The notes below the pieces were generated by a model that was not told the origin of the DNA, did no database searches, and saw only the letters and a list, made by a program, of their open reading frames with translations. The position numbers were made by a program, and so were the translations under genes. This document shows, one piece after another, positions 1 through 64,000 of a stretch of 64,000 bases of DNA (position 1 is the first letter of the stretch; each line of letters starts with the position of its first letter). The DNA is from Dokdonia sp. 4H-3-7-5 (GTDB taxonomy: Bacteria; Bacteroidota; Bacteroidia; Flavobacteriales; Flavobacteriaceae): contig NC_015496.1 of NCBI RefSeq assembly GCF_000212355.1, positions 2,244,501 to 2,308,500 on the forward strand. Direction: 5' to 3'.

Positions 1-984
1 GGCGTGACGGCTGTAGGTGGTGGTAAGTTTAAAACCCGCCAGGCTATGAGTGCTCCTATGGGACTTGGGTATGAATACCTAGATGGTCTTGAGTCAGAAA
101 AACTTGAAGGTCCGCAAGGATTGAAGTTATATAGAAATAGCTACGATATTATAGAAGATGCTGCCATGGCTGCAAAGCAGGCTAAAGAAATGCTTACTGC
201 AAAGTCTGTAGATGCTGGAAAATATGATCTTGTACTAGAGCCTAATCACTTAGGTCTTACCATTCACGAGTCTGTAGGTCACCCTACGGAGCTTGATCGT
301 GTACTTGGGTATGAGGCAAACTATGCAGGAACAAGTTTTGCAACCATAGATAAGTGGAAGTCTAAAAACTTTAAATATGGTAGTGACCTGGTAAACATTG
401 TAGCAGATAAGCAACAAGTGGGATCACTAGGAGCTGTAGGCTGGGATGATGAAGGTGTAAAAACCAAGCAATGGGATATCATACGTAATGGTGTGCTGGT
501 AAATTACCAAGCAATACGTGACCAAGTACAAATGATAGATCAGAACGAATCTCATGGATGTTGTTATGCGCAAAGTTGGAATGATGTACAGTTCCAGCGT
601 ATGCCTAACATCTCACTAGAGCCAGGTAAAGAGCCGTATTCTATTAATGATATGATTAAAGATGTAGAAAAAGGAATCTACATTGCAGGTCGTGGATCTT
701 ATTCTATAGACCAGCAGCGATATAACTTCCAGTTTGGAGGTACGATGTATTACGAGATTAAGGATGGAAAAATAGTTGGGATGCTTAATGATGTAGCATA
801 CCAATCTAATACACAAGAGTTCTGGAATTCTTGTGCAAAAATATGTGATCAGAGTGACTACCGTCTCTTTGGATCATTCTTCGACGGGAAAGGGCAACCT
901 TCACAAGTGAGCGCAGTATCACATGGAAGTGCCACGACACGATTTAATGATATTAATGTGATCAACACGGGTCGTAACGTTTAA
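1..984 (+). CDS. tldD: TldD zinc metalloprotease, 5' end missing
   Basis: C-terminal part of TldD, the metal-binding subunit of the TldD/TldE(PmbA) cytoplasmic protease, a family known for trimming peptides such as RiPP precursors. The reading frame is open to the left edge, so the gene is cut by the window; the GTG at position 4 is just the first possible start codon. A zinc motif HESVGH of HExxxH type lies about 88 residues after that GTG, followed by the family stretch around YEANYAGTSF. A Cys-containing stretch (NSCAKIC) near the end may hold the third metal ligand. Its partner pmbA starts 26 bp downstream in the same direction, so the two are probably one operon. Family assignment is confident; the peptide substrate is unknown. 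Confidence 0.95.
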   Translation, partial: GVTAVGGGKFKTRQAMSAPMGLGYEYLDGLESEKLEGPQGLKLYRNSYDIIEDAAMAAKQAKEMLTAKSVDAGKYDLVLEPNHLGLTIHESVGHPTELDRVLGYEANYAGTSFATIDKWKSKNFKYGSDLVNIVADKQQVGSLGAVGWDDEGVKTKQWDIIRNGVLVNYQAIRDQVQMIDQNESHGCCYAQSWNDVQFQRMPNISLEPGKEPYSINDMIKDVEKGIYIAGRGSYSIDQQRYNFQFGGTMYYEIKDGKIVGMLNDVAYQSNTQEFWNSCAKICDQSDYRLFGSFFDGKGQPSQVSAVSHGSATTRFNDINVINTGRNV

Positions 985-1010
985 TCGTCAATTTTTAAAG
1001 AAGAAACACA

Positions 1011-2327
1011 ATGGGAATATTTTCAAAAGAAGAGGCAAAAAAAGTAATGGAGAAAGCAATGAGCTTCTCTACTGCAGATGCCTGCGTTATAAATTTAGGC
1101 GGTAGCGAGAGTGGTAACATACGTTATGCACGTAACTCTGTTTCTACATCAGGACACCAGTCTAACCAAAGTCTTGCGGTCACTGCAAGTTTTGGTAAAA
1201 AATCAGGTACAGCAACCATAGACGAGTTTGATGATGCGTCACTTGAAAAAGTGGTAAAACGTGCAGAAGAACTTGCAAAGCTTGCTCCAGAAAACCCTGA
1301 GTTTATGCAGCCACTAGGGCCGCAAACGTATGACGAGTCTAAAACGTACGTAGAAGCTACGGCAAATATGACTCCGGAGTATAGAGCACAAGTAGCAGAG
1401 AGCAGCATACAACCTGCCAAAGAAAATGATGTAACCGCAGCTGGTTTTCTAGATGGTGGTGCGGGCTTTAGCGCGATGATGAATTCTAACGGATTGTTTG
1501 CTTATAACAAGTCGACTAACGTTGAGTTTACAGTAACCATGCGATCTAACGATGGTACGGGTTCTGGATGGGTTACAAGAGATTTTAATGATGTGTCAAA
1601 ATTTGACGCAGCAGAAGCTTCAAAAGTTGCTATTGATAAGGCAGTAATGTCTCGCGAGGCAAAAGCAATCGAGCCAGGTAAGTACACCGTGATTCTTGAG
1701 CCATCTGCTGGATTGGGACTACTAGAAGGCTTAGGTCGTTCTATAAGTGCACGATCTGCAGATGAGGGAAGAAGCTTTATGTCTAAAGAAGGTGGAGGCA
1801 CTAAGATGGGTGTCAAAATTGTAGATGAGCGTGTAAACCTATGGTCAGACCCTCTTAATGAAGAAGTGCCAGCAGGTACTTGGAATGGAGAAGGGCAGCC
1901 GCTTAAAAAGACAAGCTGGATAGAAAACGGAGTGGTAAAAAACCTTGCGTATGATCGTTTCTGGGCACAAGAAAAAGGTGTAGAGCCAGTCCCTTTTCCT
2001 AGTAATTTTATCATGGGCGGTGGTGACGCATCTCTTGAAGATCTCATCAAGTCTACAAAGAAAGGAATCCTCGTTACCAGATTATGGTACATACGTTCTG
2101 TAGATCCTCAAACATTACTGTACACAGGTCTTACCCGCGACGGAACTTTTTACATTGAGAACGGAAAAATCAAGTATCCTGTAAAGAACTTCCGCTTTAA
2201 TGAGAGTCCTATTATTATGCTTAATAATCTAGAAACTCTTGGCAAGCAAGTACGCGTTGATGGTAGTTTAATCCCGTATATGAAAATACGTGACTTTACT
2301 TTTACCAGTCTTTCAGATGCTGTATAA
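1011..2327 (+). CDS. pmbA: PmbA/TldE subunit of TldD/E protease
   Basis: 438-aa PmbA/TldE protein, normal length for the family. It is the partner of TldD; known complexes are heterodimers in which TldE lacks the metal site. Consistently, no HExxxH motif is visible: the matching region reads GLGLLEGLGRS instead. Conserved family blocks include GTGSGW (near residue 182), the C-terminal FPSNFIMGGGD and the final TRDGTFYIENG region. ATG at 1011 is preceded by an AAGAAG-like purine stretch. It follows tldD by 26 bp and is closed by a strong hairpin terminator at 2348-2384, so tldD-pmbA appear to end a transcription unit here. Confidence 0.95.
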   Translation: MGIFSKEEAKKVMEKAMSFSTADACVINLGGSESGNIRYARNSVSTSGHQSNQSLAVTASFGKKSGTATIDEFDDASLEKVVKRAEELAKLAPENPEFMQPLGPQTYDESKTYVEATANMTPEYRAQVAESSIQPAKENDVTAAGFLDGGAGFSAMMNSNGLFAYNKSTNVEFTVTMRSNDGTGSGWVTRDFNDVSKFDAAEASKVAIDKAVMSREAKAIEPGKYTVILEPSAGLGLLEGLGRSISARSADEGRSFMSKEGGGTKMGVKIVDERVNLWSDPLNEEVPAGTWNGEGQPLKKTSWIENGVVKNLAYDRFWAQEKGVEPVPFPSNFIMGGGDASLEDLIKSTKKGILVTRLWYIRSVDPQTLLYTGLTRDGTFYIENGKIKYPVKNFRFNESPIIMLNNLETLGKQVRVDGSLIPYMKIRDFTFTSLSDAV

Positions 2328-2347
2328 AAACGTATAAATTATATAAG

Positions 2348-2384
2348 ACTGGTTATCACAAAAGTGGTAGCCAGTTTTTATTTT
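2348..2384 (+). terminator. Rho-independent terminator after pmbA
   Basis: A 12-bp stem (2348-2359 with 2364-2375, two G-U pairs) and AAAA loop are followed by TTTTATTTT. It lies 20 bp after the pmbA stop. Confidence 0.85.
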
Positions 2385-2389
2385 AGGTT

Positions 2390-2405
2390 CGCTTTCGCGA
2401 AAGCG
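2390..2405. repeat. Iterated palindrome copy, perfect
   Basis: Exact CGCTTTCGCGAAAGCG. Intergenic, directly after the pmbA terminator and 30 bp before the DUF3703 gene. Confidence 0.95.
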
Positions 2406-2434
2406 TGAGTGGAATGAAACAATGTCAATAAATC

Positions 2435-2812
2435 ATGAAATTTAATACTACGATACCTAAAAAGTTATCTCCATTTTATGAAGATGAACTTAGAGCTTAT
2501 ATCAAAGCTTATCGTGCAGGTGATTTACAGCTTGCTTGGAACCATCTTGAACGCGCACATATTATTGGACAACGTTATCCTTATAATCATACATACGTTC
2601 ACTGGAAAATGTTGCAATTTGGTGTACGTATAAAAAGTTCTAAAGAAGTGATAGGCCAAATTCCACGTTTAGTAGTAGGCGGTGTAAAATCATTTGTTGG
2701 GAAGATACCGGTAGGTAATCCTGGCGGAGCCAATGTTGCTCCATTACAAGCATTTCCTATAGATGTGGAGCTACAAAATATATTCAAAAAAGCTGGAGTA
2801 AGCGTTTTGTAA
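2435..2812 (+). CDS. DUF3703 family protein
   Basis: 125-aa soluble protein that I recognise as DUF3703. Hallmarks are the N-terminal AYRAGDLQLAWNHLERAHI block (residues ~30-48), a TYVHWKML block, and a central PRLVVGGVKSFVGKIPVGN segment ending with a Gly-Gly-Ala-Asn motif. No signal peptide or membrane span is seen. Function is unknown for the family; the His-containing ERAHI...RYPY...HW pattern hints at metal or ligand binding, but that is inference. It precedes the DUF4159 gene by 20 bp on the same strand and lies upstream of the MoxR operon. Confidence 0.85.
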   Translation: MKFNTTIPKKLSPFYEDELRAYIKAYRAGDLQLAWNHLERAHIIGQRYPYNHTYVHWKMLQFGVRIKSSKEVIGQIPRLVVGGVKSFVGKIPVGNPGGANVAPLQAFPIDVELQNIFKKAGVSVL

Positions 2813-2832
2813 AAGATGAATAGTAACTTATA

Positions 2833-3453
2833 ATGAATAACAAATTCTTCTTTACGCGCTTACAATACGAATCTGGAGACTGGGACGTAGATCAGCGTAT
2901 GCCTTCTAATTTGCTTAACTCACTGGTAGAGTATACTACCCTTGCGGTAGATACTAAGGAGAACATTATCTCACTAGCGAGTGATGAGATTTTTAAATGT
3001 CCGTTTTGTTACATCTCAGGACATAAGCTCGTACAGTTTACAAAGAAGGAAAAAGAGAATTTTAAAAAATATATAGAAAACGGAGGTTTCGTTTTTGCAG
3101 ATGACTGTAACCACGACATCGACGGGTTATTTGCCAAATCATTTGAGCGCCAGATGGAAGAGATTTTTGGTCAAGATGCACTCAAAAAAATACCTAACGA
3201 CCACGAGATCTATAACGTCTTCTTTGAATTTGAAGACGGTCCACCTACCACAAGTCAAGAACTAAACGGCTGGGGAGATGACCTCGTACATGAATACCTA
3301 AAAGCCATTGAGGTTAACGGAAGAATAGGAGTCCTCTATAGCAACAAAGATTACGGCTGCGAGTGGGATTACGATTTCAGAAACAAACGTTGGTATAAAA
3401 TTGATAACACAAAATTTGGAGTGAATATCGTGATGTATGCATTAACATCATAA
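2833..3453 (+). CDS. DUF4159 protein
   Basis: 206-aa protein of the DUF4159 family, typically found beside MoxR/BatA gene clusters in Bacteroidetes. The family has a glutamine-amidotransferase-like fold. Seen here are the FTRLQYESGDWDVD start, the KKYIENGGFVFADDC strand-turn near residue 90, an IYNVFFEF segment, and the C-terminal GVNIVMYALT. Usual length for the family. No signal peptide, so probably cytoplasmic in this form. It is followed by a repeat-filled gap of 324 bp and then moxR, so it may be the first gene of that functional group. Exact role unknown. Confidence 0.85.
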   Translation: MNNKFFFTRLQYESGDWDVDQRMPSNLLNSLVEYTTLAVDTKENIISLASDEIFKCPFCYISGHKLVQFTKKEKENFKKYIENGGFVFADDCNHDIDGLFAKSFERQMEEIFGQDALKKIPNDHEIYNVFFEFEDGPPTTSQELNGWGDDLVHEYLKAIEVNGRIGVLYSNKDYGCEWDYDFRNKRWYKIDNTKFGVNIVMYALTS

Positions 3454-3460
3454 ATCGCCA

Positions 3461-3593
3461 ACATCTCCCTGACTCCCTCTTCAAAGAGGGGCACTATTGG
3501 GAGAAGAGTTTGCTTTTGCTTTGCAAAAAGCAACTTAAAAAGTTCCCATCTTCGAAGAGGGGCTAGGGGAGATGTTTTGCAGGGGAAGCTAGG
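3461..3593. repeat. Long inverted-repeat element, copy A
   Basis: About 115 bp (3461-3575) bounded by CATCTCCCTGACTCCCTCTT and its near reverse complement ending GGGGCTAGGGGAGATG. It is followed by a tail TTTGCAGGGGAAGCTAGGAG shared with copy B. Inner arms TTGCTTTTGCTTTGC / GCAAAAAGCAAC add more pairing. It does not look coding. Confidence 0.85.
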
Positions 3594-3616
3594 AGTAAGA
3601 GAATGATGTTTCTCGA

Positions 3617-3748
3617 ACATCTCCCTAACTCCCTCTTCAAAGAGGGACACTGTTGCGAAGAAATGTTGTTTTTGTTTCGCAAAAAGCAACATGAAATTTC
3701 CCCTCTTCGAAGATGGGCTAGGGGAGATGTTTTGCAGGAGAAGCTAAG
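3617..3748. repeat. Long inverted-repeat element, copy B
   Basis: Second copy of the element at 3461, same orientation: left arm ACATCTCCCTAACTCCCTC, right arm GATGGGCTAGGGGAGATG, then the tail TTTGCAGGAGAAGCTAAGAA. Arms differ from copy A by point changes that mostly keep pairing. The copies are separated by 24 bp. Together they fill the gap before moxR. Confidence 0.85.
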
Positions 3749-3777
3749 AAGAAAAAGAGATTTAATAAGGTAACACT

Positions 3778-4776
3778 ATGAATAACACACTAACCGAATT
3801 ACAACAAGAAGTAACCACGTTAACTGGAAAGCTAAAGGATCTTAAGAAAGAGATTGCAAAGGTGATTATAGGTCAGGAGGAAACGGTGGAGCAATTGCTT
3901 ATTACCTTTCTTGCTGGTGGTCATGCATTGCTTGAAGGAGTTCCGGGGCTTGCAAAAACCTTGATGATTCGCACCTTGTCGCAGGCAATAGACTTGGATT
4001 TTAAACGTATCCAATTTACCCCAGATTTAATGCCTTCAGATATAATTGGAACAGAGATTCTGGAAGAAGATCAGGCTACGGGTAAAAAGTTTTTCGAATT
4101 CAAGAAGGGGCCTATTTTTGCAAATATCATCCTAGCAGATGAGATTAATCGTACCCCACCAAAAACACAAGCTGCATTACTGGAAGCGATGCAAGAATTT
4201 GAGGTGACCTATTCGGGTAAAACCTATAGTCTTGAGCGTCCATTTTTTATTCTGGCAACTCAAAATCCTATTGAGCAGTCGGGTACATTTCCATTACCAG
4301 AGGCGCAACAAGATCGTTTTTTGTTCTATATCAAAATAGGATACCCTACAGCAGCTGAGGAAACTCATATTTTAAAAAGTACTACGAGTGGTGTTAAGCA
4401 GGCAGTACATCCTGTGCTCACGGGAGCAGATATTTTACGATTGCAGCAACTTGTAAGAGAGGTGCCTATAAGCGATAATCTCATCGATTTTGTAAGTACG
4501 ATAGTACGTGCAACGAGACCAGAAACTACCACAAATGACTATGTAAAACAATGGGTAGGCTGGGGCGCAGGCCCAAGAGCAGGGCAGGCAATGATTCTTA
4601 CTGCAAAGGCGAGAGCGCTCTCACAAGGGAGAATGGCAGTAACGCTAGATGATATTAAAAATGTGGCCTTACCAGTATTGCGTCATAGAGTGATTGTCAA
4701 CTTCAAGGCAGAGGCAGAAGGGATTACATCAGACCAAGTAACCACTCACTTACTTAAAGAAATAGACTTAGCTTAA
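3778..4776 (+). CDS. moxR: MoxR-type AAA+ ATPase
   Basis: 332-aa MoxR AAA+ ATPase; the family acts as a chaperone-like motor for maturing or assembling VWA-domain and membrane complexes. Walker A GVPGLAKT is at ~54-61, Walker B with ILADEINRTPPKTQ at ~115-130, the sensor-1 region around ATQNPIEQSGTFPLPEAQQDRF at ~160-182, and a C-terminal lid domain. Length is normal. The ATG at 3778 follows AAGGTAACACT. It heads a run of same-strand genes (DUF58, BatA-like, two large membrane proteins) that is the standard Bacteroidetes aerotolerance-type operon. Confidence 0.95.
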   Translation: MNNTLTELQQEVTTLTGKLKDLKKEIAKVIIGQEETVEQLLITFLAGGHALLEGVPGLAKTLMIRTLSQAIDLDFKRIQFTPDLMPSDIIGTEILEEDQATGKKFFEFKKGPIFANIILADEINRTPPKTQAALLEAMQEFEVTYSGKTYSLERPFFILATQNPIEQSGTFPLPEAQQDRFLFYIKIGYPTAAEETHILKSTTSGVKQAVHPVLTGADILRLQQLVREVPISDNLIDFVSTIVRATRPETTTNDYVKQWVGWGAGPRAGQAMILTAKARALSQGRMAVTLDDIKNVALPVLRHRVIVNFKAEAEGITSDQVTTHLLKEIDLA

Positions 4777-4805
4777 TAACCACAATAATAGCAGCAAAGA
4801 ATACT

Positions 4806-5702
4806 ATGTCAAAAGACGATTATAAATCGCTACTTAAACACGAAGTGATAAACAGAGTTTCTGGATTATCACTTATTTCGCGCGTTATCGTAGACGGTTA
4901 TTTGTCTGGACTCAATAAAAGTAGGCGAGTAGGGGCTGGGTTAGAATTTAGTCAATATCGAGGCTATGAACCTGGTGATGATCTCAGGTTACTAGACTGG
5001 AAAATGCTTGCGCGTTCTGGTAGATATTACATCAAGCAGTCAGAGATAGATACACATATTTCTGTGAGATTTATAGTAGATGCAAGTTTGTCTATGCTTC
5101 ATAAGGAAGGTGATATTTCAAAAATGGAGTATGCAAATGTACTCGTGGCAAGTCTTGCACACCTCGCACAAACGCAAGGAGATGCGGTAGGTTTGCTTAC
5201 GGTAAACAATCAAAAGTTAGAAGCATTGCAGCCGGCTATTGGGAAGCAGCATTTTAATAGATTCTTGTACCAATTATTACAATTAAAAAATCAAGGCTCT
5301 TGGCCTATGCAGTTGGCAAGTGAGAAGCTCCATAATCGTAGTCATAAGGAGCTCATATTTTTTATCACAGATTTGTATGAAAATGATGAGGAAATTATAA
5401 CAATGATTAAGCAGCTTAAAACAGCCAGAAACGAAGTTGCAGTGTTGCATTTGCTGGGCAAGAGCGAACTAGAATTTGATTACAAAGGACAAGTGATTTT
5501 TGAAGATCTTGAATCTGGTGCTAAGGTGAAGGTAAACGCAAAGGATGCAAAAACTACTTATTTACAAGCGCTAGAGCAATCTATGAAAACTACTAAGGAA
5601 GCGTTACTTGCTAGCGGTATAGACTATGAGTTATTTTCACTAGAAGACCATATTGGCGAAGCATTGCACTTATTTCTTAAAAAACGTAGCAGTATTTTTT
5701 GA
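4806..5702 (+). CDS. DUF58 domain protein (VWA-like)
   Basis: 298-aa DUF58 protein, the usual partner of MoxR. The DUF58 signature YEPGDDLRLLDWKMLAR is at residues ~54-70, followed by a VWA-like segment with a MIDAS-type DASLS (Asp92, Ser94, Ser96), and a second strand LIFFITDLYEND near residue 180. No membrane spans, so cytoplasmic. Family members are thought to be MoxR substrates or adaptors. It starts 29 bp after moxR and ends 1 bp before the next gene, so translational coupling is likely. Confidence 0.92.
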   Translation: MSKDDYKSLLKHEVINRVSGLSLISRVIVDGYLSGLNKSRRVGAGLEFSQYRGYEPGDDLRLLDWKMLARSGRYYIKQSEIDTHISVRFIVDASLSMLHKEGDISKMEYANVLVASLAHLAQTQGDAVGLLTVNNQKLEALQPAIGKQHFNRFLYQLLQLKNQGSWPMQLASEKLHNRSHKELIFFITDLYENDEEIITMIKQLKTARNEVAVLHLLGKSELEFDYKGQVIFEDLESGAKVKVNAKDAKTTYLQALEQSMKTTKEALLASGIDYELFSLEDHIGEALHLFLKKRSSIF

Positions 5703-5703
5703 T

Positions 5704-6990
5704 ATGACATTACTACAGCCATCATATCTCTGGGGACTACTAGCACTTGCAATTCCAATTCTCATTCACTTGTGGAGTCGCAAGAAGGTGCGCACTATAA
5801 AAGTGGGCAGTATACAATTTATCGCGCCCACAAAATCTAAAGAGAGTAATAGTATCCAGCTTAATGAATGGTGGCTACTACTATTGCGTTGCTTGATTAT
5901 TAGTACGCTAGTGGTAATTCTTGCACAACCACATATTACAACAACTCCCGATAAGGAGGAAGTTGCTTATCTTTTCGAACCTTCGTTACTTTCCACAGCA
6001 GATGGTCTAGCGAGATTTGAACAAATACCACTAGAAGGAAGGCGATTATTACAAGAAGATTTTCCACTGTGGGAGACTGGAGATGTAATAGCAAATAAAG
6101 AGGTGGTGCCTAATTATTGGCAGCTCGCTCGAGAGATGGAAGAATTAGCTGCAGATAGTATTGTGGTTTTTACACACGCTTTCGCGAAAGCGTTACAAGG
6201 CAAAAGGCCTACCATAAAAAAGAACATTACGTGGATTCCTGTGGAAACTACTAGACAGAATGAGCAGCCCCTAGTCGCAATTGCTCATAAGGATAGTTTA
6301 GAAATCATTAATGTGTTGAGCGAGGCACAACTACTTGGTATAAATAAAGAGAAAGTAGCGATACGTGATGTAACATTAAATCTTACAAAAGATAGCGTCG
6401 AGATCAGAACGAATGGTATTTCCAGAACCATTTCTATAAAAGAGTATTCTCCTATTGAGACTACAATCATCTATAATAAAAGACATGATGCCGAACGTAG
6501 TTATCTAGAGGCAGCTTTACGTGCGATAAGTCAGTTTACTAAGAGAGAGATTGTCATCACCGCAGTGTCAGATAGAGAAAAAATAGATACGACGACTATA
6601 GATTATTTGATTGATTTGAGTGATAATCCTATGATGGCTAGCGACACGCCTACATTATATTATCGTCCAGGAGAAATCGCAAATTCGCTTGTTGTACCAG
6701 GACCTGCAGCAACTACGTCGATACTGACAAAGAAACTAACGCCTAAACTCATTACAGGAGAACCTCTAGTAACACAATTACTTACATGGCTTAATCTTGA
6801 TCAAGAATTAAATATACAAATGGGAGACCTTGATAATCGGGTGATGAGTTTAGAGCAACTGCAAACCATTAATATTCCCGCTACCACAATGAAAAAAGAG
6901 GTAAAATCAGATATGTCAAGTACCTTCTGGATACTGCTTTTAGTACTCCTTGTAAGCGAGCGCATACTCTCTAGAATACGTAAACAATAA
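5704..6990 (+). CDS. BatA-like N-terminal domain membrane protein
   Basis: 428-aa membrane protein starting at the ATG at 5704 (MTLLQPSYLWGLLALAIP); an in-frame ATG at 5653 exists but lies inside the DUF58 gene, and homologues begin with the LLQP/FLxP motif. The N-terminal ~80 residues match the BatA N-terminal domain with two membrane spans (~7-24 and ~58-78), the region between them being basic. A third span is near the C terminus (~408-424). No clear VWA domain is seen in the middle. A copy of the genome palindrome at 6177-6192 encodes AFAKA. It overlaps the next gene by 1 nt (TAATG). Confidence 0.85.
   Translation: MTLLQPSYLWGLLALAIPILIHLWSRKKVRTIKVGSIQFIAPTKSKESNSIQLNEWWLLLLRCLIISTLVVILAQPHITTTPDKEEVAYLFEPSLLSTADGLARFEQIPLEGRRLLQEDFPLWETGDVIANKEVVPNYWQLAREMEELAADSIVVFTHAFAKALQGKRPTIKKNITWIPVETTRQNEQPLVAIAHKDSLEIINVLSEAQLLGINKEKVAIRDVTLNLTKDSVEIRTNGISRTISIKEYSPIETTIIYNKRHDAERSYLEAALRAISQFTKREIVITAVSDREKIDTTTIDYLIDLSDNPMMASDTPTLYYRPGEIANSLVVPGPAATTSILTKKLTPKLITGEPLVTQLLTWLNLDQELNIQMGDLDNRVMSLEQLQTINIPATTMKKEVKSDMSSTFWILLLVLLVSERILSRIRKQ
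6177..6192. repeat. Iterated palindrome copy, perfect, coding
   Basis: Exact CGCTTTCGCGAAAGCG in the BatA-like gene, read as H-AFAKA-L. Confidence 0.95.
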
Positions 6991-9209
6991 TGCAAGAAGG
7001 GATACAACTCATACAGATTTACATGAAGCGCTGGCAGTTATTGCGAGGCTTAGAAGCCGTGCTTTATGGTATCGGAGCTGGACTTTGTAGTGCATTTATT
7101 ACTAGAAATCTAATAATAGGTATTGTCGCTTTTCTAGTAGTAACTGCAATAGCAGTGCTCATGATTAAACCTTGGAGAATCAATCTAAGTTCTGTGAGTG
7201 CTTACATTGATAAACATCTTCATAATGCCGAATATAGTAGTAGTTTATTGTTGGCTTCGCCAGATGGAATGTCGGGACTTGCACAGTTACAGCAACAGAA
7301 AATTACCACACTCTTATCACAGCAAATTACCACTGTCAAACCTAAAACGAGGTTGCGATATGCTGCGATTACTGCAAGCGTATTGATACTAATCGGTGTC
7401 ATAGTTTTTTATGCATTTGGAAAGAGCATAAATCGTACTAATGGAACTACACCTGGGCAGGAGATAATGACATTTTCTGTGACAGATTCTGTTGCTCCAG
7501 CATACAAGCCGCCTGTGCTCATTAATCAGAAGCTTGCCATTCGTTATCCAGCTTACACAAAACTTGGTTCACGTACGTCTAGTTTGATGAATGCAAAGGC
7601 AGTTGAGGGATCACAGCTATATTGGCAATTGGATTTTGACAGTAAGGTAAGTGAGGTTACAGTAGAAGGGATAGGAGTTAATGATGAGATGAGGGGTGAT
7701 GGTACCGCTTTCGCGAAAGCGTACAAACCCACACAATCTGGCTATTATAATTTTAAATTCATTGATACACTTGGAACTAGCTACGCATCAGATATTTATG
7801 CGATTGAAGTGGTAAAAGACAAAGCGCCATTAGTAGAAATTAAAAACATCCCACAGTTTACGTCTTTTGATTATTCAGACAATAAGAAGATTGCTTTTAC
7901 TGCCGAAATAAGTGACGATTACGGAATCGCAGCAGCACACATTGTTGCCACGGTAAGTAAAGGCGAAGGAGAGTCTGTAAAGTTTAGAGAAGAGAAGTTG
8001 GCTTTTAATCAACCGGTTCAAGTAGGTGAGAAATCCATGCGATTATCTAAGACTCTTAATTTAGATCAGCTGAAGATGGAGCTGGGTGATGAGTTGTATT
8101 TTTATGTTGAGGTAAGTGATCAAAAGACACCAAAGCCTAATATCACCCGTAGCGAGACATTCTTTGCAGTAATAAAAGATACGGTGAGTGATGGTTTTGG
8201 AGTAGAAGGAACTCTAGGAGCAGATTTGATGCCTGATTACTTTAGGAGCCAGCGGCAATTGATTATCGATACGGAAAAACTCATAGAAGAACGACCACAA
8301 CTCACTGAGAAGGAATTTAAAACGCGCAGTAATGATTTAGGTTTTGACCAGAAAGCATTACGATTAAAGTACGGTCAGTTTATGGGCGATGAAGCAGATT
8401 CTGGCATCGCTGTTACTCCAGATATACCTCATGAAGACTTTGATGCAGATGATCCCACTGCAGGTTTTAGACATGATCACGATAGTGAGAATGAGCATAA
8501 CCTCGTTCCAGAAGAACATGATCATGAAGAAGATGCAGAAGAAGAGGGTGAAAAATCTATACTAGAAGGATATATTCACAATCACGATGATCCTGAAGAA
8601 TCAACCCTTTTTACGGAATCCTTGCGCAGCAAACTCAAACAAGCCATGGCCGAAATGTGGGATGCAGAGCTACACCTTCGTCTTGCAGATCCCAAAGTGT
8701 CACTACCTTATCAATATAGGGCATTGACATTAATACAAGACATTAAAAATAGTGCACGCATTTATGTGCACCGCATAGGTTTTGACCCGCCGCCTATTAA
8801 GGAAGATAAGCGACTTTCTGGAGATCTTAAGGAGATTGATAATTTTTATAAAACTGAGCAAATAGCGGCAACTAACCCTTATGTAAGTATGGAGCAAAGT
8901 ATAGCGCTTCTTGAAAAGCATATTGCTGGAGAAGCCGCATTAACTGCTGCAGATAAGGCGATACTTGCCAGGGCTGGAGAAGAGCTAGCAACGATAGCAA
9001 TACAAGAACCGGCAAGACACCTTAATACCTTGCAACAACTCAAATGGCTCACAGAAGAAAAGCAGCAACCGGCAACTACACTGCGACAAGTACAGCGTGG
9101 ATTATTACAAGCATTACCAGTAAATGATGCAATGCCAATTAGTCGTAAGCCATACAGAGGAAAGCTAGAAGATATATTCATTAAAGAACTACAGACGGGT
9201 GATCGATAA
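6990..9209 (+). CDS. Large membrane-anchored protein (DUF4175-like)
   Basis: 739-aa protein of the kind found in the MoxR operon of Bacteroidetes; it resembles DUF4175 proteins. Two membrane spans lie at ~24-63 and one at ~122-147, after which a long periplasmic part with Ig-like strand patterns follows. Residues ~480-537 are very rich in His, Asp and Glu (for example EEHDHEEDAEEE), a possible metal-binding or disordered insert. The C-terminal third is helical. A palindrome copy at 7706-7721 encodes AFAKA. The start overlaps the previous stop by 1 nt and the end overlaps the next GTG start by 11 nt. Function unknown; likely a structural part of an envelope complex. Confidence 0.82.
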   Translation: MQEGIQLIQIYMKRWQLLRGLEAVLYGIGAGLCSAFITRNLIIGIVAFLVVTAIAVLMIKPWRINLSSVSAYIDKHLHNAEYSSSLLLASPDGMSGLAQLQQQKITTLLSQQITTVKPKTRLRYAAITASVLILIGVIVFYAFGKSINRTNGTTPGQEIMTFSVTDSVAPAYKPPVLINQKLAIRYPAYTKLGSRTSSLMNAKAVEGSQLYWQLDFDSKVSEVTVEGIGVNDEMRGDGTAFAKAYKPTQSGYYNFKFIDTLGTSYASDIYAIEVVKDKAPLVEIKNIPQFTSFDYSDNKKIAFTAEISDDYGIAAAHIVATVSKGEGESVKFREEKLAFNQPVQVGEKSMRLSKTLNLDQLKMELGDELYFYVEVSDQKTPKPNITRSETFFAVIKDTVSDGFGVEGTLGADLMPDYFRSQRQLIIDTEKLIEERPQLTEKEFKTRSNDLGFDQKALRLKYGQFMGDEADSGIAVTPDIPHEDFDADDPTAGFRHDHDSENEHNLVPEEHDHEEDAEEEGEKSILEGYIHNHDDPEESTLFTESLRSKLKQAMAEMWDAELHLRLADPKVSLPYQYRALTLIQDIKNSARIYVHRIGFDPPPIKEDKRLSGDLKEIDNFYKTEQIAATNPYVSMEQSIALLEKHIAGEAALTAADKAILARAGEELATIAIQEPARHLNTLQQLKWLTEEKQQPATTLRQVQRGLLQALPVNDAMPISRKPYRGKLEDIFIKELQTGDR
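7706..7721. repeat. Iterated palindrome copy, perfect, coding
   Basis: Exact 16-mer inside the DUF4175-like gene, read as T-AFAKA-Y. Confidence 0.95.
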
Positions 9210-10950
9210 TATATCCTTTATACATGAAGAGTGGATGTGGCCTGTAATTGCTGGCGCCGTTATATTGTGGGGTCTTTTTATATGGAAAGAACTTCGCGTA
9301 ACAGGCAGCAAATATGTAATGATAAAGGCGATAATCGCTCTTATCGCAGTAGCTAGTCTTGCATTGATGTTGTTGCAGCCAGTAAAAACTGTACCACGTA
9401 CTAAGGGCGTAGGCATTATTCTCACAGAAGCATATAAACAACAGCAGTTAGATAGCTTACAGGTTCTCTACAAGGACATAGAAATTATCAAATATGATGG
9501 TGATGGTTTTAATCCCTTGCAACTCGAGGCTATAAGTACTGCTTATATACTCGGGAATGGGGTTGCCTCTTATGATATTTGGCAAATACAATCTATTGCA
9601 ACTACCTATTTAACTGGTGAGAGATTGAGTGGTATTACAAAACTCGCGTATAATAAATCTGCAACCGTTGGTGATTCCCTTTCAATCCGTGGGATTTATA
9701 CATCGCCTATTAAAGGAAATCGCTTGTTACTAGAAGATGCTGGAGGAAATGAACTTGATTCGGTAACGGTTTCTGGTGGTGATGCATTTGATTTTGAGCT
9801 GCAAGCTACAACCTCCGTAAGTGGAAAGTATGTGTATAAACTTATTGAAAAAGACAGTCTTAGTACTATTATTTCTGAAGATCCATTACCTCTAATCATT
9901 AAAGAAAAAGAACGCTTGCGTGTTTTAATTATAAATGGTTTTCCCACGTTTGAAACTAAGTACCTAAAAAACTATTTAGCTGACGAGGGGCATGAAGTGC
10001 TAGTACGCAGTCAGCTTACTAAGGAACGGTACAAGTTTGAAAATTTTAATAGAAAACAAGGAGTTATCTACGGCTTTACGAGCGCTAATCTTTCAGCTTT
10101 TGATGTGGTGGTTATGGATGCTAGTTCTTACAACGGCTTGTCTAGCGGTTCTCGTAGAACACTTAATAATCAAGTATCGCAAGAAGGTCTTGGAGTATTT
10201 ATACAGCCAGATGTGGCAGTAGTAAATGATGGTAAACAATTTGGTTTTCGCTTTAAGCGAAATAATAAAAATGAAATAGCACTCTCAACCTGGCCTAAAG
10301 TTAAGGTAGCTACAATTCTTTATAGTTTTGACGCTGGAGCACTCGTACAACCTATTATTTCTGAAGAAGGAAATGTATGGGCAGCATACGCTCAGCGGGG
10401 TGCTGGTAGATGGGGAAGTACGACACTTACAGATACCTATCAATTAATTCTTGATGGTAATGAAGCAACATACAACTATTTATGGTCTTCCATACTGAGT
10501 GCGGTAAGTCAGAAAGAATTGCCTACTGTTCTCTGGGAATTTCAAGAAGAAATAGGGGTAAAGGATGCACCTTTTCGCTTTAAGCTACGCACAGAAATAC
10601 CAGCTCCAAAGGTTCTGGATAATGAGCAGGTTGCAATCCCACTACGACAAGATGTTTTGCTAGAAGATCAATGGGAGGGAACGGTATATCCATCACACTC
10701 AGGCTGGAATGAATTGCGTCTAGCGCAAGATAGCACCGCAGTTGCCAGCTTTTATATCCCGCTCGACACTGACTGGAAATCGTTAAGAACATCTACTCAA
10801 ATCGCTCATAATAAACGCACATTTAATGTAGCTCAAAAGGCAGCAGAAACGCACACAGTTTTAGAACCTGTAGAGCGTTTATGGTTATTTGTCATATTTA
10901 TTCTTGCGATGGGCTATTTATGGGTAGCGCCTAGACTAGAAGGTGTGTGA
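9199..10950 (+). CDS. Membrane protein with GATase-like domain, MoxR operon
   Basis: 583-aa membrane protein closing the MoxR operon. It uses a GTG start at 9199 within the end of the previous gene. Two N-terminal spans (~13-29, ~40-62) and one C-terminal span (~560-580) bracket a long periplasmic part. Residues ~235-340 (RLRVLIINGFPTFETKYLKN and FDVVVMDASSYNGL) look like a glutamine-amidotransferase-like fold without an evident catalytic Cys, as seen in other proteins of these clusters. Two matches to a second palindrome (TTTTCGCTTTAAGCGAAA at 10245 and a partial one at 10572) lie in it. Specific function unknown. Confidence 0.8.
   Translation: MIDNISFIHEEWMWPVIAGAVILWGLFIWKELRVTGSKYVMIKAIIALIAVASLALMLLQPVKTVPRTKGVGIILTEAYKQQQLDSLQVLYKDIEIIKYDGDGFNPLQLEAISTAYILGNGVASYDIWQIQSIATTYLTGERLSGITKLAYNKSATVGDSLSIRGIYTSPIKGNRLLLEDAGGNELDSVTVSGGDAFDFELQATTSVSGKYVYKLIEKDSLSTIISEDPLPLIIKEKERLRVLIINGFPTFETKYLKNYLADEGHEVLVRSQLTKERYKFENFNRKQGVIYGFTSANLSAFDVVVMDASSYNGLSSGSRRTLNNQVSQEGLGVFIQPDVAVVNDGKQFGFRFKRNNKNEIALSTWPKVKVATILYSFDAGALVQPIISEEGNVWAAYAQRGAGRWGSTTLTDTYQLILDGNEATYNYLWSSILSAVSQKELPTVLWEFQEEIGVKDAPFRFKLRTEIPAPKVLDNEQVAIPLRQDVLLEDQWEGTVYPSHSGWNELRLAQDSTAVASFYIPLDTDWKSLRTSTQIAHNKRTFNVAQKAAETHTVLEPVERLWLFVIFILAMGYLWVAPRLEGV
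10245..10262. repeat. Variant palindrome TTTTCGCTTTAAGCGAAA
   Basis: Arms of 8 bp around a single T. It shares CGCTTT and AAGCG blocks with the main palindrome but lacks the central CGCGA. Another copy is at 53705. Coding frame reads FRFKRN. Confidence 0.6.
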
Positions 10951-11003
10951 AGAATAATTGACTATCTTGAGTCATTGTTTAATCCGTGTTTATACAATAA
11001 TTT

Positions 11004-11408
11004 ATGAGTGCAAAAACTATTTCTAAGCTATTTGTAATAGCTGGCCTATCTAATGTACTTGGTGTGCTACTATTATCTAAAGGATTTACAAATCAAGTAA
11101 TGATGGATACACAGCCAGAAGTAATGGGCTATTTTGGGCTTATAGCAATTGTTTTATGGGGACTTGGGTATATAGCTGTTTCTAAAAGCTATGCGTCTGT
11201 ACCATGGCTTATTGCGGTATTTACGATTGAGAAATTTGCATACGTGATTGTATACCTACAGTGGTTTACGAGCCATTCAATTACTACAGTATACGAGCAA
11301 GACGCACTTGCTGGAGTATTTTATAGCATCTATGGTCTTAATGACTTTCTTTTTATGCTCTTCTTTGGATGGGTATTTATACGCTTGAATAAATCTACCA
11401 TCAAGTAA
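11004..11408 (+). CDS. Small four-span membrane protein
   Basis: 134-aa integral membrane protein with four predicted spans at ~8-27, ~44-62, ~69-90 and ~108-128. I do not recognise a family beyond a general resemblance to small uncharacterised flavobacterial membrane proteins. The ATG at 11004 follows an AT-rich leader. It stands alone: a weak hairpin lies after the preceding operon and a double hairpin at 11441-11487 follows it. No charged catalytic-looking motif is seen; function unknown. Confidence 0.75.
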   Translation: MSAKTISKLFVIAGLSNVLGVLLLSKGFTNQVMMDTQPEVMGYFGLIAIVLWGLGYIAVSKSYASVPWLIAVFTIEKFAYVIVYLQWFTSHSITTVYEQDALAGVFYSIYGLNDFLFMLFFGWVFIRLNKSTIK

Positions 11409-11440
11409 TTTCAAAGATTACAACTTATTTACTTGCTTTA

Positions 11441-11487
11441 CGATTTCCTATAAATCGCAAAAGGCTATCCTTGTGGATAGCCTTTGC
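11441..11487. terminator. Double hairpin after small membrane protein
   Basis: First stem CGATTT/AAATCG (11441-11446 with 11452-11457). The second is a long stem GCAAAAGGCTATCC with GGATAGCCTTTGC (11457-11487, one bulge). T-runs are short on both strands, so strength and direction are uncertain. Confidence 0.55.
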
Positions 11488-11852
11488 AAAACAATGAGGT
11501 TAAATTAAGTATGGTAACAAATCATTACTCAAAACCAAATTGAAAATTTGGGGGAATTCAATCTAATAAACAATCTATAAAAACATCTTCTCTGCGGGGA
11601 TAATCATACTTCTTTTTCTGTACTAGATCTTCGAGTAACACTCGCTATGCTAGGTAAGTAAGTCATTCTGCACTGCTAAATTAGCTATACATGATCTTCT
11701 CCATCATTTTTGAAATGATGAGCCGAGCGCATTCTATGAAATGCACAATTAATCGATAAAATACACAAAATTAATAACTGTGGCTCTAAAGTTTTGAGCT
11801 TGCTCATTTTTGATGAGAATAGAAAAGACAGAAAAAAGAGCGTGTTGAGGTT

Positions 11853-11866
11853 CGCTTTCGCGAAAA
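11853..11866. repeat. Iterated palindrome, partial copy
   Basis: CGCTTTCGCGAAAA: the left half is intact, the right arm is degenerate. Confidence 0.7.
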
Positions 11867-11967
11867 TGGGATGGGTTTTAGACTAATTATGATAAATGAA
11901 AGCCATGATAATTAAACTAAGGTAGGTGTCTCTGTTGTAGAATAGAGGTATGAAATTAATGTTACTT

Positions 11968-12246
11968 TTAATTTCTTAATGTCTCAAAAGTTTCGGCCAT
12001 AGCGAATTTATCTTCTTCGGCATAAGGGTAGATAAAGAGAAAGGAGTAATGCTCGTGGTTTAATAATATTTCATATTTATCTAGAACACCATTTACAAAG
12101 GACGAAAACGTACTTTTAATACGACGATAACTTAAGTCTTTATGGACAGTAATTAATTTATCAAGGTATGAATAAGACATAGCTACGCTTGTTACCATTA
12201 CTGGATTTTCTGCCGAAAGGCCATACGTTTGATTTTTGCTTTCCAT
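11968..12246 (-). CDS. Hypothetical 92-aa protein
   Basis: 92-aa soluble protein of unknown family, rich in Tyr, Ser and charged residues. It contains two helical segments separated by HEHYSFLFIYPYAEEDK near residue 65. No signal peptide or membrane span. It lies downstream of the lipoprotein gene at 12333 on the same strand, but a perfect 16-bp-stem hairpin sits between them, so it is probably transcribed separately or only by read-through. ATG at 12246. I cannot assign a function. Confidence 0.6.
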   Translation of the reverse strand: MESKNQTYGLSAENPVMVTSVAMSYSYLDKLITVHKDLSYRRIKSTFSSFVNGVLDKYEILLNHEHYSFLFIYPYAEEDKFAMAETFETLRN

Positions 12247-12276
12247 AGTATTAATTTGAAATGGAGTATAAGTTAA

Positions 12277-12318
12277 AATAGATTTGGATTGTAATTTACA
12301 TCACAATCCAAATCTATT
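12277..12318 (-). terminator. Perfect 16-bp hairpin, terminator of lipoprotein gene
   Basis: AATAGATTTGGATTGT (12277-12292) pairs fully with 12303-12318 around a 10-nt loop. On the minus strand it follows the lipoprotein stop and is followed by TTTTAAC. Confidence 0.75.
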
Positions 12319-12332
12319 AATAAAGATATAAA

Positions 12333-12695
12333 CTACTCTACAAACTCAATAATTTGAGCAGAAACAATCACTTTGTATTTGCTCACAAATAAGAAACCAG
12401 AAGTTTTTACTTCTACCACCTCATTTACTACGCTTCTTGCAGCTCCATCCATTCCTGCTCCTGAAAGCATTTTTGCCTTTGCTTCGGCTACGAGACCGTT
12501 TTTTGCTAGTCCGCCTATTCCAAAAATATAAGTAGCTTCTGCTTCTCCTTTTACCATTTTTACAACTTTGAAGTTCTTCTTTGTAAGAACAACTTCTGTA
12601 GTGTTCTGGTTGTAGTTTTTTGGTAAGCCAAAGTGTGAAGCACAACTTGTCATTAACAGAGCAACTAGTGCTAGTAAAAGGTACATTTTTTTCAT
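12333..12695 (-). CDS. Small lipoprotein (DUF6567-like)
   Basis: 120-aa lipoprotein. A signal peptide with lipobox LMTSC puts the modified Cys at residue 18. The mature part carries VVLTKKNFKVVKMVKGEAEATYIFGIGG, the pattern I associate with DUF6567 family lipoproteins of flavobacteria, then a helical part and two C-terminal strands ending in IIEFVE. Probably anchored at the periplasmic face of an envelope membrane. A possible -7 box TATGTTTG lies about 73 bp upstream. Function unknown. Confidence 0.82.
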   Translation of the reverse strand: MKKMYLLLALVALLMTSCASHFGLPKNYNQNTTEVVLTKKNFKVVKMVKGEAEATYIFGIGGLAKNGLVAEAKAKMLSGAGMDGAARSVVNEVVEVKTSGFLFVSKYKVIVSAQIIEFVE

Positions 12696-12767
12696 AAATA
12701 ATCTTGATCTTAGGTATTACCTACTCCTGTTTAGTGTCTTTTTTCGGCTTGTTCCGACAGTGTGTGG

Positions 12768-12775
12768 CAAACATA
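12768..12775 (-). promoter_or_regulatory. Possible -7 box of lipoprotein gene
   Basis: TATGTTTG on the minus strand fits the Bacteroidetes -7 consensus TANNTTTG. It predicts a leader of about 68 nt. No clear -33 TTTG at proper distance. Confidence 0.4.
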
Positions 12776-12880
12776 ATTTTATCAAAGCAGACTTTTTTAC
12801 GGGCAACCTCATTCTGGTAGATTTATTGGTTTTTTTAGAGAAGTATCTTTATTACTCTTTTGATATTTAACAAATTCTGT

Positions 12881-12950
12881 AAAAAAAAGGGTCTCCAGAT
12901 GGAAACCCTTTACAAACAATCCCGACTTAGAAACCCCTAGCAACTAAGCC
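12881..12950 (-). ncRNA. Candidate sRNA, unit 1
   Basis: Predicted ~70-nt RNA. It starts 5 nt after a -7 box with the stem GGCTTAG...CTAAGTC (12950-12924, one G-U pair that would be an A-C mismatch on the other strand). The 13-nt loop contains GGGG. A linker GGGATTGTTTGTA follows, then a terminator hairpin (12887-12910) and eight T. No start codon-led ORF. First of four tandem units; not an annotated family I can name with certainty. Confidence 0.75.
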
Positions 12951-12954
12951 GTGA

Positions 12955-12997
12955 CAAGTATACGAACTTTACAAAAAGATGGCGTACGGGAAACCGC
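12955..12997 (-). promoter_or_regulatory. Promoter of sRNA unit 1 with CCCGTA element
   Basis: Minus-strand element GCGGTTTCCCGTA (12997-12985), 22 bp, then TATACTTG (12962-12955). The element sits where the -33 box would be. The same layout is found for units 2-4, the response regulator and the histidine kinase. Confidence 0.75.
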
Positions 12998-13069
12998 ATT
13001 GAGTTCATTTTTATTTTTTCAGTCAATAGGTAGTCTAAAAAAAATATAAATATATTGGGTTTTGTTTTT

Positions 13070-13083
13070 CTTTCGCGAAAGCG
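13070..13083. repeat. Iterated palindrome, 14-bp copy
   Basis: CTTTCGCGAAAGCG between the promoter of sRNA unit 1 and the terminator of unit 2. Confidence 0.85.
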
Positions 13084-13107
13084 GACTTCTTAGGTGTGTA
13101 ATTAAAA

Positions 13108-13174
13108 CAAAAAGGCACCCAAGTGGGTGCCCAATGCAAATAATCTTGACTTAGAAACCCCTAGCAACTAAGCC
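13108..13174 (-). ncRNA. Candidate sRNA, unit 2
   Basis: Predicted ~67-nt RNA. Stem GGCTTAG/CTAAGTC and a loop identical to unit 1 (TTGCTAGGGGTTT). Linker AAGATTATTTGCATT, terminator hairpin GGGCACCC-ACTT-GGGTGCC (13114-13131) then TTTTTG. Starts with G 5 nt after its -7 box. Confidence 0.75.
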
Positions 13175-13178
13175 AAGA

Positions 13179-13219
13179 CAAGAATACATGATTTTTAAAC
13201 AAGTCTTTTACGGGTTTCC
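13179..13219 (-). promoter_or_regulatory. Promoter of sRNA unit 2 with CCCGTA element
   Basis: GGAAACCCGTA (13219-13209), 22 bp, TATTCTTG (13186-13179). Confidence 0.72.
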
Positions 13220-13248
13220 TTTATTTGGGCGTTTTTTTTCATTTTTAA

Positions 13249-13262
13249 CTTTTGCGAAAGCG
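13249..13262. repeat. Iterated palindrome, imperfect copy
   Basis: CTTTTGCGAAAGCG: one mismatch in the left arm. Lies between sRNA units 2 and 3. Confidence 0.65.
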
Positions 13263-13291
13263 AATCCGAAAAGGACACTAGTATTGTAAAT

Positions 13292-13359
13292 AAAAAAGGG
13301 TACCCAAGCGGATACCCTGTACAAACAAATTTGGCCTAGAAACCCCTAGCAACTAAGCC
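13292..13359 (-). ncRNA. Candidate sRNA, unit 3
   Basis: Predicted ~68-nt RNA. Stem GGCTTAG/CTAGGCC has a G-U pair that would be C-A on the other strand, supporting minus-strand transcription. Loop as in units 1 and 2. Terminator AGGGTATCC/GGGTACCCT (13297-13318) then TTTTTT. Confidence 0.75.
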
Positions 13360-13363
13360 ATGA

Positions 13364-13404
13364 CAAGGATACGTGATTTTTAGATAGGTGTTTTACGGAT
13401 TTCC
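13364..13404 (-). promoter_or_regulatory. Promoter of sRNA unit 3 with TCCGTA element
   Basis: GGAAATCCGTA (13404-13394), 22 bp, TATCCTTG (13371-13364). The only element with T for the first C of the core. Confidence 0.7.
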
Positions 13405-13474
13405 TTTATTTGAGCATATTATTTTATTTTTTAACATTTGATTTTTTATTAGTAATTGGTTATCAGCTTTTTAT

Positions 13475-13549
13475 AAAAAAATAGAGGATGCTCAAATGAA
13501 CATCCTCTACAAACAATCCTTGACTTAAAGCCCCCCATGATTTTAAGTC
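13475..13549 (-). ncRNA. Candidate sRNA, unit 4 (divergent)
   Basis: Predicted ~75-nt RNA. The stem has changed on both sides to GACTTAAA/TTTAAGTC (13549-13542, 13529-13522), a compensatory change. The loop is ATCATGGGGGGC, so the G-run is kept and longer. Linker AAGGATTGTTTGTA resembles unit 1. Terminator stem AGAGGATG/CATCCTCT (13508-13483) then seven T with one interruption. It lies between the response regulator gene and unit 3. Confidence 0.72.
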
Positions 13550-13553
13550 GTGG

Positions 13554-13598
13554 TAAGATTACAAGGTTTTATAATAATAACGTTACGGGAAACCGCAT
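13554..13598 (-). promoter_or_regulatory. Promoter of sRNA unit 4 with CCCGTA element
   Basis: ATGCGGTTTCCCGTA (13598-13584), 22 bp, TAATCTTA (13561-13554). Element is only 26 bp beyond the response regulator stop. Confidence 0.72.
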
Positions 13599-13624
13599 AT
13601 AGGTGATTTTTTTATGAAATACAT

Positions 13625-14290
13625 TTAAATAATACCTAAATCCTTTACTAATGCAACTAGATGAACAGCATTATTTGCCCTAAACTGAATTTTAAGTTTG
13701 CTCATTTTTTTCTCAATTGCACTTAGACTCGATGGAGACTCGTTAAGAGCCACGAGTTCTTTACTTATTTCATCATGAGAATAACCGTAAGAGAGTAATC
13801 GCATGAGGGTGATATCGTACTCGTCTATTTGTAAATCTGCATTGTCAGACATCGCCATAGCAACACGTGGAGAGATATAACGCTCTCCATTAAAAACGGT
13901 TGTGATTGCCTCTTTAAGATCGGAGATCCCTTCTCGTCCTTTGCATACAAAGGCATCTACACCCGTATCATTATACAGCTGTCTCACACGCTGGAAGCGA
14001 TCTTCTACAGTGTAAATGATAATCTTGAGCTCAGGATGTTCTTTCTTTAAAGCAGCTGCAAGATCATCTCCAGATGGAAATTGTTGCTTACGGTGGTCTG
14101 CTACAAATGAAAGATCAGAAATTATGAGGTCATAGGATTTACCGTCCATTTCTGCTTTTTTAATGAGTTTATATGCCTCATCACAATATTGAACTTGTTT
14201 TATGTAAGGTATTTGATAGGTAGTGAGAATGTGTTGTACACCTTCATTGATACTTCCTAAATCGTCTGCTATAATTACTTTTTGAAACAT
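13625..14290 (-). CDS. Response regulator, NarL/FixJ-like
   Basis: 221-aa response regulator. The receiver domain occupies ~1-130 with acidic pair Asp9-Asp10, phospho-acceptor Asp59 (DLIISDLSF), Thr near 104 (IIYTVED) and Lys near 117 (FVCKG). A C-terminal helix-turn-helix follows at ~155-217 (LLSYGYSHDEISKEL, then KLKIQFRANNAVHLV), like LuxR-type output domains but divergent. Its start overlaps the histidine kinase stop by 1 nt, so they are a pair. It also has its own promoter inside the kinase gene with the CCCGTA element. Immediately downstream lie four sRNA units with the same element, so this protein is the best candidate to bind it; that is inference. Confidence 0.9.
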   Translation of the reverse strand: MFQKVIIADDLGSINEGVQHILTTYQIPYIKQVQYCDEAYKLIKKAEMDGKSYDLIISDLSFVADHRKQQFPSGDDLAAALKKEHPELKIIIYTVEDRFQRVRQLYNDTGVDAFVCKGREGISDLKEAITTVFNGERYISPRVAMAMSDNADLQIDEYDITLMRLLSYGYSHDEISKELVALNESPSSLSAIEKKMSKLKIQFRANNAVHLVALVKDLGII

Positions 14291-15930
14291 TATATGTTGA
14301 TCTGTGCTTTAAAACCTTGGTTAGACTTACTTTCAAAAGTAATTGTTCCTTTTAAAGCTTCTATACGGGATTCCGCATTAAGCAAACCATTTTTAGAATT
14401 TATAGCACCGCCTATACCATTATCCTTATACAGAATATGCAGTTTCTTACCCTCTTTTGAAATCTCAACAAAGGCTATAGATGCTTTACTATGTTTATTA
14501 GTATTTGTAATTAACTCTTGTAAAATCCTATAAATAGTAGTCTTGTGTACTTTTGGAATTTGATTCCAATCTACCTTGTCGATACCTTTTGTGATAATGT
14601 TGAGAGATGGAGTTTTATAACTTGATAACAAATCACGTAAGGTTATGTGGAAAGATTCTTCTGTCTCAATAAAACTATTTTCTCTAGATATATCTCGAGT
14701 TCTACTATAAATATGCTCTAGATTATCTAGTAAGTGACTTTCATTGTATGTATTAGTTTGCACTTGTGAGATTAGTTTGTAAACATCATTTGCAACTTCG
14801 TCATGTAATCTCTTTGAGATTTTTGTTTCTGTCATATATACTTGTTCAAGGCGCTTTCTTTTATTGCGTAATGAAAGGAAGATAATAATACCTACCGTGA
14901 TTACCATAATAAATAAAGCTAAGAACTGGTAGCGTGTTTTATTAACCTTCTCCTGCTGTGCTATGAGCTCGCTTTCCTTTGCTTGCGTTTGGAACGTGGC
15001 GTATTCATACTTTTGAGCTGCATATTTATTTTCTTGAAGAGTTTGCACTTTGTATAAACTGTCTGATAGTTTCTTAAAAACATCGGCATTTGCTGTTGTG
15101 CCTATATCAATTGCCAGTCCGAGGGCTTCTAGTTTATATCTAGGATTATTGAGTTTATAAGCAATATCTTTTGCTAGACGAGCATGTTTTCTTGCTAGTG
15201 CTTCTTTGCCTTGCTGATGGTAGTAGTATGCTAGATGTCTATTTGTCGAAAAACTTCCCGTTATATTTCTGCTTTTTTCATTAATAGCTAGCGCTTCTAG
15301 CATCAATGCCTCACCCTTGAAATCACCTATTTGAGTAATACTATACCCATAGTTGTCATATATAGTGGTCAGTATGTTGTTATCTTCTATGCGGTCTGTA
15401 TCCTTCATAAAGGGACTTAAGACTTGAGCCGCTTTCTCATAAGATGAGCGCTCCATATAAATGGTGGCGATGTTATTTGAAATGGTAATACTATCTTCCT
15501 TTTTTGTAGCCATCGCCAGTGCTTGCTGGTAGTTTTCTAGAGCTAGTGGCAGATTGTTAAGACTTCTGTGCAACCTACCCAGTCTATTTCTGAGACGAAC
15601 GATGGTTTGTGTATCTGTTACAGGAATATCTTTTAAAAGGTTGATGGTGGCTTTTTCGCTCTCAAAAATGTCACCATTATTAAAATATCCTAAGGATATA
15701 AGCTCAGAGTAATAGTTATTGCGGGCTTTATCGTTTTTATGATTTTCAAGTTGGCGCTTGAAGTAATTAATACCTGCTGTTACATCCTCCGTGTTTTGTG
15801 GGTAGCCAATAACTCTATAGTAATGCTGAGTGCTATCTATGGGTGTCTGTCCAGAAAGTGGTGTTGTCCAAATACTACAAAGCGTGAGCACTAGAAATAC
15901 AAGTAGGGTTGTAATAGTAGATTTCTGCAT
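14290..15930 (-). CDS. TPR sensor histidine kinase
   Basis: 546-aa hybrid-free sensor kinase: signal peptide 1-28, TPR-like helical repeats ~30-300 in the periplasm, a coiled segment ~300-330, one membrane span ~335-355, then a HisKA_3-type dimerisation helix with His376 in LHDEVAND. The ATPase domain follows with N-box QELITNTNKHS (~471-481), DNGIGG (503-508) and NGLLN (514-518). This is the common Bacteroidetes TPR-NarL kinase type. The predicted transcription start from TATCTTTG falls on the ATG, so the mRNA may be leaderless. Signal sensed is unknown. Confidence 0.92.
   Translation of the reverse strand: MQKSTITTLLVFLVLTLCSIWTTPLSGQTPIDSTQHYYRVIGYPQNTEDVTAGINYFKRQLENHKNDKARNNYYSELISLGYFNNGDIFESEKATINLLKDIPVTDTQTIVRLRNRLGRLHRSLNNLPLALENYQQALAMATKKEDSITISNNIATIYMERSSYEKAAQVLSPFMKDTDRIEDNNILTTIYDNYGYSITQIGDFKGEALMLEALAINEKSRNITGSFSTNRHLAYYYHQQGKEALARKHARLAKDIAYKLNNPRYKLEALGLAIDIGTTANADVFKKLSDSLYKVQTLQENKYAAQKYEYATFQTQAKESELIAQQEKVNKTRYQFLALFIMVITVGIIIFLSLRNKRKRLEQVYMTETKISKRLHDEVANDVYKLISQVQTNTYNESHLLDNLEHIYSRTRDISRENSFIETEESFHITLRDLLSSYKTPSLNIITKGIDKVDWNQIPKVHKTTIYRILQELITNTNKHSKASIAFVEISKEGKKLHILYKDNGIGGAINSKNGLLNAESRIEALKGTITFESKSNQGFKAQINI
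14334..14376 (-). promoter_or_regulatory. Internal promoter for response regulator with CCCGTA element
   Basis: Inside the kinase coding sequence: GCGGAATCCCGTA (14376-14364), 22 bp, TACTTTTG (14341-14334), a full match to TANNTTTG. Predicted start ~39 nt before the regulator ATG. Confidence 0.7.
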
Positions 15931-15934
15931 CCCT

Positions 15935-15973
15935 CAAAGATATTATATTTTGTAAGTGGGAATTACGGGTTTG
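15935..15973 (-). promoter_or_regulatory. Histidine kinase promoter with CCCGTA element
   Basis: CAAACCCGTA (15973-15964), 21 bp, TATCTTTG (15942-15935). The A of the ATG lies 5 nt after the box, the usual distance to a transcription start. Confidence 0.7.
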
Positions 15974-16002
15974 TAAGTAAAAAATATTGATGTGGATGGT
16001 TA

Positions 16003-16018
16003 CGCTTTCGCGAAAGCG
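16003..16018. repeat. Iterated palindrome copy, perfect
   Basis: Exact 16-mer; symmetry extends to TACGCTTTCGCGAAAGCGTA at 16001-16020. About 75 bp upstream of the kinase start. Confidence 0.95.
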
Positions 16019-16337
16019 TATGCCATAGTGTATCTAACAATGATAGTTTAGTTTAATGTAAAGATTCCGCCTCAGGCTGGTACGAGGTTTTAGGAGTTAT
16101 GGAGTTCAATGTGGAGATGTCGTATAAATTTTTTAATTAAAAACGAAGCGATGGGATTCACGGTACACTATGAATCATTAGAAATACTACGAACGGACGA
16201 GATTAATGATATGTAAACTAACTCAATAGATAGTACAGAGAAATTAAGTTATATCACCTTAATGTAAAATTATCTTTAATGATTTGTTAGCGCTAATTAA
16301 AGGTTCAATTACGATAGTAATTTGTTAAAATTCAATA

Positions 16338-16345
16338 TAACTTTG
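16338..16345 (+). promoter_or_regulatory. -7 box of FAD oxidase gene
   Basis: TAACTTTG fits TANNTTTG, 11 nt before the TTG start codon; predicted leader about 7 nt. Confidence 0.55.
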
Positions 16346-16356
16346 CAATAAAAAAA

Positions 16357-17658
16357 TTGAAGAAAGAGAATACTTGGATTAGCTGGAATGAAAATGTAAA
16401 ACATTCATTTACTAATAGCTATGACGTTACTACAGAAGAAGAATTTGCGGATGCCATCAAGAACGCTGAGAATGTTAGATTTTACGGTTCTAAACAATCG
16501 TCGTCAGATATTGCTGCTGGGACTGACACACTTATAAATATCAAAAATTATAATCAGATAATTGGTATTGATAAAGCATCTAAAAAAATAACTGTCCAAT
16601 CTGGAATTGAACTTAAAGACCTTCTAGAAAAAATAGAGAGTTTAGATTGGTGTATTCCTTGTCTGCCAGACATCAACACTATTACGTTAGGTGGAGCCTT
16701 AGCAACTGGTACACATGGGACTAATGGAGGACTTATCTCGTCATATATGACAAGTTGTAGACTCATCCAAGCAGATGGTACAATCCAAGTGATTAATGAA
16801 GATGATATGCTCATGGATGCCGTGAGAGTATCTCTGGGAGTTCTAGGTGCTTTCTCTACCATTACACTGCAATGTGAGGAATCATACACACTACATCTGA
16901 TTGAAGAACCCGAGAGTGATGCTACATGGACTAAGAATCTAAGTAGCTATTTGTCTAATCATGATTTCTTAAGAATATTATGGCTTCCTCATACAGGGAT
17001 GGGTTATGTGATAAAGGGGAAGAAGATTCCGAAAGACCAACATGTCGAAGAAGATCTAGGACCTGCATATTTAAAAAATAGAAGAAAGGCCTCAAAATTT
17101 TTATATCAGCTGACTAAGACAGCTCCTTGGACCATTTACTTTGCAAATAAAATTCTCTACAAGCGATTTTTTAAAAGTAGGAAAGAACATAAAGGAAATT
17201 TATACCAGGCTACAGTTACAAAATCTAGAGGATCAACTCTTGAGCTTGCGGAGTGGACAGTTGATTTTGAAAAATTCCCATCATTACTTAAAGAACTGTC
17301 AGAAACTATAAATAGTTTTAAAAATAAATCATTCATCCACATACCTATGGATGTGCGTTTTGTAGATAGTGATGATAGCTGGTTGAGTAATGCTTACAAA
17401 AGAAAAACGGTAACGATGGGTTGCGTTTCAAGAGATGCATCTAGTGCAGATAGTTATGAAGCATTTAAAACGGTAGAAGACATTTTTCTTAAATATGGAG
17501 GAAGACCACATTGGGGAAAGCGCTTTGCCGCTAAAGATCCAGAGCTAACTAAACTCTACCCAAAGTGGAATGATTTTAAAGATTTACGTAAGTCTATGGA
17601 TCCTACAAACAAGTTTTTAAACAAGTATTTAGCTTCTATTTTCTCAGAAAAATTATAA
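16357..17658 (+). CDS. FAD-binding sugar-lactone oxidase
   Basis: 433-aa flavoprotein of the L-gulonolactone / D-arabinono-1,4-lactone oxidase type, which oxidises aldonolactones using FAD. The N-terminal FAD (PCMH) domain spans ~20-185 with the LGGALATGTHGT block (~108-119); the ALO-type C-terminal domain ends with WGKRFAAKDPELTKLYPKWNDF. It must use the TTG at 16357: an in-frame stop lies at 16318-16320 and the first internal Met comes only after the FAD motif. No signal peptide. The HAD hydrolase starts 3 bp after its stop, suggesting a shared role in sugar metabolism; substrate not determined. Confidence 0.85.
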   Translation: MKKENTWISWNENVKHSFTNSYDVTTEEEFADAIKNAENVRFYGSKQSSSDIAAGTDTLINIKNYNQIIGIDKASKKITVQSGIELKDLLEKIESLDWCIPCLPDINTITLGGALATGTHGTNGGLISSYMTSCRLIQADGTIQVINEDDMLMDAVRVSLGVLGAFSTITLQCEESYTLHLIEEPESDATWTKNLSSYLSNHDFLRILWLPHTGMGYVIKGKKIPKDQHVEEDLGPAYLKNRRKASKFLYQLTKTAPWTIYFANKILYKRFFKSRKEHKGNLYQATVTKSRGSTLELAEWTVDFEKFPSLLKELSETINSFKNKSFIHIPMDVRFVDSDDSWLSNAYKRKTVTMGCVSRDASSADSYEAFKTVEDIFLKYGGRPHWGKRFAAKDPELTKLYPKWNDFKDLRKSMDPTNKFLNKYLASIFSEKL

Positions 17659-17661
17659 TCA

Positions 17662-18321
17662 ATGGTTAAAGGAGTATTATTTGATTTTGATGGAGTGATA
17701 GCTTATAGTAAGCACATACATTTTGCCTCTTGGCAGTTTGCTGTAAACGAGGTGCTGGATGCTACTGTAGTAATAACTTCTGGTGATATTAAATCTGGCG
17801 CATCACCAATAATCATATCAGAGATATTGTGTGAAAAATTTGGAAGTCACTCTCAAGCCGAGGAGCTACTAAAAGTTAAAAACAATTATCTAACTGAGCA
17901 TATTAATGAAGTAGAACATTATAGTGGTGTAGGAAAGCTTTTTGAATATCTGAAAAAGCGCAATATACCCTATGGTATAGCCAGTAATGCAAGCAGTGAT
18001 TTTGTAAAAGACTGTATAAAATTCTGGAAGTTTGAAGTACTTGTGATGTACGGCTATGAAGATTATGTAAATCCAAAACCTAATCCAGAACCTTATTTAA
18101 AGTTGGCAAATAGTTTAAATATAGAACCCGCTGACTTTAAAGATATTTACATCTTTGAGGATAGTGAGCTAGGCTTACAAGCAGCTTTAAATTCAGGTAT
18201 GAAATCTGTTTACATACAATCACATTGTGTAGTTTCTGAAAATATCATTAGTCAAACTAATTATCAATTTAATTCACTGTTTGATGCGATAGGAACTATT
18301 GATAAGCTTATAGCTTCTTAG
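17662..18321 (+). CDS. HAD phosphatase/phosphomutase, beta-PGM-like
   Basis: 219-aa HAD-superfamily enzyme with nucleophile Asp8 and Asp10 (FDFDGVIAYS), a helical cap domain, motif II near GIASNAS (~113-119), motif III Lys in NPKPNPEPY and the acidic pair in FEDSELGLQAA (~168-178). This pattern is that of beta-phosphoglucomutase or sugar-phosphate phosphatases. The first acid/base position reads DFDGV, compatible with either activity. It follows the FAD oxidase by 3 bp. Reaction likely on a sugar phosphate; substrate not predictable. Confidence 0.88.
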   Translation: MVKGVLFDFDGVIAYSKHIHFASWQFAVNEVLDATVVITSGDIKSGASPIIISEILCEKFGSHSQAEELLKVKNNYLTEHINEVEHYSGVGKLFEYLKKRNIPYGIASNASSDFVKDCIKFWKFEVLVMYGYEDYVNPKPNPEPYLKLANSLNIEPADFKDIYIFEDSELGLQAALNSGMKSVYIQSHCVVSENIISQTNYQFNSLFDAIGTIDKLIAS

Positions 18322-18528
18322 TTAATAGAAGCTCTCATCATGAGAACTTGAAAATTATGACTGTCTTTGAGCTAGGTCGTTTTCAATACTGTATCATTTT
18401 TCTTTAATAAAACTTAAATTGACAGCGCTGTAGGTGAATCATTTAGAGGTCTTTAACGGTTGCTAGTTAAAATGTCATAATCCAGCTTAAATTATATTAG
18501 TGTCCAATTAAATTTATGTGAAACTAAA

Positions 18529-18672
18529 ATGGACCACATGAAAATAGTAGGAAAAATATTCAGAATAGTGACAGTCGCTCAACTAGGTTATTATACCTAT
18601 GACTGGATAAAGAATAATCGATCTTTTAAAAAAGAGTTTGTTCCAAATTTGAAGAAAATAAAAAAAAACTAA
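18529..18672 (+). CDS. Small basic protein, 47 aa
   Basis: Open frame starting MDHMKIVGKIF and ending KKIKKN, 47 residues, with a second possible start at 18538. A mildly hydrophobic N-terminal half is followed by a Lys-rich tail (about 12 Lys). It lies 13 bp before the hydrophilic protein gene at 18686, same strand, which suggests a small operon. No homologue recognised. Codon use looks normal for the region, but the small size keeps confidence moderate. Confidence 0.5.
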   Translation: MDHMKIVGKIFRIVTVAQLGYYTYDWIKNNRSFKKEFVPNLKKIKKN

Positions 18673-18685
18673 TATAATAAGCATT

Positions 18686-18904
18686 ATGGACAATACTAAA
18701 AGAGCAGCAAATCTTGACAATAAAGAGCACGGTGTGCACAAGGATAAGCACGTAAATCAATACGGAGATCAAAACAAGGATTCATCTCAACCTAAGCGGG
18801 ATGCAGGAGAGGCTAATAAAGCTGGAAACAAAACACTTTCTAATAAAGAAAATGCAGTGCAAGACAATGCTCATAAGGACGCAGAACAAAAATCAAAACA
18901 ATAA
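18686..18904 (+). CDS. Small hydrophilic disordered protein
   Basis: 72-aa protein almost without hydrophobic residues: rich in Asn, Lys, Asp, Gln, Ala and Gly, one of the hydrophilin-like proteins often linked to stress or desiccation. The composition predicts intrinsic disorder; no signal peptide. ATG at 18686. The gene ends before the bidirectional terminator it shares with the convergent tmRNA gene. Family and role are inference from composition only. Confidence 0.7.
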   Translation: MDNTKRAANLDNKEHGVHKDKHVNQYGDQNKDSSQPKRDAGEANKAGNKTLSNKENAVQDNAHKDAEQKSKQ

Positions 18905-19016
18905 TATTATTGATTTGCAATTATTTCAATATACTACAGTGAGAATTTTTAATCAACACTGTAAAATATGATGTAAGATTTCATTTCGATGATGCTAACC
19001 GACATTGATTAAAGTG

Positions 19017-19053
19017 AAAAATCCCGTAAACTAGATGTTTACGGGATTTTTTT
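19017..19053. terminator. Bidirectional terminator, small proteins / tmRNA
   Basis: Stem ATCCCGTAAAC / GTTTACGGGAT (19021-19031, 19037-19047) flanked by A-run and T-run on both sides; lies between convergent transcripts. Confidence 0.88.
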
Positions 19054-19076
19054 ATTGAGTTTTGATACTCAATCAG

Positions 19077-19472
19077 TGGAGTCGGAGGGATTCGAACCCT
19101 CGTCCAAACAAGCAATATTACTGCTTTCTACGTGTGTAGTTTCTGTTTAAATTTTCGTGAGATTGCCGGTTAGAAACTACCAACGCACCCCTTATCTTCA
19201 ATTAGGTGTCTCTCTCGCATCAAAGCCCTACGAGGGATAGGTTTACTTTTACGAAGTCACTATATCGATTGCCGTAAACCAAGGCTCTCGAGTGACTTCC
19301 TGCTTGTCTACCTTGTAGACCGAGGCGTAATCTTACTATAATTCAGATTATGCAGCTAGGGCGTAGTTGTTCTCGCCGTTTAAAAAGATGAAAAATGAGA
19401 TTTACGAGCTGTTTTCCAGCGCTCGACACGCTTACAATACTATTGGTCTCGCTGTCAAAACCAGTCGACCCC
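19077..19472 (-). ncRNA. ssrA: Transfer-messenger RNA (tmRNA)
   Basis: 396-nt tmRNA, which rescues stalled ribosomes and tags the nascent peptide. The 5' end GGGGTCGACTGGTTTTGACA (from 19472) pairs with the 3' end CGACTCC-A; CCA is encoded at 19079-19077. The T-arm GAGGGTTCGAATCCCTC is intact next to it. The tag frame is at 19377-19348: GGC GAG AAC AAC TAC GCC CTA GCT GCA TAA, peptide GENNYALAA, typical of Bacteroidetes. A -7 box TATATTTG at 19521-19514 predicts a ~37-nt 5' leader that contains a copy of the iterated palindrome. Confidence 0.97.
19348..19377 (-). other. tmRNA tag reading frame (GENNYALAA)
   Basis: Nine sense codons and TAA; the resume codon is GGC (Gly). The ALAA end is the usual degradation signal. 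Confidence 0.93.
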
Positions 19473-19492
19473 AGTATTAAAATTTCCACCTT

Positions 19493-19507
19493 GCTTTCGC
19501 GAAAGCG
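19493..19507. repeat. Iterated palindrome copy, 15 of 16
   Basis: GCTTTCGCGAAAGCG in the predicted 5' leader of pre-tmRNA, beginning just after the predicted start. Confidence 0.93.
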
Positions 19508-19513
19508 GAACTA

Positions 19514-19521
19514 CAAATATA
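19514..19521 (-). promoter_or_regulatory. -7 box of tmRNA promoter
   Basis: TATATTTG on the minus strand, about 42 nt upstream of the mature 5' end. Confidence 0.6.
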
Positions 19522-19532
19522 CTACTAAAGCT

Positions 19533-19540
19533 TATATTTG
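19533..19540 (+). promoter_or_regulatory. -7 box of dehydrogenase gene
   Basis: TATATTTG, predicting a start near 19545 and a ~50-nt leader to the ATG at 19597. It diverges from the tmRNA promoter with the -7 boxes only 11 bp apart. Confidence 0.55.
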
Positions 19541-19596
19541 CTATTAATATTATGCAAAAGCTGTACCAACTACAGACACTGCCAAAACTTCACACT

Positions 19597-20802
19597 ATGA
19601 AATTTGCCATTATCAAGGAACGTAAAAATCCACCAGATAGAAGAGTTGTTTTTTCTCCAGAAAAACTGGCAGAAGCAAGAGAGCAATTTGAAGATGCAAG
19701 CTTTGTAGTCGAAGCATCTGATATAAGAGTGTTTCCAGATATGGCTTACACCATTAATGGCTTTGATGTAGAGGAAGATGTATCTGATGCAGATGTGATG
19801 ATTGGGGTGAAAGAAGTGCCTATGGAGGCGCTTGTGCCTAATAAAAAATATTTCTTTTTTAGCCATACCATTAAGAAGCAACCATATAACCGTGACCTAC
19901 TCAAGGCTATACTTGATAAGAATATAGAGATGTATGATCACGAAGTGATTACAAAGGCTAACGGAGCACGACTTATAGGTTTTGGTCGTTATGCAGGACT
20001 TGTTGGAGCATATAATGGTTTTAGATTATTAGGATTACGTGATGGACTTTTTGAACTTCCTAAGGTAGAAACGTTGTTAGACCTAGATGCTGTAAAGCGC
20101 GAGCTCGATAAAATTGAACTTCCTGCTATTAAGATCTGTCTTTCAGGTAGCGGAAAGGTTGCCCGTGGAGCACAAGAAATTTTAGATCATCTTAATATTA
20201 AGGAGGTGACAGATCACGCTTATTTAAATGCAGAATTTAGTGAGCCAGTATATTGTACGATTGACGTACTGGAGTATAATAAACGTATTGATGGTACAGA
20301 GGGTGCTCGAGCAGAGTTTTATAAAGATCCTTCTGGCTATGAGAGTGACTTTATGAAGTATACAAAGGTGACAGATTACTTTATAGCAGGTCATTTTTAT
20401 GGAGATGGAGCTCCTTATCTATTCACTAGAGAAGATGCAAAACATCCAGAGTTTAAAATTAATCTTGTTGCAGATATATCTTGCGATATAGACGGTCCAG
20501 TGGCGAGTACCATTCGTCCTTCTACTATTGCAGACCCATTTTATGGGTACAATCCTGCTACAGAACAAGAAGATGATTATAATAAGGATGGTGTGATTGC
20601 CATGATGGCTGTAGATAATCTCCCGTGCGAATTACCTAAGGATGCTAGTGAAGGTTTTGGTGAGATGTTCTTAAAGCATGTGATTCCAGCGTTTTTTAAT
20701 GGAGATAAAACAGGACTTCTTGATCGAGCGAGAATGACGCAAGATGGAAAGCTCACTGAGCGTTACAGCTACCTTCAAGACTATGTAGACGGTAAGGAGT
20801 AA
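19597..20802 (+). CDS. Saccharopine-dehydrogenase-like NAD(P) oxidoreductase
   Basis: 401-aa protein starting at the ATG at 19597 (MKFAIIKERKNPPDRR), chosen over the ATG at 19552 because the homology pattern begins there. It resembles the alanine dehydrogenase / LYS1 saccharopine dehydrogenase (L-lysine-forming) family: N-terminal AlaDH-like domain with KERKNPPDRRV and ADVMIGVKEV (~60-72), then a Rossmann domain with ICLSGSGKVARGA (~180-192), and the HFYGDGAPYLF and VADISCDIDGP blocks. Likely in lysine or related amino-acid metabolism; the exact substrate is not fixed by sequence. Confidence 0.85.
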   Translation: MKFAIIKERKNPPDRRVVFSPEKLAEAREQFEDASFVVEASDIRVFPDMAYTINGFDVEEDVSDADVMIGVKEVPMEALVPNKKYFFFSHTIKKQPYNRDLLKAILDKNIEMYDHEVITKANGARLIGFGRYAGLVGAYNGFRLLGLRDGLFELPKVETLLDLDAVKRELDKIELPAIKICLSGSGKVARGAQEILDHLNIKEVTDHAYLNAEFSEPVYCTIDVLEYNKRIDGTEGARAEFYKDPSGYESDFMKYTKVTDYFIAGHFYGDGAPYLFTREDAKHPEFKINLVADISCDIDGPVASTIRPSTIADPFYGYNPATEQEDDYNKDGVIAMMAVDNLPCELPKDASEGFGEMFLKHVIPAFFNGDKTGLLDRARMTQDGKLTERYSYLQDYVDGKE

Positions 20803-20886
20803 CGTTAAAGTTACACTAAATTCCTACAAGTGTTAAAAGATAAATAACACTACTTTGTACCTTTATCGTTCATCAATCAATTAATA

Positions 20887-21807
20887 ATGAAAGTTCTTAT
20901 TACAGGCGCAACGGGATTAGTAGGGCGAGCACTCACAGACTTATGTCATAAAGACGGCATAAGTGTACATTATCTAACTACCTCAAAAGATAAAATTGAG
21001 GATACACCTAATTATAAAGGTTTTTACTGGAATACAAAGACAGATGAGCTAGACGAAGCTTGCTTTGAAGGAGTAGAAACTATCATCCACCTTGCTGGAG
21101 CATCCATTGCGCAGCGCTGGACACCAGAAAATAAAAAAGCAATTTTTGAAAGTAGAGCTACAACAGCGAGATTGTTGTATAGTGCGCTTTCGCGAAAGCG
21201 GTCTAAAAACCAACCTATTTCTATAAAGCATTATATATCTGCTAGTGCAGTAGGTGGATATCCATCTTCATTTACAAAAATGTATGATGAGTCTTATCCA
21301 GAATATGCTAAAGGTTTTTTAGGACAAGTTGTCGAAGAGTGGGAAAAAGCTGCTTTGGAATTCCAAAAACTTGATATCATTACTAGCCGTGTGAGAACGG
21401 GGATTATTCTTGACAAAGACAGTGGAGCGTTACCTAAAATTATGCAACCTGTAAAATATGGAGCAGGTGCACCACTAGGATCAGGAAAACAATGGCAATC
21501 ATGGATTCATGTGGATGATATGGCAGGGATTTACTTCCATATATTAAAAAATAAATTGGCTGGCATATATAATGGGGTAGCACCACACCCAGTTACAAAT
21601 AAAAAGCTGACAGAAGTGGTAGCAGACACTATGGGTAAACCGCTCATAATCTCTAGAGTTCCTAAGTTTGCACTTAAACTCATGCTAGGCGACATGGCAG
21701 CAATAGTTTTAGAAAGTCAGAAAGTAAGTGCTCTTAAAATTAAGACAGATGGGTATGAATTTAAATATCCAAAAATTGACAAAGCCATTGAAAGCTTGCT
21801 AGATTAA
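20887..21807 (+). CDS. TIGR01777 family NAD-dependent epimerase-like protein
   Basis: 306-aa extended SDR of the TIGR01777 (YfcH/SulA-like) family. The N-terminal GATGLVGRAL nucleotide-binding motif (~7-16), HLAGASIAQRWTPENK (~68-83), and the C-terminal DUF1731 helical domain (MLGDMAAIVLESQKVSA) are all present. The SAVGGYPSSF region replaces the YxxxK site of classical epimerases. Cytoplasmic. Palindrome copy at 21185-21200 is read here as LSRKR, not AFAKA. Followed by a clear terminator. Confidence 0.9.
   Translation: MKVLITGATGLVGRALTDLCHKDGISVHYLTTSKDKIEDTPNYKGFYWNTKTDELDEACFEGVETIIHLAGASIAQRWTPENKKAIFESRATTARLLYSALSRKRSKNQPISIKHYISASAVGGYPSSFTKMYDESYPEYAKGFLGQVVEEWEKAALEFQKLDIITSRVRTGIILDKDSGALPKIMQPVKYGAGAPLGSGKQWQSWIHVDDMAGIYFHILKNKLAGIYNGVAPHPVTNKKLTEVVADTMGKPLIISRVPKFALKLMLGDMAAIVLESQKVSALKIKTDGYEFKYPKIDKAIESLLD
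21185..21200. repeat. Iterated palindrome copy, perfect, coding
   Basis: Exact 16-mer, read in the A-LSRKR-S frame. Confidence 0.95.
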
Positions 21808-21816
21808 CAAAATAAG

Positions 21817-21846
21817 AAAAGCCACTCGTGAGAGTGGCTTTTTTTA
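21817..21846 (+). terminator. Terminator after epimerase gene
   Basis: AAAAGCCACTC-GTGA-GAGTGGCTTTTTT hairpin between convergent genes; A-run and T-run make it usable in both directions. Confidence 0.88.
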
Positions 21847-21866
21847 TGCTCTATAAAAAGGAAGTC

Positions 21867-22532
21867 TTAAGCTTTAGTAGCCTTAAGATTTACAGTAAGC
21901 TCGATATCGTCAGAGATAAATTTATCTCCTAAATCGTCAAATACAGATTGTGATCCGTAGTTTACTCCCCAATCAGTACGATCAATAGTAAATGGCTCAC
22001 TTGTAAGTGTCATATTTTCACCTTCTACAGTGTAAGATACTGGGAACTCAATGTTCTTCTTCTGGTCTCTCATAGTAAGGTTACCTTGCATCATTTTTTT
22101 ACCGTCTTTTTCTGTAACACCAGTTACTTCAAAAGCAGCAGTAGGATATTTTGCAACGTTAAAGAAGTGATCTTCTTTTCCTTCTGCCATTCCTTTTAAG
22201 TGTCCTTCAAGACTTTCTTTTCCGTCACCAGCCTCAAGGTCAGTTACAGTAATAGAAGTCATGTCAATAAGGAATGTTCCAGTAATAACATCTCCTGCAA
22301 CGTTTACAACACCGTTTTCTATGTTGATAGTTCCGTTATGCTTTCCTGTAGGCTTACTTCCTACCCATGCAATTGTAGAGCCTGCAGCATCTACCTTAAA
22401 TTTTGTAGCATCTTCTACTACAGCAACTTCTTGAGCATCTTTTGCTTCTGTCTCGTTCTTTTCTCCTTTACAAGAAACTACTCCTGCAATAAGAGCTACA
22501 GCAGCAAGTGTATTTAAAATTTGTTTTTTCAT
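21867..22532 (-). CDS. YceI-like lipoprotein
   Basis: 221-aa YceI family protein; the fold is a lipocalin-like barrel binding polyisoprenoids or similar lipids. The N-terminal signal peptide has lipobox AGVVSC (Cys21), so it is probably membrane-anchored in the periplasm. After a Glu/Lys-rich linker, the YceI domain runs ~45-220: STIAWVGSKPTGKHNG, FLIDMTSI, HFFNVAKYPTAAFEVTGV, and the C-terminal DRTDWGVNYGS. Promoter box TAATTTTG at 22565-22558. Convergent with the epimerase gene. Confidence 0.93.
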   Translation of the reverse strand: MKKQILNTLAAVALIAGVVSCKGEKNETEAKDAQEVAVVEDATKFKVDAAGSTIAWVGSKPTGKHNGTINIENGVVNVAGDVITGTFLIDMTSITVTDLEAGDGKESLEGHLKGMAEGKEDHFFNVAKYPTAAFEVTGVTEKDGKKMMQGNLTMRDQKKNIEFPVSYTVEGENMTLTSEPFTIDRTDWGVNYGSQSVFDDLGDKFISDDIELTVNLKATKA

Positions 22533-22611
22533 GTTGATAATATTATTTAGTGAACTGCAAAATTAACATTTATCCATAGCCCTTATCATAATGTTATCTT
22601 AAATAGTTGTA

Positions 22612-22627
22612 CGCTTTCGCGAAAGCG
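22612..22627. repeat. Iterated palindrome copy, perfect
   Basis: Exact 16-mer extended to ACGCTTTCGCGAAAGCGT at 22611-22628. Confidence 0.95.
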
Positions 22628-22896
22628 TAACAAACATTATAACAAGCTCTTTGATTAAGTATTAGTAATGAGAATAAGGGCTGAGCGCTATCTCAAACGC
22701 TGTAATTTGATCTAAGTTATTAAGGAGTGTGTTTTGAAGGCTCGTTGCTACTTATATTTTTCTTCTTGAGTAGTAAAGATTGGATAGAAAAACAGAGTAA
22801 AGTATCTACTATACTATAGTCATTGTTATAATGCAGATATATAGTTTAGAACATTGAAAATGTACAAAACTGTAACTTTTAAAAAGCCAGTGACAT

Positions 22897-22929
22897 TTTG
22901 ACATTTTGATACAATTGGCAGTACTTTTG
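22897..22929 (+). promoter_or_regulatory. grpE promoter
   Basis: -33 TTTG at 22897-22900, 21 bp, -7 TACTTTTG at 22922-22929; a good match to the Bacteroidetes primary sigma consensus. Predicted leader ~28 nt. Confidence 0.65.
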
Positions 22930-22961
22930 CCACCTCAATAAAAATTGAATTTAAGACCATT

Positions 22962-23528
22962 ATGGCAACAGAAGATAAAACACCAGACAATACAGTAGAC
23001 GAAGCTGCTCAAGAGCAGTTTGTACACGAGGCAGAAGATGCAACGGTAGAGCCTGCTGAGGAAGTAAAAGATGAAAGAAGCGAACTAGAAATCGTTCAAG
23101 ATCAACTTGCAGAGGAGAAGGATAAATTTTTACGCCTTTTTGCCGAATTTGAGAATTACAAAAGACGTACTACTAAGGAACGTATAGAGTTATATAAAAC
23201 AGCTGGACAAGAAGTCATACAAGCGATGCTTCCAGTTGCAGATGATTTTGACCGTGCTCTTAATGAATTTAAAGGCGATAAAGACGACGTCCACGTAAAA
23301 GGAATGACGCTTATAAGCAATAAATTTAAGGAGACGCTTAAGTCTAAAGGACTTGAAGAAATGAGTGTGAGAGCTGGAGATGATTTTAATGCAGATCAAC
23401 ATGAGGCAATAACTCAAATACCAGCACCTAACAAGAAATTGAAAGGTAAAATTGTGGACGTAATAGAAAAAGGATACAAACTGGGAGACAAGATCATCCG
23501 GTTTCCTAAAGTAGTTACGGGACAATAA
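22962..23528 (+). CDS. grpE: GrpE nucleotide-exchange factor
   Basis: 188-aa GrpE, the exchange factor of DnaK. Acidic disordered N terminus (~1-45), long coiled-coil helix containing LRLFAEFENYKRRTTKER (~58-75), the MLPVADDFDRAL four-helix segment (~88-99), and the C-terminal beta domain with HEAITQIPAP and VVTGQ end. Usual length. dnaJ follows 89 bp later in the same direction, the normal flavobacterial pair; dnaK is not in the window. Confidence 0.96.
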   Translation: MATEDKTPDNTVDEAAQEQFVHEAEDATVEPAEEVKDERSELEIVQDQLAEEKDKFLRLFAEFENYKRRTTKERIELYKTAGQEVIQAMLPVADDFDRALNEFKGDKDDVHVKGMTLISNKFKETLKSKGLEEMSVRAGDDFNADQHEAITQIPAPNKKLKGKIVDVIEKGYKLGDKIIRFPKVVTGQ

Positions 23529-23617
23529 TTTTAAAACGATTTATATCGCAGTTCGAATTAAAACTCAAATTGCGATTACAATAGATTAAGAGTGCTCAGT
23601 AACGCTGAGCTTTGATT

Positions 23618-24745
23618 ATGAAAGAAGATTTTTACGACATATTAGGTATTTCAAAAGGAGCCACAGCAGCCGAAATTAAAAAAGCATACCGAAAGAAAGC
23701 GGTGCAATATCACCCAGATAAAAACCCTGGTGATGATACTGCAGAAGCAAACTTTAAGAAAGCTGCAGAGGCATATGAGGTGCTTAGTGATGATAACAAG
23801 CGTGCTCGTTATGACCAATACGGTCATCAAGCCTTTGAAGGCGGAGGCGGTGGCGGCTTCGGTGGTGGTGGTATGAATATGGATGATATCTTCAGTCAGT
23901 TTGGAGATATTTTTGGCGGTGCTTTTGGCGGCGGCGGAGGTGGTTTTTCTGGATTTGGTGGTGGCGGTGGTCAGCGTCGAGTGAAAGGAAGTAACCTACG
24001 TATTCGTGTAAAACTCACTATTGAAGAAATTGCAAACGGCGTAGAGAAAAAAATCAAAGTTAAACGTAAGAAGCAAGCCGCTGGAGTATCATACAAAACA
24101 TGTACTACTTGTAATGGCGCTGGACAAGTAACAAAAATCCAAAACACTATTTTAGGTCGCATGCAGACGAGTGCTCCTTGTACTACCTGTGGTGGAGCTG
24201 GACAAATGATTGATAAGCGTCCAGATGGTGCAGATGCGCAAGGTCTTATTGTAGATGAGGAAACTGTAAGTATCAAAATACCTGCAGGAGTGGTAGACGG
24301 GATGCAGCTTAAGGTTACTGGAAAAGGTAACGAAGCGCCAGGTAACGGTATTGCAGGAGATTTATTAGTAGCTATAGAAGAAAAAGATCACGAGTTCTTA
24401 CAGAGAGAAGGTGATAACCTTCACTTAGATTTATATGTTAGCATTAGCGAAGCGGTGCTAGGTACATCAAAAGAGATTGATACCGTTACTGGTAAAGTAC
24501 GTATCAAGATAGAAGAAGGTGTACAAAGTGGTAAGATACTACGCTTGCGTGGTAAAGGTATTCCATCTATAAATGGGTACGGTAAAGGTGATTTATTGGT
24601 ACACGTAAATGTATGGACGCCTAAGACACTTAATAAAGAGCAAAAGCAGTTTTTTGAGAAGATGGCAACAGATGATAATTTTACGCCTAATCCAGAAACT
24701 GGAGACAAATCATTTTTTGAAAAAGTTAAAGATATGTTTTCATAA
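23618..24745 (+). CDS. dnaJ: DnaJ chaperone with two-repeat zinc region
   Basis: 375-aa DnaJ starting at ATG 23618 (MKEDFYDILG); a TTG two codons earlier is less likely. J domain 1-70 with HPD at 32-34, Gly/Phe-rich linker ~75-125 with long Gly runs, then a zinc region with only two CxxCxGxG motifs (CTTCNGAG, CTTCGGAG) rather than four. By position these match motifs 2 and 3 of E. coli DnaJ; motifs 1 and 4 are absent, and the segment KRPDGADAQG stands in place of motif 4. C-terminal substrate-binding domains are intact (KIPAGVVDGMQLKVTGKGNE onward). I believe this is common in flavobacteria. Confidence 0.96.
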   Translation: MKEDFYDILGISKGATAAEIKKAYRKKAVQYHPDKNPGDDTAEANFKKAAEAYEVLSDDNKRARYDQYGHQAFEGGGGGGFGGGGMNMDDIFSQFGDIFGGAFGGGGGGFSGFGGGGGQRRVKGSNLRIRVKLTIEEIANGVEKKIKVKRKKQAAGVSYKTCTTCNGAGQVTKIQNTILGRMQTSAPCTTCGGAGQMIDKRPDGADAQGLIVDEETVSIKIPAGVVDGMQLKVTGKGNEAPGNGIAGDLLVAIEEKDHEFLQREGDNLHLDLYVSISEAVLGTSKEIDTVTGKVRIKIEEGVQSGKILRLRGKGIPSINGYGKGDLLVHVNVWTPKTLNKEQKQFFEKMATDDNFTPNPETGDKSFFEKVKDMFS

Positions 24746-24807
24746 TGTGAAACTTTCAAATTTTGTGAAACCAAAATTATTAGGTTCATAAAAAAAACTT
24801 ATATTTG

Positions 24808-24846
24808 AATAACGTTAGACAATGTTTGACGTTATTTTTCTTTTTC
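24808..24846 (+). terminator. Terminator after dnaJ
   Basis: AATAACGT (24808-24815) pairs with ACGTTATT (24829-24836), followed by TTTCTTTTTC. Confidence 0.65.
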
Positions 24847-24861
24847 ATAGCAATTTTTTTT

Positions 24862-24899
24862 CCCATCCTGAACTTACGTCTAGGGTGGGTTTTGCTTTT
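24862..24899 (+). terminator. Second hairpin after dnaJ
   Basis: CCCATCCT (24862-24869) with AGGGTGGG (24882-24889), one G-U, then TTTTGCTTTT. Confidence 0.6.
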
Positions 24900-25071
24900 A
24901 GGACGTTTCGTAAATCTTGTTTTATAATACGGTTTACATAGTTTTCTGTTTAAAATGAATGGTTTAAAACAATAAAGCTCTCATTACATTTCAATAAAAC
25001 TCCTAAATTATAGCTAACAGATATGCCTCCGTCAGGTCATATTCCTATCTTAGCTTGATTAACTACTATCT

Positions 25072-26010
25072 ATGAATTCATTACTTGTTGCAGATACTGT
25101 CTCAAAGAAGTTTGGTGACTTTACCGCACTTAATAACGTCTCTATTGCTGTTCCAGAAGGAAGTATTTTTGGGCTACTAGGCCCTAATGGCGCAGGAAAG
25201 ACTACACTCATTCGTATTATCAACCAGATTACTATGCCAGATACAGGTAGTGTAACGCTGGGAGGTGAGCCATTACAACAGCACCATATACGTGATATAG
25301 GCTATATGCCAGAAGAGCGTGGCTTATACAAATCTATGAAAGTTGGGGAGCAGGTACTTTACCTCGCTCAACTTAAAGGCTTGTCTAAAGCAGATGCAAA
25401 AAAACGAGCCAAACACTGGTTTGAAAAGCTAGAAATAGGAGACTGGTGGGATAAAAAAATTCAAGAACTTTCTAAAGGTCAGGCGCAGAAAATCCAATTT
25501 GTGGTGACCGTAATGCACCAGCCCAAGTTGCTTATTTTTGATGAACCCTTCAGTGGATTTGACCCTATAAATGCAAATCTTATTAAAGATGAGATTTTGC
25601 AATTACGTAATGAGGGTGCTACGGTTATCTTCAGTACGCACCGTATGGAATCTGTAGAGGAGCTTTGTGATCATATAGCACTTATCAATAAATCTAATAA
25701 AATTCTTGATGGCGAGGTAAACAGTATCAAGAGGGCATACCAAAACAATACATTTGATGTAGGAGTTCAAGTTGTAGATGAGACCGCTTTCGCGAAAGCA
25801 GAACAAGAACTCAAAGCTGCTTTTAAAGTAACTCCAGCACATTTTAAAAGTTTAGGTAATGAACGCAAACTTCGTGTAGAAATGGGCGATAAGTCTACAC
25901 CAAACGAATTGCTTACAACCTTAAAAAATCATGGACAAGTCACCCATTTTATGGAAGTGATACCAAGTGTAAACGATATCTTCATTCAAACAGTTAGCCA
26001 AAACAAATGA
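25072..26010 (+). CDS. ABC transporter ATPase, NatA-like
   Basis: 312-aa ATPase of an ABC-2 exporter. Walker A GPNGAGKT (~38-45), a Q-loop replaced by YMPEERGLY as in NatA-type proteins, signature LSKGQAQK (~136-143), Walker B LLIFDEPFSGFDP (~157-169), H-switch STHRME. C-terminal ~80 residues form the usual accessory domain. The gene overlaps the permease gene by 4 nt (ATGA). A 15-bp palindrome copy at 25785 encodes AFAKA in the C-terminal domain. Substrate unknown; NatAB homologues export Na+ or act in stress. Confidence 0.93.
   Translation: MNSLLVADTVSKKFGDFTALNNVSIAVPEGSIFGLLGPNGAGKTTLIRIINQITMPDTGSVTLGGEPLQQHHIRDIGYMPEERGLYKSMKVGEQVLYLAQLKGLSKADAKKRAKHWFEKLEIGDWWDKKIQELSKGQAQKIQFVVTVMHQPKLLIFDEPFSGFDPINANLIKDEILQLRNEGATVIFSTHRMESVEELCDHIALINKSNKILDGEVNSIKRAYQNNTFDVGVQVVDETAFAKAEQELKAAFKVTPAHFKSLGNERKLRVEMGDKSTPNELLTTLKNHGQVTHFMEVIPSVNDIFIQTVSQNK
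25785..25799. repeat. Iterated palindrome copy, 15 of 16, coding
   Basis: CGCTTTCGCGAAAGC, read T-AFAKA-E. Confidence 0.93.
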
Positions 26011-27311
26011 GCATTCTTACCTTAATTATAAAAAGAGAATACATTGCCAGAGTGCGTAATAAGTCATTTTTAATAATGACATTTTTGAGTCCGCTTATAC
26101 TTGTGGGGATGGTTTTATTAATCTCTTACCTTACTCAACTCAATAGCGAAGATAAACGCACTATTGTAGTAGTAGACGACTCTGGGCAATTTGAAACTGT
26201 ATTTTTTAATACAGACCAAACCACGTATCTCAATCTAAGTGATCAAGGATTGGAAGCTGGAAAAGAGGTTGCAAAAGGTGAAGGTTATTATGGGCTTATC
26301 CATATTAATGATAATCCTGCTATAGTAGAAGATGCTGTAACTTTTTATGGAAATGAAACACCTTCTTTTAGTTTTATAGGAGATATAGAAAAGCGCATTG
26401 AAAAGAAAATGACCGATGAAAATCTCATCGCTCAAGGCATAGATTTGAATACACTTGAAACTGCCAAAAGCAGTATAGATGTGCAAATAGAAAACTTTTC
26501 TGGGGAGACGAGTTCTAAGATGAGTAACTGGGTGAAAGCTGGTTTTGGAGGTGCTGCGGGTTACTTATTAATGATGTTTATTATCATTTATGGCAACATG
26601 GTGATGCGTTCTGTAATCGAAGAAAAGACTAATAGAATCATTGAAGTAATCATATCGTCTGTAAAGCCTTTCCAATTAATGATGGGTAAAATATTAGGTA
26701 CTACCCTTGCGGGAATCACGCAATTCTCAATTTGGGTTATTGTGGGAGGAATATTGCTAGTGGTATTAACCACCGTATTCGGTATAGATCCTTCGGCGGC
26801 ATCAGCGGCGAGCCCTGCTGCTTCTCAAGCGCAACAAATTGCAGAAGACCCTGGGATGGTGATTGAGTTACTACAAGAAATTCAAAAACTTCCGCTATTG
26901 CAACTCGTAGTTGGATTCTTTATTTATTTTATAGGAGGATACTTCTTATATAGCTCTATATATGCGGCAATAGGTGCAGCAGTAGATAATGAAACAGATA
27001 CACAGCAGTTTATGTTACCTATCATTATGCCGTTAATGTTGGGAATTTATGTTGGCTTTTTTGCAGTGATAGATAATCCTCATGGTACCGTAGCAACAGT
27101 TTTTTCTATCATACCGCTTACCTCACCTATAGTGATGTTGATGCGTATACCATTTGAGGTTCCAGTATGGCAACTAGCGCTATCAATTACCTTACTAGTG
27201 GCATCATTCGTGTTTACAGTATGGTTTGGGTCAAAAATATATCGCGTAGGGATATTGATGTATGGTAAGAAGCCTACTTATAAAGATTTAATAAAATGGT
27301 TAAGATACTAG
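26007..27311 (+). CDS. ABC-2 permease, NatB-like
   Basis: 434-aa permease that pairs with the ATPase upstream (4-nt overlap). One membrane span near the N terminus (~19-41), a large extracytoplasmic domain ~45-170, then five further spans beginning ~172 with the MRSVIEEKTNRIIEVIISSVKPFQLMMGKILG coupling region between the first two. An Ala/Ser-rich loop (PSAASAASPAASQAQQ) sits near residue 265. NatB/ABC-2 architecture. The end overlaps the mscS start by 16 nt. Confidence 0.92.
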   Translation: MSILTLIIKREYIARVRNKSFLIMTFLSPLILVGMVLLISYLTQLNSEDKRTIVVVDDSGQFETVFFNTDQTTYLNLSDQGLEAGKEVAKGEGYYGLIHINDNPAIVEDAVTFYGNETPSFSFIGDIEKRIEKKMTDENLIAQGIDLNTLETAKSSIDVQIENFSGETSSKMSNWVKAGFGGAAGYLLMMFIIIYGNMVMRSVIEEKTNRIIEVIISSVKPFQLMMGKILGTTLAGITQFSIWVIVGGILLVVLTTVFGIDPSAASAASPAASQAQQIAEDPGMVIELLQEIQKLPLLQLVVGFFIYFIGGYFLYSSIYAAIGAAVDNETDTQQFMLPIIMPLMLGIYVGFFAVIDNPHGTVATVFSIIPLTSPIVMLMRIPFEVPVWQLALSITLLVASFVFTVWFGSKIYRVGILMYGKKPTYKDLIKWLRY

Positions 27312-28291
27312 CACTCCTTCTTGTCCTGCAGGAAGAGACTGTAGAGAAGGTAAAAGATATTATTGAACAAGACGTATGGGGAACCATCAAGGAATGGTTA
27401 GGCTTCGAACTTATAAGTGTAGGTAAAGAGCCTAATCATATAGGTTTTACAGTGGGTCACCTTATCATTCTAATAATAGCTTTTATACTCACAAGCATTC
27501 TCCTTAAGTGGATACGTGTGTTAATGACACGTAAAATGGAAGGCGATGACAAGCTTAAGTTTGTAAGCGTATTTAAGTTTATAAAGTATATCGCTTATAT
27601 AGTGGTAGTTCTTGCTACAATGAGTGCCTCAGGGATTAATATTACGGTGCTGCTCACAGCATCTGCAGCGTTATTTGTTGGTCTGGGTCTTGCATTACAA
27701 GAGGTATTTCAAGATGTGATAGGTGGTATACTTATTATGATAGATAAGTCTATATCTGCAGGAGATATTATTGAAATGGATGGAAGAGTAGGTCGTGTGT
27801 TTGAAATAAAACTGCGGACTACAAGAGCATTAACAAGAGATGATAAAGTTATAATAATACCCAATCATAAGTTTATAACTGATACTGTTTATAATTACAC
27901 TCAAAACCATAAAACTACCCGAGAGAACGTTAAAGTGGGTGTTGCTTATGGAAGTGATACGAGACAAGTAGAAAAAATATTACTAGAATGTGCAGTCGCA
28001 CATCCTGAGATTTTAAAGCATCCAAAGCCTTTTGCGCTTTTTGAAAACTTTGGTGATAGTTCGCTAGATTTTGGTCTATATTTTTTTGTGAGAGATAGTT
28101 TTGTAGACCCAAGAATCAAAAGTGCGCTTAGGTATGCAATAGACGATCGTTTTCGCGAAAGCGGGATTACCATTCCTTTTCCACAGAGGGATGTACATCT
28201 TTTTAATACGGCAAACCCAGTGTATACACCTAATAAAACCGCAGTTAACACCAATATCGAACCCCCTAAAAATGATATGATTGATGAATAA
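27296..28291 (+). CDS. MscS-type mechanosensitive channel
   Basis: 331-aa small-conductance mechanosensitive channel. Three membrane spans at ~47-66, ~86-106 and ~113-135; the pore helix carries the glycine/alanine pattern ASAALFVGLGLALQEVFQDVIGGILIM, and the beta domain follows with DIIEMDGRVGRVFEIKLRTT and IIIPNHKFITDTVYNYT. Acts in the inner membrane in osmotic release. Starts inside the permease gene, so it is coupled to the ABC exporter. Palindrome-like site at 28148 reads FRES. Confidence 0.95.
   Translation: MVKILALLLVLQEETVEKVKDIIEQDVWGTIKEWLGFELISVGKEPNHIGFTVGHLIILIIAFILTSILLKWIRVLMTRKMEGDDKLKFVSVFKFIKYIAYIVVVLATMSASGINITVLLTASAALFVGLGLALQEVFQDVIGGILIMIDKSISAGDIIEMDGRVGRVFEIKLRTTRALTRDDKVIIIPNHKFITDTVYNYTQNHKTTRENVKVGVAYGSDTRQVEKILLECAVAHPEILKHPKPFALFENFGDSSLDFGLYFFVRDSFVDPRIKSALRYAIDDRFRESGITIPFPQRDVHLFNTANPVYTPNKTAVNTNIEPPKNDMIDE
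28148..28163. repeat. Iterated palindrome copy, one mismatch, coding
   Basis: CGTTTTCGCGAAAGCG; read R-FRES-G, the third frame. Confidence 0.85.
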
Positions 28292-29180
28292 ACAGACTAA
28301 CATTATTATAGTATTACTACTGTTGAGTGGTACTTGTTTTGCTCAGCTTACAGATTTAGCTAGGCTTGAGTATACATACTTCCCGCAGGAGCAGTCTGAT
28401 AATTCATTTAGGAGGTTTAGAACATTTATTAATGTTCCTATAAAACTTAAAGAGGATACATACTTAGTCCCTGGATTTGAATATCGTAATGTGAATTTAA
28501 AGTTTGAAGATGTTGTGCCTTTTAGTCGTGAGGATTTAGATAGGTTTCAATCTTTTAGTATCTCCCTAGGGTATACCCAGAAAATAAGCGAAAAATGGCG
28601 GATAGGAGCAAAATTAGGAACTACGGTAACCTCAAATTTTAGCACAGGATCTGCTGCTAGTAGTGATTATGTGCACACAGGGGCCTTATATTTTATTAAC
28701 GATAAAACAAATGAAGGTCTGGATAAACCGTGGCGACTTATAATTGGTGGTCGCTATGATACAGAATCTGGAAGACCATTTCCATTACCTTTTGTAAACT
28801 ATTATAAAGAATTTCATCCAGACTGGTCATATACACTAGGTGTTCCAAAATCAAATATAAAACGCTATTTTGGGAAAGATCGTAGGCACATACTCCAGAG
28901 TTTTGTTACGCTTGATGGATTTTATGCAAATATCCAAGATAATGTAGATGTTGCGATACCTGCTGGTGAGTTTGAAACGGCAGAGAGTATCTCTATGATG
29001 GTAGCACTATTTGGCGTAGGATATGAATACTGTTTTACAAAACACTTAGTATTCTATATATATGCTGGACACACGATTATAAATGACATACGATTGCGTG
29101 ATGGTGATAGAGATGATGTATTTACCATAAACGACAGAAATACATTTTACGGTCGTTCAGGTATAAAATTTAAAATATAA
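28284..29180 (+). CDS. DUF6268-like outer-membrane protein
   Basis: 298-aa exported protein with signal peptide (about 1-20, ending CFAQ) and alternating strands, probably an outer-membrane barrel; resembles DUF6268 proteins. ATG at 28284 chosen; a TTG just before it is unlikely. It overlaps the mscS stop by 8 nt. The C terminus KIKFKI-type aromatic/basic end is typical of such barrels. Between MscS and the response regulator it may belong to an envelope-stress set; no specific role visible. Confidence 0.78.
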   Translation: MNKQTNIIIVLLLLSGTCFAQLTDLARLEYTYFPQEQSDNSFRRFRTFINVPIKLKEDTYLVPGFEYRNVNLKFEDVVPFSREDLDRFQSFSISLGYTQKISEKWRIGAKLGTTVTSNFSTGSAASSDYVHTGALYFINDKTNEGLDKPWRLIIGGRYDTESGRPFPLPFVNYYKEFHPDWSYTLGVPKSNIKRYFGKDRRHILQSFVTLDGFYANIQDNVDVAIPAGEFETAESISMMVALFGVGYEYCFTKHLVFYIYAGHTIINDIRLRDGDRDDVFTINDRNTFYGRSGIKFKI

Positions 29181-29182
29181 CA

Positions 29183-30346
29183 ATGGCAAAGATTTTAATT
29201 ATAGAGGATGAGGCTGCGATACGTCGTGTGCTTACCAAAATACTATCAGAAGAAAGTAAGGATTACCAAGTAGAAGAAGCTGCAGATGGACTAGAAGGTA
29301 TAAATAAGATACGCGAGGAAGATTATGACTTAGTCCTTTGTGATATTAAAATGCCTAAGATGGACGGAGTAGAAGTACTTGAAGCTGCACGTAAGCTTAA
29401 GCCAGAAACTCCTATGGTAATGATCTCAGGACATGGTGACCTAGATACTGCCGTAAACACGATGCGCCTAGGGGCTTTTGATTATATATCTAAGCCGCCA
29501 GACCTTAATAGATTACTTAATACGGTACGCAACGCACTAGACCGTAAAACCCTTGTCGTAGAAAATATTCAGCTTAAGAAAAAGGTGAGTAAGAAATACG
29601 AGATGGTAGGTAAGAGTAAGGAGATCGATCAAATCAAAGAAATGATCGAAAAAGTAGCTCCTACAGATGCTAGAGTTTTGATTACTGGTCCTAACGGTAC
29701 CGGTAAAGAGCTAGTAGCACACTGGCTGCATGAAAAAAGTGATCGTGCAAAAGGAGCACTTATAGAGGTAAACTGTGCTGCCATCCCGTCAGAACTTATA
29801 GAGAGCGAACTTTTTGGCCACGTGAAAGGTGCTTTTACTAGTGCAAATAAAGATCGCGCTGGGAAGTTTGAAGCGGCAAACGGTGGAACTATTTTTCTAG
29901 ATGAAATAGGAGATATGAGTCTTTCTGCACAGGCCAAAGTACTTAGAGCTTTACAAGAAAGCCGTGTACAACGTGTAGGTAGTGATAAAGACATTAAAGT
30001 GGATGTGCGCGTAGTGGCGGCAACTAATAAGAATCTAAAAGAAGAAATAGCAGAAGGAAGATTTCGTGAGGATTTATATCACAGGCTAGCAGTAATTTTA
30101 ATTAAAGTGCCAGCGCTCAATGAACGCAGAGATGATATCCCAATTCTCATAGAGCACTTTGCAAAGAAAATCTCTCAAGAGCAAGGAACCGCAAAAAAAT
30201 CATTTTCAGACAAAGCTATTGATTTACTTAAAGCTTATGACTGGACTGGAAATATACGTGAACTGCGCAATGTAGTTGAACGACTTATTATCTTAAGTGG
30301 CCCAGAAGTGTCAGAAGGGGATGTAAAACTATTTGCTAGTAAATAA
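29183..30346 (+). CDS. NtrC-type response regulator lacking DNA-binding tail
   Basis: 387-aa protein: receiver domain 1-120 (Asp54 in LVLCDIKMP) and sigma-54-interaction AAA+ domain ~140-375 with Walker A TGPNGTGKE, a sigma-54 contact motif GAFTSA (usual GAFTGA), Walker B GGTIFLDEIGDM, and the RELRNVVERLIIL region. It stops right after, with no Fis-type helix-turn-helix. Such two-domain forms occur in Bacteroidetes, and its role may be as a sigma-54 ATPase recruited another way. It begins 2 bp after the previous stop, so it is in the same operon. No cognate kinase is adjacent. Confidence 0.92.
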   Translation: MAKILIIEDEAAIRRVLTKILSEESKDYQVEEAADGLEGINKIREEDYDLVLCDIKMPKMDGVEVLEAARKLKPETPMVMISGHGDLDTAVNTMRLGAFDYISKPPDLNRLLNTVRNALDRKTLVVENIQLKKKVSKKYEMVGKSKEIDQIKEMIEKVAPTDARVLITGPNGTGKELVAHWLHEKSDRAKGALIEVNCAAIPSELIESELFGHVKGAFTSANKDRAGKFEAANGGTIFLDEIGDMSLSAQAKVLRALQESRVQRVGSDKDIKVDVRVVAATNKNLKEEIAEGRFREDLYHRLAVILIKVPALNERRDDIPILIEHFAKKISQEQGTAKKSFSDKAIDLLKAYDWTGNIRELRNVVERLIILSGPEVSEGDVKLFASK

Positions 30347-30353
30347 TATAATT

Positions 30354-31232
30354 ATGAGTGACATTAAACCAGAAGACTATAAAATCACTAACGGTGTGAC
30401 ACTTTCAGATAGAGAGACCACCTTGTTTCCAGACGTAGAAGAGAAGGAGCTAGAAAGTAAGCTTAAGAAAATACGTAAGAAATTAGGCAAACTTCAAGAC
30501 ACTATGTACGCGCATGATAAATATAGCGTGCTTGTTTGTCTTCAAGGGATGGATACTTCTGGTAAGGATAGTCTCATACGTGAAGTCTTTAAGGATTTTA
30601 ATGCACGCGGTGTTGAGGTACAAAGTTTTAAAGTACCTACAGAGCTAGAATTAAGTCATGACTACTTGTGGCGTCATTACTTAGCATTACCAGAGCGCGG
30701 TAAATTTGGCGTGCATAACCGCACGCATTATGAGAATGTGCTTGTAACTCGAGTGCACCCAGAATATATTTTAGGAGAAAAATTGCCTAACGTTCACAGC
30801 ATAGATGATGTCGATGAGGCATTTTGGGATAAGCGATTTGAGCAAATCAAAAACTTTGAAAAGCATCTTACAGAGAACGGAACCATTATCTATAAATTCT
30901 TTATGCATTTGTCTAAAGATGAGCAAAAAGATAGATTATTACGCAGACTTAATAAGAAAGAGAAGAACTGGAAATTTTCGGCTGGAGATTTAAAGGAGCG
31001 CAAGCTCTGGAATACTTATCAAGAATATTATGAGGACGCCATAAATCGCACATCGACAGAGAAGGCTCCGTGGTATGTGATTCCAGCAGATAATAAGCCG
31101 GCAGCTAGACTTGCTGTAGCGACCATATTACTAGAGACACTGTCACAATATGACGATATCCAAGAGCCAGAATTAGACGATAAAACAAAGGCAAATCTTG
31201 CCGATTATAAAGAACAGTTGAGCAATGAATAA
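30354..31232 (+). CDS. PPK2-family polyphosphate kinase
   Basis: 292-aa PPK2-type enzyme, transferring phosphate from polyphosphate to nucleotides. The start is ATG 30354 (MSDIKPED); an upstream in-frame ATG would overlap the regulator. P-loop CLQGMDTSGKDS (~60-71), PTELELSHDYLWRHY (~98-112), NRTHYENVLVTRVHP lid, and FFMHLSKDEQKDRLLRRL (~188-205) are diagnostic. Cytoplasmic. The end overlaps the M28 peptidase start by 8 nt. Nucleotide preference (AMP or ADP/GDP) is not decidable here. Confidence 0.92.
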   Translation: MSDIKPEDYKITNGVTLSDRETTLFPDVEEKELESKLKKIRKKLGKLQDTMYAHDKYSVLVCLQGMDTSGKDSLIREVFKDFNARGVEVQSFKVPTELELSHDYLWRHYLALPERGKFGVHNRTHYENVLVTRVHPEYILGEKLPNVHSIDDVDEAFWDKRFEQIKNFEKHLTENGTIIYKFFMHLSKDEQKDRLLRRLNKKEKNWKFSAGDLKERKLWNTYQEYYEDAINRTSTEKAPWYVIPADNKPAARLAVATILLETLSQYDDIQEPELDDKTKANLADYKEQLSNE

Positions 31233-32649
31233 AAATTTACGTTATATACTTGCGACTGCACTAGTAGTTGTTTCCGCTTTCGCGAAAGCGCAAAATGATT
31301 CAATTACTGTGAGAAAAATATACTCGGCAGCGCTTACAGAAGGGCAAAGCTACGAGTGGCTAGATCATCTGTCTAACCAAATAGGATCGAGACTAAGCGG
31401 AAGCCTAGGAGCCGAAAGAGCCGTGACCTGGACAAAAAGCGAACTAGAAAAAGTCGGTCTTGATAAGGTGTGGTTACAACCAGTCATGGTGCCAAAATGG
31501 ATACGTGGTGAAGCCGAAAGAGCATTTATAGAAGGAGATAATGCAAGTACTACGTCTGTGCCTATTTGTGCGCTTGGAGGATCTGTTGCTACAAAAACTA
31601 CTGGACTCAAAGCAAATGTAGTTGAGGTAATGGGTATAGAAGAGTTGAAGGCGCTTAGTGCCGATGAGGTCAAGGGAAAAATTGTATTCTTTAACAGACC
31701 TATGAACGACGAGCTTATCTTGACATTTCAAGCATATGGTGGTTGTGTAGACCAGCGTTATGCTGGAGCGATGGAAGCAGCAAAGCTAGGAGCGGTAGGT
31801 GTGATTGTAAGATCTGTGACACATAGTCTTGATGATTACCCTCATACGGGCTCCATGTCTTATGGTGATTTGCCTAATTCTAAACGTATTCCTGCGGCTG
31901 CAATAAGTACTAAAGGAGCTGAGCTTTTAAGTACATCCTTAAAACTAAATCCTGATACCAAGTTTTTCTATAAAATGTCTTGTAAGAATCTTGGAGATGT
32001 AGAGTCGCATAATGTGATAGCTGAAATTACAGGAAGTGAATATCCAGATAAATATATGGTTGTAGGTGGTCATTTAGATTCTTGGGATTTAGGAGACGGC
32101 TCGCATGACGATGGTGCGGGAGTAGTGCAAAGTATGGAGGCGTTGCGATTAATGAAGGCAATAGGATATAGGCCTAAACATAGCATACGTGTAGTGCTGT
32201 TTATGAATGAAGAAAATGGTCTTCGAGGTGGTAATAAGTATGCACAAGAAGCTAAGGCAAAAGGTGAAAACCATGTCTTTGCTTTAGAAAGTGATTCTGG
32301 CGGCTTTACACCAAGAGGTTTTTCTTTTGATAGTGATGATCGTAATTTTAACGAAGTATTGAGCTGGAAAGGATTATTTGAACCTTATTTAATCCACGAC
32401 TTTACAAGAGGAGGAAGCGGTGCAGATATTGGTCCGCTTAAAGCTACAAATGATGGTATTGTACTCGCAGGACTGCGTCCAGACTCGCAACGCTATTTTG
32501 ACCATCACCATGCAGCAAATGACACCTTTGATGAAGTAAATAAAAGAGAACTTGAACTAGGCGCTGCCACAATGACTAGCCTGTTATATTTGATGGATAA
32601 TTATATACAGCGTCCAGCAAAGTTAATGCAGATGCCAATTAAGCAATAG
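31225..32649 (+). CDS. Secreted M28 zinc aminopeptidase
   Basis: 474-aa secreted metallopeptidase of family M28. Signal peptide ~1-22 ends SAFAKA-Q, where the AKA cleavage site comes from a palindrome copy (31275-31290). A PA-type insert spans ~130-230. Zinc ligands are visible: GGHLDSW, HDDGAGV, NEENGLRG, ESDSGGF and DHHHAANDTFD. M28 enzymes remove N-terminal residues or dipeptides; likely a nutrient-scavenging exopeptidase. Start overlaps ppk2 end by 8 nt. Confidence 0.93.
   Translation: MNKNLRYILATALVVVSAFAKAQNDSITVRKIYSAALTEGQSYEWLDHLSNQIGSRLSGSLGAERAVTWTKSELEKVGLDKVWLQPVMVPKWIRGEAERAFIEGDNASTTSVPICALGGSVATKTTGLKANVVEVMGIEELKALSADEVKGKIVFFNRPMNDELILTFQAYGGCVDQRYAGAMEAAKLGAVGVIVRSVTHSLDDYPHTGSMSYGDLPNSKRIPAAAISTKGAELLSTSLKLNPDTKFFYKMSCKNLGDVESHNVIAEITGSEYPDKYMVVGGHLDSWDLGDGSHDDGAGVVQSMEALRLMKAIGYRPKHSIRVVLFMNEENGLRGGNKYAQEAKAKGENHVFALESDSGGFTPRGFSFDSDDRNFNEVLSWKGLFEPYLIHDFTRGGSGADIGPLKATNDGIVLAGLRPDSQRYFDHHHAANDTFDEVNKRELELGAATMTSLLYLMDNYIQRPAKLMQMPIKQ
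31275..31290. repeat. Iterated palindrome copy in a signal peptide
   Basis: Exact 16-mer; reads S-AFAKA-Q at the predicted signal-peptidase site. Confidence 0.95.
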
Positions 32650-32682
32650 TTGGAAACTTAATTTATACTTGTATAAAACTAT

Positions 32683-33228
32683 ATGAAGAAGTTCTTACTA
32701 ACAGTATTTATTTTATGGTCTAGTTGGATCACAGCGCAAGATAATGCACCTGTACCACTAGAAAATTTATTTAGTGCAAACTTAAATATCATTGGTGCAG
32801 GATTAACTTATGAGCGAGTTCTTGGTAATAAGTTTACCACCCATTTTAATGCCTCTTATCAACTTGTAGGAGTTAGTGGTGGAAGTAATCAAGATGTTGA
32901 CTTAACCTTTGCAGGTAATCTATCTGTAGGTGCGCGTTATTATTATAACAGAGAACGCCGCTTTGAAAAAGGAAAAAAGCTCACACAGAATGCAGGGAAC
33001 TTTTGGGCTGCAGAGTTTCAAGTAATTCCTGATTTCACAGTGGCAACAGAAGAGCGTAATGTAAGATATCTGACTACTTATCTTGTAGGAGCAAAATATG
33101 GTCTACGCAGAAACATCACAAGAAACCTTAATTACGAATGCGAATTCGGACTAGGTTATTTATTTACAGATGAGGATGCCACTGTTTATCCATTGTTAGA
33201 ATTTAAACTGCAATACGTTTTATTCTAA
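32683..33228 (+). CDS. Small outer-membrane barrel-like protein
   Basis: 181-aa exported protein: signal peptide ~1-19 (ending ITAQ), then regular amphipathic strands with aromatic ends (for example FTTHFNASYQLVGV, LSVGARYYYN, YLVGAKYGLR) and a final Phe (KLQYVLF), the pattern of small outer-membrane barrels. No named family recognised. Its terminator lies inside the convergent gene at 33295-33328. Function unknown. Confidence 0.75.
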   Translation: MKKFLLTVFILWSSWITAQDNAPVPLENLFSANLNIIGAGLTYERVLGNKFTTHFNASYQLVGVSGGSNQDVDLTFAGNLSVGARYYYNRERRFEKGKKLTQNAGNFWAAEFQVIPDFTVATEERNVRYLTTYLVGAKYGLRRNITRNLNYECEFGLGYLFTDEDATVYPLLEFKLQYVLF

Positions 33229-33231
33229 TTC

Positions 33232-33615
33232 TTAAGTGGATGTCAGCAGCCCTTTTTCTTGATAAATGGCAATGCCTTTATCTATCATATCACTAATGGA
33301 CGCCTCAAGTGAGGCGTCCATTTTTTTGATGTGAAAACAGCTTTTTCCTTTTAAGCATTTCCTCAACGCAGGATCTATGTCTGTAAATGCAGCTACATCT
33401 GTATAAATAGGGAAGAAGTACAACCTGCAGTCCTTGGGCTTTGGGATGACACTGGCAAAATAAAAACCATCTACTTTCTGTTTTCCTTGCATAGTTGGTA
33501 TGGTGCCTGCCACTTCTAGGCCTGCGCTATCGTCTTTTCTCACCTGTAAGTGATGCTCGTGGCGTTTAATAATAGCGCGCAATGCGAGGTCTATTTCGAT
33601 GGGATTTGTGATCAT
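33232..33615 (-). CDS. DUF1801-like small protein
   Basis: 127-aa cytoplasmic protein. The FFPIYTDVAAF strand region and CFHIKKMDASLEASISDMID near the C terminus suggest a DUF1801-like fold, but I am not sure. The C-terminal coding part contains a perfect 13-bp inverted repeat that acts as terminator on the other strand. It is convergent with the gene at 32683, with a 3-bp gap between stops. Confidence 0.68.
   Translation of the reverse strand: MITNPIEIDLALRAIIKRHEHHLQVRKDDSAGLEVAGTIPTMQGKQKVDGFYFASVIPKPKDCRLYFFPIYTDVAAFTDIDPALRKCLKGKSCFHIKKMDASLEASISDMIDKGIAIYQEKGLLTST
33295..33328 (+). terminator. Terminator inside the convergent gene
   Basis: AATGGACGCCTCA (33295-33307) pairs with TGAGGCGTCCATT (33310-33322) followed by TTTTT. 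It would stop transcripts from 32683-33228 while encoding MDASLEAS on the minus strand. Confidence 0.8.
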
Positions 33616-33692
33616 AGGCAGTTCCAGTATTAATTACAAGCTTCAAGATAGTAAATAGGTTGAAATCTAGACGCTCTTTCTATGGGATGAAG

Positions 33693-33700
33693 TATTTTTG
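33693..33700 (+). promoter_or_regulatory. -7 box of MATE gene
   Basis: TATTTTTG; predicted start lies inside the palindrome that follows at once. Confidence 0.5.
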
Positions 33701-33716
33701 CGCTTTCGCGAAAGCG
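33701..33716. repeat. Iterated palindrome copy, perfect
   Basis: Exact 16-mer directly after the -7 box of the MATE gene, in its 5' leader. Confidence 0.95.
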
Positions 33717-33731
33717 TATCAAATCTAATTA

Positions 33732-35078
33732 ATGAGATTCTCAGACTACACAAAGGAATTTGGCATCAATCTTAAAATAGCATATCCTATTATGTTGGGA
33801 CAGCTAGGTCATATTCTTGTAGCACTAGCAGATAATTTGATGGTTGGACAGCTGGGTGCAGCACAACTTGCAGCAGTAAGTCTAGGCAATAGCTTGGTGT
33901 TCATTGCACTTTCTATAGGTATCGGATTTTCATTTGCCATCACTCCGCTTGTAGCAGAGGCAGATGGAAAAGGTGATATAGAAAAAGGTCGCTTGCACTT
34001 TCATCATGGTGTCATTATGTGTACCATAAATGGCGTGCTACTATTTATTACGCTACTAATCGCAAAGCCTTTATTATATATGCTTGATCAGCCGCCAGAG
34101 GTGGTAGAACTGGCAATTCCATATCTTGAGATTGTAGCACTATCTATGATTCCGCTTATGATATTTCAGGGTTTCAAGCAGTTTGCAGATGGCCTGTCAC
34201 AAACCAAATATGCAATGTATGCTACTATTGTAGCAAATGTGGTCAACGTTGTTTTTAACTATGTATTGATTTATGGAATCTGGGTATTCCCAAGATTAGA
34301 AGTAGAAGGTGCAGCCTGGGGAACATTAATTTCTCGTTTCTTTATGGTGGCGCTGCTGATTTTTATGCTTTCGCGAAAGCGTAAATTCAAACCCTATTTT
34401 CACTGGGGAAGTAAGGAGCACATCCAGCTTGCTGAGTCTAAAACCTTATTTAAATTAGGATTTCCAACAGCATTACAGATGCTTTTTGAAGTAGGCGTTT
34501 TTACAGCTGCTATATTTCTATCTGGAATACTAGGAACGAATGCACAAGCGGCAAATCAAATTGCGCTTAATCTAGCTTCTATGACATTTATGATCGCGGT
34601 AGGATTAGGAGTAACGGCAACCATACGCGTAGGGAATCAAAAAGGTAAAGCCGATTTTCCTAACCTACGACGTATCGCTTTTTCTATTTTTATACTCTGT
34701 TTCTTAATCGAAGCTGTATTTGCAGTAGGATTTATATTGCTTAAAGACTGGCTTCCTCCATTTTATATAGATAATCCAGAAGTGATTTTTCTAGCAGCCC
34801 AATTATTAATTGTAGCAGCCTTATTCCAGCTAAGTGATGGTGTGCAAGTAACTATACTAGGAGCATTGCGCGGATTGCAAGACGTAAATATTCCCACTGT
34901 AATCTGTTTTATAGCCTACTGGATAATAGGATTTCCTATAATGTGGTATATGGGTAAAGATGAGCAAATGGGTGTGCAAGGTGTCTGGGTAGGTTTGCTA
35001 GCAGGGCTTACGGCTTCTGCAGTGATGTTGTACTTTAGATTTAATTACCTTAGCAAGAAATTAATAGACCAACAGTAA
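33732..35078 (+). CDS. MATE-family efflux pump
   Basis: 448-aa MATE multidrug/cation antiporter with about 12 membrane spans and the duplicated architecture of NorM-type proteins; ALADNLMVGQLGAAQLAAVSLGNS in the first helix pair and GTNAQAANQIALNLASM in the second half are family blocks. Inner membrane; exports drugs or cationic compounds using an ion gradient. A 15-bp palindrome copy at 34367 lies in the loop between halves, read LSRKR. It is followed by small hypothetical and PAP2 genes in the same direction. Confidence 0.93.
   Translation: MRFSDYTKEFGINLKIAYPIMLGQLGHILVALADNLMVGQLGAAQLAAVSLGNSLVFIALSIGIGFSFAITPLVAEADGKGDIEKGRLHFHHGVIMCTINGVLLFITLLIAKPLLYMLDQPPEVVELAIPYLEIVALSMIPLMIFQGFKQFADGLSQTKYAMYATIVANVVNVVFNYVLIYGIWVFPRLEVEGAAWGTLISRFFMVALLIFMLSRKRKFKPYFHWGSKEHIQLAESKTLFKLGFPTALQMLFEVGVFTAAIFLSGILGTNAQAANQIALNLASMTFMIAVGLGVTATIRVGNQKGKADFPNLRRIAFSIFILCFLIEAVFAVGFILLKDWLPPFYIDNPEVIFLAAQLLIVAALFQLSDGVQVTILGALRGLQDVNIPTVICFIAYWIIGFPIMWYMGKDEQMGVQGVWVGLLAGLTASAVMLYFRFNYLSKKLIDQQ
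34367..34381. repeat. Iterated palindrome copy, 15 of 16, coding
   Basis: GCTTTCGCGAAAGCG in the MATE gene, read M-LSRKR-K, a basic cytoplasmic loop. Confidence 0.93.
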
Positions 35079-35091
35079 TAATACGATATTT

Positions 35092-35325
35092 ATGAAAGTA
35101 CCTAAGTTCCTTTTAGGCGATAATTCAGATTTTTCAGATCATATTTTTGTGATACATACCGAGTTTCCAAGGTTTATAATTGACCTTACGATAGATGAGA
35201 TAGAATGGTTTGAAGAGTTTGACCGTCAAGACGAAGACGAGCTAGCCTCAGAAACAGAAAATGCCATCAAAGATGCTACCGAGTGGTATGATGCTGAGAT
35301 GGAAAAGTTTGACAAAGAGCAATAA
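35092..35325 (+). CDS. Small acidic hypothetical protein
   Basis: 77-aa acidic protein with conserved-looking N terminus (PKFLLGDNSDF, then FVIHTEFPRFIIDL) and a C-terminal acidic helix. I think this is a conserved flavobacterial hypothetical but know no function. Located 13 bp after the MATE stop and 3 bp before the PAP2 GTG start, clearly within the operon. Confidence 0.78.
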   Translation: MKVPKFLLGDNSDFSDHIFVIHTEFPRFIIDLTIDEIEWFEEFDRQDEDELASETENAIKDATEWYDAEMEKFDKEQ

Positions 35326-35328
35326 ACG

Positions 35329-35889
35329 GTGGACCAACTTATCCAATACGATCAAGATTTTTTCCTTTTCCTCAACGGATTAGGGTCACCTGCGTGGGAT
35401 CAATTCTGGCTTATTGTTACAAATAAGCTTAGCTCGATTCCTTTATATGTCCTACTACTTTTTTTTATTTATAAAAAGTTTGGTGTAAAAGGAACCTTGA
35501 TAACAGTAGTTGCGGTTGCGTTACTCATTACGTGTGTAGACCAACTAGCAAATGCTTTTAAGCATGGTTTTGAAAGACCACGTCCTTGTAGAGTAGAAGA
35601 CTTTAAAGGCATTATACGATATGTAGCAGAGCGCTGTGGTCGTTATGGTTATTATTCTGCGCATGCGGGAAATAGTATGGCAGTTGCTGTTTTTGCAGGT
35701 CTTGCCTTAAAATCAACACATAAGAATCTAATCTTTATACTGCTTTTTTGGTCTGCGATGGTAGGTTATAGCCGTATTTATGTAGGCGTTCATTATCCAG
35801 GTGATGTGCTTACAGGTTGGGTAATAGGAGCAATAATTGGCTTTGGAATCTATAGACTACAGCAGTGGGCCGTAGCAAAGTGGGCCTAA
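35329..35889 (+). CDS. PAP2-family membrane phosphatase
   Basis: 186-aa PAP2 lipid phosphatase (phosphatidic-acid or undecaprenyl-pyrophosphate type). Start is GTG at 35329. Five or six membrane spans. The three catalytic motifs are visible: KHGFERPRP (KX6RP), YSAHAGNS (SxH with Ala in place of Gly), and SRIYVGVHYPGDV (SRX5HX3D). Acts at the inner membrane. The end overlaps the convergent meaB stop by 4 nt. Confidence 0.92.
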   Translation: MDQLIQYDQDFFLFLNGLGSPAWDQFWLIVTNKLSSIPLYVLLLFFIYKKFGVKGTLITVVAVALLITCVDQLANAFKHGFERPRPCRVEDFKGIIRYVAERCGRYGYYSAHAGNSMAVAVFAGLALKSTHKNLIFILLFWSAMVGYSRIYVGVHYPGDVLTGWVIGAIIGFGIYRLQQWAVAKWA

Positions 35890-36932
35890 GAATCGGCGGT
35901 TGCGATTAGTGATTTTGCAGCTTTAAAAGGTGACACCTCACCGCGAGCAACTTTCTCGAGAATTTCGGGAAGCGTTGACTTCACGTCATTGTTATTATAA
36001 AACGTGTCCTTAAGAGTATTCTCTATAGTTTGTAATAGCCAAAACTTGTTCTGCTCTGCTCTTTTCTTAGCAAAATATCCAGAGGCCTTTGTATGATTAC
36101 AGTAATCTGAAACTAAGTCCCAAGAATCTGAAATCCCTGAATGTTCTAGTGCACTACAAGTAATAACCTTTGGTGACCAGTTACTAGGCTTAGGTGGGAA
36201 AAGGTGTAATGCCTTTGCAAAGGCAGATCTAGCCAGCCGTGCTGCCTTTTCATTACCACCATCTGCTTTATTGATTACAATGGTATCTGCCATTTCTATA
36301 ATCCCGCGTTTGATTCCTTGTAGTTCATCTCCTGCTCCGGCAAGTTTTAGTAATAGAAAGAAATCAACCATAGAGTGTACTACGGTCTCACTCTGTCCCA
36401 CGCCTACAGTTTCAATAATAATAGTATCAAAGCCTGCAGCCTCGCAGAGTATGATCGCTTCTCGCGTTTTGCGAGCTACGCCACCTAGAGAGTCTCCAGA
36501 TGCGCTAGGACGTATAAATGCATCTGGGTTTTGAGATAGCTCATACATCCTCGTTTTATCACCTAAGATACTTCCATGAGAAACAGAGCTCGTAGGGTCT
36601 ACCGCAAGTACGGCTACTTTTTTTTCTTGATCTGTAAGATAGTTTCCTAAGCTTTCTATAAATGTACTCTTACCTACACCAGGAACACCTGTGATTCCTA
36701 GCCTAACAGATTTATTGGCATGGGGTAAACACAGTTCTATAAGTTGCTGGGCTTTTACTTGATGCTCTTGAACCGAGCTTTCTATTAATGTGATTCCTTG
36801 TGATAATGCGGTAATATTACCAGTAATTAATCGCTGGGCTAGTTGTGATACATCAATAGTGCCTTGCTTCTTACTTTTTTTGTAAAATGCAGGATTAATA
36901 CTCTTGTTTATGGGTGTGTTTTTGTCGCTCAC
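35886..36932 (-). CDS. meaB: MeaB GTPase (methylmalonyl-CoA mutase chaperone)
   Basis: 348-aa MeaB/ArgK G3E GTPase, which protects and reloads B12-dependent methylmalonyl-CoA mutase. P-loop GVPGVGKST (~84-92), VLAVDPTS (~114-121), the SGDSLGGVARKTREA block, switch region ETVGVGQSE (~175-183), and NKADGG (~221-226). Length as usual. No mutase gene is adjacent; the PduO-type adenosyltransferase at 46091 would supply adenosyl-B12. Convergent with the PAP2 gene. Confidence 0.95.
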   Translation of the reverse strand: MSDKNTPINKSINPAFYKKSKKQGTIDVSQLAQRLITGNITALSQGITLIESSVQEHQVKAQQLIELCLPHANKSVRLGITGVPGVGKSTFIESLGNYLTDQEKKVAVLAVDPTSSVSHGSILGDKTRMYELSQNPDAFIRPSASGDSLGGVARKTREAIILCEAAGFDTIIIETVGVGQSETVVHSMVDFFLLLKLAGAGDELQGIKRGIIEMADTIVINKADGGNEKAARLARSAFAKALHLFPPKPSNWSPKVITCSALEHSGISDSWDLVSDYCNHTKASGYFAKKRAEQNKFWLLQTIENTLKDTFYNNNDVKSTLPEILEKVARGEVSPFKAAKSLIATADS

Positions 36933-36974
36933 AATGGTAATACCAAATTACTACTTTCTACAAACATCTACATC

Positions 36975-37000
36975 AAAAAAAAACCACCATTTGGTGGTTT
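36975..37000 (-). terminator. Terminator of four-helix protein gene
   Basis: AAACCACC-ATTT-GGTGGTTT (36981-37000); on the minus strand followed by eight T. It lies right after the stop at 37004. Confidence 0.85.
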
Positions 37001-37003
37001 ATA

Positions 37004-37537
37004 TTATTTTGAGGCGCTTATTCTTTTAAAATCTATAACACCTGATTTTTTCTTCTTAAGCTTTTTCTCTTTTACTTTTTGCTTCTTTTTTTTCATTTTC
37101 TTTTTAAGCTTCAAGAGTTCAATGTGTGATTGCTTCATTTGAAACTCCATAGGTACAAGTACTTCTAGAATATTCACTGGAAGCCATCCATCATCTATAA
37201 TATCCTTAAGTAAGTTAAGGACAACTTCATCTTGTACCATGCACTCTCCTATAAGATATTTAGGTTTGCTATTTTCTAGAGCCGCCTTTACTTCAATCCA
37301 GTCACGGTTAGAATTTCCTTTAACGATGTCTAATCTACTAGGCTCAATGCCCTCCTGTGACATACGCTCTACAATTTTATGGCAAAAGCGATTTCTATTC
37401 ACGCTTTCATGACTCAGAAAGCGCTTATATTCTGTAATCTGGATATCTTCGGCGGCGTTAAAGTAGCGTCGCTCTGCCCAGAAGCATTCATCTAGTAGAT
37501 CATTTAATTTTTCGTACGATAAGTCAAGGTGCTTCAT
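37004..37537 (-). CDS. Four-helix DUF2383-like protein with Lys-rich tail
   Basis: 177-aa protein starting at ATG 37537 (MKHLDLSYEKL). A TTG at 37558 is in frame but overlaps the -7 box (37556-37563), so the shorter form is preferred. The first ~130 residues look like the PA2169/DUF2383 ferritin-like helical bundle (LNDLLDECFWAERRYFNAAEDI, then HESVNRNRFCHKIVERM). The last ~45 residues are a strongly basic tail with many Lys. No signal peptide. Function unknown; the tail may bind nucleic acid or membrane, an inference. Confidence 0.82.
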   Translation of the reverse strand: MKHLDLSYEKLNDLLDECFWAERRYFNAAEDIQITEYKRFLSHESVNRNRFCHKIVERMSQEGIEPSRLDIVKGNSNRDWIEVKAALENSKPKYLIGECMVQDEVVLNLLKDIIDDGWLPVNILEVLVPMEFQMKQSHIELLKLKKKMKKKKQKVKEKKLKKKKSGVIDFKRISASK

Positions 37538-37555
37538 AGGGCTAGTTATTGATGT

Positions 37556-37563
37556 CAAATATA
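37556..37563 (-). promoter_or_regulatory. -7 box of four-helix protein gene
   Basis: TATATTTG on the minus strand; start near 37551 decides for the ATG at 37537. Confidence 0.6.
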
Positions 37564-37754
37564 ATTCAGGATTAAACGTAGGTTTACTAACTTACTGTTA
37601 ATACCTCTATATTTAAGAATAGTTTATTCAAAAATCATAGAGTATCTTAATTTTCTGTTAATGTCGTATTTTTTTAGCTCATTTGCAACATTGAGAAAAT
37701 AGCGTCGTCTTTAGAGAGAATAGCAATCACAACCATCAAAACCAACCAACCATT

Positions 37755-38300
37755 TTGCTAGTTACTGAAATCATAGAAAAATGTAAAACTAATGATCGCA
37801 AGGCACAGCTGCAGCTGTACAATAAGTATTGTGATGGTATGTACCACGTCGCCTTTAGATTCTTAAAAAATTCATTTGAAGCAGAGGAAGCGATGCATGA
37901 GGGGTTTATAAACGCCTTTGCAAAGTTGCACCAGTTTACTGGAGAAGTCACCTTTGGAGCCTGGCTTAAGCGTATCGTGATTAATAAAAGTCTCGACATG
38001 ATTAAGGCAAAAAAAGCAGTGATTATCCCTCTTAATGAGGAAGTAATGGGCAAGGTAGATGATGACGAGGGTTGGGATGTAGGTGACGACGTCACTATAG
38101 AACATGTGAAAAACGTTATCAGCGAACTCCCTGAAAAGTATAAATTCCCTCTTATGCTATTCTTAATAGAGGGCTATGATCATCAGGAAATTTCAGAAAT
38201 ATTACAGATTACAGAAGTGGCTTCAAGAACGCTGGTGCACCGCGGGAAGAAAAAACTTCAAGAACAATTAAAGACGCTTAATTATGGCACAGGATATTAG
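37755..38300 (+). CDS. ECF-type RNA polymerase sigma factor
   Basis: 181-aa ECF sigma-70 factor. Region 2 (~25-90) with YHVAFRFLKNSFEAEEAMHEGFINAFAKL and TFGAWLKRIVINKSLD, and region 4 (~125-178) with LPEKYKFPLMLFLIEGYDHQEISEILQI and SRTLVHRGKKKL. No upstream ATG is in frame before a stop, so the TTG at 37755 is the likely start. It overlaps the next gene (probable membrane regulator) by 17 nt, the usual sigma/anti-sigma arrangement. Confidence 0.92.
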   Translation: MLVTEIIEKCKTNDRKAQLQLYNKYCDGMYHVAFRFLKNSFEAEEAMHEGFINAFAKLHQFTGEVTFGAWLKRIVINKSLDMIKAKKAVIIPLNEEVMGKVDDDEGWDVGDDVTIEHVKNVISELPEKYKFPLMLFLIEGYDHQEISEILQITEVASRTLVHRGKKKLQEQLKTLNYGTGY

Positions 38301-38889
38301 AGAGCTCATGAAGAATGATAGCGACAGTAAGCAATCACTGCGCGAGGGACATACACGTCGCTTTGAGAATTTGCTTGAAGAACGCTTACCTATTCAAGAG
38401 CAGAAAACCTCGGCTAAAGGAGGTATCTATTTATGGATGAAAATTGCAGCAGTACTTATTGTAGCTGGTGGAATTGTATTTATGGTGTATAATAACGCTT
38501 TCGCGAAAGCGGGAGGTCAACAATTAGTAGAGGTAGAGACAAGTGAAAAACAAAGTGCAGAACCAGAAGTATTACTAAGCGCCATCTCACCAGAATTTAA
38601 ACGAGTGGAGGATTATTACCTCGCAAGTGTAAATCTTGAGATTGCGAGATTAGAAATTACAGATGATAACAAAGAACTTATAGATGCTTTTATGAAGCAA
38701 CTGTCTGATCTAGATGAAGAGTATAAGAGCCTCAATCGTGAAATTACCGAAAGTGGAGTAAGTGATGAAATGGTAAGTGCGATGATTGAGAATCTCAAAT
38801 TACGAGTAGAGCTCATGATAAAGCTCAAGTCTAAATTAAAAGAAATGAAAAACGCTGCTCAACAAGAAGCAGCAATTCAAACCGTATAA
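38284..38889 (+). CDS. Single-span putative anti-sigma protein
   Basis: 201-aa protein with a cytoplasmic N terminus of ~45 residues, one membrane span ~50-70 (WMKIAAVLIVAGGIVFMVY) and a charged coiled-coil periplasmic part. The place after an ECF sigma gene suggests an anti-sigma factor, though no ZAS zinc motif is present. The palindrome copy at 38496 encodes AFAKA just outside the span. Only 1 bp separates it from the next gene. Confidence 0.75.
   Translation: MAQDIRELMKNDSDSKQSLREGHTRRFENLLEERLPIQEQKTSAKGGIYLWMKIAAVLIVAGGIVFMVYNNAFAKAGGQQLVEVETSEKQSAEPEVLLSAISPEFKRVEDYYLASVNLEIARLEITDDNKELIDAFMKQLSDLDEEYKSLNREITESGVSDEMVSAMIENLKLRVELMIKLKSKLKEMKNAAQQEAAIQTV
38496..38511. repeat. Iterated palindrome copy, perfect, coding
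   Basis: Exact 16-mer, read N-AFAKA-G at the membrane-span edge. Confidence 0.95.
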
Positions 38890-38890
38890 A

Positions 38891-40603
38891 ATGAAACAGT
38901 CAAACATATTTTGGACCTTCCTAGCGCTGCTTTTTGTGGCTTCTGGAAGTGTATTTGCACAAAGCAAAAAAGAAAAACTAAACGAGCGATTCTCAGTTAA
39001 TAAGGATGTGTCTATCACAATAGATACACGCTATGCAGATGTAGTTTTTGAAACATGGAATAAAAATGAAGTGTCTGTAGAAGCTTATGTAGAAGGTAAA
39101 GATGCTAGCGATGCTTTAAGATCATGGGACTTGAATGTGTCGGGTAATAGTAATAATGTGCGTATCACCAGTAAAGGTGGTTATAGCGATGCAAAGGTGT
39201 ATGATAGAAACGATATAGGTAATCTAAATCTCGATCTCGATCTCGACCTTGGAGAAATTATAGGTCAATCCCTTAGCCTAGTGGAGCCAGTAATGAATGG
39301 CCTTGTGGGGCCTCTATTAGAAGGAATATCTGGACAACGATTACCAGATGAGTTTTATGAAGAAATGGGAAAGATGAAATTTGACCATGAAGCATACAAG
39401 AGAGAAGGAAGAGCTTATCTAGATAGATGGGAGAAGCAAGTGGATAAAAGCTATGGCCCAGAATTTGAAGAAAAAATGGAGAAGTGGGAGAAGGAATTTG
39501 AGCGCAACTCTGAGGATTGGAGTGAGCGTCTTATAGATCGCTCTGGGATACCTAGATGGCCTTTTAAAAGTGGAGGTAATATGACCTTTGATAGTGATGA
39601 GTATGAGAAGGACAAACAAGCATATGTAAATAAGCTAAATCGAAAGTATAACACTCGAGTGAGCGTGCGTGAGGTTGATAAATGGCTGGATGATGTAGAG
39701 GCTTGGGGAGAAGATTTTGGAAAGAAAATGGAAGACTGGGGAGAAAACTTTGGTGAGTCTATGGAAGCATGGGGAGAATCTTTTGGAGAGAATTTTGGTA
39801 AGTCTATGGAGAAGTGGGGAGAATCTTTTGGGAAAGACATGGAAAAGTGGGGTGAAAACTTTGGAAAGAAAATGGAGCGCTGGGCAGAAGACCACGAAGG
39901 TGAGTGGGAAGAAAAACATACTAAGGACGAAAAGGGAAACAAGAGTAGCCACTTTAGCCTTAATTGGGACTCTGAAAATAATGGATCTAAAAAGCCAAAT
40001 AAAAATGTAAAACGTATAATAATCATCAAAATGCCTAAAAAGGCTGAGCTGGACTTAAATGTACGTTATGGTAAAGTGAGAATGGTAGATGCTTATAATG
40101 CAAAAGCTACAATCTCACATGGAAGCCTTGTAGCAACAAACATCGATGGAGGGCAAACCTCCTTCGATGTTTCTTATAGTCCAGTGGCTGTTGCAAATTG
40201 GAATGAAGGAACTCTTGATGTGAATCATGTGAAAGAATGTAACATCTCAACTGCAAATAACATCAAGGTAACGTCAAACTCTAGTAATGTAAATATAAAT
40301 CGGATTGATGGAACTGGCATGATATCGGGATCTTTCGGTAAGCTATCCATACCTCAAGTGAGTGATAACTTTGGATCGCTTACTATATTTTTAGAAAACA
40401 GTGATCTTTCATTGAGGTTACCACAATCTGCATTTAACTTCAATTATAGCGGAGATCATAACGACTTTTTTATTCCGAAACAATTGGAAACAAAGTCTAT
40501 GAAAAACGGATCTACAGAGATGGTAAATGGTTTTCATAAATCACGCAGTAGCGCAAATACGATCACTATTAATGCAAAGTATAGTGACGTAGTACTACAG
40601 TAG
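38891..40603 (+). CDS. Exported protein with 11-residue Trp-Gly repeats, DUF4097-like end
   Basis: 570-aa exported protein: signal peptide ~1-23 (SVFAQ), an N-terminal strand region (~30-110), a highly charged helical middle, and a C-terminal beta-solenoid-like part (~385-570) that resembles DUF4097/adhesin-like domains. At ~262-343 an 11-residue unit of the form WGExFGKxMEx repeats about six times. Third gene of the ECF operon, probably regulated by it. Likely periplasmic or on the surface; the function is unknown. Confidence 0.8.
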   Translation: MKQSNIFWTFLALLFVASGSVFAQSKKEKLNERFSVNKDVSITIDTRYADVVFETWNKNEVSVEAYVEGKDASDALRSWDLNVSGNSNNVRITSKGGYSDAKVYDRNDIGNLNLDLDLDLGEIIGQSLSLVEPVMNGLVGPLLEGISGQRLPDEFYEEMGKMKFDHEAYKREGRAYLDRWEKQVDKSYGPEFEEKMEKWEKEFERNSEDWSERLIDRSGIPRWPFKSGGNMTFDSDEYEKDKQAYVNKLNRKYNTRVSVREVDKWLDDVEAWGEDFGKKMEDWGENFGESMEAWGESFGENFGKSMEKWGESFGKDMEKWGENFGKKMERWAEDHEGEWEEKHTKDEKGNKSSHFSLNWDSENNGSKKPNKNVKRIIIIKMPKKAELDLNVRYGKVRMVDAYNAKATISHGSLVATNIDGGQTSFDVSYSPVAVANWNEGTLDVNHVKECNISTANNIKVTSNSSNVNINRIDGTGMISGSFGKLSIPQVSDNFGSLTIFLENSDLSLRLPQSAFNFNYSGDHNDFFIPKQLETKSMKNGSTEMVNGFHKSRSSANTITINAKYSDVVLQ

Positions 40604-40629
40604 GTAAGGATTAAATATTTAATTACTTT

Positions 40630-40650
40630 GCAGCTATGGCTGCTTTTTGT
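40630..40650 (+). terminator. Terminator of ECF sigma operon
   Basis: GCAGC-TATG-GCTGC (40630-40643) then TTTTTG. Confidence 0.75.
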
Positions 40651-40693
40651 GTTCACACTATATTAAGTACTTTTATAGTGTAATAGACTCTCT

Positions 40694-41374
40694 ATGAATA
40701 ACAATTTTTTTAGTTCGCTTACACAGCAATTCACACCCATCATAAATCCTACCTTTCAAAAGGAGGATTACTTTCCTTTAGACTTGTCTACAGCTAATAG
40801 GGACTTGGATATTGATATGCTCACACGCCCGCATGAGCACCATGTTTTTTTACAATCATATCTTGCAAAAAATGATGCCAAAGTTGCTTATGGTGGCTAT
40901 TTGGAGCAGCGACCACTTTATGATCGATCAGATTATTTTCAAGCCGAAGACCCAAAAGACAAACGTAATATCCACCTAGGAATAGACTTATGGTGTGATG
41001 AAGGTACAGAAGTACTGAGCCCTCTAGAGGGCGAGATACATAGTTTTAAGCGTAATGAGAACTTTGGTGATTATGGACCAACTATAATCTTAAAACATAA
41101 GATAGGGGAACATACTTTTCACACCTTGTATGGTCATCTTAGTCTAGCTTCTCTTGAAGGTAAGGAAGTAGGACAAAAGGTAGGAGCAGGTGAGGTCATA
41201 GCAACCTTAGGAAATCCTGATGTGAATGGTGATTATGCGCCGCACTTACACTTTCAAATTGTAATAGACATGGAAGGCAAGGAAGGTGATTATGCTGGCG
41301 TAGGTAGCCAAAACACCTTAGATTTTTACAAGAATAACTGCCCAGACCCTAATCTGCTATTAAAAATTTATTAA
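40694..41374 (+). CDS. M23-family peptidase (LytM-like)
   Basis: 226-aa protein with an M23 peptidase domain; such enzymes cut peptidoglycan cross-links. Zinc ligands are in HLGIDLW (HxxxD) and the APHLHFQ end (HxH); TLYGHLS is the usual third block. No clear signal peptide at the N terminus (MNNNFFSSLT), so the location is uncertain. It is convergent with the HAD gene, overlapping it by 26 nt. Confidence 0.88.
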   Translation: MNNNFFSSLTQQFTPIINPTFQKEDYFPLDLSTANRDLDIDMLTRPHEHHVFLQSYLAKNDAKVAYGGYLEQRPLYDRSDYFQAEDPKDKRNIHLGIDLWCDEGTEVLSPLEGEIHSFKRNENFGDYGPTIILKHKIGEHTFHTLYGHLSLASLEGKEVGQKVGAGEVIATLGNPDVNGDYAPHLHFQIVIDMEGKEGDYAGVGSQNTLDFYKNNCPDPNLLLKIY

Positions 41375-42167
41375 TCGCTTGAGCAACGGCATGCTCTTTA
41401 TTTGTAAAAGGACTAACATAATCTGCTAGTGACTTTAAGGTGTCTGTGGCGTTTGCTACTGCAACACCTAATCCTACTTTTTTTATGAGTTCGTCGTCAT
41501 TATGATTATCGCCAAAAGCCATTACTTCGCTCATCTCATAGTTATATTCGGCTACTAGAAGTTTTCTCAAAGCGGTTGCCTTGTCTACGTTTTTTGGAGT
41601 GATCTCTATATACGTATCCTTAGAGCGGTAAAAATGGACAGTATCTCCGTAAGCGGGCGTTAGAAGTTCTATAATTTCATCAAGCTCCTCTGGATTTCCC
41701 ATGCACATGAGCTTGTGGATTCCAAGATGCTCTTTGTTTAAAAAATCAAGACTTTCTAAGGCTGTTTGATATACTGGTGTCGCTCGTGTGTTGTTTATTT
41801 CGCGTAAGCTCCACTCATCTTCCTTATCTGTAAACCAGTGTTCATGACTATAAACACTTAGGTTGTAAGTATGTTTAGCGTGATGACTTACTAAGTTATC
41901 GAGTAGCGAAGTAGGGAAGGTGTTGCTCTCTATAACCGTGTTATCACTGCTTATGATAAGCCCGCCATTAAAAGCTATTAGAGGCTCACCTAGGTTGCCC
42001 AGACCTTCTTGTAAGTACCTCATAGCTTGCGGTGGTCTTGAGGATGCTAGAATAAGGGGTAATCCCGCTTTCGCGAAAGCGTAAACAGTCTCATCACTTA
42101 GCCAGCGTTCTTTATTTAATAAAGTGCCGTCTATATCTGAACAGAGTATTTTTATAGTGTTTTCCAT
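41349..42167 (-). CDS. Cof-type HAD phosphatase
   Basis: 272-aa HAD-IIB (Cof-like) phosphatase; nucleophile Asp11/Asp13 in CSDIDGTLLN, motif II in LASSRPP, Lys near 203, and motif IV GDNHNDDELIKK (~221-232). Members dephosphorylate sugar phosphates, FMN or similar. The palindrome copy (42066-42081) encodes AFAKA in the first helix after the nucleophile loop. Overlaps the convergent M23 gene end by 26 nt. Confidence 0.92.
   Translation of the reverse strand: MENTIKILCSDIDGTLLNKERWLSDETVYAFAKAGLPLILASSRPPQAMRYLQEGLGNLGEPLIAFNGGLIISSDNTVIESNTFPTSLLDNLVSHHAKHTYNLSVYSHEHWFTDKEDEWSLREINNTRATPVYQTALESLDFLNKEHLGIHKLMCMGNPEELDEIIELLTPAYGDTVHFYRSKDTYIEITPKNVDKATALRKLLVAEYNYEMSEVMAFGDNHNDDELIKKVGLGVAVANATDTLKSLADYVSPFTNKEHAVAQAINKFLIAD
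42066..42081. repeat. Iterated palindrome copy, perfect, coding
   Basis: Exact 16-mer; the minus-strand gene reads Y-AFAKA-G. Confidence 0.95.
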
Positions 42168-42182
42168 AATGTAAGAAACTAA

Positions 42183-42209
42183 AACGGCGAACTTAAAAAG
42201 TTCGCCGTT
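42183..42209 (-). terminator. Terminator of secA
   Basis: Perfect 12-bp stem AACGGCGAACTT / AAGTTCGCCGTT with AAA/TTT loop, 22 bp after the secA stop. Confidence 0.85.
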
Positions 42210-42231
42210 GTTATATAATCAAAAGTGGAAA

Positions 42232-45200
42232 TTAGTTTTGTACAATTACCCACTGTCCTTTAGCTAAAAGTGGTTCTGCTTGTTTGAACTTTACCTCCTT
42301 AGTCTCACCGTTCATCACGTTTTTAATAGTAACGCGATCGTTACGACCTATTTTAGGTTGAGACCTTACGATGGTTTCTGTTACTTGCTGCTGTTGTGGC
42401 TGTGTGTTTCCAGCTGCTCTAGCTTCTGTAGAACGCTCATCAAGATTAGGAATTTCTTCCTTTTGCGTCTGCGTTTGCTCACGAGTTTCTCGCACTTGAG
42501 AAGCATCACTTACTTGCTGCTGATTACCTTGAGGAATTTCTCCTTTAAATAAGAAAGAAATTACATCCTTGTTTACTTTATCAATCATCGTTTTGAAAAG
42601 CTCAAAAGCTTCAAACTTATAAATTAATAGAGGATCTTTTTGTTCGTGTACAGCAAGGCGAACACTCTGCTTAAGTTCATCCATCTTACGAAGGTGATCT
42701 TTCCAAGCGTCATCTATTATGGCAAGAGTAATATTCTTTTCAAAATCTGTTACTAGTTGCTTACCATCAGTCTCGTAAGCTTCTTTAAGATTTGTTACTA
42801 CACGTAGTTCTTTAGTTCCATCAGAAAAAGGAACAACAATGCGTTCAAACTTTGCAGCAGGATCTTCATATACTCGCTTGATGATAGGGAATGCAAGGTC
42901 TGCATTCTTAGTCATCTTCTCTCTGTAGTGCTCAAAAGAGGCTTTGTAAATGATATCTGTAAGGTCCTTTGCAGATTTGCTTGCAAACTCACTTTCACTT
43001 ACTGGGCTCGTCATTGAGAAATAACGGATGAGCTCAAATTCAAAGTTCTTATAATCTTGTGCTTGCTTGTTTGACTCAACAATTACCTCAGAAGTATCAT
43101 AAATCATGTTTGCGAGATCTACTCGTAAACGCTCTCCGTAAAGTGCATGGCGACGACGCTTGTATACCACTTCACGTTGCATATTCATCACATCATCATA
43201 CTCAAGAAGGTTCTTACGTACACCAAAGTTGTTTTCCTCTACTTTTTTCTGTGCACGCTCAATAGATTTTGAAATCATTCCGTGTTGGATAACTTCACCT
43301 TCCTTAAGACCCATTCTATCCATCATCTTTGCGATACGCTCAGACCCGAATAGACGCATCAAGTTATCTTCTAGAGACACATAAAACTGTGAGCTTCCTG
43401 GATCTCCTTGACGTCCAGAACGACCACGTAACTGTCTGTCTACACGTCGAGAGTCATGACGCTCTGTACCTATAATAGCAAGACCACCGGCTTTTTTCAC
43501 TTCGTCAGATAATTTAATATCTGTACCACGACCTGCCATGTTTGTAGCAATAGTTACTACGCCTGGATTACCAGCCTCTGCAACAATATCTGCTTCTCTT
43601 TTGTGAAGTTTTGCGTTTAGTACATTGTGAGGAATCTTACGTAGCGTAAGCATTTTTCCAAGTAATTCTGAAATTTCTACAGAGGTCGTACCAATTAGTA
43701 CAGGCCTTCCAGCTTTAGAAAGCTCAGTTACTTCATCAATTACTGCATTATACTTCTCACGTTTAGTCTTATAAACTAAATCGTCTTTATCTTTTCTAGC
43801 AATAGGGCGGTTAGTAGGAATCTCAACAACATCAAGTTTGTAGATTTCCCAAAGTTCGCCAGCCTCTGTTACGGCTGTACCCGTCATACCTGATAATTTG
43901 CGGTACATGCGGAAGTAGTTTTGAAGTGTTACCGTTGCAAATGTTTGCGTAGCATCTTCAATCTTTACATTTTCCTTTGCTTCAATCGCTTGGTGTAGTC
44001 CATCACTGTAGCGACGCCCGTCCATAATACGACCCGTTTGCTCATCTACAATCATCACCTTGTTATCCATTACTACATACTCCGTGTCTTTTTCAAACAA
44101 AGTGTATGCTTTGAGTAATTGGTTCATAGTGTGAATACGCTCAGACTTAATCCCAAAATCTTTAAAAAGCTCTTCTTTTTCGGCAGCTTCTTCTTCTGGT
44201 AATAAGCCTTTTGCTTCTATTTTTCCTATCTCAAGGCCAATTTCTGGCATGGTAAAGAAATCAGGATTTTCTTTTCCAGAAAGTGTTTCAATACCCTTAT
44301 CAGTAAGTTCAATCTGGTTGTTCTTTTCATCAATCGTGAAGTATAGTGCCTCGTCAATTTTTGGCATCTCACGATTGTTATCTTGCATGTAAAAGTTTTC
44401 CGTCTTTTGTAATAACTGACGTATTCCTTCCTCACTTAAATACTTAATAAGTGCTTTGTTTTTAGGTAATCCTCTAAAAACTCGTAGTAATTGTATGCCT
44501 CCTTCTTTAGTATCTCCTGCAGCAATTAATTTTTTTGCTTCTGGAAGTACTTTTACAAGCTCTTGGCGCTGTATGTTTACAATTTTCTCAATCTGTGGTT
44601 TTAGCGCATTAAATTCATGCACATCTCCTTTAGGTACAGGTCCAGAGATAATAAGTGGTGTACGAGCATCATCTACAAGTACAGAATCTACCTCATCTAC
44701 AATCGCATAGTTAGGAGGTCTTTGTACAAGATCTTCCGGTTTATGTGACATGTTATCACGTAGGTAATCAAAACCAAATTCATTGTTAGTACCATATGTA
44801 ATATCTGCAGCATAAGCGGCACGACGTTCTGGACTGTTAGGTCTGTGATAATCGATACAGTCTATTGTCATCCCGTGGAACTGGAATATAGGGGCCATCC
44901 ACGCGCTATCACGTTTTGCTAGGTAATCATTTACAGTTACTAAGTGTATACCGTTTCCAGTAAGTGCATTAAGATATACCGGTAAGGTAGCCACAAGTGT
45001 TTTACCTTCTCCCGTTTGCATCTCTGCAATTTTTCCTTGGTGCATAGCGATACCACCTATGAGCTGTACGTCATAGTGAATCATATCCCATGTTACTTCT
45101 TTACCAGCGGCATCCCAGCTGTTTGCCCAGATTGCTTTATCACCATCTAGTGTTACATAATCTTTTGTTGCACTAAGGAGACGGTCATATTCTGATGCGG

Positions 45201-45594
45201 TAACTTCAAGTGAAGAATTATTAGTAAAACGTTTTGCAGTTTCTTTTACAACGGCAAATGCCTCAGGGAGTATTTCAGTAAGTGTCTTTTCAGATATTTC
45301 GTAAGCTTCATCTTTTAGCTTGTCAATCTCTGCATAAACGTCCTCACGCTCATCAATATCTTCGGTAGCTTCTGCTTTTATTTTTAGCGCTTCGGCAGCG
45401 TCTGTATTTTCCTTAAGCGCAGCGGCTAGCGTTCTTTTGAATTCGTTTGTTTTTTCGCGTAAGCTATCTAGAGATAATTTTTCTAAAGCGGCTTCGTGGG
45501 CTTTGATTTCGGCTACAATAGGAGTAATTGCTCCTACATCTTGTTTAGACTTATCGCCTACAAAAATCTTTAATACATTATCTAAAAATCCCAT
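42232..45594 (-). CDS. secA: SecA protein translocase ATPase
   Basis: 1120-aa SecA, the motor of Sec-dependent export. NBD1 P-loop MQTGEGKTL (~187-195), DEAD-type VDEVDSVLVD (~275-284), NBD2 ATNMAGRGTDIKL and the RGRSGRQGDPG motif VI, then HSD and wing domains (DAWKDHLRKMDELKQSVRLAVHEQKDPL). It is longer than E. coli SecA (901 aa) because of insertions around 330-520, as in other Bacteroidetes. The C-terminal zinc/SecB-binding Cys motif is absent; instead it ends in a Gln-rich linker and a short basic domain. Flanked by terminators, so a single-gene unit. Confidence 0.98.
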   Translation of the reverse strand: MGFLDNVLKIFVGDKSKQDVGAITPIVAEIKAHEAALEKLSLDSLREKTNEFKRTLAAALKENTDAAEALKIKAEATEDIDEREDVYAEIDKLKDEAYEISEKTLTEILPEAFAVVKETAKRFTNNSSLEVTASEYDRLLSATKDYVTLDGDKAIWANSWDAAGKEVTWDMIHYDVQLIGGIAMHQGKIAEMQTGEGKTLVATLPVYLNALTGNGIHLVTVNDYLAKRDSAWMAPIFQFHGMTIDCIDYHRPNSPERRAAYAADITYGTNNEFGFDYLRDNMSHKPEDLVQRPPNYAIVDEVDSVLVDDARTPLIISGPVPKGDVHEFNALKPQIEKIVNIQRQELVKVLPEAKKLIAAGDTKEGGIQLLRVFRGLPKNKALIKYLSEEGIRQLLQKTENFYMQDNNREMPKIDEALYFTIDEKNNQIELTDKGIETLSGKENPDFFTMPEIGLEIGKIEAKGLLPEEEAAEKEELFKDFGIKSERIHTMNQLLKAYTLFEKDTEYVVMDNKVMIVDEQTGRIMDGRRYSDGLHQAIEAKENVKIEDATQTFATVTLQNYFRMYRKLSGMTGTAVTEAGELWEIYKLDVVEIPTNRPIARKDKDDLVYKTKREKYNAVIDEVTELSKAGRPVLIGTTSVEISELLGKMLTLRKIPHNVLNAKLHKREADIVAEAGNPGVVTIATNMAGRGTDIKLSDEVKKAGGLAIIGTERHDSRRVDRQLRGRSGRQGDPGSSQFYVSLEDNLMRLFGSERIAKMMDRMGLKEGEVIQHGMISKSIERAQKKVEENNFGVRKNLLEYDDVMNMQREVVYKRRRHALYGERLRVDLANMIYDTSEVIVESNKQAQDYKNFEFELIRYFSMTSPVSESEFASKSAKDLTDIIYKASFEHYREKMTKNADLAFPIIKRVYEDPAAKFERIVVPFSDGTKELRVVTNLKEAYETDGKQLVTDFEKNITLAIIDDAWKDHLRKMDELKQSVRLAVHEQKDPLLIYKFEAFELFKTMIDKVNKDVISFLFKGEIPQGNQQQVSDASQVRETREQTQTQKEEIPNLDERSTEARAAGNTQPQQQQVTETIVRSQPKIGRNDRVTIKNVMNGETKEVKFKQAEPLLAKGQWVIVQN

Positions 45595-45639
45595 AATATG
45601 GTGTTGTTTTATGTCAATCTTGAACCCGTAAATTTAATC

Positions 45640-45667
45640 AAAAAAAAAGCCTCATAGAGAGACTTTT
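45640..45667 (-). terminator. Probable terminator of DUF2795 gene
   Basis: Weak stem AAAGTCTC-TCTAT-GAGGCTTT followed by a long T-run on the minus strand. Confidence 0.6.
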
Positions 45668-45691
45668 TAGTGTTTTAACGGGTATATTTTT

Positions 45692-45913
45692 TTAATATTC
45701 GTCTTCGTTCCAGAGGTAGTCCTCGTCTGAGGGATAGTCTGGCCAAATCTCTTCGATAGAATCATAAGAGTCACCTTCATCCTCGATAGCTTGTAAATTT
45801 TCTACAACCTCAAGTGGTGCTCCTGTTCTAATCGCATAATCAATCAACTCATCTTTAGTAGCAGGCCAAGGCGCGTCACTTAGGTAAGAAGCTAGTTCAA
45901 GTGTCCAGTACAT
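45692..45913 (-). CDS. DUF2795 small protein
   Basis: 73-aa protein of the DUF2795 family: MYWTLELASYLSDAPWPATKDELIDYAIRTGAP and VVENLQAIED are the conserved core, ending in a very acidic tail (EDYLWNEDEY). Small helical domain of unknown function, common beside secA in flavobacteria. Cytoplasmic. Confidence 0.88.
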   Translation of the reverse strand: MYWTLELASYLSDAPWPATKDELIDYAIRTGAPLEVVENLQAIEDEGDSYDSIEEIWPDYPSDEDYLWNEDEY

Positions 45914-46034
45914 AGCATTTGTGTTTTTAATTTGTGCAAAAATAATTTTTCTAGGCAGAAATGCAAGTGAATTGGTGATTATTTCAAAATAAATGTAAGA
46001 ACGTGGCTTTCAGACCTTGTAAAGTGGTGGTTTA

Positions 46035-46048
46035 CGCTTTCGCGAAAA
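46035..46048. repeat. Iterated palindrome, partial copy
   Basis: CGCTTTCGCGAAAA; right arm degenerate, as at 11853. Confidence 0.7.
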
Positions 46049-46090
46049 TTTTCCATCCTCTTAATATTGATGTTTCCGTAATCTGTACTC

Positions 46091-46666
46091 TTAATCTAGC
46101 TTTGTAGGTATCCATTTAACCTCATCTGCTTGTAAGTCTTTAGACAACTTCCGTGCCAGCACAAATAGGTAGTCAGAAAGACGGTTGAGATATTTAAGAG
46201 TATGTGCGTCAAAGGGCTCTAGTTCATAAAGTGCTGTTGCCAAGCGTTCTGCGCGTCTACATACAGTGCGTGCTACGTGACAATATGACACGGTGGTGTG
46301 TCCTCCAGGGAGCACAAAATGCGTCATTTGAGGTAGTGATGCTTCCATCCAATCTATTTCCTTTTCTAGTAGCTCAATATCTTCCTCATTGATTTTTGGG
46401 ATATTAAGTCTATCCTTTCCATTCTTAAGCACCATTTTTTCAGGATCTGTTGCCAATACAGCACCTACGGTGAATAGCTTATTCTGGATATGCGTGAGTA
46501 TTTCTTTACTACGCACATCGATTTCTTGATCGCGCACTAGCCCTATAAATGAGTTAAGCTCGTCTACAGTACCATAACTGTCTATTCTAATATGATGTTT
46601 TGGGACACGGGTTCCGCCAAATAAAGCGGTAGTTCCTGCATCTCCAGTCTTTGTATATACTTTCAT
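46091..46666 (-). CDS. PduO-type cob(I)alamin adenosyltransferase
   Basis: 191-aa ATP:cob(I)alamin adenosyltransferase, making adenosylcobalamin. N-terminal KTGDAGTTALFGGTRVPK (ATP site, ~5-22), DSYGTVDELNSFIG (~28-41), and RTVCRRAERLATAL (~133-146) with LNRLSDYLFVLAR are diagnostic of the PduO type. Cytoplasmic. Supplies cofactor for methylmalonyl-CoA mutase, consistent with meaB in the window. Confidence 0.94.
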   Translation of the reverse strand: MKVYTKTGDAGTTALFGGTRVPKHHIRIDSYGTVDELNSFIGLVRDQEIDVRSKEILTHIQNKLFTVGAVLATDPEKMVLKNGKDRLNIPKINEEDIELLEKEIDWMEASLPQMTHFVLPGGHTTVSYCHVARTVCRRAERLATALYELEPFDAHTLKYLNRLSDYLFVLARKLSKDLQADEVKWIPTKLD

Positions 46667-46701
46667 TATGTTTTATTATAAACCAGTGTGTTGACTGTTG
46701 T

Positions 46702-46794
46702 TTAAGATTGAGATCTCTTTTTACTAATACTTATGATGATATACCCTATTGCCGTAAGTACTCCAAATAGGATTGCTTTGTAAATAGGATTCAT
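46702..46794 (-). CDS. Small single-span membrane protein, 30 aa
   Basis: Short frame starting MNPIYKAILFGVL and ending SKKRSQS. Residues 5-22 form one hydrophobic span followed by a basic tail, a sensible inside-positive topology. It lies between the adenosyltransferase gene and another small membrane protein on the same strand. No homologue recognised; support is composition and position only. Confidence 0.45.
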   Translation of the reverse strand: MNPIYKAILFGVLTAIGYIIISISKKRSQS

Positions 46795-46860
46795 CTGTAT
46801 TCTTGCATTGCTATTTTCATGATTGAGATCTTGTGAATTTTATAGTCGCAAGCAGAAGAG

Positions 46861-47043
46861 TTATTTGTTTTCTCTTTCCTTCATTTTCTTACTGAGACCT
46901 TCTCCAAATTTGCGCGTCCTTCTCCCACGTTGATTTGTAGTGTTACGTTTACTATTTGCAAATACGAGAAGAAATAAGAGTGCAACTCCTATAATACTCA
47001 CTACAATTTGTGTGATAGGGGAGAGGTTATTAAAAAAATCCAT
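46861..47043 (-). CDS. Small single-span membrane protein, 60 aa
   Basis: 60-aa protein with one membrane span (~11-29) and a strongly basic cytoplasmic tail (RNTTNQRGRRTRKFGEG). Probably an inner-membrane small protein; family unknown. Located upstream of the even smaller frame at 46702 in the same direction, so the two may be cotranscribed. Confidence 0.65.
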   Translation of the reverse strand: MDFFNNLSPITQIVVSIIGVALLFLLVFANSKRNTTNQRGRRTRKFGEGLSKKMKERENK

Positions 47044-47118
47044 CTTACAATTTTTATGTACGTGAAGATAAGTAGGTGCTGTGGTTTTTACAAGAAAACT
47101 ATCTGTATATAATGCATT

Positions 47119-47140
47119 GAAGCGTCCCTAGGGACGCTTC
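47119..47140. terminator. 22-bp perfect palindrome after ABC ATPase gene
   Basis: GAAGCGTCCC/GGGACGCTTC around TA, perfectly symmetrical. It follows the ABC ATPase stop by 20 bp on the minus strand; no good T-run on that side, while the plus side has TTATTTTTT. Confidence 0.6.
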
Positions 47141-47160
47141 ATGTTATTTTTTATAAGTAG

Positions 47161-47853
47161 TTACTTATCTGTTTTTCTAGTGTCACTCTCAATGACTCCA
47201 TCACGCAATCTAATTACACGATGTGCATGCTCTGCAATATCTTCCTCATGTGTAACAAGAATTACGGTATTACCTGCGGCATGTATTGCGTCAAAAAGTG
47301 CCATAATCTCGACACCAGTTTTTGAGTCAAGATTACCTGTAGGCTCATCTGCAAGGATGATGGATGGTTTGTTTACTAGCGCACGACCTACAGCAACACG
47401 TTGTCGTTGCCCTCCAGAGAGTTGGTTAGGTTTGTGGTCCATACGATCTGCAAGACCTACATCTGTAAGTACCTCTTCGGCACGAGCATTACGTGCAGAT
47501 TTTGACATTCCTGCATATACCATTGGTAATGCTACGTTGTCAAGAGCAGTGGTTCTAGGAAGTAAATTAAAAGTTTGAAATACAAAACCTATTTCGGTGT
47601 TACGTACTTCAGCTAGCTCATCATCTGTCATCTGGCTTACGTCACGTCCATTAAGAACATATGATCCAGCGGTAGGTGTGTCAAGGCAGCCTAAAAGATT
47701 CATAAGCGTAGACTTTCCAGAACCAGAAGGTCCCATAAAAGCTACATACTCACCCTTATCAATATCAAGGTCTATACCCTTGAGTACGTGAACAATCTCT
47801 GTCCCTAATGGGAAGTCACGAATGATATTTCTAATTTTAATAAGGTTGCCCAT
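47161..47853 (-). CDS. MacB/LolD-type ABC ATPase
   Basis: 230-aa ATPase of the MacB/LolD family (lipoprotein release or macrolide-type efflux). Walker [10 protein letters not shown] (~41-49), Q-loop [10 protein letters not shown], signature [15 protein letters not shown] (~143-157), Walker [13 protein letters not shown] (~164-175), H-loop VTHEED. No permease gene is next to it, so the partner must be elsewhere. Confidence 0.93.
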
Positions 47854-48018
47854 AGAATGTTTGGTTTGCTATTAGAAGAGGTAAACGTCTAAATGTTACA
47901 CAATTTATGTAAAAATTTATCTCGGATACAACAACTATAAGGTTTTAAGAAAAGCGAAGAGAGATGTTTGAACGCTATGGGTTTGAAAACTAGGTCAAGA
48001 TTATTTCGTTTTGTGTAA

Positions 48019-48798
48019 TTATAATCTAATGTAAAAGTCTTCTTTAGCCTGCTGTGGTCTAAAGAATGCCATCCCAAAATGAAAAGCGTCTATGGTCGCA
48101 GATATCTCTGTCATTTTTTTAATGTTATCCCAAGCTTCTGTCATTTCTGGTGACCAGTGAATGTCATCAAACATCCAGACAGTATTGTCTGTTGTTGTGC
48201 TTAGGAGTGATGACACATAATCTAGCGTGGCTTGCTTAGAGTGGTTTCCATCAAAATAGATAAATTCAAACTTTTTGTGATTGTGTTTTACAATCTCATC
48301 ATTAAAATCTCCTACACAAAGCGTTACGTTAGTAACATTTGCTGCATCTAGCTCCTTCCTTGCTATGGCAGCAGTATTGGGGCAACCTTCTATAGTAGTG
48401 ACATGCGCCGTGTTCTGAATCGCTAGTGCTGCAGTTGCAACACCAAGCGAAGTGCCTAGTTCTAACACTTCTTTAGGCTGAAAGTATGCCATAAGTCGCT
48501 GTAATAATAGTACTCTTTTATGTGTAGCACCGGCGTACCTAGCAATATCTTTTACTTCTCGTTGAGCAGATTTAAATACTCTAGAGCCTGCGCCATAGTC
48601 CATCACCTCTATACTAGTCTCATTATCTAGTAATGCTTTTTTATAGGTATTGATTTTTTGTGAAATAGCAGGATCCGACTTTCCTCTCAATACTTCCTTC
48701 TCTAGTTTAAAAATAAAAGGAGAGTGTATTCCATGAAGGTGGAACGTCTTAGGAAGCCATTTTAGGTAAGCGAGTATGGAGTGTTTGTACTGGTTCAC
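48019..48798 (-). CDS. Class I SAM-dependent methyltransferase
   Basis: 259-aa methyltransferase with the Rossmann motif VLELGTSLGVATAALA (~106-121), motif II TTIEGCP and acidic loop FIYFDGNHS (~177-185), plus FDDIHWS. The pattern resembles O-methyltransferase family 3 or related flavobacterial enzymes. An N-terminal ~90-residue helical region (LPKTFHLHGIHSPFIFKL) is typical for the Bacteroidetes subgroup. Substrate unknown. Confidence 0.85.
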   Translation of the reverse strand: MNQYKHSILAYLKWLPKTFHLHGIHSPFIFKLEKEVLRGKSDPAISQKINTYKKALLDNETSIEVMDYGAGSRVFKSAQREVKDIARYAGATHKRVLLLQRLMAYFQPKEVLELGTSLGVATAALAIQNTAHVTTIEGCPNTAAIARKELDAANVTNVTLCVGDFNDEIVKHNHKKFEFIYFDGNHSKQATLDYVSSLLSTTTDNTVWMFDDIHWSPEMTEAWDNIKKMTEISATIDAFHFGMAFFRPQQAKEDFYIRL

Positions 48799-48859
48799 TT
48801 TATAGAATGTGAGCTATTGTATGGTCTTTATTATGGTAAAGATTGTCGTTTGTAATTGC

Positions 48860-50779
48860 TTATCCTTCCATTTTAGACGATAATTCAAACCATCGTTCCT
48901 CTTTTAAGGCAATCGCATCTATGATTTTTTGCAATTTCAGACTTTCTTCGGTGATTTGATCTTGAGTAAGATCAGGATTTAAAAAGAGTTTTTGCTTGTC
49001 TTCTTTCTCGCGTTCTAGTTTTGCAATCTCACGTTCTAACTTTGCGTGTTCTTTCTGCTCGTTAAAGGTTATCGTTCCTGTATGCTGTTCCTCTTTCCAA
49101 GACTTAGTTTCGGTAGCGGTTTCTCCTATGGAGGCATTAAATTTTTGTTTATTCTCTATTTGAGATTGTTCTTTTTCTGCTTTCGCGAAAGCGTTACTTA
49201 TCCCACCCTCATAAGCTCTAAAATCTGAGTAATTACCTGGAAAATCTTCTACCACGGCATCTCCTTTAAAAACAAAAAGGTGATCTACAATCTTATCCAT
49301 AAAGTAACGGTCGTGAGAAACCACTACGAGGCAACCTGGGAAATCAAGTAAAAATTGCTCAAGTACGTTGAGCGTTACAACGTCTAGATCATTTGTAGGT
49401 TCATCGAGAATCAAGAAGTTAGGATTCTGGATAAAAATAGTACACAAGTAAAGGCGCTTGCGCTCTCCACCACTTAATCGCTCTACAAAATCATATTGCT
49501 TCTTGCGGTCAAATAAGAAACGCTCTAATAACTGCCCAGCAGAAATGGTTCTTCCCTTTTTAAGAGGAATGTGATCTCCGTATTCTTTTATAACATCAAT
49601 TACTTTTTGACCTTCTTTGATGTTAATTCCCTTCTGCGTGTAGTAACCAAATTTTACAGTTTCTCCTACAATCACTTTTCCAGAATCTGGAGCTAGCTCG
49701 CCAGTGATCATATTAAGGAAGGTGGTTTTACCAGTTCCATTTTTACCTATGATCCCTACGCGCTCCCCAGTTTTAAATACATACTCAAATTGATCAAGTA
49801 ATTTAAGATCTCCAAAAGATTTGCTGATTTTATGAAACTCGAGAATCTTACTCCCCATACGCTCCATATTAATCTCTAGTTGTACAGTGTGGTCATTGCG
49901 ACGCTCATGGGCGCGAGATTTAATCTCTGCAAAGTCGTCTATGCGAGACTTTGATTTTGTGGTACGAGCCTTAGGTTGGCGACGCATCCACTCTAATTCT
50001 TTTTTATAAAGCTGCTTTGCTTTTCCAGTCTCTGTCTCCCATGCTGCTACACGAGCATCTTTATTCTCTAGGTAATAGGCATAATTTCCTTTGTAGCTGT
50101 AAAGCACGCCACCCTCAAGTTCTACAATCTCATTACATACATTTTCTAGAAAGTAACGGTCGTGTGTTACCATGAATAAAGTGATATTCTCTGAGCGGAA
50201 ATATTCTTCCAGCCATTCTATCATCTCAAGGTCAAGGTGGTTAGTAGGCTCATCTAGTATGGCTAGATCTGGCTTGGTAAGCATCATTTGAGCAAGTGCA
50301 AGACGCTTTTTTTGCCCACCACTGAGTAGCTCAACTTTGCGATCCATATCGTCAAGTTTTAACTTGAATAGGATTTGTTTGTATTGCGTTTCAAAATCCC
50401 ATGCTTGTGCAGCTTCCATGGCGTCAAACGCTTTTTGATACGCATCTGCATCCTCCATATTGAGAAGTGCCTTCTCATAGTTTGCAATGGTTTTAAGGAT
50501 AGGGTTATCGTGAGCAAATATGGTTTCCTCCACCGTAAGATTAGGATCCAGGTCTGGCTCTTGTGGTAGAAACGAAATTACAATTCCTTTTCTACTCACT
50601 ACTTGTCCATCATCTGGAGCTTCTAGTCCTGCTATGATGTTAAGGAGAGAGGTTTTACCTGTTCCATTTTTGGCAACAAAGCCTATTTTTTGATCTTTAT
50701 TAATACCGAAGGCGATATTTTTAAAAAGGTGATGTTCACCAAAAGATTTTGATACGTTTTCTACAGAGAGGTAATTCAT
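48860..50779 (-). CDS. ABC-F family ATPase (Uup-like)
   Basis: 639-aa ABC-F protein with two ABC domains and no membrane span; such proteins act on ribosomes. Start is ATG 50779 (MNYLSVENVSKSFGEH); seven residues of upstream frame are unlikely coding. First Walker A GKNGTGKT-like motif AKNGTGKTS (~33-41), signature LSGGQKKRLALAQ; second GKNGTGKTTF (~336) with LSGGERKRLYL. A C-terminal coiled-coil (~555-635) as in Uup. A palindrome copy at 49179 encodes AFAKA in the linker before that tail. Confidence 0.93.
   Translation of the reverse strand: MNYLSVENVSKSFGEHHLFKNIAFGINKDQKIGFVAKNGTGKTSLLNIIAGLEAPDDGQVVSRKGIVISFLPQEPDLDPNLTVEETIFAHDNPILKTIANYEKALLNMEDADAYQKAFDAMEAAQAWDFETQYKQILFKLKLDDMDRKVELLSGGQKKRLALAQMMLTKPDLAILDEPTNHLDLEMIEWLEEYFRSENITLFMVTHDRYFLENVCNEIVELEGGVLYSYKGNYAYYLENKDARVAAWETETGKAKQLYKKELEWMRRQPKARTTKSKSRIDDFAEIKSRAHERRNDHTVQLEINMERMGSKILEFHKISKSFGDLKLLDQFEYVFKTGERVGIIGKNGTGKTTFLNMITGELAPDSGKVIVGETVKFGYYTQKGINIKEGQKVIDVIKEYGDHIPLKKGRTISAGQLLERFLFDRKKQYDFVERLSGGERKRLYLCTIFIQNPNFLILDEPTNDLDVVTLNVLEQFLLDFPGCLVVVSHDRYFMDKIVDHLFVFKGDAVVEDFPGNYSDFRAYEGGISNAFAKAEKEQSQIENKQKFNASIGETATETKSWKEEQHTGTITFNEQKEHAKLEREIAKLEREKEDKQKLFLNPDLTQDQITEESLKLQKIIDAIALKEERWFELSSKMEG
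49179..49193. repeat. Iterated palindrome copy, 15 of 16, coding
   Basis: Minus-strand gene reads N-AFAKA-E in the linker before the C-terminal coiled coil. Confidence 0.93.
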
Positions 50780-50874
50780 CAGGAAATAGTGTAGATGCAA
50801 TACGTTGCACCATTTACGATTAGTTGGTCACATGAGTGGTCAACCAGTTTTTTAGTATTATGGGTATGCGTTTA

Positions 50875-50889
50875 CGCTTTCGCGAAAGC
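50875..50889. repeat. Iterated palindrome copy, 15 of 16
   Basis: CGCTTTCGCGAAAGC between the divergent ABC-F and polysaccharide-export genes. Confidence 0.93.
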
Positions 50890-51023
50890 AAAAATAACGC
50901 TTACAAATAGAAATAACTTGATTTTAAGTCGTTGCGTAGCATTGTTTTTAATTAATTTCTGATAATTTTAAGCTAATAACTAAGCATCCATCTGTGAACG
51001 TTTTATTTTTATCGATGAAATGC

Positions 51024-51031
51024 TATATTTG
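51024..51031 (+). promoter_or_regulatory. -7 box of polysaccharide locus
   Basis: TATATTTG; predicted start near 51036, 16 nt before the first gene of the export operon. No clear -33 TTTG. Confidence 0.55.
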
Positions 51032-51051
51032 TGATGCCTAACTTTACATAA

Positions 51052-51837
51052 ATGAGATACCCAATCATACTGCTTTTACTCGTAATTATCGCGAGTACAG
51101 CTTCTTGTGTGCCCCTTAAAGACATCACCTATTTGCGCGAGACAGAGCGCGCTACAGACAGTATTGTATCTCTACAGCAACAGCAACCACCATACCGAGT
51201 ACAAATAGGCGATATATTGAGTATCCGCTTGAAGGCATTGGATCAACAATTGGTTGACTTTTTTAATCCTTCCAGCAATGGAGGCGTATCTCTTGATGAA
51301 GGTTTTTATTATGATGGCTTTGCCATAGATACTCATGGAAACATCCGCGTTCCAGAGTTAGGAGAAATTAATGTCTTAGGTAGAACAACCGACGAGATAA
51401 GAGAAATTATAGAAAAAAGACTTCTAGCCGATTATATAAAAGATGAGGCCGATTTATTTGTTACTGTAAAACTACCAGGAATACGATATACTCTGGTAGG
51501 AGAGATAGGAGCCTCTGGAACTCAAAACGTGCTTGCAGAGAAAGTATCCATACTTGAGGCGATAGCAAATGCTGGAGGTGTGCCACTTACGGGTGACCTT
51601 ACAGATGTACTTATTATAAGACAATATCCAGGAGGGCAACGTGTACACCATGTGGATCTTACAACTATAGATGTGATGCAGTCACCTTACTACTACATAC
51701 AACCTAATGATATTATAACAGTAAACCCGTTACCTCAAAAGGCTATAGGTATAGGTACTACCGGGCTACAGGCATTTACTACCATCTTAGGATTAGTGAC
51801 GACGCTAGCCTCTGTAATATTACTAGCAACCCGATAA
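51052..51837 (+). CDS. Wza-like polysaccharide export lipoprotein
   Basis: 261-aa outer-membrane export protein. Lipobox ASTASC (Cys19); the Poly_export domain begins PPYRVQIGDILSIRL (~46-60) and is followed by one SLBB-like domain (GIRYTLVGEIGASG, ~145-158). The C-terminal hydrophobic segment (~238-258) probably inserts in the outer membrane. Starts the capsule/exopolysaccharide locus; the Wzc-like gene follows within 4 bp. Confidence 0.92.
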   Translation: MRYPIILLLLVIIASTASCVPLKDITYLRETERATDSIVSLQQQQPPYRVQIGDILSIRLKALDQQLVDFFNPSSNGGVSLDEGFYYDGFAIDTHGNIRVPELGEINVLGRTTDEIREIIEKRLLADYIKDEADLFVTVKLPGIRYTLVGEIGASGTQNVLAEKVSILEAIANAGGVPLTGDLTDVLIIRQYPGGQRVHHVDLTTIDVMQSPYYYIQPNDIITVNPLPQKAIGIGTTGLQAFTTILGLVTTLASVILLATR

Positions 51838-51840
51838 GTG

Positions 51841-54291
51841 ATGGAAGAAGAATTTGACGTACAAAGCTCCGGAGGTTTTTTTGATTTTAAGGGATTCCTG
51901 TTTAGGCTCTTAAGCTTTTGGTGGTTATTTGTGATATCATTGCTTATTGCCTTCTCTATAGCGCATTACATAAATGTGCGTAAAGTGCCTATTTATAGAG
52001 AGACAAGTATGATCTCTATAAAAGATGATCAAAATCAAATGTTTGGAGGGAACACAAGTTTGGTTTTTAACTGGGGTGGCACTACAGATAAAGTACAAAC
52101 TAGCATTATCATGCTTAAATCTAGAACACATGCAGAGCGTGTTGTTCAATACTTACAGTACTACATTAATTACCAAAAACAAGGCAAATATGCCATTGAG
52201 GATGTGTATGGATACACTCCTTTTCAATTAAAACTTAATGACTCATTTCCGCAGTTATATGGAAAGAGAATTACTGTAGTAGATCAAGGAGATGGTAGCA
52301 TGAGGCTTACTATACCCTTTAGTGGAGGGAATGCTTCATTATTTAATTATAACACGCTTAAACCGTCAACGGTACCTGCACCATCTGCAGATTTTGATCA
52401 GGTTTTTAAGTTAGGTGACACTATAGATACTCCATTTTTGAAAGGGCAATTGCTAGCCACAGATGTTTATCCTACCGCAGGTCAGGAGTACTTTGTGAGT
52501 ATGGGTAATTTTAATGGAACCGCAGGAAGATATCGTGGGATGGGAGTTACCCAAACTCCGCGAGGAAGTTCTACTTTAGAGTTAAGCCTTGTAGGGACAA
52601 ATAAGAAACGACTTATAGACTACCTAAATGCGAGTATTGAGGTGCGTACAGAGGAGCAATTGCGCCAGAAGAATCTATTTGCTACAAAAACTATAAAGTA
52701 TATCGATAGTAGTCTTAAGTCAAGTAATGTCGATTTAGATAAGGCATTGAATGATCTTAATTCCTTCCAAAATAAAAATAGTGCTATCACACTATCCGGA
52801 GGAGCGGAGCAAATAAGTGAGGAACTACAAACGATAGACAACGAGAAAGATGATTTAGCAAGACAACTTGTTTATTACAAGCAGTTAGAAGAATATTTAA
52901 GAACACGTACAGATTATACAAACGTGCCTGCACCTTCTGTTTCTCTTATTAATGAAGGAAGTATTACAGCTGGGGTGTCAAGTATTATCCAGCTTGCCTT
53001 ACAACGTAGTAATCTTGCATATACCGCAAAGGAAGGTAATCCAGCTTTTAGAGATCTTGATAGAAGAATAGATGCAGAGAAAGCAGTCTTGTTTGAAAAT
53101 ATAAGATCCAGTAAATCTCAGATTAATTCGCAAATTTCAAACTTAAATAGAGAAATAGGTCAAGCAGAAAGTAAGCTAAGGCAGTTTCCAAAAGAAGAAC
53201 AAGAACTTGCAGAAATACAACGTCGTTTTACCATAAGTCAGGAAGCGTATAATTTATACACCACAAAACGCAGTGAGGCAGAGATAATAAAAGCCTCAAA
53301 TGTTTCAGATATCTTATTTATAGACAAAGCAAAAGACGTGGGTAGAGGACCTATAGGTCCAAATACACAACTTAATAAGGTAATGGCAGCAACCTTTGGA
53401 ATTGTAATTCCTTTAGCCTTGGTGCTAATTATCTTCTTTTTAGATACAAAAATAGGTACTCCTGAAGATGTTAAGAAACGCTCTTCCATTCCTGTACTTG
53501 GAGTGATAGGTAAAAGTAAGCGTACCTCTGGACTCGTAGTGCGTGATCATCCTCGATCTGCAATGGCAGAAGCTTTTAGAGGCTTGCGTTCTGGCCTGCA
53601 GTTTATGTACAAGAAGAAAGGAGTTACGGGTGCAAAGACGGTATTAGTAACCTCAAGTGTAAGTGGTGAGGGTAAAACATTTACCTCTATGAATCTTGCT
53701 TCCGTTTTCGCTTTAAGCGAAAAGAAAACAGTGCTTGTGGGGCTAGATTTACGTAAGCCTAAAATATTTGATGATTTCGAACTTGAGAATGATAAAGGTG
53801 TTGTTAACTATTTGATAGGAGACGCTACGCTAGACGAAGTAAAACAGCCTTCAGGTATCGATCATTTAGATGTTATCCTTTCTGGACCTATACCACCTAA
53901 CCCGTCGGAACTTATTATAAGTGATGCGATGCATGAGTTTATTAATAAGCTTAAGGAAGAGTATGACTATATCGTTTTTGATACACCTCCATTAGGCCTT
54001 GTCTCTGATGCATTTGAGTTAATGCCGTACGTAGATGCTTCACTATATATGGTGCGTCAAGGTTATACTAAGAAGGACATGCTCGGTCTGGTTACAGATA
54101 AGTATGAAAAAGGACAAATAAAACATGTAAGCTTCGTACTCAACTATTTCCAACAGAAGCGTAAATATGGTTATGGCGCAGGCTACGGTTATGGATACGG
54201 CTATGGTACTTATAATAACGGGTACCATGAGGAAGAAAGAAGAGGAGGCTTATTAGGTAAGTTAGGAAGGCTAATAAGAGGTCGTAAGTAG
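51841..54291 (+). CDS. Wzc-like polysaccharide co-polymerase/tyrosine kinase
   Basis: 816-aa membrane protein; ATG at 51841 chosen over the GTG at 51838. N-terminal Wzz domain with spans at ~24-42 and ~510-530 and a long periplasmic coiled coil between (~280-480). C-terminal BY-kinase domain: Walker A SSVSGEGKT (~605-613), Walker A' VGLDLRKP (~636-643), Walker B FDTPPLGL (~712-719). The tail is a Tyr/Gly cluster (YGYGAGYGYGYGYGTY), the place of autophosphorylation. Controls polymer length and export. A variant palindrome lies at 53705. Confidence 0.93.
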   Translation: MEEEFDVQSSGGFFDFKGFLFRLLSFWWLFVISLLIAFSIAHYINVRKVPIYRETSMISIKDDQNQMFGGNTSLVFNWGGTTDKVQTSIIMLKSRTHAERVVQYLQYYINYQKQGKYAIEDVYGYTPFQLKLNDSFPQLYGKRITVVDQGDGSMRLTIPFSGGNASLFNYNTLKPSTVPAPSADFDQVFKLGDTIDTPFLKGQLLATDVYPTAGQEYFVSMGNFNGTAGRYRGMGVTQTPRGSSTLELSLVGTNKKRLIDYLNASIEVRTEEQLRQKNLFATKTIKYIDSSLKSSNVDLDKALNDLNSFQNKNSAITLSGGAEQISEELQTIDNEKDDLARQLVYYKQLEEYLRTRTDYTNVPAPSVSLINEGSITAGVSSIIQLALQRSNLAYTAKEGNPAFRDLDRRIDAEKAVLFENIRSSKSQINSQISNLNREIGQAESKLRQFPKEEQELAEIQRRFTISQEAYNLYTTKRSEAEIIKASNVSDILFIDKAKDVGRGPIGPNTQLNKVMAATFGIVIPLALVLIIFFLDTKIGTPEDVKKRSSIPVLGVIGKSKRTSGLVVRDHPRSAMAEAFRGLRSGLQFMYKKKGVTGAKTVLVTSSVSGEGKTFTSMNLASVFALSEKKTVLVGLDLRKPKIFDDFELENDKGVVNYLIGDATLDEVKQPSGIDHLDVILSGPIPPNPSELIISDAMHEFINKLKEEYDYIVFDTPPLGLVSDAFELMPYVDASLYMVRQGYTKKDMLGLVTDKYEKGQIKHVSFVLNYFQQKRKYGYGAGYGYGYGYGTYNNGYHEEERRGGLLGKLGRLIRGRK
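53705..53723. repeat. Variant palindrome TTTTCGCTTTAAGCGAAAA
   Basis: Arms of 9 bp around one T, in the kinase domain of the Wzc-like gene (reads VFALSEKK). Matches the copy at 10245. Confidence 0.6.
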
Positions 54292-54300
54292 AGAGGGTTT

Positions 54301-55173
54301 ATGGTTGATAAAATGAAAGATGCCGAAGACTGGCTTTACGAAATAAAACCTAAGGGAAAGCTAATAGACTTAAATTTTAAGGAAATCTGGCGATATAGGG
54401 ATTTATTAGTTCTCTTTGTAAAACGTGATATTGTAACTGTCTATAAACAGACTGTTCTTGGGCCTTTATGGTTTTTAATTCAGCCATTATTTACAAGTGT
54501 GGTTTTTACGCTTGTCTTCAACACTTTTGCAAACATTGATACCGGTGTTGTTCCTCCATTTTTATTTAATCTTGCGGGAGTTACACTTTGGAATTATTTT
54601 AAGGAGAGTCTCACTACTAGTAGCTCTACATTTACTGCAAACTCAGGGCTTTTTGGTAAAGTGTACTTCCCTAGGTTTATTGTTCCCGCTTCTAAGGTGA
54701 TTTCTGGATTATTTAAGTATGGAATTCAAATGCTCATTTTTGTTATTTTCTATGCTTATTTTGTTTTCTATAAAGAAGCACAAATTGCTCCGTCTTACTT
54801 AGTGTGGTTGTTTCCTTTTTGTGTAATTAATATGGCACTGTTAGGATTAGGATTTGGAATGATTTTGAGCTCTCTCACCACAAAATATAGAGATCTCACT
54901 ATTTTGGTGTCTTTTGGAATTAATTTATTAATGTATTTAAGTGCGGTAATGTACCCATTAAGTGAAGCCAAGATAAAAAGTCCTGCGTATGCGTGGATTA
55001 TAGAGGCAAACCCTTTGGCACAAACTATCGAGTTATACAGAAACGTTCTTCTAGGGGCAGATCATATTGCATTTGGAGGTTTTATAACAAGTTTTTTAAT
55101 AAGTCTAATTGCTTTCTTTGTTGGATTGGTGGTGTTTAACCACACAGAGAAAACCTTTGTAGACACCGTATAG
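54301..55173 (+). CDS. ABC-2 polysaccharide exporter permease (Wzm-like)
   Basis: 290-aa permease with six membrane spans, the Wzm/TagG/KpsM type: amphipathic RDLLVLFVKRDIVTVYKQTVLGPLWFLIQP precedes the first span. Exports lipid-linked O-antigen or capsule chains. Its ATPase (Wzt-like) is encoded two genes downstream, with a fucosyltransferase gene between. Start ATG at 54301, 9 bp after the Wzc-like gene. Confidence 0.92.
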   Translation: MVDKMKDAEDWLYEIKPKGKLIDLNFKEIWRYRDLLVLFVKRDIVTVYKQTVLGPLWFLIQPLFTSVVFTLVFNTFANIDTGVVPPFLFNLAGVTLWNYFKESLTTSSSTFTANSGLFGKVYFPRFIVPASKVISGLFKYGIQMLIFVIFYAYFVFYKEAQIAPSYLVWLFPFCVINMALLGLGFGMILSSLTTKYRDLTILVSFGINLLMYLSAVMYPLSEAKIKSPAYAWIIEANPLAQTIELYRNVLLGADHIAFGGFITSFLISLIAFFVGLVVFNHTEKTFVDTV

Positions 55174-55177
55174 ACTT

Positions 55178-56143
55178 ATGAAACCAACAATAAAACTCAA
55201 CTTTGTAGACTTCTGGTCTGGTTTTGATCCAAAGAATAACCTATTTACAAAGTTGTTAGCAGGGTATTATGATATAACAATTGCAGAGGATCCTGATTTT
55301 TTGTTTTTCTCATGCTATGGTAATGATTATCTAAAGTATAATTGTCCGAGATTGTTTTATACTGCAGAGAATAGGGGTACACCAAGATTTGCAGCAGATT
55401 ATTCTATAACATTTGAATTTTCGAAAAGTAGTACACAATACTATTTTCCTTATTATGCATATGGTTACTTGTTTTTAGATAAGACGGCAGTGTTAACCAA
55501 GTTGATTTCTAAAAGTGAGGCATCCGAAATCTGGAATAAGAAAAACCAATTTTGCTGTACCGTAGTCTCAAATCCTAATGGAATAAAACGCAATGCTTTC
55601 TTCGACAGACTTAATGCTCGCAAGAAAGTAAATTCAGGAGGGAAATATAAAAATAATGTAGGGGGGGCGGTTAGTAGTAAGCGTGAGTTTGTTGGGCTAC
55701 ATAAGTTTGTTTTTGCTTTTGAAAATCAGTCTTATCCTGGATATGTGACAGAGAAATTAACAGATGCTCTGGAAAGTCAAGGTATTCCCATCTATTATGG
55801 TGATCCCCGAGTGGGGAATGTTTTTAATAAAAAACGTTTTTTATCCTATGAAGACTATAAATCTGAGGATGATTTAATCGATCATATTTTAGAAATTTAT
55901 GATGATAAAGAAGCTTATATTTCTATAATATCAGAACCAATATTTATTAATAATGATTTGCCTGAGTATTTAGATTCAGAAAAGTTATTAGCCTTTTTGA
56001 AATGGTGTATTAATGATTCTAAGGGTATAGTTCCTAAAGGACAAACTTATAAAAGACAGCTACACAATACTTGGCTTTTAATACGTAGGGGAATTAAAAA
56101 AAATCCCTTTTTGAGGCGTACTTTATTAATACAGTACAGATAG
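55178..56143 (+). CDS. GT10 family alpha-fucosyltransferase
   Basis: 321-aa glycosyltransferase of family GT10. The diagnostic block is FVFAFENQSYPGYVTEKL followed by DALESQGIPIYYGDP (~183-216), which binds GDP-fucose; ADYSITFEF is an upstream family motif. No membrane span; cytoplasmic like other bacterial GT10. Adds alpha-1,3/1,4-fucose to the polysaccharide repeat. AT-rich compared with the export genes, as is usual for such loci. Sits 4 bp before wzt-like gene. Confidence 0.9.
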   Translation: MKPTIKLNFVDFWSGFDPKNNLFTKLLAGYYDITIAEDPDFLFFSCYGNDYLKYNCPRLFYTAENRGTPRFAADYSITFEFSKSSTQYYFPYYAYGYLFLDKTAVLTKLISKSEASEIWNKKNQFCCTVVSNPNGIKRNAFFDRLNARKKVNSGGKYKNNVGGAVSSKREFVGLHKFVFAFENQSYPGYVTEKLTDALESQGIPIYYGDPRVGNVFNKKRFLSYEDYKSEDDLIDHILEIYDDKEAYISIISEPIFINNDLPEYLDSEKLLAFLKWCINDSKGIVPKGQTYKRQLHNTWLLIRRGIKKNPFLRRTLLIQYR

Positions 56144-56146
56144 TTT

Positions 56147-57439
56147 ATGGAGAAGCCTATTTTAAAAATTGAAAACTTATCTAAACAATATCGTCTTGGT
56201 CTTGTAGGTACGGGAACCCTTTCTCACGATTTAAACCGTTTTTGGCACAAAATAAGAGGTAAGGAAGATCCATACTTACAAGTAGGAGCTGTTAATGACA
56301 GAAGTTCTGTTGCTAGCTCAGAATATGTTTGGGCATTGAAGGACATCAATTTTGAGGTGCAACGTGGAGAAATACTAGGTATTATAGGAAAGAATGGTGC
56401 AGGTAAATCTACCTTATTAAAAATACTTTCAAGAGTAACCAGTCCCACTACGGGTAGCATAAAAACCAGAGGTCGTATTGCTAGTTTATTAGAGGTGGGT
56501 ACTGGTATGCATCCTGAACTTACCGGTAGAGAAAATATTTTTCTCAATGGAGCTATATTGGGAATGACTAAAGCAGAAATTTCGAGTAAAATTGATGAAA
56601 TTGTAGAGTTCTCTGGTTGCCAGATGTATATTGATACTCCAGTAAAACGTTATTCTAGCGGAATGCGAGTACGATTAGGATTTGCAGTCGCTGCATTTCT
56701 TGAGCCAGATATTCTTGTGGTAGACGAGGTGCTTGCAGTAGGAGATGCCGAATTTCAGAAAAAGGCTATTGGTAAAATGCAAGATATTTCACAATCAGGA
56801 GGCAGGACGGTGCTAGTGGTTAGTCATAATATGGGAACTATACAGCAATTGTGCGATAGGTGCATTGTATTAAAGAATGGAAGTATCGCTTATGATGGCA
56901 CAACAAAAGAGGGTATAGAAAGATACCTTCAAAATAATTCGGATAATCAACCTAATGCACTAAAAGCATTTATCATAAACCAAGACGACGACGAGTTTGT
57001 ACTAGATAACTTTGCTATAGAGCAAAAAGGAACAACTAATGGAATTTATTATAGTGAAAAGGACTTTGAAGTATTGTTTTCTTTCAGTTTACTAAAAGAT
57101 ATTGACGGTTTTAGAGTAGGTTTTGATGTGATTGATAGCACATCTAATTATTTGCTATTTAGATCTTATCACGATGATCAAAATGACAGTATAGAGCAAA
57201 TGAAAGCGGGTCACTATAACGTGAAAGGGGTTATACCTGCCGATTTGTTGAGAAATGGTAGATACTTTATAAAACTTGCTATAGGAATACATAATAGAAG
57301 GTGGATCGTTTTTGACGACAATATAGGTCAAGAACTGGTAGTTCAAAATTTAGAAGGAGTTAACGCAATATATATGGAGGAGCGCCCTGGCCTCATTATG
57401 CCTTCTCTACATTGGGAGCAAAATTATAGGATACAGTAA
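56147..57439 (+). CDS. Wzt-like ABC ATPase with carbohydrate-binding tail
   Basis: 430-aa ATPase that powers the Wzm-like permease. Walker A GKNGAGKST (~81-89), Walker B ILVVDEVLAVGD, signature YSSGMRVRLGFA (~168-179). The C-terminal ~170 residues form a separate beta-rich domain as in Wzt proteins that recognise the capped end of the polysaccharide. An unusual N-terminal insert (~15-45, including RFWHKIRGKED) precedes the nucleotide domain, as in TagH-type proteins. Confidence 0.92.
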   Translation: MEKPILKIENLSKQYRLGLVGTGTLSHDLNRFWHKIRGKEDPYLQVGAVNDRSSVASSEYVWALKDINFEVQRGEILGIIGKNGAGKSTLLKILSRVTSPTTGSIKTRGRIASLLEVGTGMHPELTGRENIFLNGAILGMTKAEISSKIDEIVEFSGCQMYIDTPVKRYSSGMRVRLGFAVAAFLEPDILVVDEVLAVGDAEFQKKAIGKMQDISQSGGRTVLVVSHNMGTIQQLCDRCIVLKNGSIAYDGTTKEGIERYLQNNSDNQPNALKAFIINQDDDEFVLDNFAIEQKGTTNGIYYSEKDFEVLFSFSLLKDIDGFRVGFDVIDSTSNYLLFRSYHDDQNDSIEQMKAGHYNVKGVIPADLLRNGRYFIKLAIGIHNRRWIVFDDNIGQELVVQNLEGVNAIYMEERPGLIMPSLHWEQNYRIQ

Positions 57440-57443
57440 AACG

Positions 57444-58319
57444 ATGTTTAAAAATATAACATATAGAGTTGCTCATAAGTTAGCAAAGTTTTTAAAGAAT
57501 TATATTAAGAGGGTGGATGTAAAAAGACACGCTATTAATAAAAGTATAGAGGCAAGAGAGTGGGATAAACATTTTAATGACGGAAAGTTCTTTGAATATA
57601 ACTTACTAGGTGAATTAAAGATGAACCTATATAAAGACAGTGTGTTATCTAAACCTATTTACGAAGGATTTGAAGTAGATGAAATGAGTTTTTTGCAATC
57701 TACTTTAAGAGAAGGAGATACATTTTTAGATATAGGTTCTAATATTGGTCTATTTTCTTTACTTGCATCTAAAAAAGTGGGGAGTACAGGTAAGGTTATC
57801 GCCTTTGAGCCTACACCATTAACCTATTCAAGATTTCAAGAAAACATAATTTTAAATAATTTTTCAAATATTGATGTAAGGCAATTAGCTCTATCTAATA
57901 CCAAAGGGGAAATGAAATTTTATATTTCAAATAATGGTTATGATGCATGGAATTCACTAGCGCCTGGTCACGATGATAAATTACAAGAATCTATAAGTGT
58001 GCCAGTTAGTACTCTTGACAGTGAGTTACAAGATGAAGATAAAACTAAAATAAGCTTAGTTAAAATTGACGTAGAAGGGTGGGAGAAATTTACGCTTCTA
58101 GGAGGAAAGTCATTTTTTGAAAATTATGCTCCTATTGTTATGGTTGAGTTTACTGAGCAGAATACATTTAACGCGGGCTATATGGTTCAAGATATTTATA
58201 ATGTATTAATAGAAATGGGTTACTCCTGGTATAGAATAGAGAATAAAACTCTTATTCCGGATGCTATGCGTTTGAGATATCCTTATACTAACCTCATTGC
58301 AAAAAAGTTAAAAGTATAA
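57444..58319 (+). CDS. FkbM-family methyltransferase
   Basis: 291-aa SAM-dependent methyltransferase of the FkbM family: FLDIGSNIGLFSLLAS (~93-108), VIAFEPTPLTYSRFQEN (~117-133), VKIDVEGWE (~209-217). Likely O-methylates a sugar of the surface polymer. A basic amphipathic N-terminal 50 residues may attach to the membrane. The stop codon overlaps the next GTG start. Confidence 0.9.
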   Translation: MFKNITYRVAHKLAKFLKNYIKRVDVKRHAINKSIEAREWDKHFNDGKFFEYNLLGELKMNLYKDSVLSKPIYEGFEVDEMSFLQSTLREGDTFLDIGSNIGLFSLLASKKVGSTGKVIAFEPTPLTYSRFQENIILNNFSNIDVRQLALSNTKGEMKFYISNNGYDAWNSLAPGHDDKLQESISVPVSTLDSELQDEDKTKISLVKIDVEGWEKFTLLGGKSFFENYAPIVMVEFTEQNTFNAGYMVQDIYNVLIEMGYSWYRIENKTLIPDAMRLRYPYTNLIAKKLKV

Positions 58320-59159
58320 GTGCTAGTAAGTATAATCACCATTAATTTGAACGATAAGACTGGTCTCGAGAAGACTTGTTCTAGTGTTTTTGCACAGACA
58401 TTTAAAGATTATGAGCACATAATTATTGACGGTGCGTCTATAGATGGAAGCCTTGATTATATTGAAACACATAAAGATAAATTTACCTACTGGATTAGTG
58501 AGCCAGATAGTGGTGTTTATAACGCTATGAATAAAGGTATTCGTCAAGCAAAAGGGGATTATGTGTTGTTTTTAAATAGCGGAGATATCTTATATAATGA
58601 AAATGTGTTTTCAAAAGTTGAAAATTCTCTAGTGAAAGATATAGACCTTGTCTACGGTAATCTCTGGATTGAAGGTCGTAAGGGTGAAGGGTTTACAAAC
58701 AAGTATCCAGGAGTTATTGATTTTAATTTTTTTAAAAGAACTTCGTTAGGTCACGCTGCTACCTTTATTAAACGTACGCTTTTTGAAACATATGGTGTGT
58801 ATAGAACAGATCTTAAAATTGTATCTGATTGGGCCTTTTTTTTTAAACTTATATGCTTAGAGAAAAGATCATATCTCAAAATAGATACTATAATAGCGGT
58901 ATTCTATGAAGGTGGTTTGTCTACCGCATCTTCATATAATGAGTTACATAAAGAGGAACGTAAAAAAGTACTCCTAGAAAACTATGATCTCTATGATATT
59001 AATTTTGACCAGTTACTTATCTCAAATAAACAGCATCAAAAGTTTTATAACAAGATTAATCCAAGAGTAGAATTAGTTACTACCAATAGATTTTTTCTCA
59101 AGATTTTAAATTCAATTATTGGATTATTTGCTTTTATTTTAAAAAAGAAAAGATCTTAA
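58320..59159 (+). CDS. GT2 glycosyltransferase 1
   Basis: 279-aa family 2 glycosyltransferase starting at GTG 58320 that overlaps the preceding stop. N-terminal GT-A fold: VSIITINLNDKTGL, DGASIDGS (~38-45), EPDSGVYNAMNKGI and LNSGD (metal-binding acidic site, DxD variant SGD). The middle WISEPDSG block is typical of WcaA-like enzymes. C terminus basic and hydrophobic, probably peripheral on the membrane. Donor unknown. Confidence 0.9.
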   Translation: MLVSIITINLNDKTGLEKTCSSVFAQTFKDYEHIIIDGASIDGSLDYIETHKDKFTYWISEPDSGVYNAMNKGIRQAKGDYVLFLNSGDILYNENVFSKVENSLVKDIDLVYGNLWIEGRKGEGFTNKYPGVIDFNFFKRTSLGHAATFIKRTLFETYGVYRTDLKIVSDWAFFFKLICLEKRSYLKIDTIIAVFYEGGLSTASSYNELHKEERKKVLLENYDLYDINFDQLLISNKQHQKFYNKINPRVELVTTNRFFLKILNSIIGLFAFILKKKRS

Positions 59160-59199
59160 AAAGAGAATTACTTTTGAATGACTAAGATTGTTGTTATCA

Positions 59200-59215
59200 C
59201 GCTTTCGCGAAAGCG
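59200..59215. repeat. Iterated palindrome copy, perfect
   Basis: Exact 16-mer in the gap between GT2 genes 1 and 2, just upstream of a -7 box. Confidence 0.95.
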
Positions 59216-59256
59216 AAACAACGTTATACATAGAAAATAATAAGTTTTAAAACCTT

Positions 59257-59264
59257 TAGTTTTG
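59257..59264 (+). promoter_or_regulatory. -7 box inside polysaccharide locus
   Basis: TAGTTTTG; the ATG at 59269 begins 5 nt after it, so the transcript would be leaderless. Confidence 0.5.
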
Positions 59265-59268
59265 CGCC

Positions 59269-60117
59269 ATGCTTGTATCTGCTGTGATTCCATGTTATAA
59301 TGCACAATCTACCATAGGTAGAGCTATTGATAGTTTATTACTTCAAAGCGTTGCTATAGATGAGATTATAGTTGTGAATGACGGTTCTGTAGATAATTCT
59401 CTTCAAGTGTTACAGAGCATAGCAAAAGGGAATGAAAAAATTAGAATTCTTAATCAAGAAAATAAAGGTGTTTCGAAAGCAAGAAATGTTGCAATTAATG
59501 AAGCTCGCGGCGAATTCATATTGACACTTGACGCAGATGATTATTTTGAACCTACATTTTTAGAAAAGGCAATTTTAAAGTTTGCTGAAGATGCAAATTA
59601 TGGTGCCGTTATGTGTGGATATGCAAGAATTATTGATAACAAGAAAGTATTACCCTATATCCCAAGTGAAATTTCTCTAAAGTCCTGTCTACTTAATAAT
59701 GGCGCACTTTCCTGTCTTTTGTTTAAAAAGAAAGCCATAATTGAGGCTGGAGGTTACGATGAGAAAATGATAAAAGGTTATGAGGATTGGGATTTAAATA
59801 TTAGAATTTTAAAATCTGGTTATACGTTTGGAATCGTGAAGGAGGTGCTTTTTAATTATACAGATACCGAGGGTTCTAGAACTTATACGGCAATAGAAAA
59901 TGATGAAGCACTTAGATTACAGATGTATGATAAATACCAAAAGGATTATCAAGAGCATGGTAAATATTTTTTTCAGGAATTTATAAAGCAAAATAATAAG
60001 CTTAAGCTTGAAAAGCAAAAATTATTAGATACTACTTCTTTTAGATTAGGTCATAGAATAACGTCAATGATTCAAGGTGTTATTAATGCAGTAACCCCTA
60101 AAGCAGCCCAAAGATAA
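59269..60117 (+). CDS. GT2 glycosyltransferase 2
   Basis: 282-aa family 2 glycosyltransferase. SAVIPCYNAQSTIGRAIDSLL (N-terminal strand/helix), VNDGSVDNS (~36-44), NKGVSKARNVAI and LDADDYF (~84-90, DxD site), GYEDWDLNIRIL acceptor block. C-terminal ~60 residues end with FRLGHRITSMIQG, similar to genes at 61215 and 62068. No membrane span. Its own promoter box lies directly upstream. Confidence 0.9.
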   Translation: MLVSAVIPCYNAQSTIGRAIDSLLLQSVAIDEIIVVNDGSVDNSLQVLQSIAKGNEKIRILNQENKGVSKARNVAINEARGEFILTLDADDYFEPTFLEKAILKFAEDANYGAVMCGYARIIDNKKVLPYIPSEISLKSCLLNNGALSCLLFKKKAIIEAGGYDEKMIKGYEDWDLNIRILKSGYTFGIVKEVLFNYTDTEGSRTYTAIENDEALRLQMYDKYQKDYQEHGKYFFQEFIKQNNKLKLEKQKLLDTTSFRLGHRITSMIQGVINAVTPKAAQR

Positions 60118-60118
60118 T

Positions 60119-61051
60119 ATGATTTCCATAATAATCGCGACCTATAACAGAGCAGCATATATAGGCGAAACACTAAGTTCTATCATAAATCAAACCTATA
60201 CAGACTTTGAGTGTATTATAATAGATGATGGTTCTACAGATAACACGAGTGATATAGTTGCAGCTATTACTAAAGAAGATTCTAGATTCACTTATATCAT
60301 AAGGCCTGAAACTGTAAAAAAAGGAGCAAACCATTCTAGAAATTATGGATACTCACTGTCTAAAGGTAATTACGTTAAGTTTTTTGATAGTGATGACGTG
60401 ATGTTACCTACACATTTAGAAACAAGCATCAATATTTTAAAAAAAGGGAATTATGATTTTGTGGTAGCAGATTGTGTAAATTTTGATAATACTGGTTTGT
60501 TAAAACGGCCATATGAGATAGATCGAAGGAATTCAACTCTTGATGCAATACATTATGCACAATTCAAAACAGCTTGGATAACAAATGATTTATTAGTTAA
60601 AAGAGAATATGCAAACCAGCTAGAATTTGCTGGTGATATTAAAGATCAAGCAAGCGAGTTTCAATATAATGTGAGGTTGTTATTGCTTACTCAAAATGGA
60701 TTTTTAATTAATGAAATATTGACGCATAGGAGGATACATGATGGAAGTTTTTTTCTGCAATCTCAAAAACATCAGATGCGCTTTGATATTATGAACGCAG
60801 ATAATTATTATGCTACAGTCCAATATATAAAAGATATCGCACCTACCTCACTCATAAAATATTTAATATCAAGCCATGTGTTGTTAACATTCAATATCGC
60901 GAGAAAAAGAAAATGGCCAGAACATATTCTTGGCGCAACTTTATTACTTGTTAAATCTAACGGACTGAAAGGTTTCTTTTACCCGGCGGCTGTGATTTTT
61001 GGATTTGTGACTGGTAAGGGTTATAAAATAGCAAAATATGTGCGGGATTAG
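60119..61051 (+). CDS. GT2 glycosyltransferase 3
   Basis: 310-aa family 2 glycosyltransferase. ISIIIATYNRAAYIGETLSSI, IDDGSTDNT (~36-44), GANHSRNYGYSLSKG and FFDSDDVM (~88-95) are the usual GT-A blocks; unlike its neighbours it has DSDD at the DxD site. A C-terminal hydrophobic region (~250-300) may contact the membrane. Starts 1 bp after the previous stop. Sugar specificity unknown. Confidence 0.9.
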   Translation: MISIIIATYNRAAYIGETLSSIINQTYTDFECIIIDDGSTDNTSDIVAAITKEDSRFTYIIRPETVKKGANHSRNYGYSLSKGNYVKFFDSDDVMLPTHLETSINILKKGNYDFVVADCVNFDNTGLLKRPYEIDRRNSTLDAIHYAQFKTAWITNDLLVKREYANQLEFAGDIKDQASEFQYNVRLLLLTQNGFLINEILTHRRIHDGSFFLQSQKHQMRFDIMNADNYYATVQYIKDIAPTSLIKYLISSHVLLTFNIARKRKWPEHILGATLLLVKSNGLKGFFYPAAVIFGFVTGKGYKIAKYVRD

Positions 61052-61214
61052 TAATACTATTTTTGATTATGTGTTTTTGATTTCGTGAAAATTATTAAAA
61101 AAATGGTCATAGTACGCATTTTACCAGTCTATTATATAGCTTCTGTTTTGGTTAGAGAAAAGTATTATTGTTTAACCGTTTGAAGAAGTAACTGTTTTCT
61201 TATTTTTATCCTAT

Positions 61215-62075
61215 ATGATGGAAAGTACTGTACAAGCTGTCACCGTAGTCATCCCTTGCTACAACGACGGAGCGTTTATTATGGACGCTCTTAATTCAAT
61301 ATTAAGACAGACTGTGCTCCCAGAGCGAATCATCATTATAGATGACGGATCTGGAGCCGAAACTATGAGTGTCTTAAAATCTATAAAAAACAATATTGTT
61401 GAAGTAGTCTATCAAACTAATCAAGGAGTGTGTACCGCAAGGAACAATGGTATTGGCAAAGCAACATCATCATATATTCTAACACTAGATGCAGATGATA
61501 TATTTGAACCTACATTTATAGAGAAAGCTAAGCATATTCTAGATAGCGATATGAAGGTAGGTGTAGTATGTTGTCATTATAAAGAATTTGGAAACAGCTC
61601 CAAAAATAAAGATATTATCAAACCTAAAGGTAAAATAACACAAGATTTCCTTGTCAAAAATAATGGAGTTGCCTCTGCACTTTTTAGAAAGAAATGCTGG
61701 GAAGAAGTTAATGGTTATGATGTGAACTTTGATAAAGGATATGAAGATTGGGATTTTTGGCTTTCTGTTCTAAGTCAAGGGTGGGAAATGAGAATTATTC
61801 AAGAACCTTTATTCAATTACAGAAAAAAAATACACTCACGCGATACTATGGCTCTAGCACAATTTGATAAGGAGCTAAAAATGAAAATTTTTCTAAAACA
61901 TAAAAAAGTATATGAATCAAGTATTGACGTATTTGCACAGCAAATGATTTTAAGAAATACGATGCTTGTAACTAACTTAAATAAAACAAAAGAAGGTTTA
62001 GAATTTCAATTAGGTAAAATTATTTTGAAACCTATAAGAATCATTAAACGACTATTATTTCCTAGTAATGAATAA
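61215..62075 (+). CDS. GT2 glycosyltransferase 4
   Basis: 286-aa family 2 glycosyltransferase. Two adjacent ATG codons (61215, 61218); the first is used here. VTVVIPCYNDGAFIMDALNSILRQ, IDDGSGAET, CTARNNGIGKA, LDADDIFEPTF (~89-99), and GYEDWDFWLSVL. C-terminal LEFQLGKIILKPIRIIK is shared with gene 5. Likely a paralogue of genes 2 and 5. Follows a 163-bp non-coding gap. Confidence 0.9.
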   Translation: MMESTVQAVTVVIPCYNDGAFIMDALNSILRQTVLPERIIIIDDGSGAETMSVLKSIKNNIVEVVYQTNQGVCTARNNGIGKATSSYILTLDADDIFEPTFIEKAKHILDSDMKVGVVCCHYKEFGNSSKNKDIIKPKGKITQDFLVKNNGVASALFRKKCWEEVNGYDVNFDKGYEDWDFWLSVLSQGWEMRIIQEPLFNYRKKIHSRDTMALAQFDKELKMKIFLKHKKVYESSIDVFAQQMILRNTMLVTNLNKTKEGLEFQLGKIILKPIRIIKRLLFPSNE

Positions 62076-62922
62076 TCCACTCGTTTCCATAATCGTACCA
62101 TGCTATAAGCAAGCTCATTTTTTAAATGAGAGCCTGCCATCTGTCCTTAATCAAACTTATAAGCATTGGGAATGTATTATTGTAAATGACGGAAGCCCAG
62201 ATAACGTAAGAGAAATAGCACAACAATGGTGTGATAAAGATGCTCGTTTTAGATATGTGGGAAAAGATAATGGAGGGTTGTCTAGCGCAAGAAATGCAGG
62301 TGTAAATGTAAGTAATGGACTATTTATCCTTCCTCTAGATGCAGATGATATCTTACATATAGATTATCTAGAACAACTCGTTCCAGTACTTGATAACAAT
62401 AAAGAACTAGCTATTGTAACTTCTTATAGTGCCTTTTTTGAAAAGAGCTTAGATAACGTAATAAACAAATTAACACCAACAGGAGATTCATATCCTTATT
62501 TGTTATATGTAAATCAACTAGTAGCAACATCACTATATCGTAAAAAGTGTTGGGAAGAAGTAGGAGGGTATGATGAAACGATGAAGAAAGGTTTTGAAGA
62601 CTGGGAGTTCTGGCTTTCTATTACCAAGAGAGGGTGGAAATATAAAGTTATTGAGGAGTCTCTTTTCTATTATAGGAAGGCAACAAACTCTATGCTTGTT
62701 ACTACAATAAATGAAGATGCAGAACGAGTAAAAGAGTATATGATGCACAAACACCGGGATATATATATTCAAGATTTTAATAATTGCGTCACAGTATTTA
62801 CAGATCATCTCATTATAAGTAGGAGGAAGGAGCAGCGGTTACAGGAGTCTTTAGAATATAAGATTGGGAAAGTGTTATTAAAACCATATAGAATGCTTCA
62901 GGGTATTTTAGCCAAAAAGTAA
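62068..62922 (+). CDS. GT2 glycosyltransferase 5
   Basis: 284-aa family 2 glycosyltransferase overlapping gene 4 by 8 nt. SIIVPCYKQAHFLNESLPSV, VNDGSPDN, NGGLSSARNAGV, LDADDILHIDY (~88-98), GFEDWEFWLSIT, and the tail LEYKIGKVLLKPYRML. Close in motif order to gene 4, suggesting tandem duplication. Cytoplasmic side of the membrane; donor unknown. Confidence 0.9.
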   Translation: MNNPLVSIIVPCYKQAHFLNESLPSVLNQTYKHWECIIVNDGSPDNVREIAQQWCDKDARFRYVGKDNGGLSSARNAGVNVSNGLFILPLDADDILHIDYLEQLVPVLDNNKELAIVTSYSAFFEKSLDNVINKLTPTGDSYPYLLYVNQLVATSLYRKKCWEEVGGYDETMKKGFEDWEFWLSITKRGWKYKVIEESLFYYRKATNSMLVTTINEDAERVKEYMMHKHRDIYIQDFNNCVTVFTDHLIISRRKEQRLQESLEYKIGKVLLKPYRMLQGILAKK

Positions 62923-62931
62923 TATGCTACT

Positions 62932-63711
62932 ATGATTTCAGTCGTAATACGTACAAAAAATCAACAGCAAGCGCTGTCATTCTTGCTTAGTAATTTAACA
63001 AGTAGATATCAAGATGATATTGATGAGATTGTAGTCATTGATAATTTATCTACAGATGGTAGCGATGCTGTTTGTAAATCATACGGTGCTCGTATGGTTT
63101 CCATTAAAGAGTTTAGTTACGGAGGAAGTGCAAATGTTGCAGCGAGAGAGGCTAGAAATAATATAGTTGTCATTTTTAGTGCGCATTCGTATCCAGTAAG
63201 TCACGATTTTTTTAAACTCATAAAACAAGGTTTTGAGGCAAATAGCAATTTAGCTGGCCTCAGGTGTTTGCATAGCACAAATGACTATCGTGGTTATATA
63301 AATGGAATAAAAGCAAATGGAGATCCTAATAGAGGCGGATTAATATTTTCGGGATCGGCTTTTAGTAAATCTGTATGGGAACAACATCCCTTTAGAGAGG
63401 ATGTTACAACTTTTGAGGATAAGGAGTGGTCTAAGCGCGTTTTAGAAGCTGGTTATGATATTGAGTTTGTTCCTTCCATATTTCATTATGAGATAAGCAG
63501 ATCTAAAAAGCAACTTTTCTTTAGGTTCAAAAATGATATGATTGGTAATTATCAACTTTGGCATCAAGAAGTTAGCGTCTTGTCTGCTACCAAAGGTCTT
63601 ATAGTAACAAGCTTTAGATTAAAAAAAGGATTAATAATAGATTTATGGTACGTGTTAAAGCGGTATTTATATACACTCCGTTTTGTGTCTAATAAGCCTA
63701 AAAAGTTCTAA
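62932..63711 (+). CDS. GT2 glycosyltransferase 6
   Basis: 259-aa family 2 glycosyltransferase, more divergent: ISVVIRTKNQQQALSFLL, IDNLSTDGS (~42-50), FSYGGSANVAAREA (the rhamnosyl-/RfbF-like GG(S/A)xN block) and a C-terminal FEDKEWSKRVLEAGY acceptor block. The classical DxD is replaced by FSAHSYP. Basic C terminus. Last complete gene of the window. Confidence 0.88.
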   Translation: MISVVIRTKNQQQALSFLLSNLTSRYQDDIDEIVVIDNLSTDGSDAVCKSYGARMVSIKEFSYGGSANVAAREARNNIVVIFSAHSYPVSHDFFKLIKQGFEANSNLAGLRCLHSTNDYRGYINGIKANGDPNRGGLIFSGSAFSKSVWEQHPFREDVTTFEDKEWSKRVLEAGYDIEFVPSIFHYEISRSKKQLFFRFKNDMIGNYQLWHQEVSVLSATKGLIVTSFRLKKGLIIDLWYVLKRYLYTLRFVSNKPKKF

Positions 63712-63888
63712 GAGAAAGAGACTTGTGTTATTATTTTTATAATAGCCTCTATTTTTATTTCTATACTATTTGAGTGTTTGTCGTACCACCTTATAGAGGA
63801 AAGAGCTCTTAAATTTAAATCAAAACCACAAAGGTTAATTAAGAATTAAGATAGATTCTGTAGATTACAAATAATCGTTAGGAATAAA

Positions 63889-64000
63889 ATGAAACATATT
63901 ATAATAAACAAATTAGGTTATTTCTTTTTTCGCTTGAATAACAAAGGCAGAAAATTTTTTGGAAAAAATAGCCGAATTCAAAATGTCCAAAGAATTTTGA
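63889..64000 (+). CDS. Partial gene at right edge
   Basis: Open frame from ATG 63889 to the window end (37 codons): starts MKHIIINKLGYFFFRLNNKG and continues with a basic stretch (GRKFFGKNSRIQNVQR). The pattern could be the N terminus of a polysaccharide-modifying acyltransferase, but that is only a guess. It follows a 177-bp gap without other genes, and continues the direction of the locus. Confidence 0.5.
   Translation, partial: MKHIIINKLGYFFFRLNNKGRKFFGKNSRIQNVQRIL

Follow-up and report, generated by a model that had tools for sequence, protein, structure and literature searches.

The window analysed here is a 64-kb stretch of the genome of Dokdonia sp. 4H-3-7-5, a single contig of 3.39 Mb. 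On its minus strand, four tandem units lie between a two-component system (TCS) and a gene for a lipoprotein-like protein. We consider it likely, judging from the sequences compared, that these units specify TCS-activated, trans-acting non-coding sRNAs with G-rich loops, which have been amplified in Dokdonia and wired to two systems. The initial annotation had proposed multicopy sRNAs under the neighbouring TCS, and this is the best reading of units that share an operator at a fixed distance, conserved in the family. The link to the adjacent system stands, with the refinement that units 2 and 3 carry the operator class of a paralogous system. The RNAs look like a new class of signal-controlled regulatory RNA.

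Results

Four structured units next to a two-component system

Read along the minus strand, the locus consists of a TPR histidine kinase gene, the gene of response regulator RR-A, the four sRNA units and a DUF6567 lipoprotein-like gene, in that order. The kinase, which is the sensor of TCS-A, is an ORF at 14290..15930 (-) with Pfam matches to TPR_12 and to HATPase_c, the latter slightly below the Pfam cut-off. RR-A (13625..14290, -; 221 aa) matches Response_reg and has orthologues in relatives, at 92-95% identity in the Dokdonia records. Pfam sees only its receiver domain and gave no match to a helix-turn-helix in the C-terminus, where by inspection of the sequence we read a putative helix-turn-helix of the LuxR type. 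The DUF6567 gene (12333..12695, -; PF20205, E 2e-40) is a probable protein output of the same regulator as the sRNA units.

A repeat search confirmed four direct copies on the minus strand, starting at 12881, 13105, 13290 and 13478 and spaced by 224, 185 and 188 nt. Each has the parts that had been listed for it, namely promoter, GGGG-loop hairpin, TTTG linker and terminator. With 5' ends that are estimates in all four cases, unit 1 covers 13475..13551 (stem GACTTAAA/TTTAAGTC, loop ATCATGGGGGGC, terminator 13510-13481), unit 2 covers 13290..13362 (stem GGCTTAG/CTAGGCC, loop TTGCTAGGGGTTT, terminator 13318-13297), unit 3 covers 13106..13177 (terminator 13132-13113) and unit 4 covers 12882..12953 (terminator 12911-12886), all on the minus strand. 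The initial annotation had this structure right and missed the operators; with these, the feature extends as far upstream as 13597, takes in 12798-12808 and reaches the kinase gene (14364-14374).

Five terminator-like sites were found versus 0.8 expected in shuffles; four of them are the unit ends and the fifth is an operator. For every unit, none of 200 dinucleotide shuffles folds as well (z -3.5 to -5.6), and the minus strand folds at a dG of -27.2 to -31.0, the plus strand being weaker (-16.5 to -19.9). Within the window genome, the 5' arm and loop of units 2-4 are invariant and the 3' arm alone varies, with G-U pairs preserving the stem, which would fit the 5' arm and loop being the functional end. 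At homologous loci of the genus, 95.8% of alignment cells pair, versus 27.8-55.5% when the partners are slid by 1-3 columns, in an alignment that was fitted to the structure and so favours the pairing figure. Both stems covary: 14 of the 17 pairs show changes on both sides among 21 distinct sequences (12 loci), a count that is also inflated by relatedness. A free alifold run on 12 sequences recovered the terminator and gave a different 5' pairing, which we presume is due to the MAFFT alignment of unit 1. The loop GGGG is present in all 25 Dokdonia-type sequences.

An operator at a fixed distance from the -7 element

Each unit is preceded by an operator, GG-N4-CCGTA, exactly 22 nt before a -7 element. 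Scanning the array for E. coli-type promoters found none; the promoters of the units are, we take it, of the Bacteroidota type, TAnnYTTR. Units 1 and 4 have the class I operator TGCGGTTTCCCGTA, at 13584..13597 (-7 element TAATCTTA at 13561-13554) and at 12985..12998 (-7 element TATACTTG at 12962-12955), respectively. Units 2 and 3 have class II operators, AATAAAGGAAATCCGTA at 13394..13410 (-7 element TATCCTTG at 13371-13364) and AATAAAGGAAACCCGTA at 13209..13225 (-7 element TATTCTTG at 13186-13179). A further operator, GGTTGCCCGTA (12798..12808), stands 22 nt before the -7 element TATGTTTG (12775-12768) of the DUF6567 gene, and a class I operator, GGAATCCCGTA (14364..14374), falls within the 3' end of the kinase gene, ahead of RR-A, with the -7 element TACTTTTG (14341-14334) again at 22 nt. 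All of these are on the minus strand. The window contains exactly six GG-N4-CCGTA modules at a spacing of 20-24, all in the array locus, and a laxer module pattern adds a single one, at 25716 on the plus strand.

The spacing is also kept among relatives, whose regulator loci were gathered by regulator similarity. Eighty-eight such loci from Flavobacteriaceae, including three that are repeat records of a genome, have 188 unique boxes on the regulator strand. These gave 153 pairings with TA...TTG at 22 nt (65 upstream of the regulator, 88 downstream) versus 4 for all other spacings from 5 to 44. The majority consensus of 92 diverse promoters is TTACGG-N4-CCGTAAGG followed by TAnnTTTG 22 nt past CCGTA; a minority extend to a 20-bp repeat, CCTTACGG-N4-CCGTAAGG. 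The unit 4 operator of genome G002 departs from this, reading CCCGCA.

When the 3.39-Mb genome was searched with a promoter model made from the 92 promoters, six of the eight matches at E<0.01 were the modules of this 1.6-kb stretch, in a scan that scored 150 of 4755 first-look candidates and was not blind, since four own-genome promoters and relatives of others are inside the model. The operator alone is not over-represented genome-wide (120 sites versus 139 for a control pattern). Among 40 of these 120 sites, picked outside the array locus by their AT-rich centre, three had the 22-nt/-7 arrangement (L169, L174 and L185, the last on the opposite strand).

As a separate observation, T-rich sequence comes after the inverted repeat of the operator (such as CCTTACGG-N4-CCGTAAGG) at L010:2456-2503, L096:5640-5687, L101:2468-2515 and L014:1098 (minus strand). 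Such a T-flanked repeat, seen in several genera, could double as the intrinsic terminator of the upstream gene.

An operator within the kinase gene

The module inside the kinase gene is presumed to be the promoter of RR-A. Of 85 A-type loci, 82 have a kinase-internal operator, as do all 13 loci that were fetched later; it is missing from all 8 loci of the paralogous system TCS-B. Neighbouring species are not independent in these counts. L018, a locus with a lower-scoring regulator outside both sets, has no such operator. In 92 in-frame cases (three further sites with an in-frame stop were set aside), the codon through the operator GG is ACG, GCG, GTG or ATG, so that the amino acid varies and the final G is fixed; G ends 1030 of 8318 comparable upstream codons in the background. 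As this G is part of the operator search pattern, the informative figure is the presence of the site in 82 of 85 loci. The arginine codon at the site is CGT in 92 of 95 cases versus 168 of 1250 in the background. We infer that RR-A may be positively autoregulated.

Spread of regulator and sRNA in the family

Of 397 Flavobacteriaceae genomes, 144 have members of the regulator family (E<=1e-40, paralogues included). Within the genus, a model built from units 2-4 (R1) retrieved 25 sequences at E<=1e-4, from 12 loci of 8 genomes. There are four-unit arrays in G000, G008 and G012 and three-unit arrays in G007 and G002; G003, G016 and a second G002 locus have one unit after a regulator of 70-72% identity, with one orphan unit elsewhere, and D. 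sinensis (G011) has one unit. The ten other genomes among the 18 of the genus search gave weak R1 matches (best E 0.003) or none. Of 249 family genomes searched with stricter filters, 37 had an R1 match at E<=0.01, own genome included; outside the own genome the best E was 2.9e-4, with one or two matches per genome. We regard the R1 matches in the wider family as mostly chance and left them uncounted.

Relatives in other genera were located by synteny with the regulator rather than by R1. At least one module lies downstream of the regulator in 68 of 85 loci, the operator often being 10-35 nt past the last regulator codon, and 17 loci have no downstream module. Sixty of the 114 unique downstream modules reach a terminator hairpin (dG -9 or lower) within 95 nt, doubtful cases among them being L118+951, which is inside an open frame, and L107 and L108, in which the following operator was taken for the hairpin; small protein genes come after many of the other modules. 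A terminator-ended short RNA is thus counted in at least 48 of the 85 loci, 42 of which have one <=60 nt from the last regulator codon, and 37 loci were not so counted; 48 is a lower bound, as the L007 unit is identical to that of L006 and the terminator of L008 (D. sinensis) fails the hairpin criterion. Outside the array-bearing Dokdonia genomes, the copy found after the regulator gene is usually a single one. Between distant genera, the sRNA bodies align poorly. GGG precedes the terminator in 55 of the 60 family RNAs, and the words GCTATTAA (13 loci) and TTAGGGA (14 loci), seen outside Dokdonia, recur.

The 85-locus counts leave out L011-L027 and L030, whose regulators score lower and of which 7 of 18 have a module (L011, L013-L017 and L019); L018, from G018, has none. 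They also leave out L090, L091 and L095, which are second records of genomes already in the counts, L099 (another phylum) and G390 (contig edge), as well as all but 13 of the lower-ranked regulator matches, G018, G274 and G242 having been passed over in rank.

In G008, a module at L226:1503 (plus) leads into an apparent terminator-ended RNA with a TTCACAA/TTGTGAA stem and without GGG. This is perhaps a second sRNA type of the regulon.

Two operator classes and a paralogous system

The operators of the array are of two types. Class I (TGCGG/TGAGG-type), to which the operators of units 1 and 4, of the lipoprotein gene and inside the kinase gene belong, is loose, with a mean difference of 7.1 of 23 positions among its members. 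Class II (units 2 and 3) reads AATAAAGGAAA[TC]CCGTA and has a mean difference of 1.4 of 23. Across the same 23 positions, class I differs from class II by 10.6 and from the TCS-B sites by 12.0, and class II differs from the TCS-B sites by 2.6. The distances of the TCS-B and orphan sites are lowered by the way these were selected, with a pattern that includes GGAAAT.

The regulator of TCS-B, RR-B, is a paralogue with 41% identity (G000:C1:976595-977257). Downstream of it, a class II site stands 22 nt before a -7 element, ahead of a longer RNA; upstream of it, a long open frame after a small lipoprotein gene is presumably its kinase. With one mismatch allowed, AATAAAGGAAATNCGTA has 3-9 sites in each of the seven genomes (7/7) with a Dokdonia-type TCS-B. 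The other two of the nine genus genomes have no such site: D. sinensis, in which no RR-B was found, and G004, which has a different site and a more distant RR-B (63% to RR-B). A reversed control gave no sites in any of the 9 genomes. Among 30 class II sites inspected, 19 have TA...TT[AG] at 22 nt and 11 do not; the latter include sites before small secreted-protein genes and before the small lipoprotein gene upstream of RR-B. We infer that the array may be wired to both two-component systems, and it is probably not controlled by the adjacent system alone.

Four class II sites (L328, L336, L338 and L345) have TACATTGC or TATATTTC at 22 nt. A leader common to all four, TGATTAATCATCTAGTATRCTAG, follows them, with a small secreted-protein-like frame downstream of three.

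The RNA next to RR-B is roughly 160 nt long (L246:996-1200, about G000:C1:977290-977500) and has equivalents in L030, L247, L248, L249, L250, L252 and L012, with conserved C-runs; its ends were set by script at T-runs, three of which cut the terminator short. The C-run before the terminator is GGUCCCCCAACC or UUUCCCCCAACUG, and UUCCCCUACGU in G004. Four of the eight genomes (G016, G002, G003 and G004) have a second C-run, at the exposed 5' end. Rfam gave nothing above gathering for this RNA in six of the eight loci.

A conversation between TCS-A and TCS-B through complementary sRNAs can be imagined, and we think it improbable. TCS-A would make units 1 and 4, and TCS-B would drive units 2 and 3 plus its own C-rich RNA, which would pair with the G loops through GGUCCCCCAACC, ACUCCCCC and GUCCCCUACGG and serve as a sponge or fine-tuner. 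Only unit 1, and only in some genomes, pairs clearly better than composition shuffles. For this unit, a duplex as good was formed by 0, 1, 4 and 8 of 300 shuffles in G012, G000, G007 and G016, respectively, and by 21/300 and 39/300 composition shuffles in two other genomes. The corresponding figures are 7-57/300 for units 2-4, and 101/300 and 164/300 for the orphan units. Controls with the loop reversed often score no worse than the true G loops. The proposal is further weakened by D. sinensis, which has a G-loop RNA and no RR-B that we could find, and by G004, which has RR-B yet no convincing R1 match (best E 0.013).

Searches for targets

The 9-mer complementary to the loop of units 2-4 occurs at nine places outside the array, none of them at a correct-strand start codon, and a search for start-codon targets with AACCCCTAG found none. 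The complement of unit 1, CCCCCATG, occurs at 26 places in four genomes, with no start codon common between genomes. A 59-aa frame with this sequence in G007 (L318) could be a single target case. Pairing with the regulator, kinase-end and next-gene regions of the same loci was like that of shuffles (mean z -0.24 to 0.25).

Comparison with known RNAs

Across the 64-kb window, tmRNA alone (19074-19472, -; RF00023) passes gathering in Rfam, and when the array and ten other loci were scanned by E-value, all rows stayed below gathering. Two families that the initial annotation had brought up were looked for among these results: LhrC is not one of the 9 Rfam matches at E up to 5 for 12650-13650, and Flavo-1 has no row in the gathering scan of the window or in the array scan at E<=5. 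Literature searches over open-licence PMC papers, a collection outside which most subscription papers fall, turned up nothing recognised as these RNAs or their operator.

According to the part of PMC4132741 available to us, LhrC1-5 of Listeria monocytogenes are multicopy sRNAs under LisRK. The units described here are likewise multicopy and, by operator sequence, linked to a TCS, whereas LhrC has CU-rich UCCC motifs and is G-poor and the present units have G-rich 5' loops. The csRNAs of Streptococcus, as excerpted from PMC3091779, are homologous short sRNAs each with its own CiaR-activated promoter, two stem-loops being present in 32 of 61. Several homologous short sRNAs, each behind its own promoter, are also what we find, but the CiaR site described there is a direct repeat (NTTAAG-N5-TTTAAG) and the operator here is an inverted one (TTACGG-N4-CCGTAAGG); moreover, our units conserve a G-rich loop and belong to a different phylum. 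With regard to the unpaired anti-SD plus anti-start-codon sequence of the csRNAs, unit 1 has CAU before the G-run and the loops of units 2-4 are without CAU. For the functional kind "multicopy sRNAs controlled by a TCS", both homologous genes and regulator-linked operators are found at the level of sequence. On these partial accounts, the units resemble CiaRH csRNAs and LisRK LhrC by kind and are neither by membership.

Within the phylum, the nearest multicopy family in the literature that we found is FopS (GibS) of Bacteroides thetaiotaomicron, with 14 members, a shared 41-nt motif and binding by RbpB (PMC11697453, in extract). It too is a paralogous multicopy sRNA family; the extract mentions no TCS control or regulator adjacency, and the comparison is with the description alone. 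Rfp18 of Flavobacterium psychrophilum, an sRNA from the same family of bacteria, is predicted in the portion of PMC9723704 at hand to pair with metalloprotease mRNAs through its third stem-loop. The units here have two stem-loops each and are set apart from Rfp18 by description only.

Discussion

The following mechanism would account for the array. On receipt of a signal, the response regulator would bind the inverted-repeat operator, which would stand in for the -33 element of each promoter; the geometry would place it at about -44 to -34, like a class II activator, and the regulator would activate rather than repress. RR-A would activate the lipoprotein gene and, from the promoter within the kinase gene, its own gene, giving positive feedback. 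The units would be transcribed into short (about 70 nt), terminator-ended, non-coding RNAs that accumulate and act in trans via the exposed G-rich loop, which would most likely pair with C-rich RNA and less likely bind a protein. A single ancestral copy is presumed to have been multiplied in Dokdonia, and, as units 2 and 3 carry the operator of the paralogous system, two signals would feed one RNA pool. Several results speak against this account: the negative target searches, the 17 of 85 loci lacking a downstream module and the 37 not counted for a terminator-ended RNA, the absence of genome-wide enrichment of the operator by itself, the 11 of 30 class II sites without TA...TT[AG] at 22 nt, the looseness of class I and the CCCGCA operator in G002.

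Several other readings have to be weighed against this one. Control of the whole array by the adjacent system, with the operator classes representing drift of one site type, is possible and in our judgment rather unlikely. The class II operators of units 2 and 3 do fit GG-N4-CCGTA with the 22-nt spacing, and class I is itself heterogeneous; but class II sites differ by 1.4 of 23 positions internally and by 10.6 from class I, they are almost identical to the TCS-B sites, and no class II site is found in D. sinensis, where RR-B was also not found. A different role for the RNAs would be that of decoys, whose GGGG (or AGGGAG) loop titrates an RNA-binding translational regulator, with copy number setting the titration. 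RNAs of the CsrB/RsmY type titrate CsrA in this manner. The GGGG kept in all 25 Dokdonia-type loops while the stems covary, the GGG in 55 of 60 family members, the several copies in Dokdonia and the negative search for mRNA targets would suit a decoy. However, most loci with such an RNA have a single copy, we know of no use of CsrA in Bacteroidota, and an invariant 5' arm plus loop in units 2-4, with only the 3' arm varying, fits a longer pairing seed. We hold the decoy role to be doubtful.

That the units are only operators and terminators, which insulate the regulator operon from the lipoprotein gene and yield transcripts as by-products, is quite unlikely. A unit terminator could also end the regulator transcript, and the inverted repeat of the operator in L010, L096 and L101 runs into T-rich sequence. 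But termination needs neither a conserved GGGG loop nor a covarying 5' hairpin, and there are orphan units with their own operator away from the operon (L065, L066 and L087). It is hardly credible that the units encode very short peptides. As the initial annotation had observed, no ORF common to the units is seen. Of the 60 units in the wider family, 15 hold a complete ORF of at least 8 codons, and by eye a TTG frame begins in the loop of units 2-4; yet this frame continues through the terminator, no common frame or stop is apparent, and the sequence changes are such as to preserve base pairs. The reading as trans-acting sRNAs wired to two systems is the one that we retain.

Regulatory RNA in Flavobacteriaceae seems little known; our searches turned up one experimental study, the source of the Rfp18 description (PMC9723704). 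This locus offers an operator of rigid geometry, a likely activator with a widespread sRNA beside it, and an operator that has apparently been selected within the coding sequence of a kinase. The array may be a point of integration for two paralogous signalling systems, and with the operator the regulons of this regulator subfamily (144 of 397 sampled genomes) can be read from sequence. All of the proposals are testable in a marine bacterium.

Two minor features of the locus are worth recording. The palindrome CTTTCGCGAAAG occurs at 17 sites in the 64-kb window versus 0.01 expected (for example at 13070-13081, 16005-16016 and 19494-19505), and one copy lies between sRNA units 3 and 4. In a pattern comparison of three loci (12790-12700 in the window, L002 and L103), the leader of the DUF6567 gene (12790-12700, -; GTCGGAACAAGCCGAAAAAAGACACTAAACAGGAGTAGGT) resembles the leader of a gene in another genus (L103), and a weaker likeness was judged by eye in L104; the DUF6567 leader is possibly a structured cis element.
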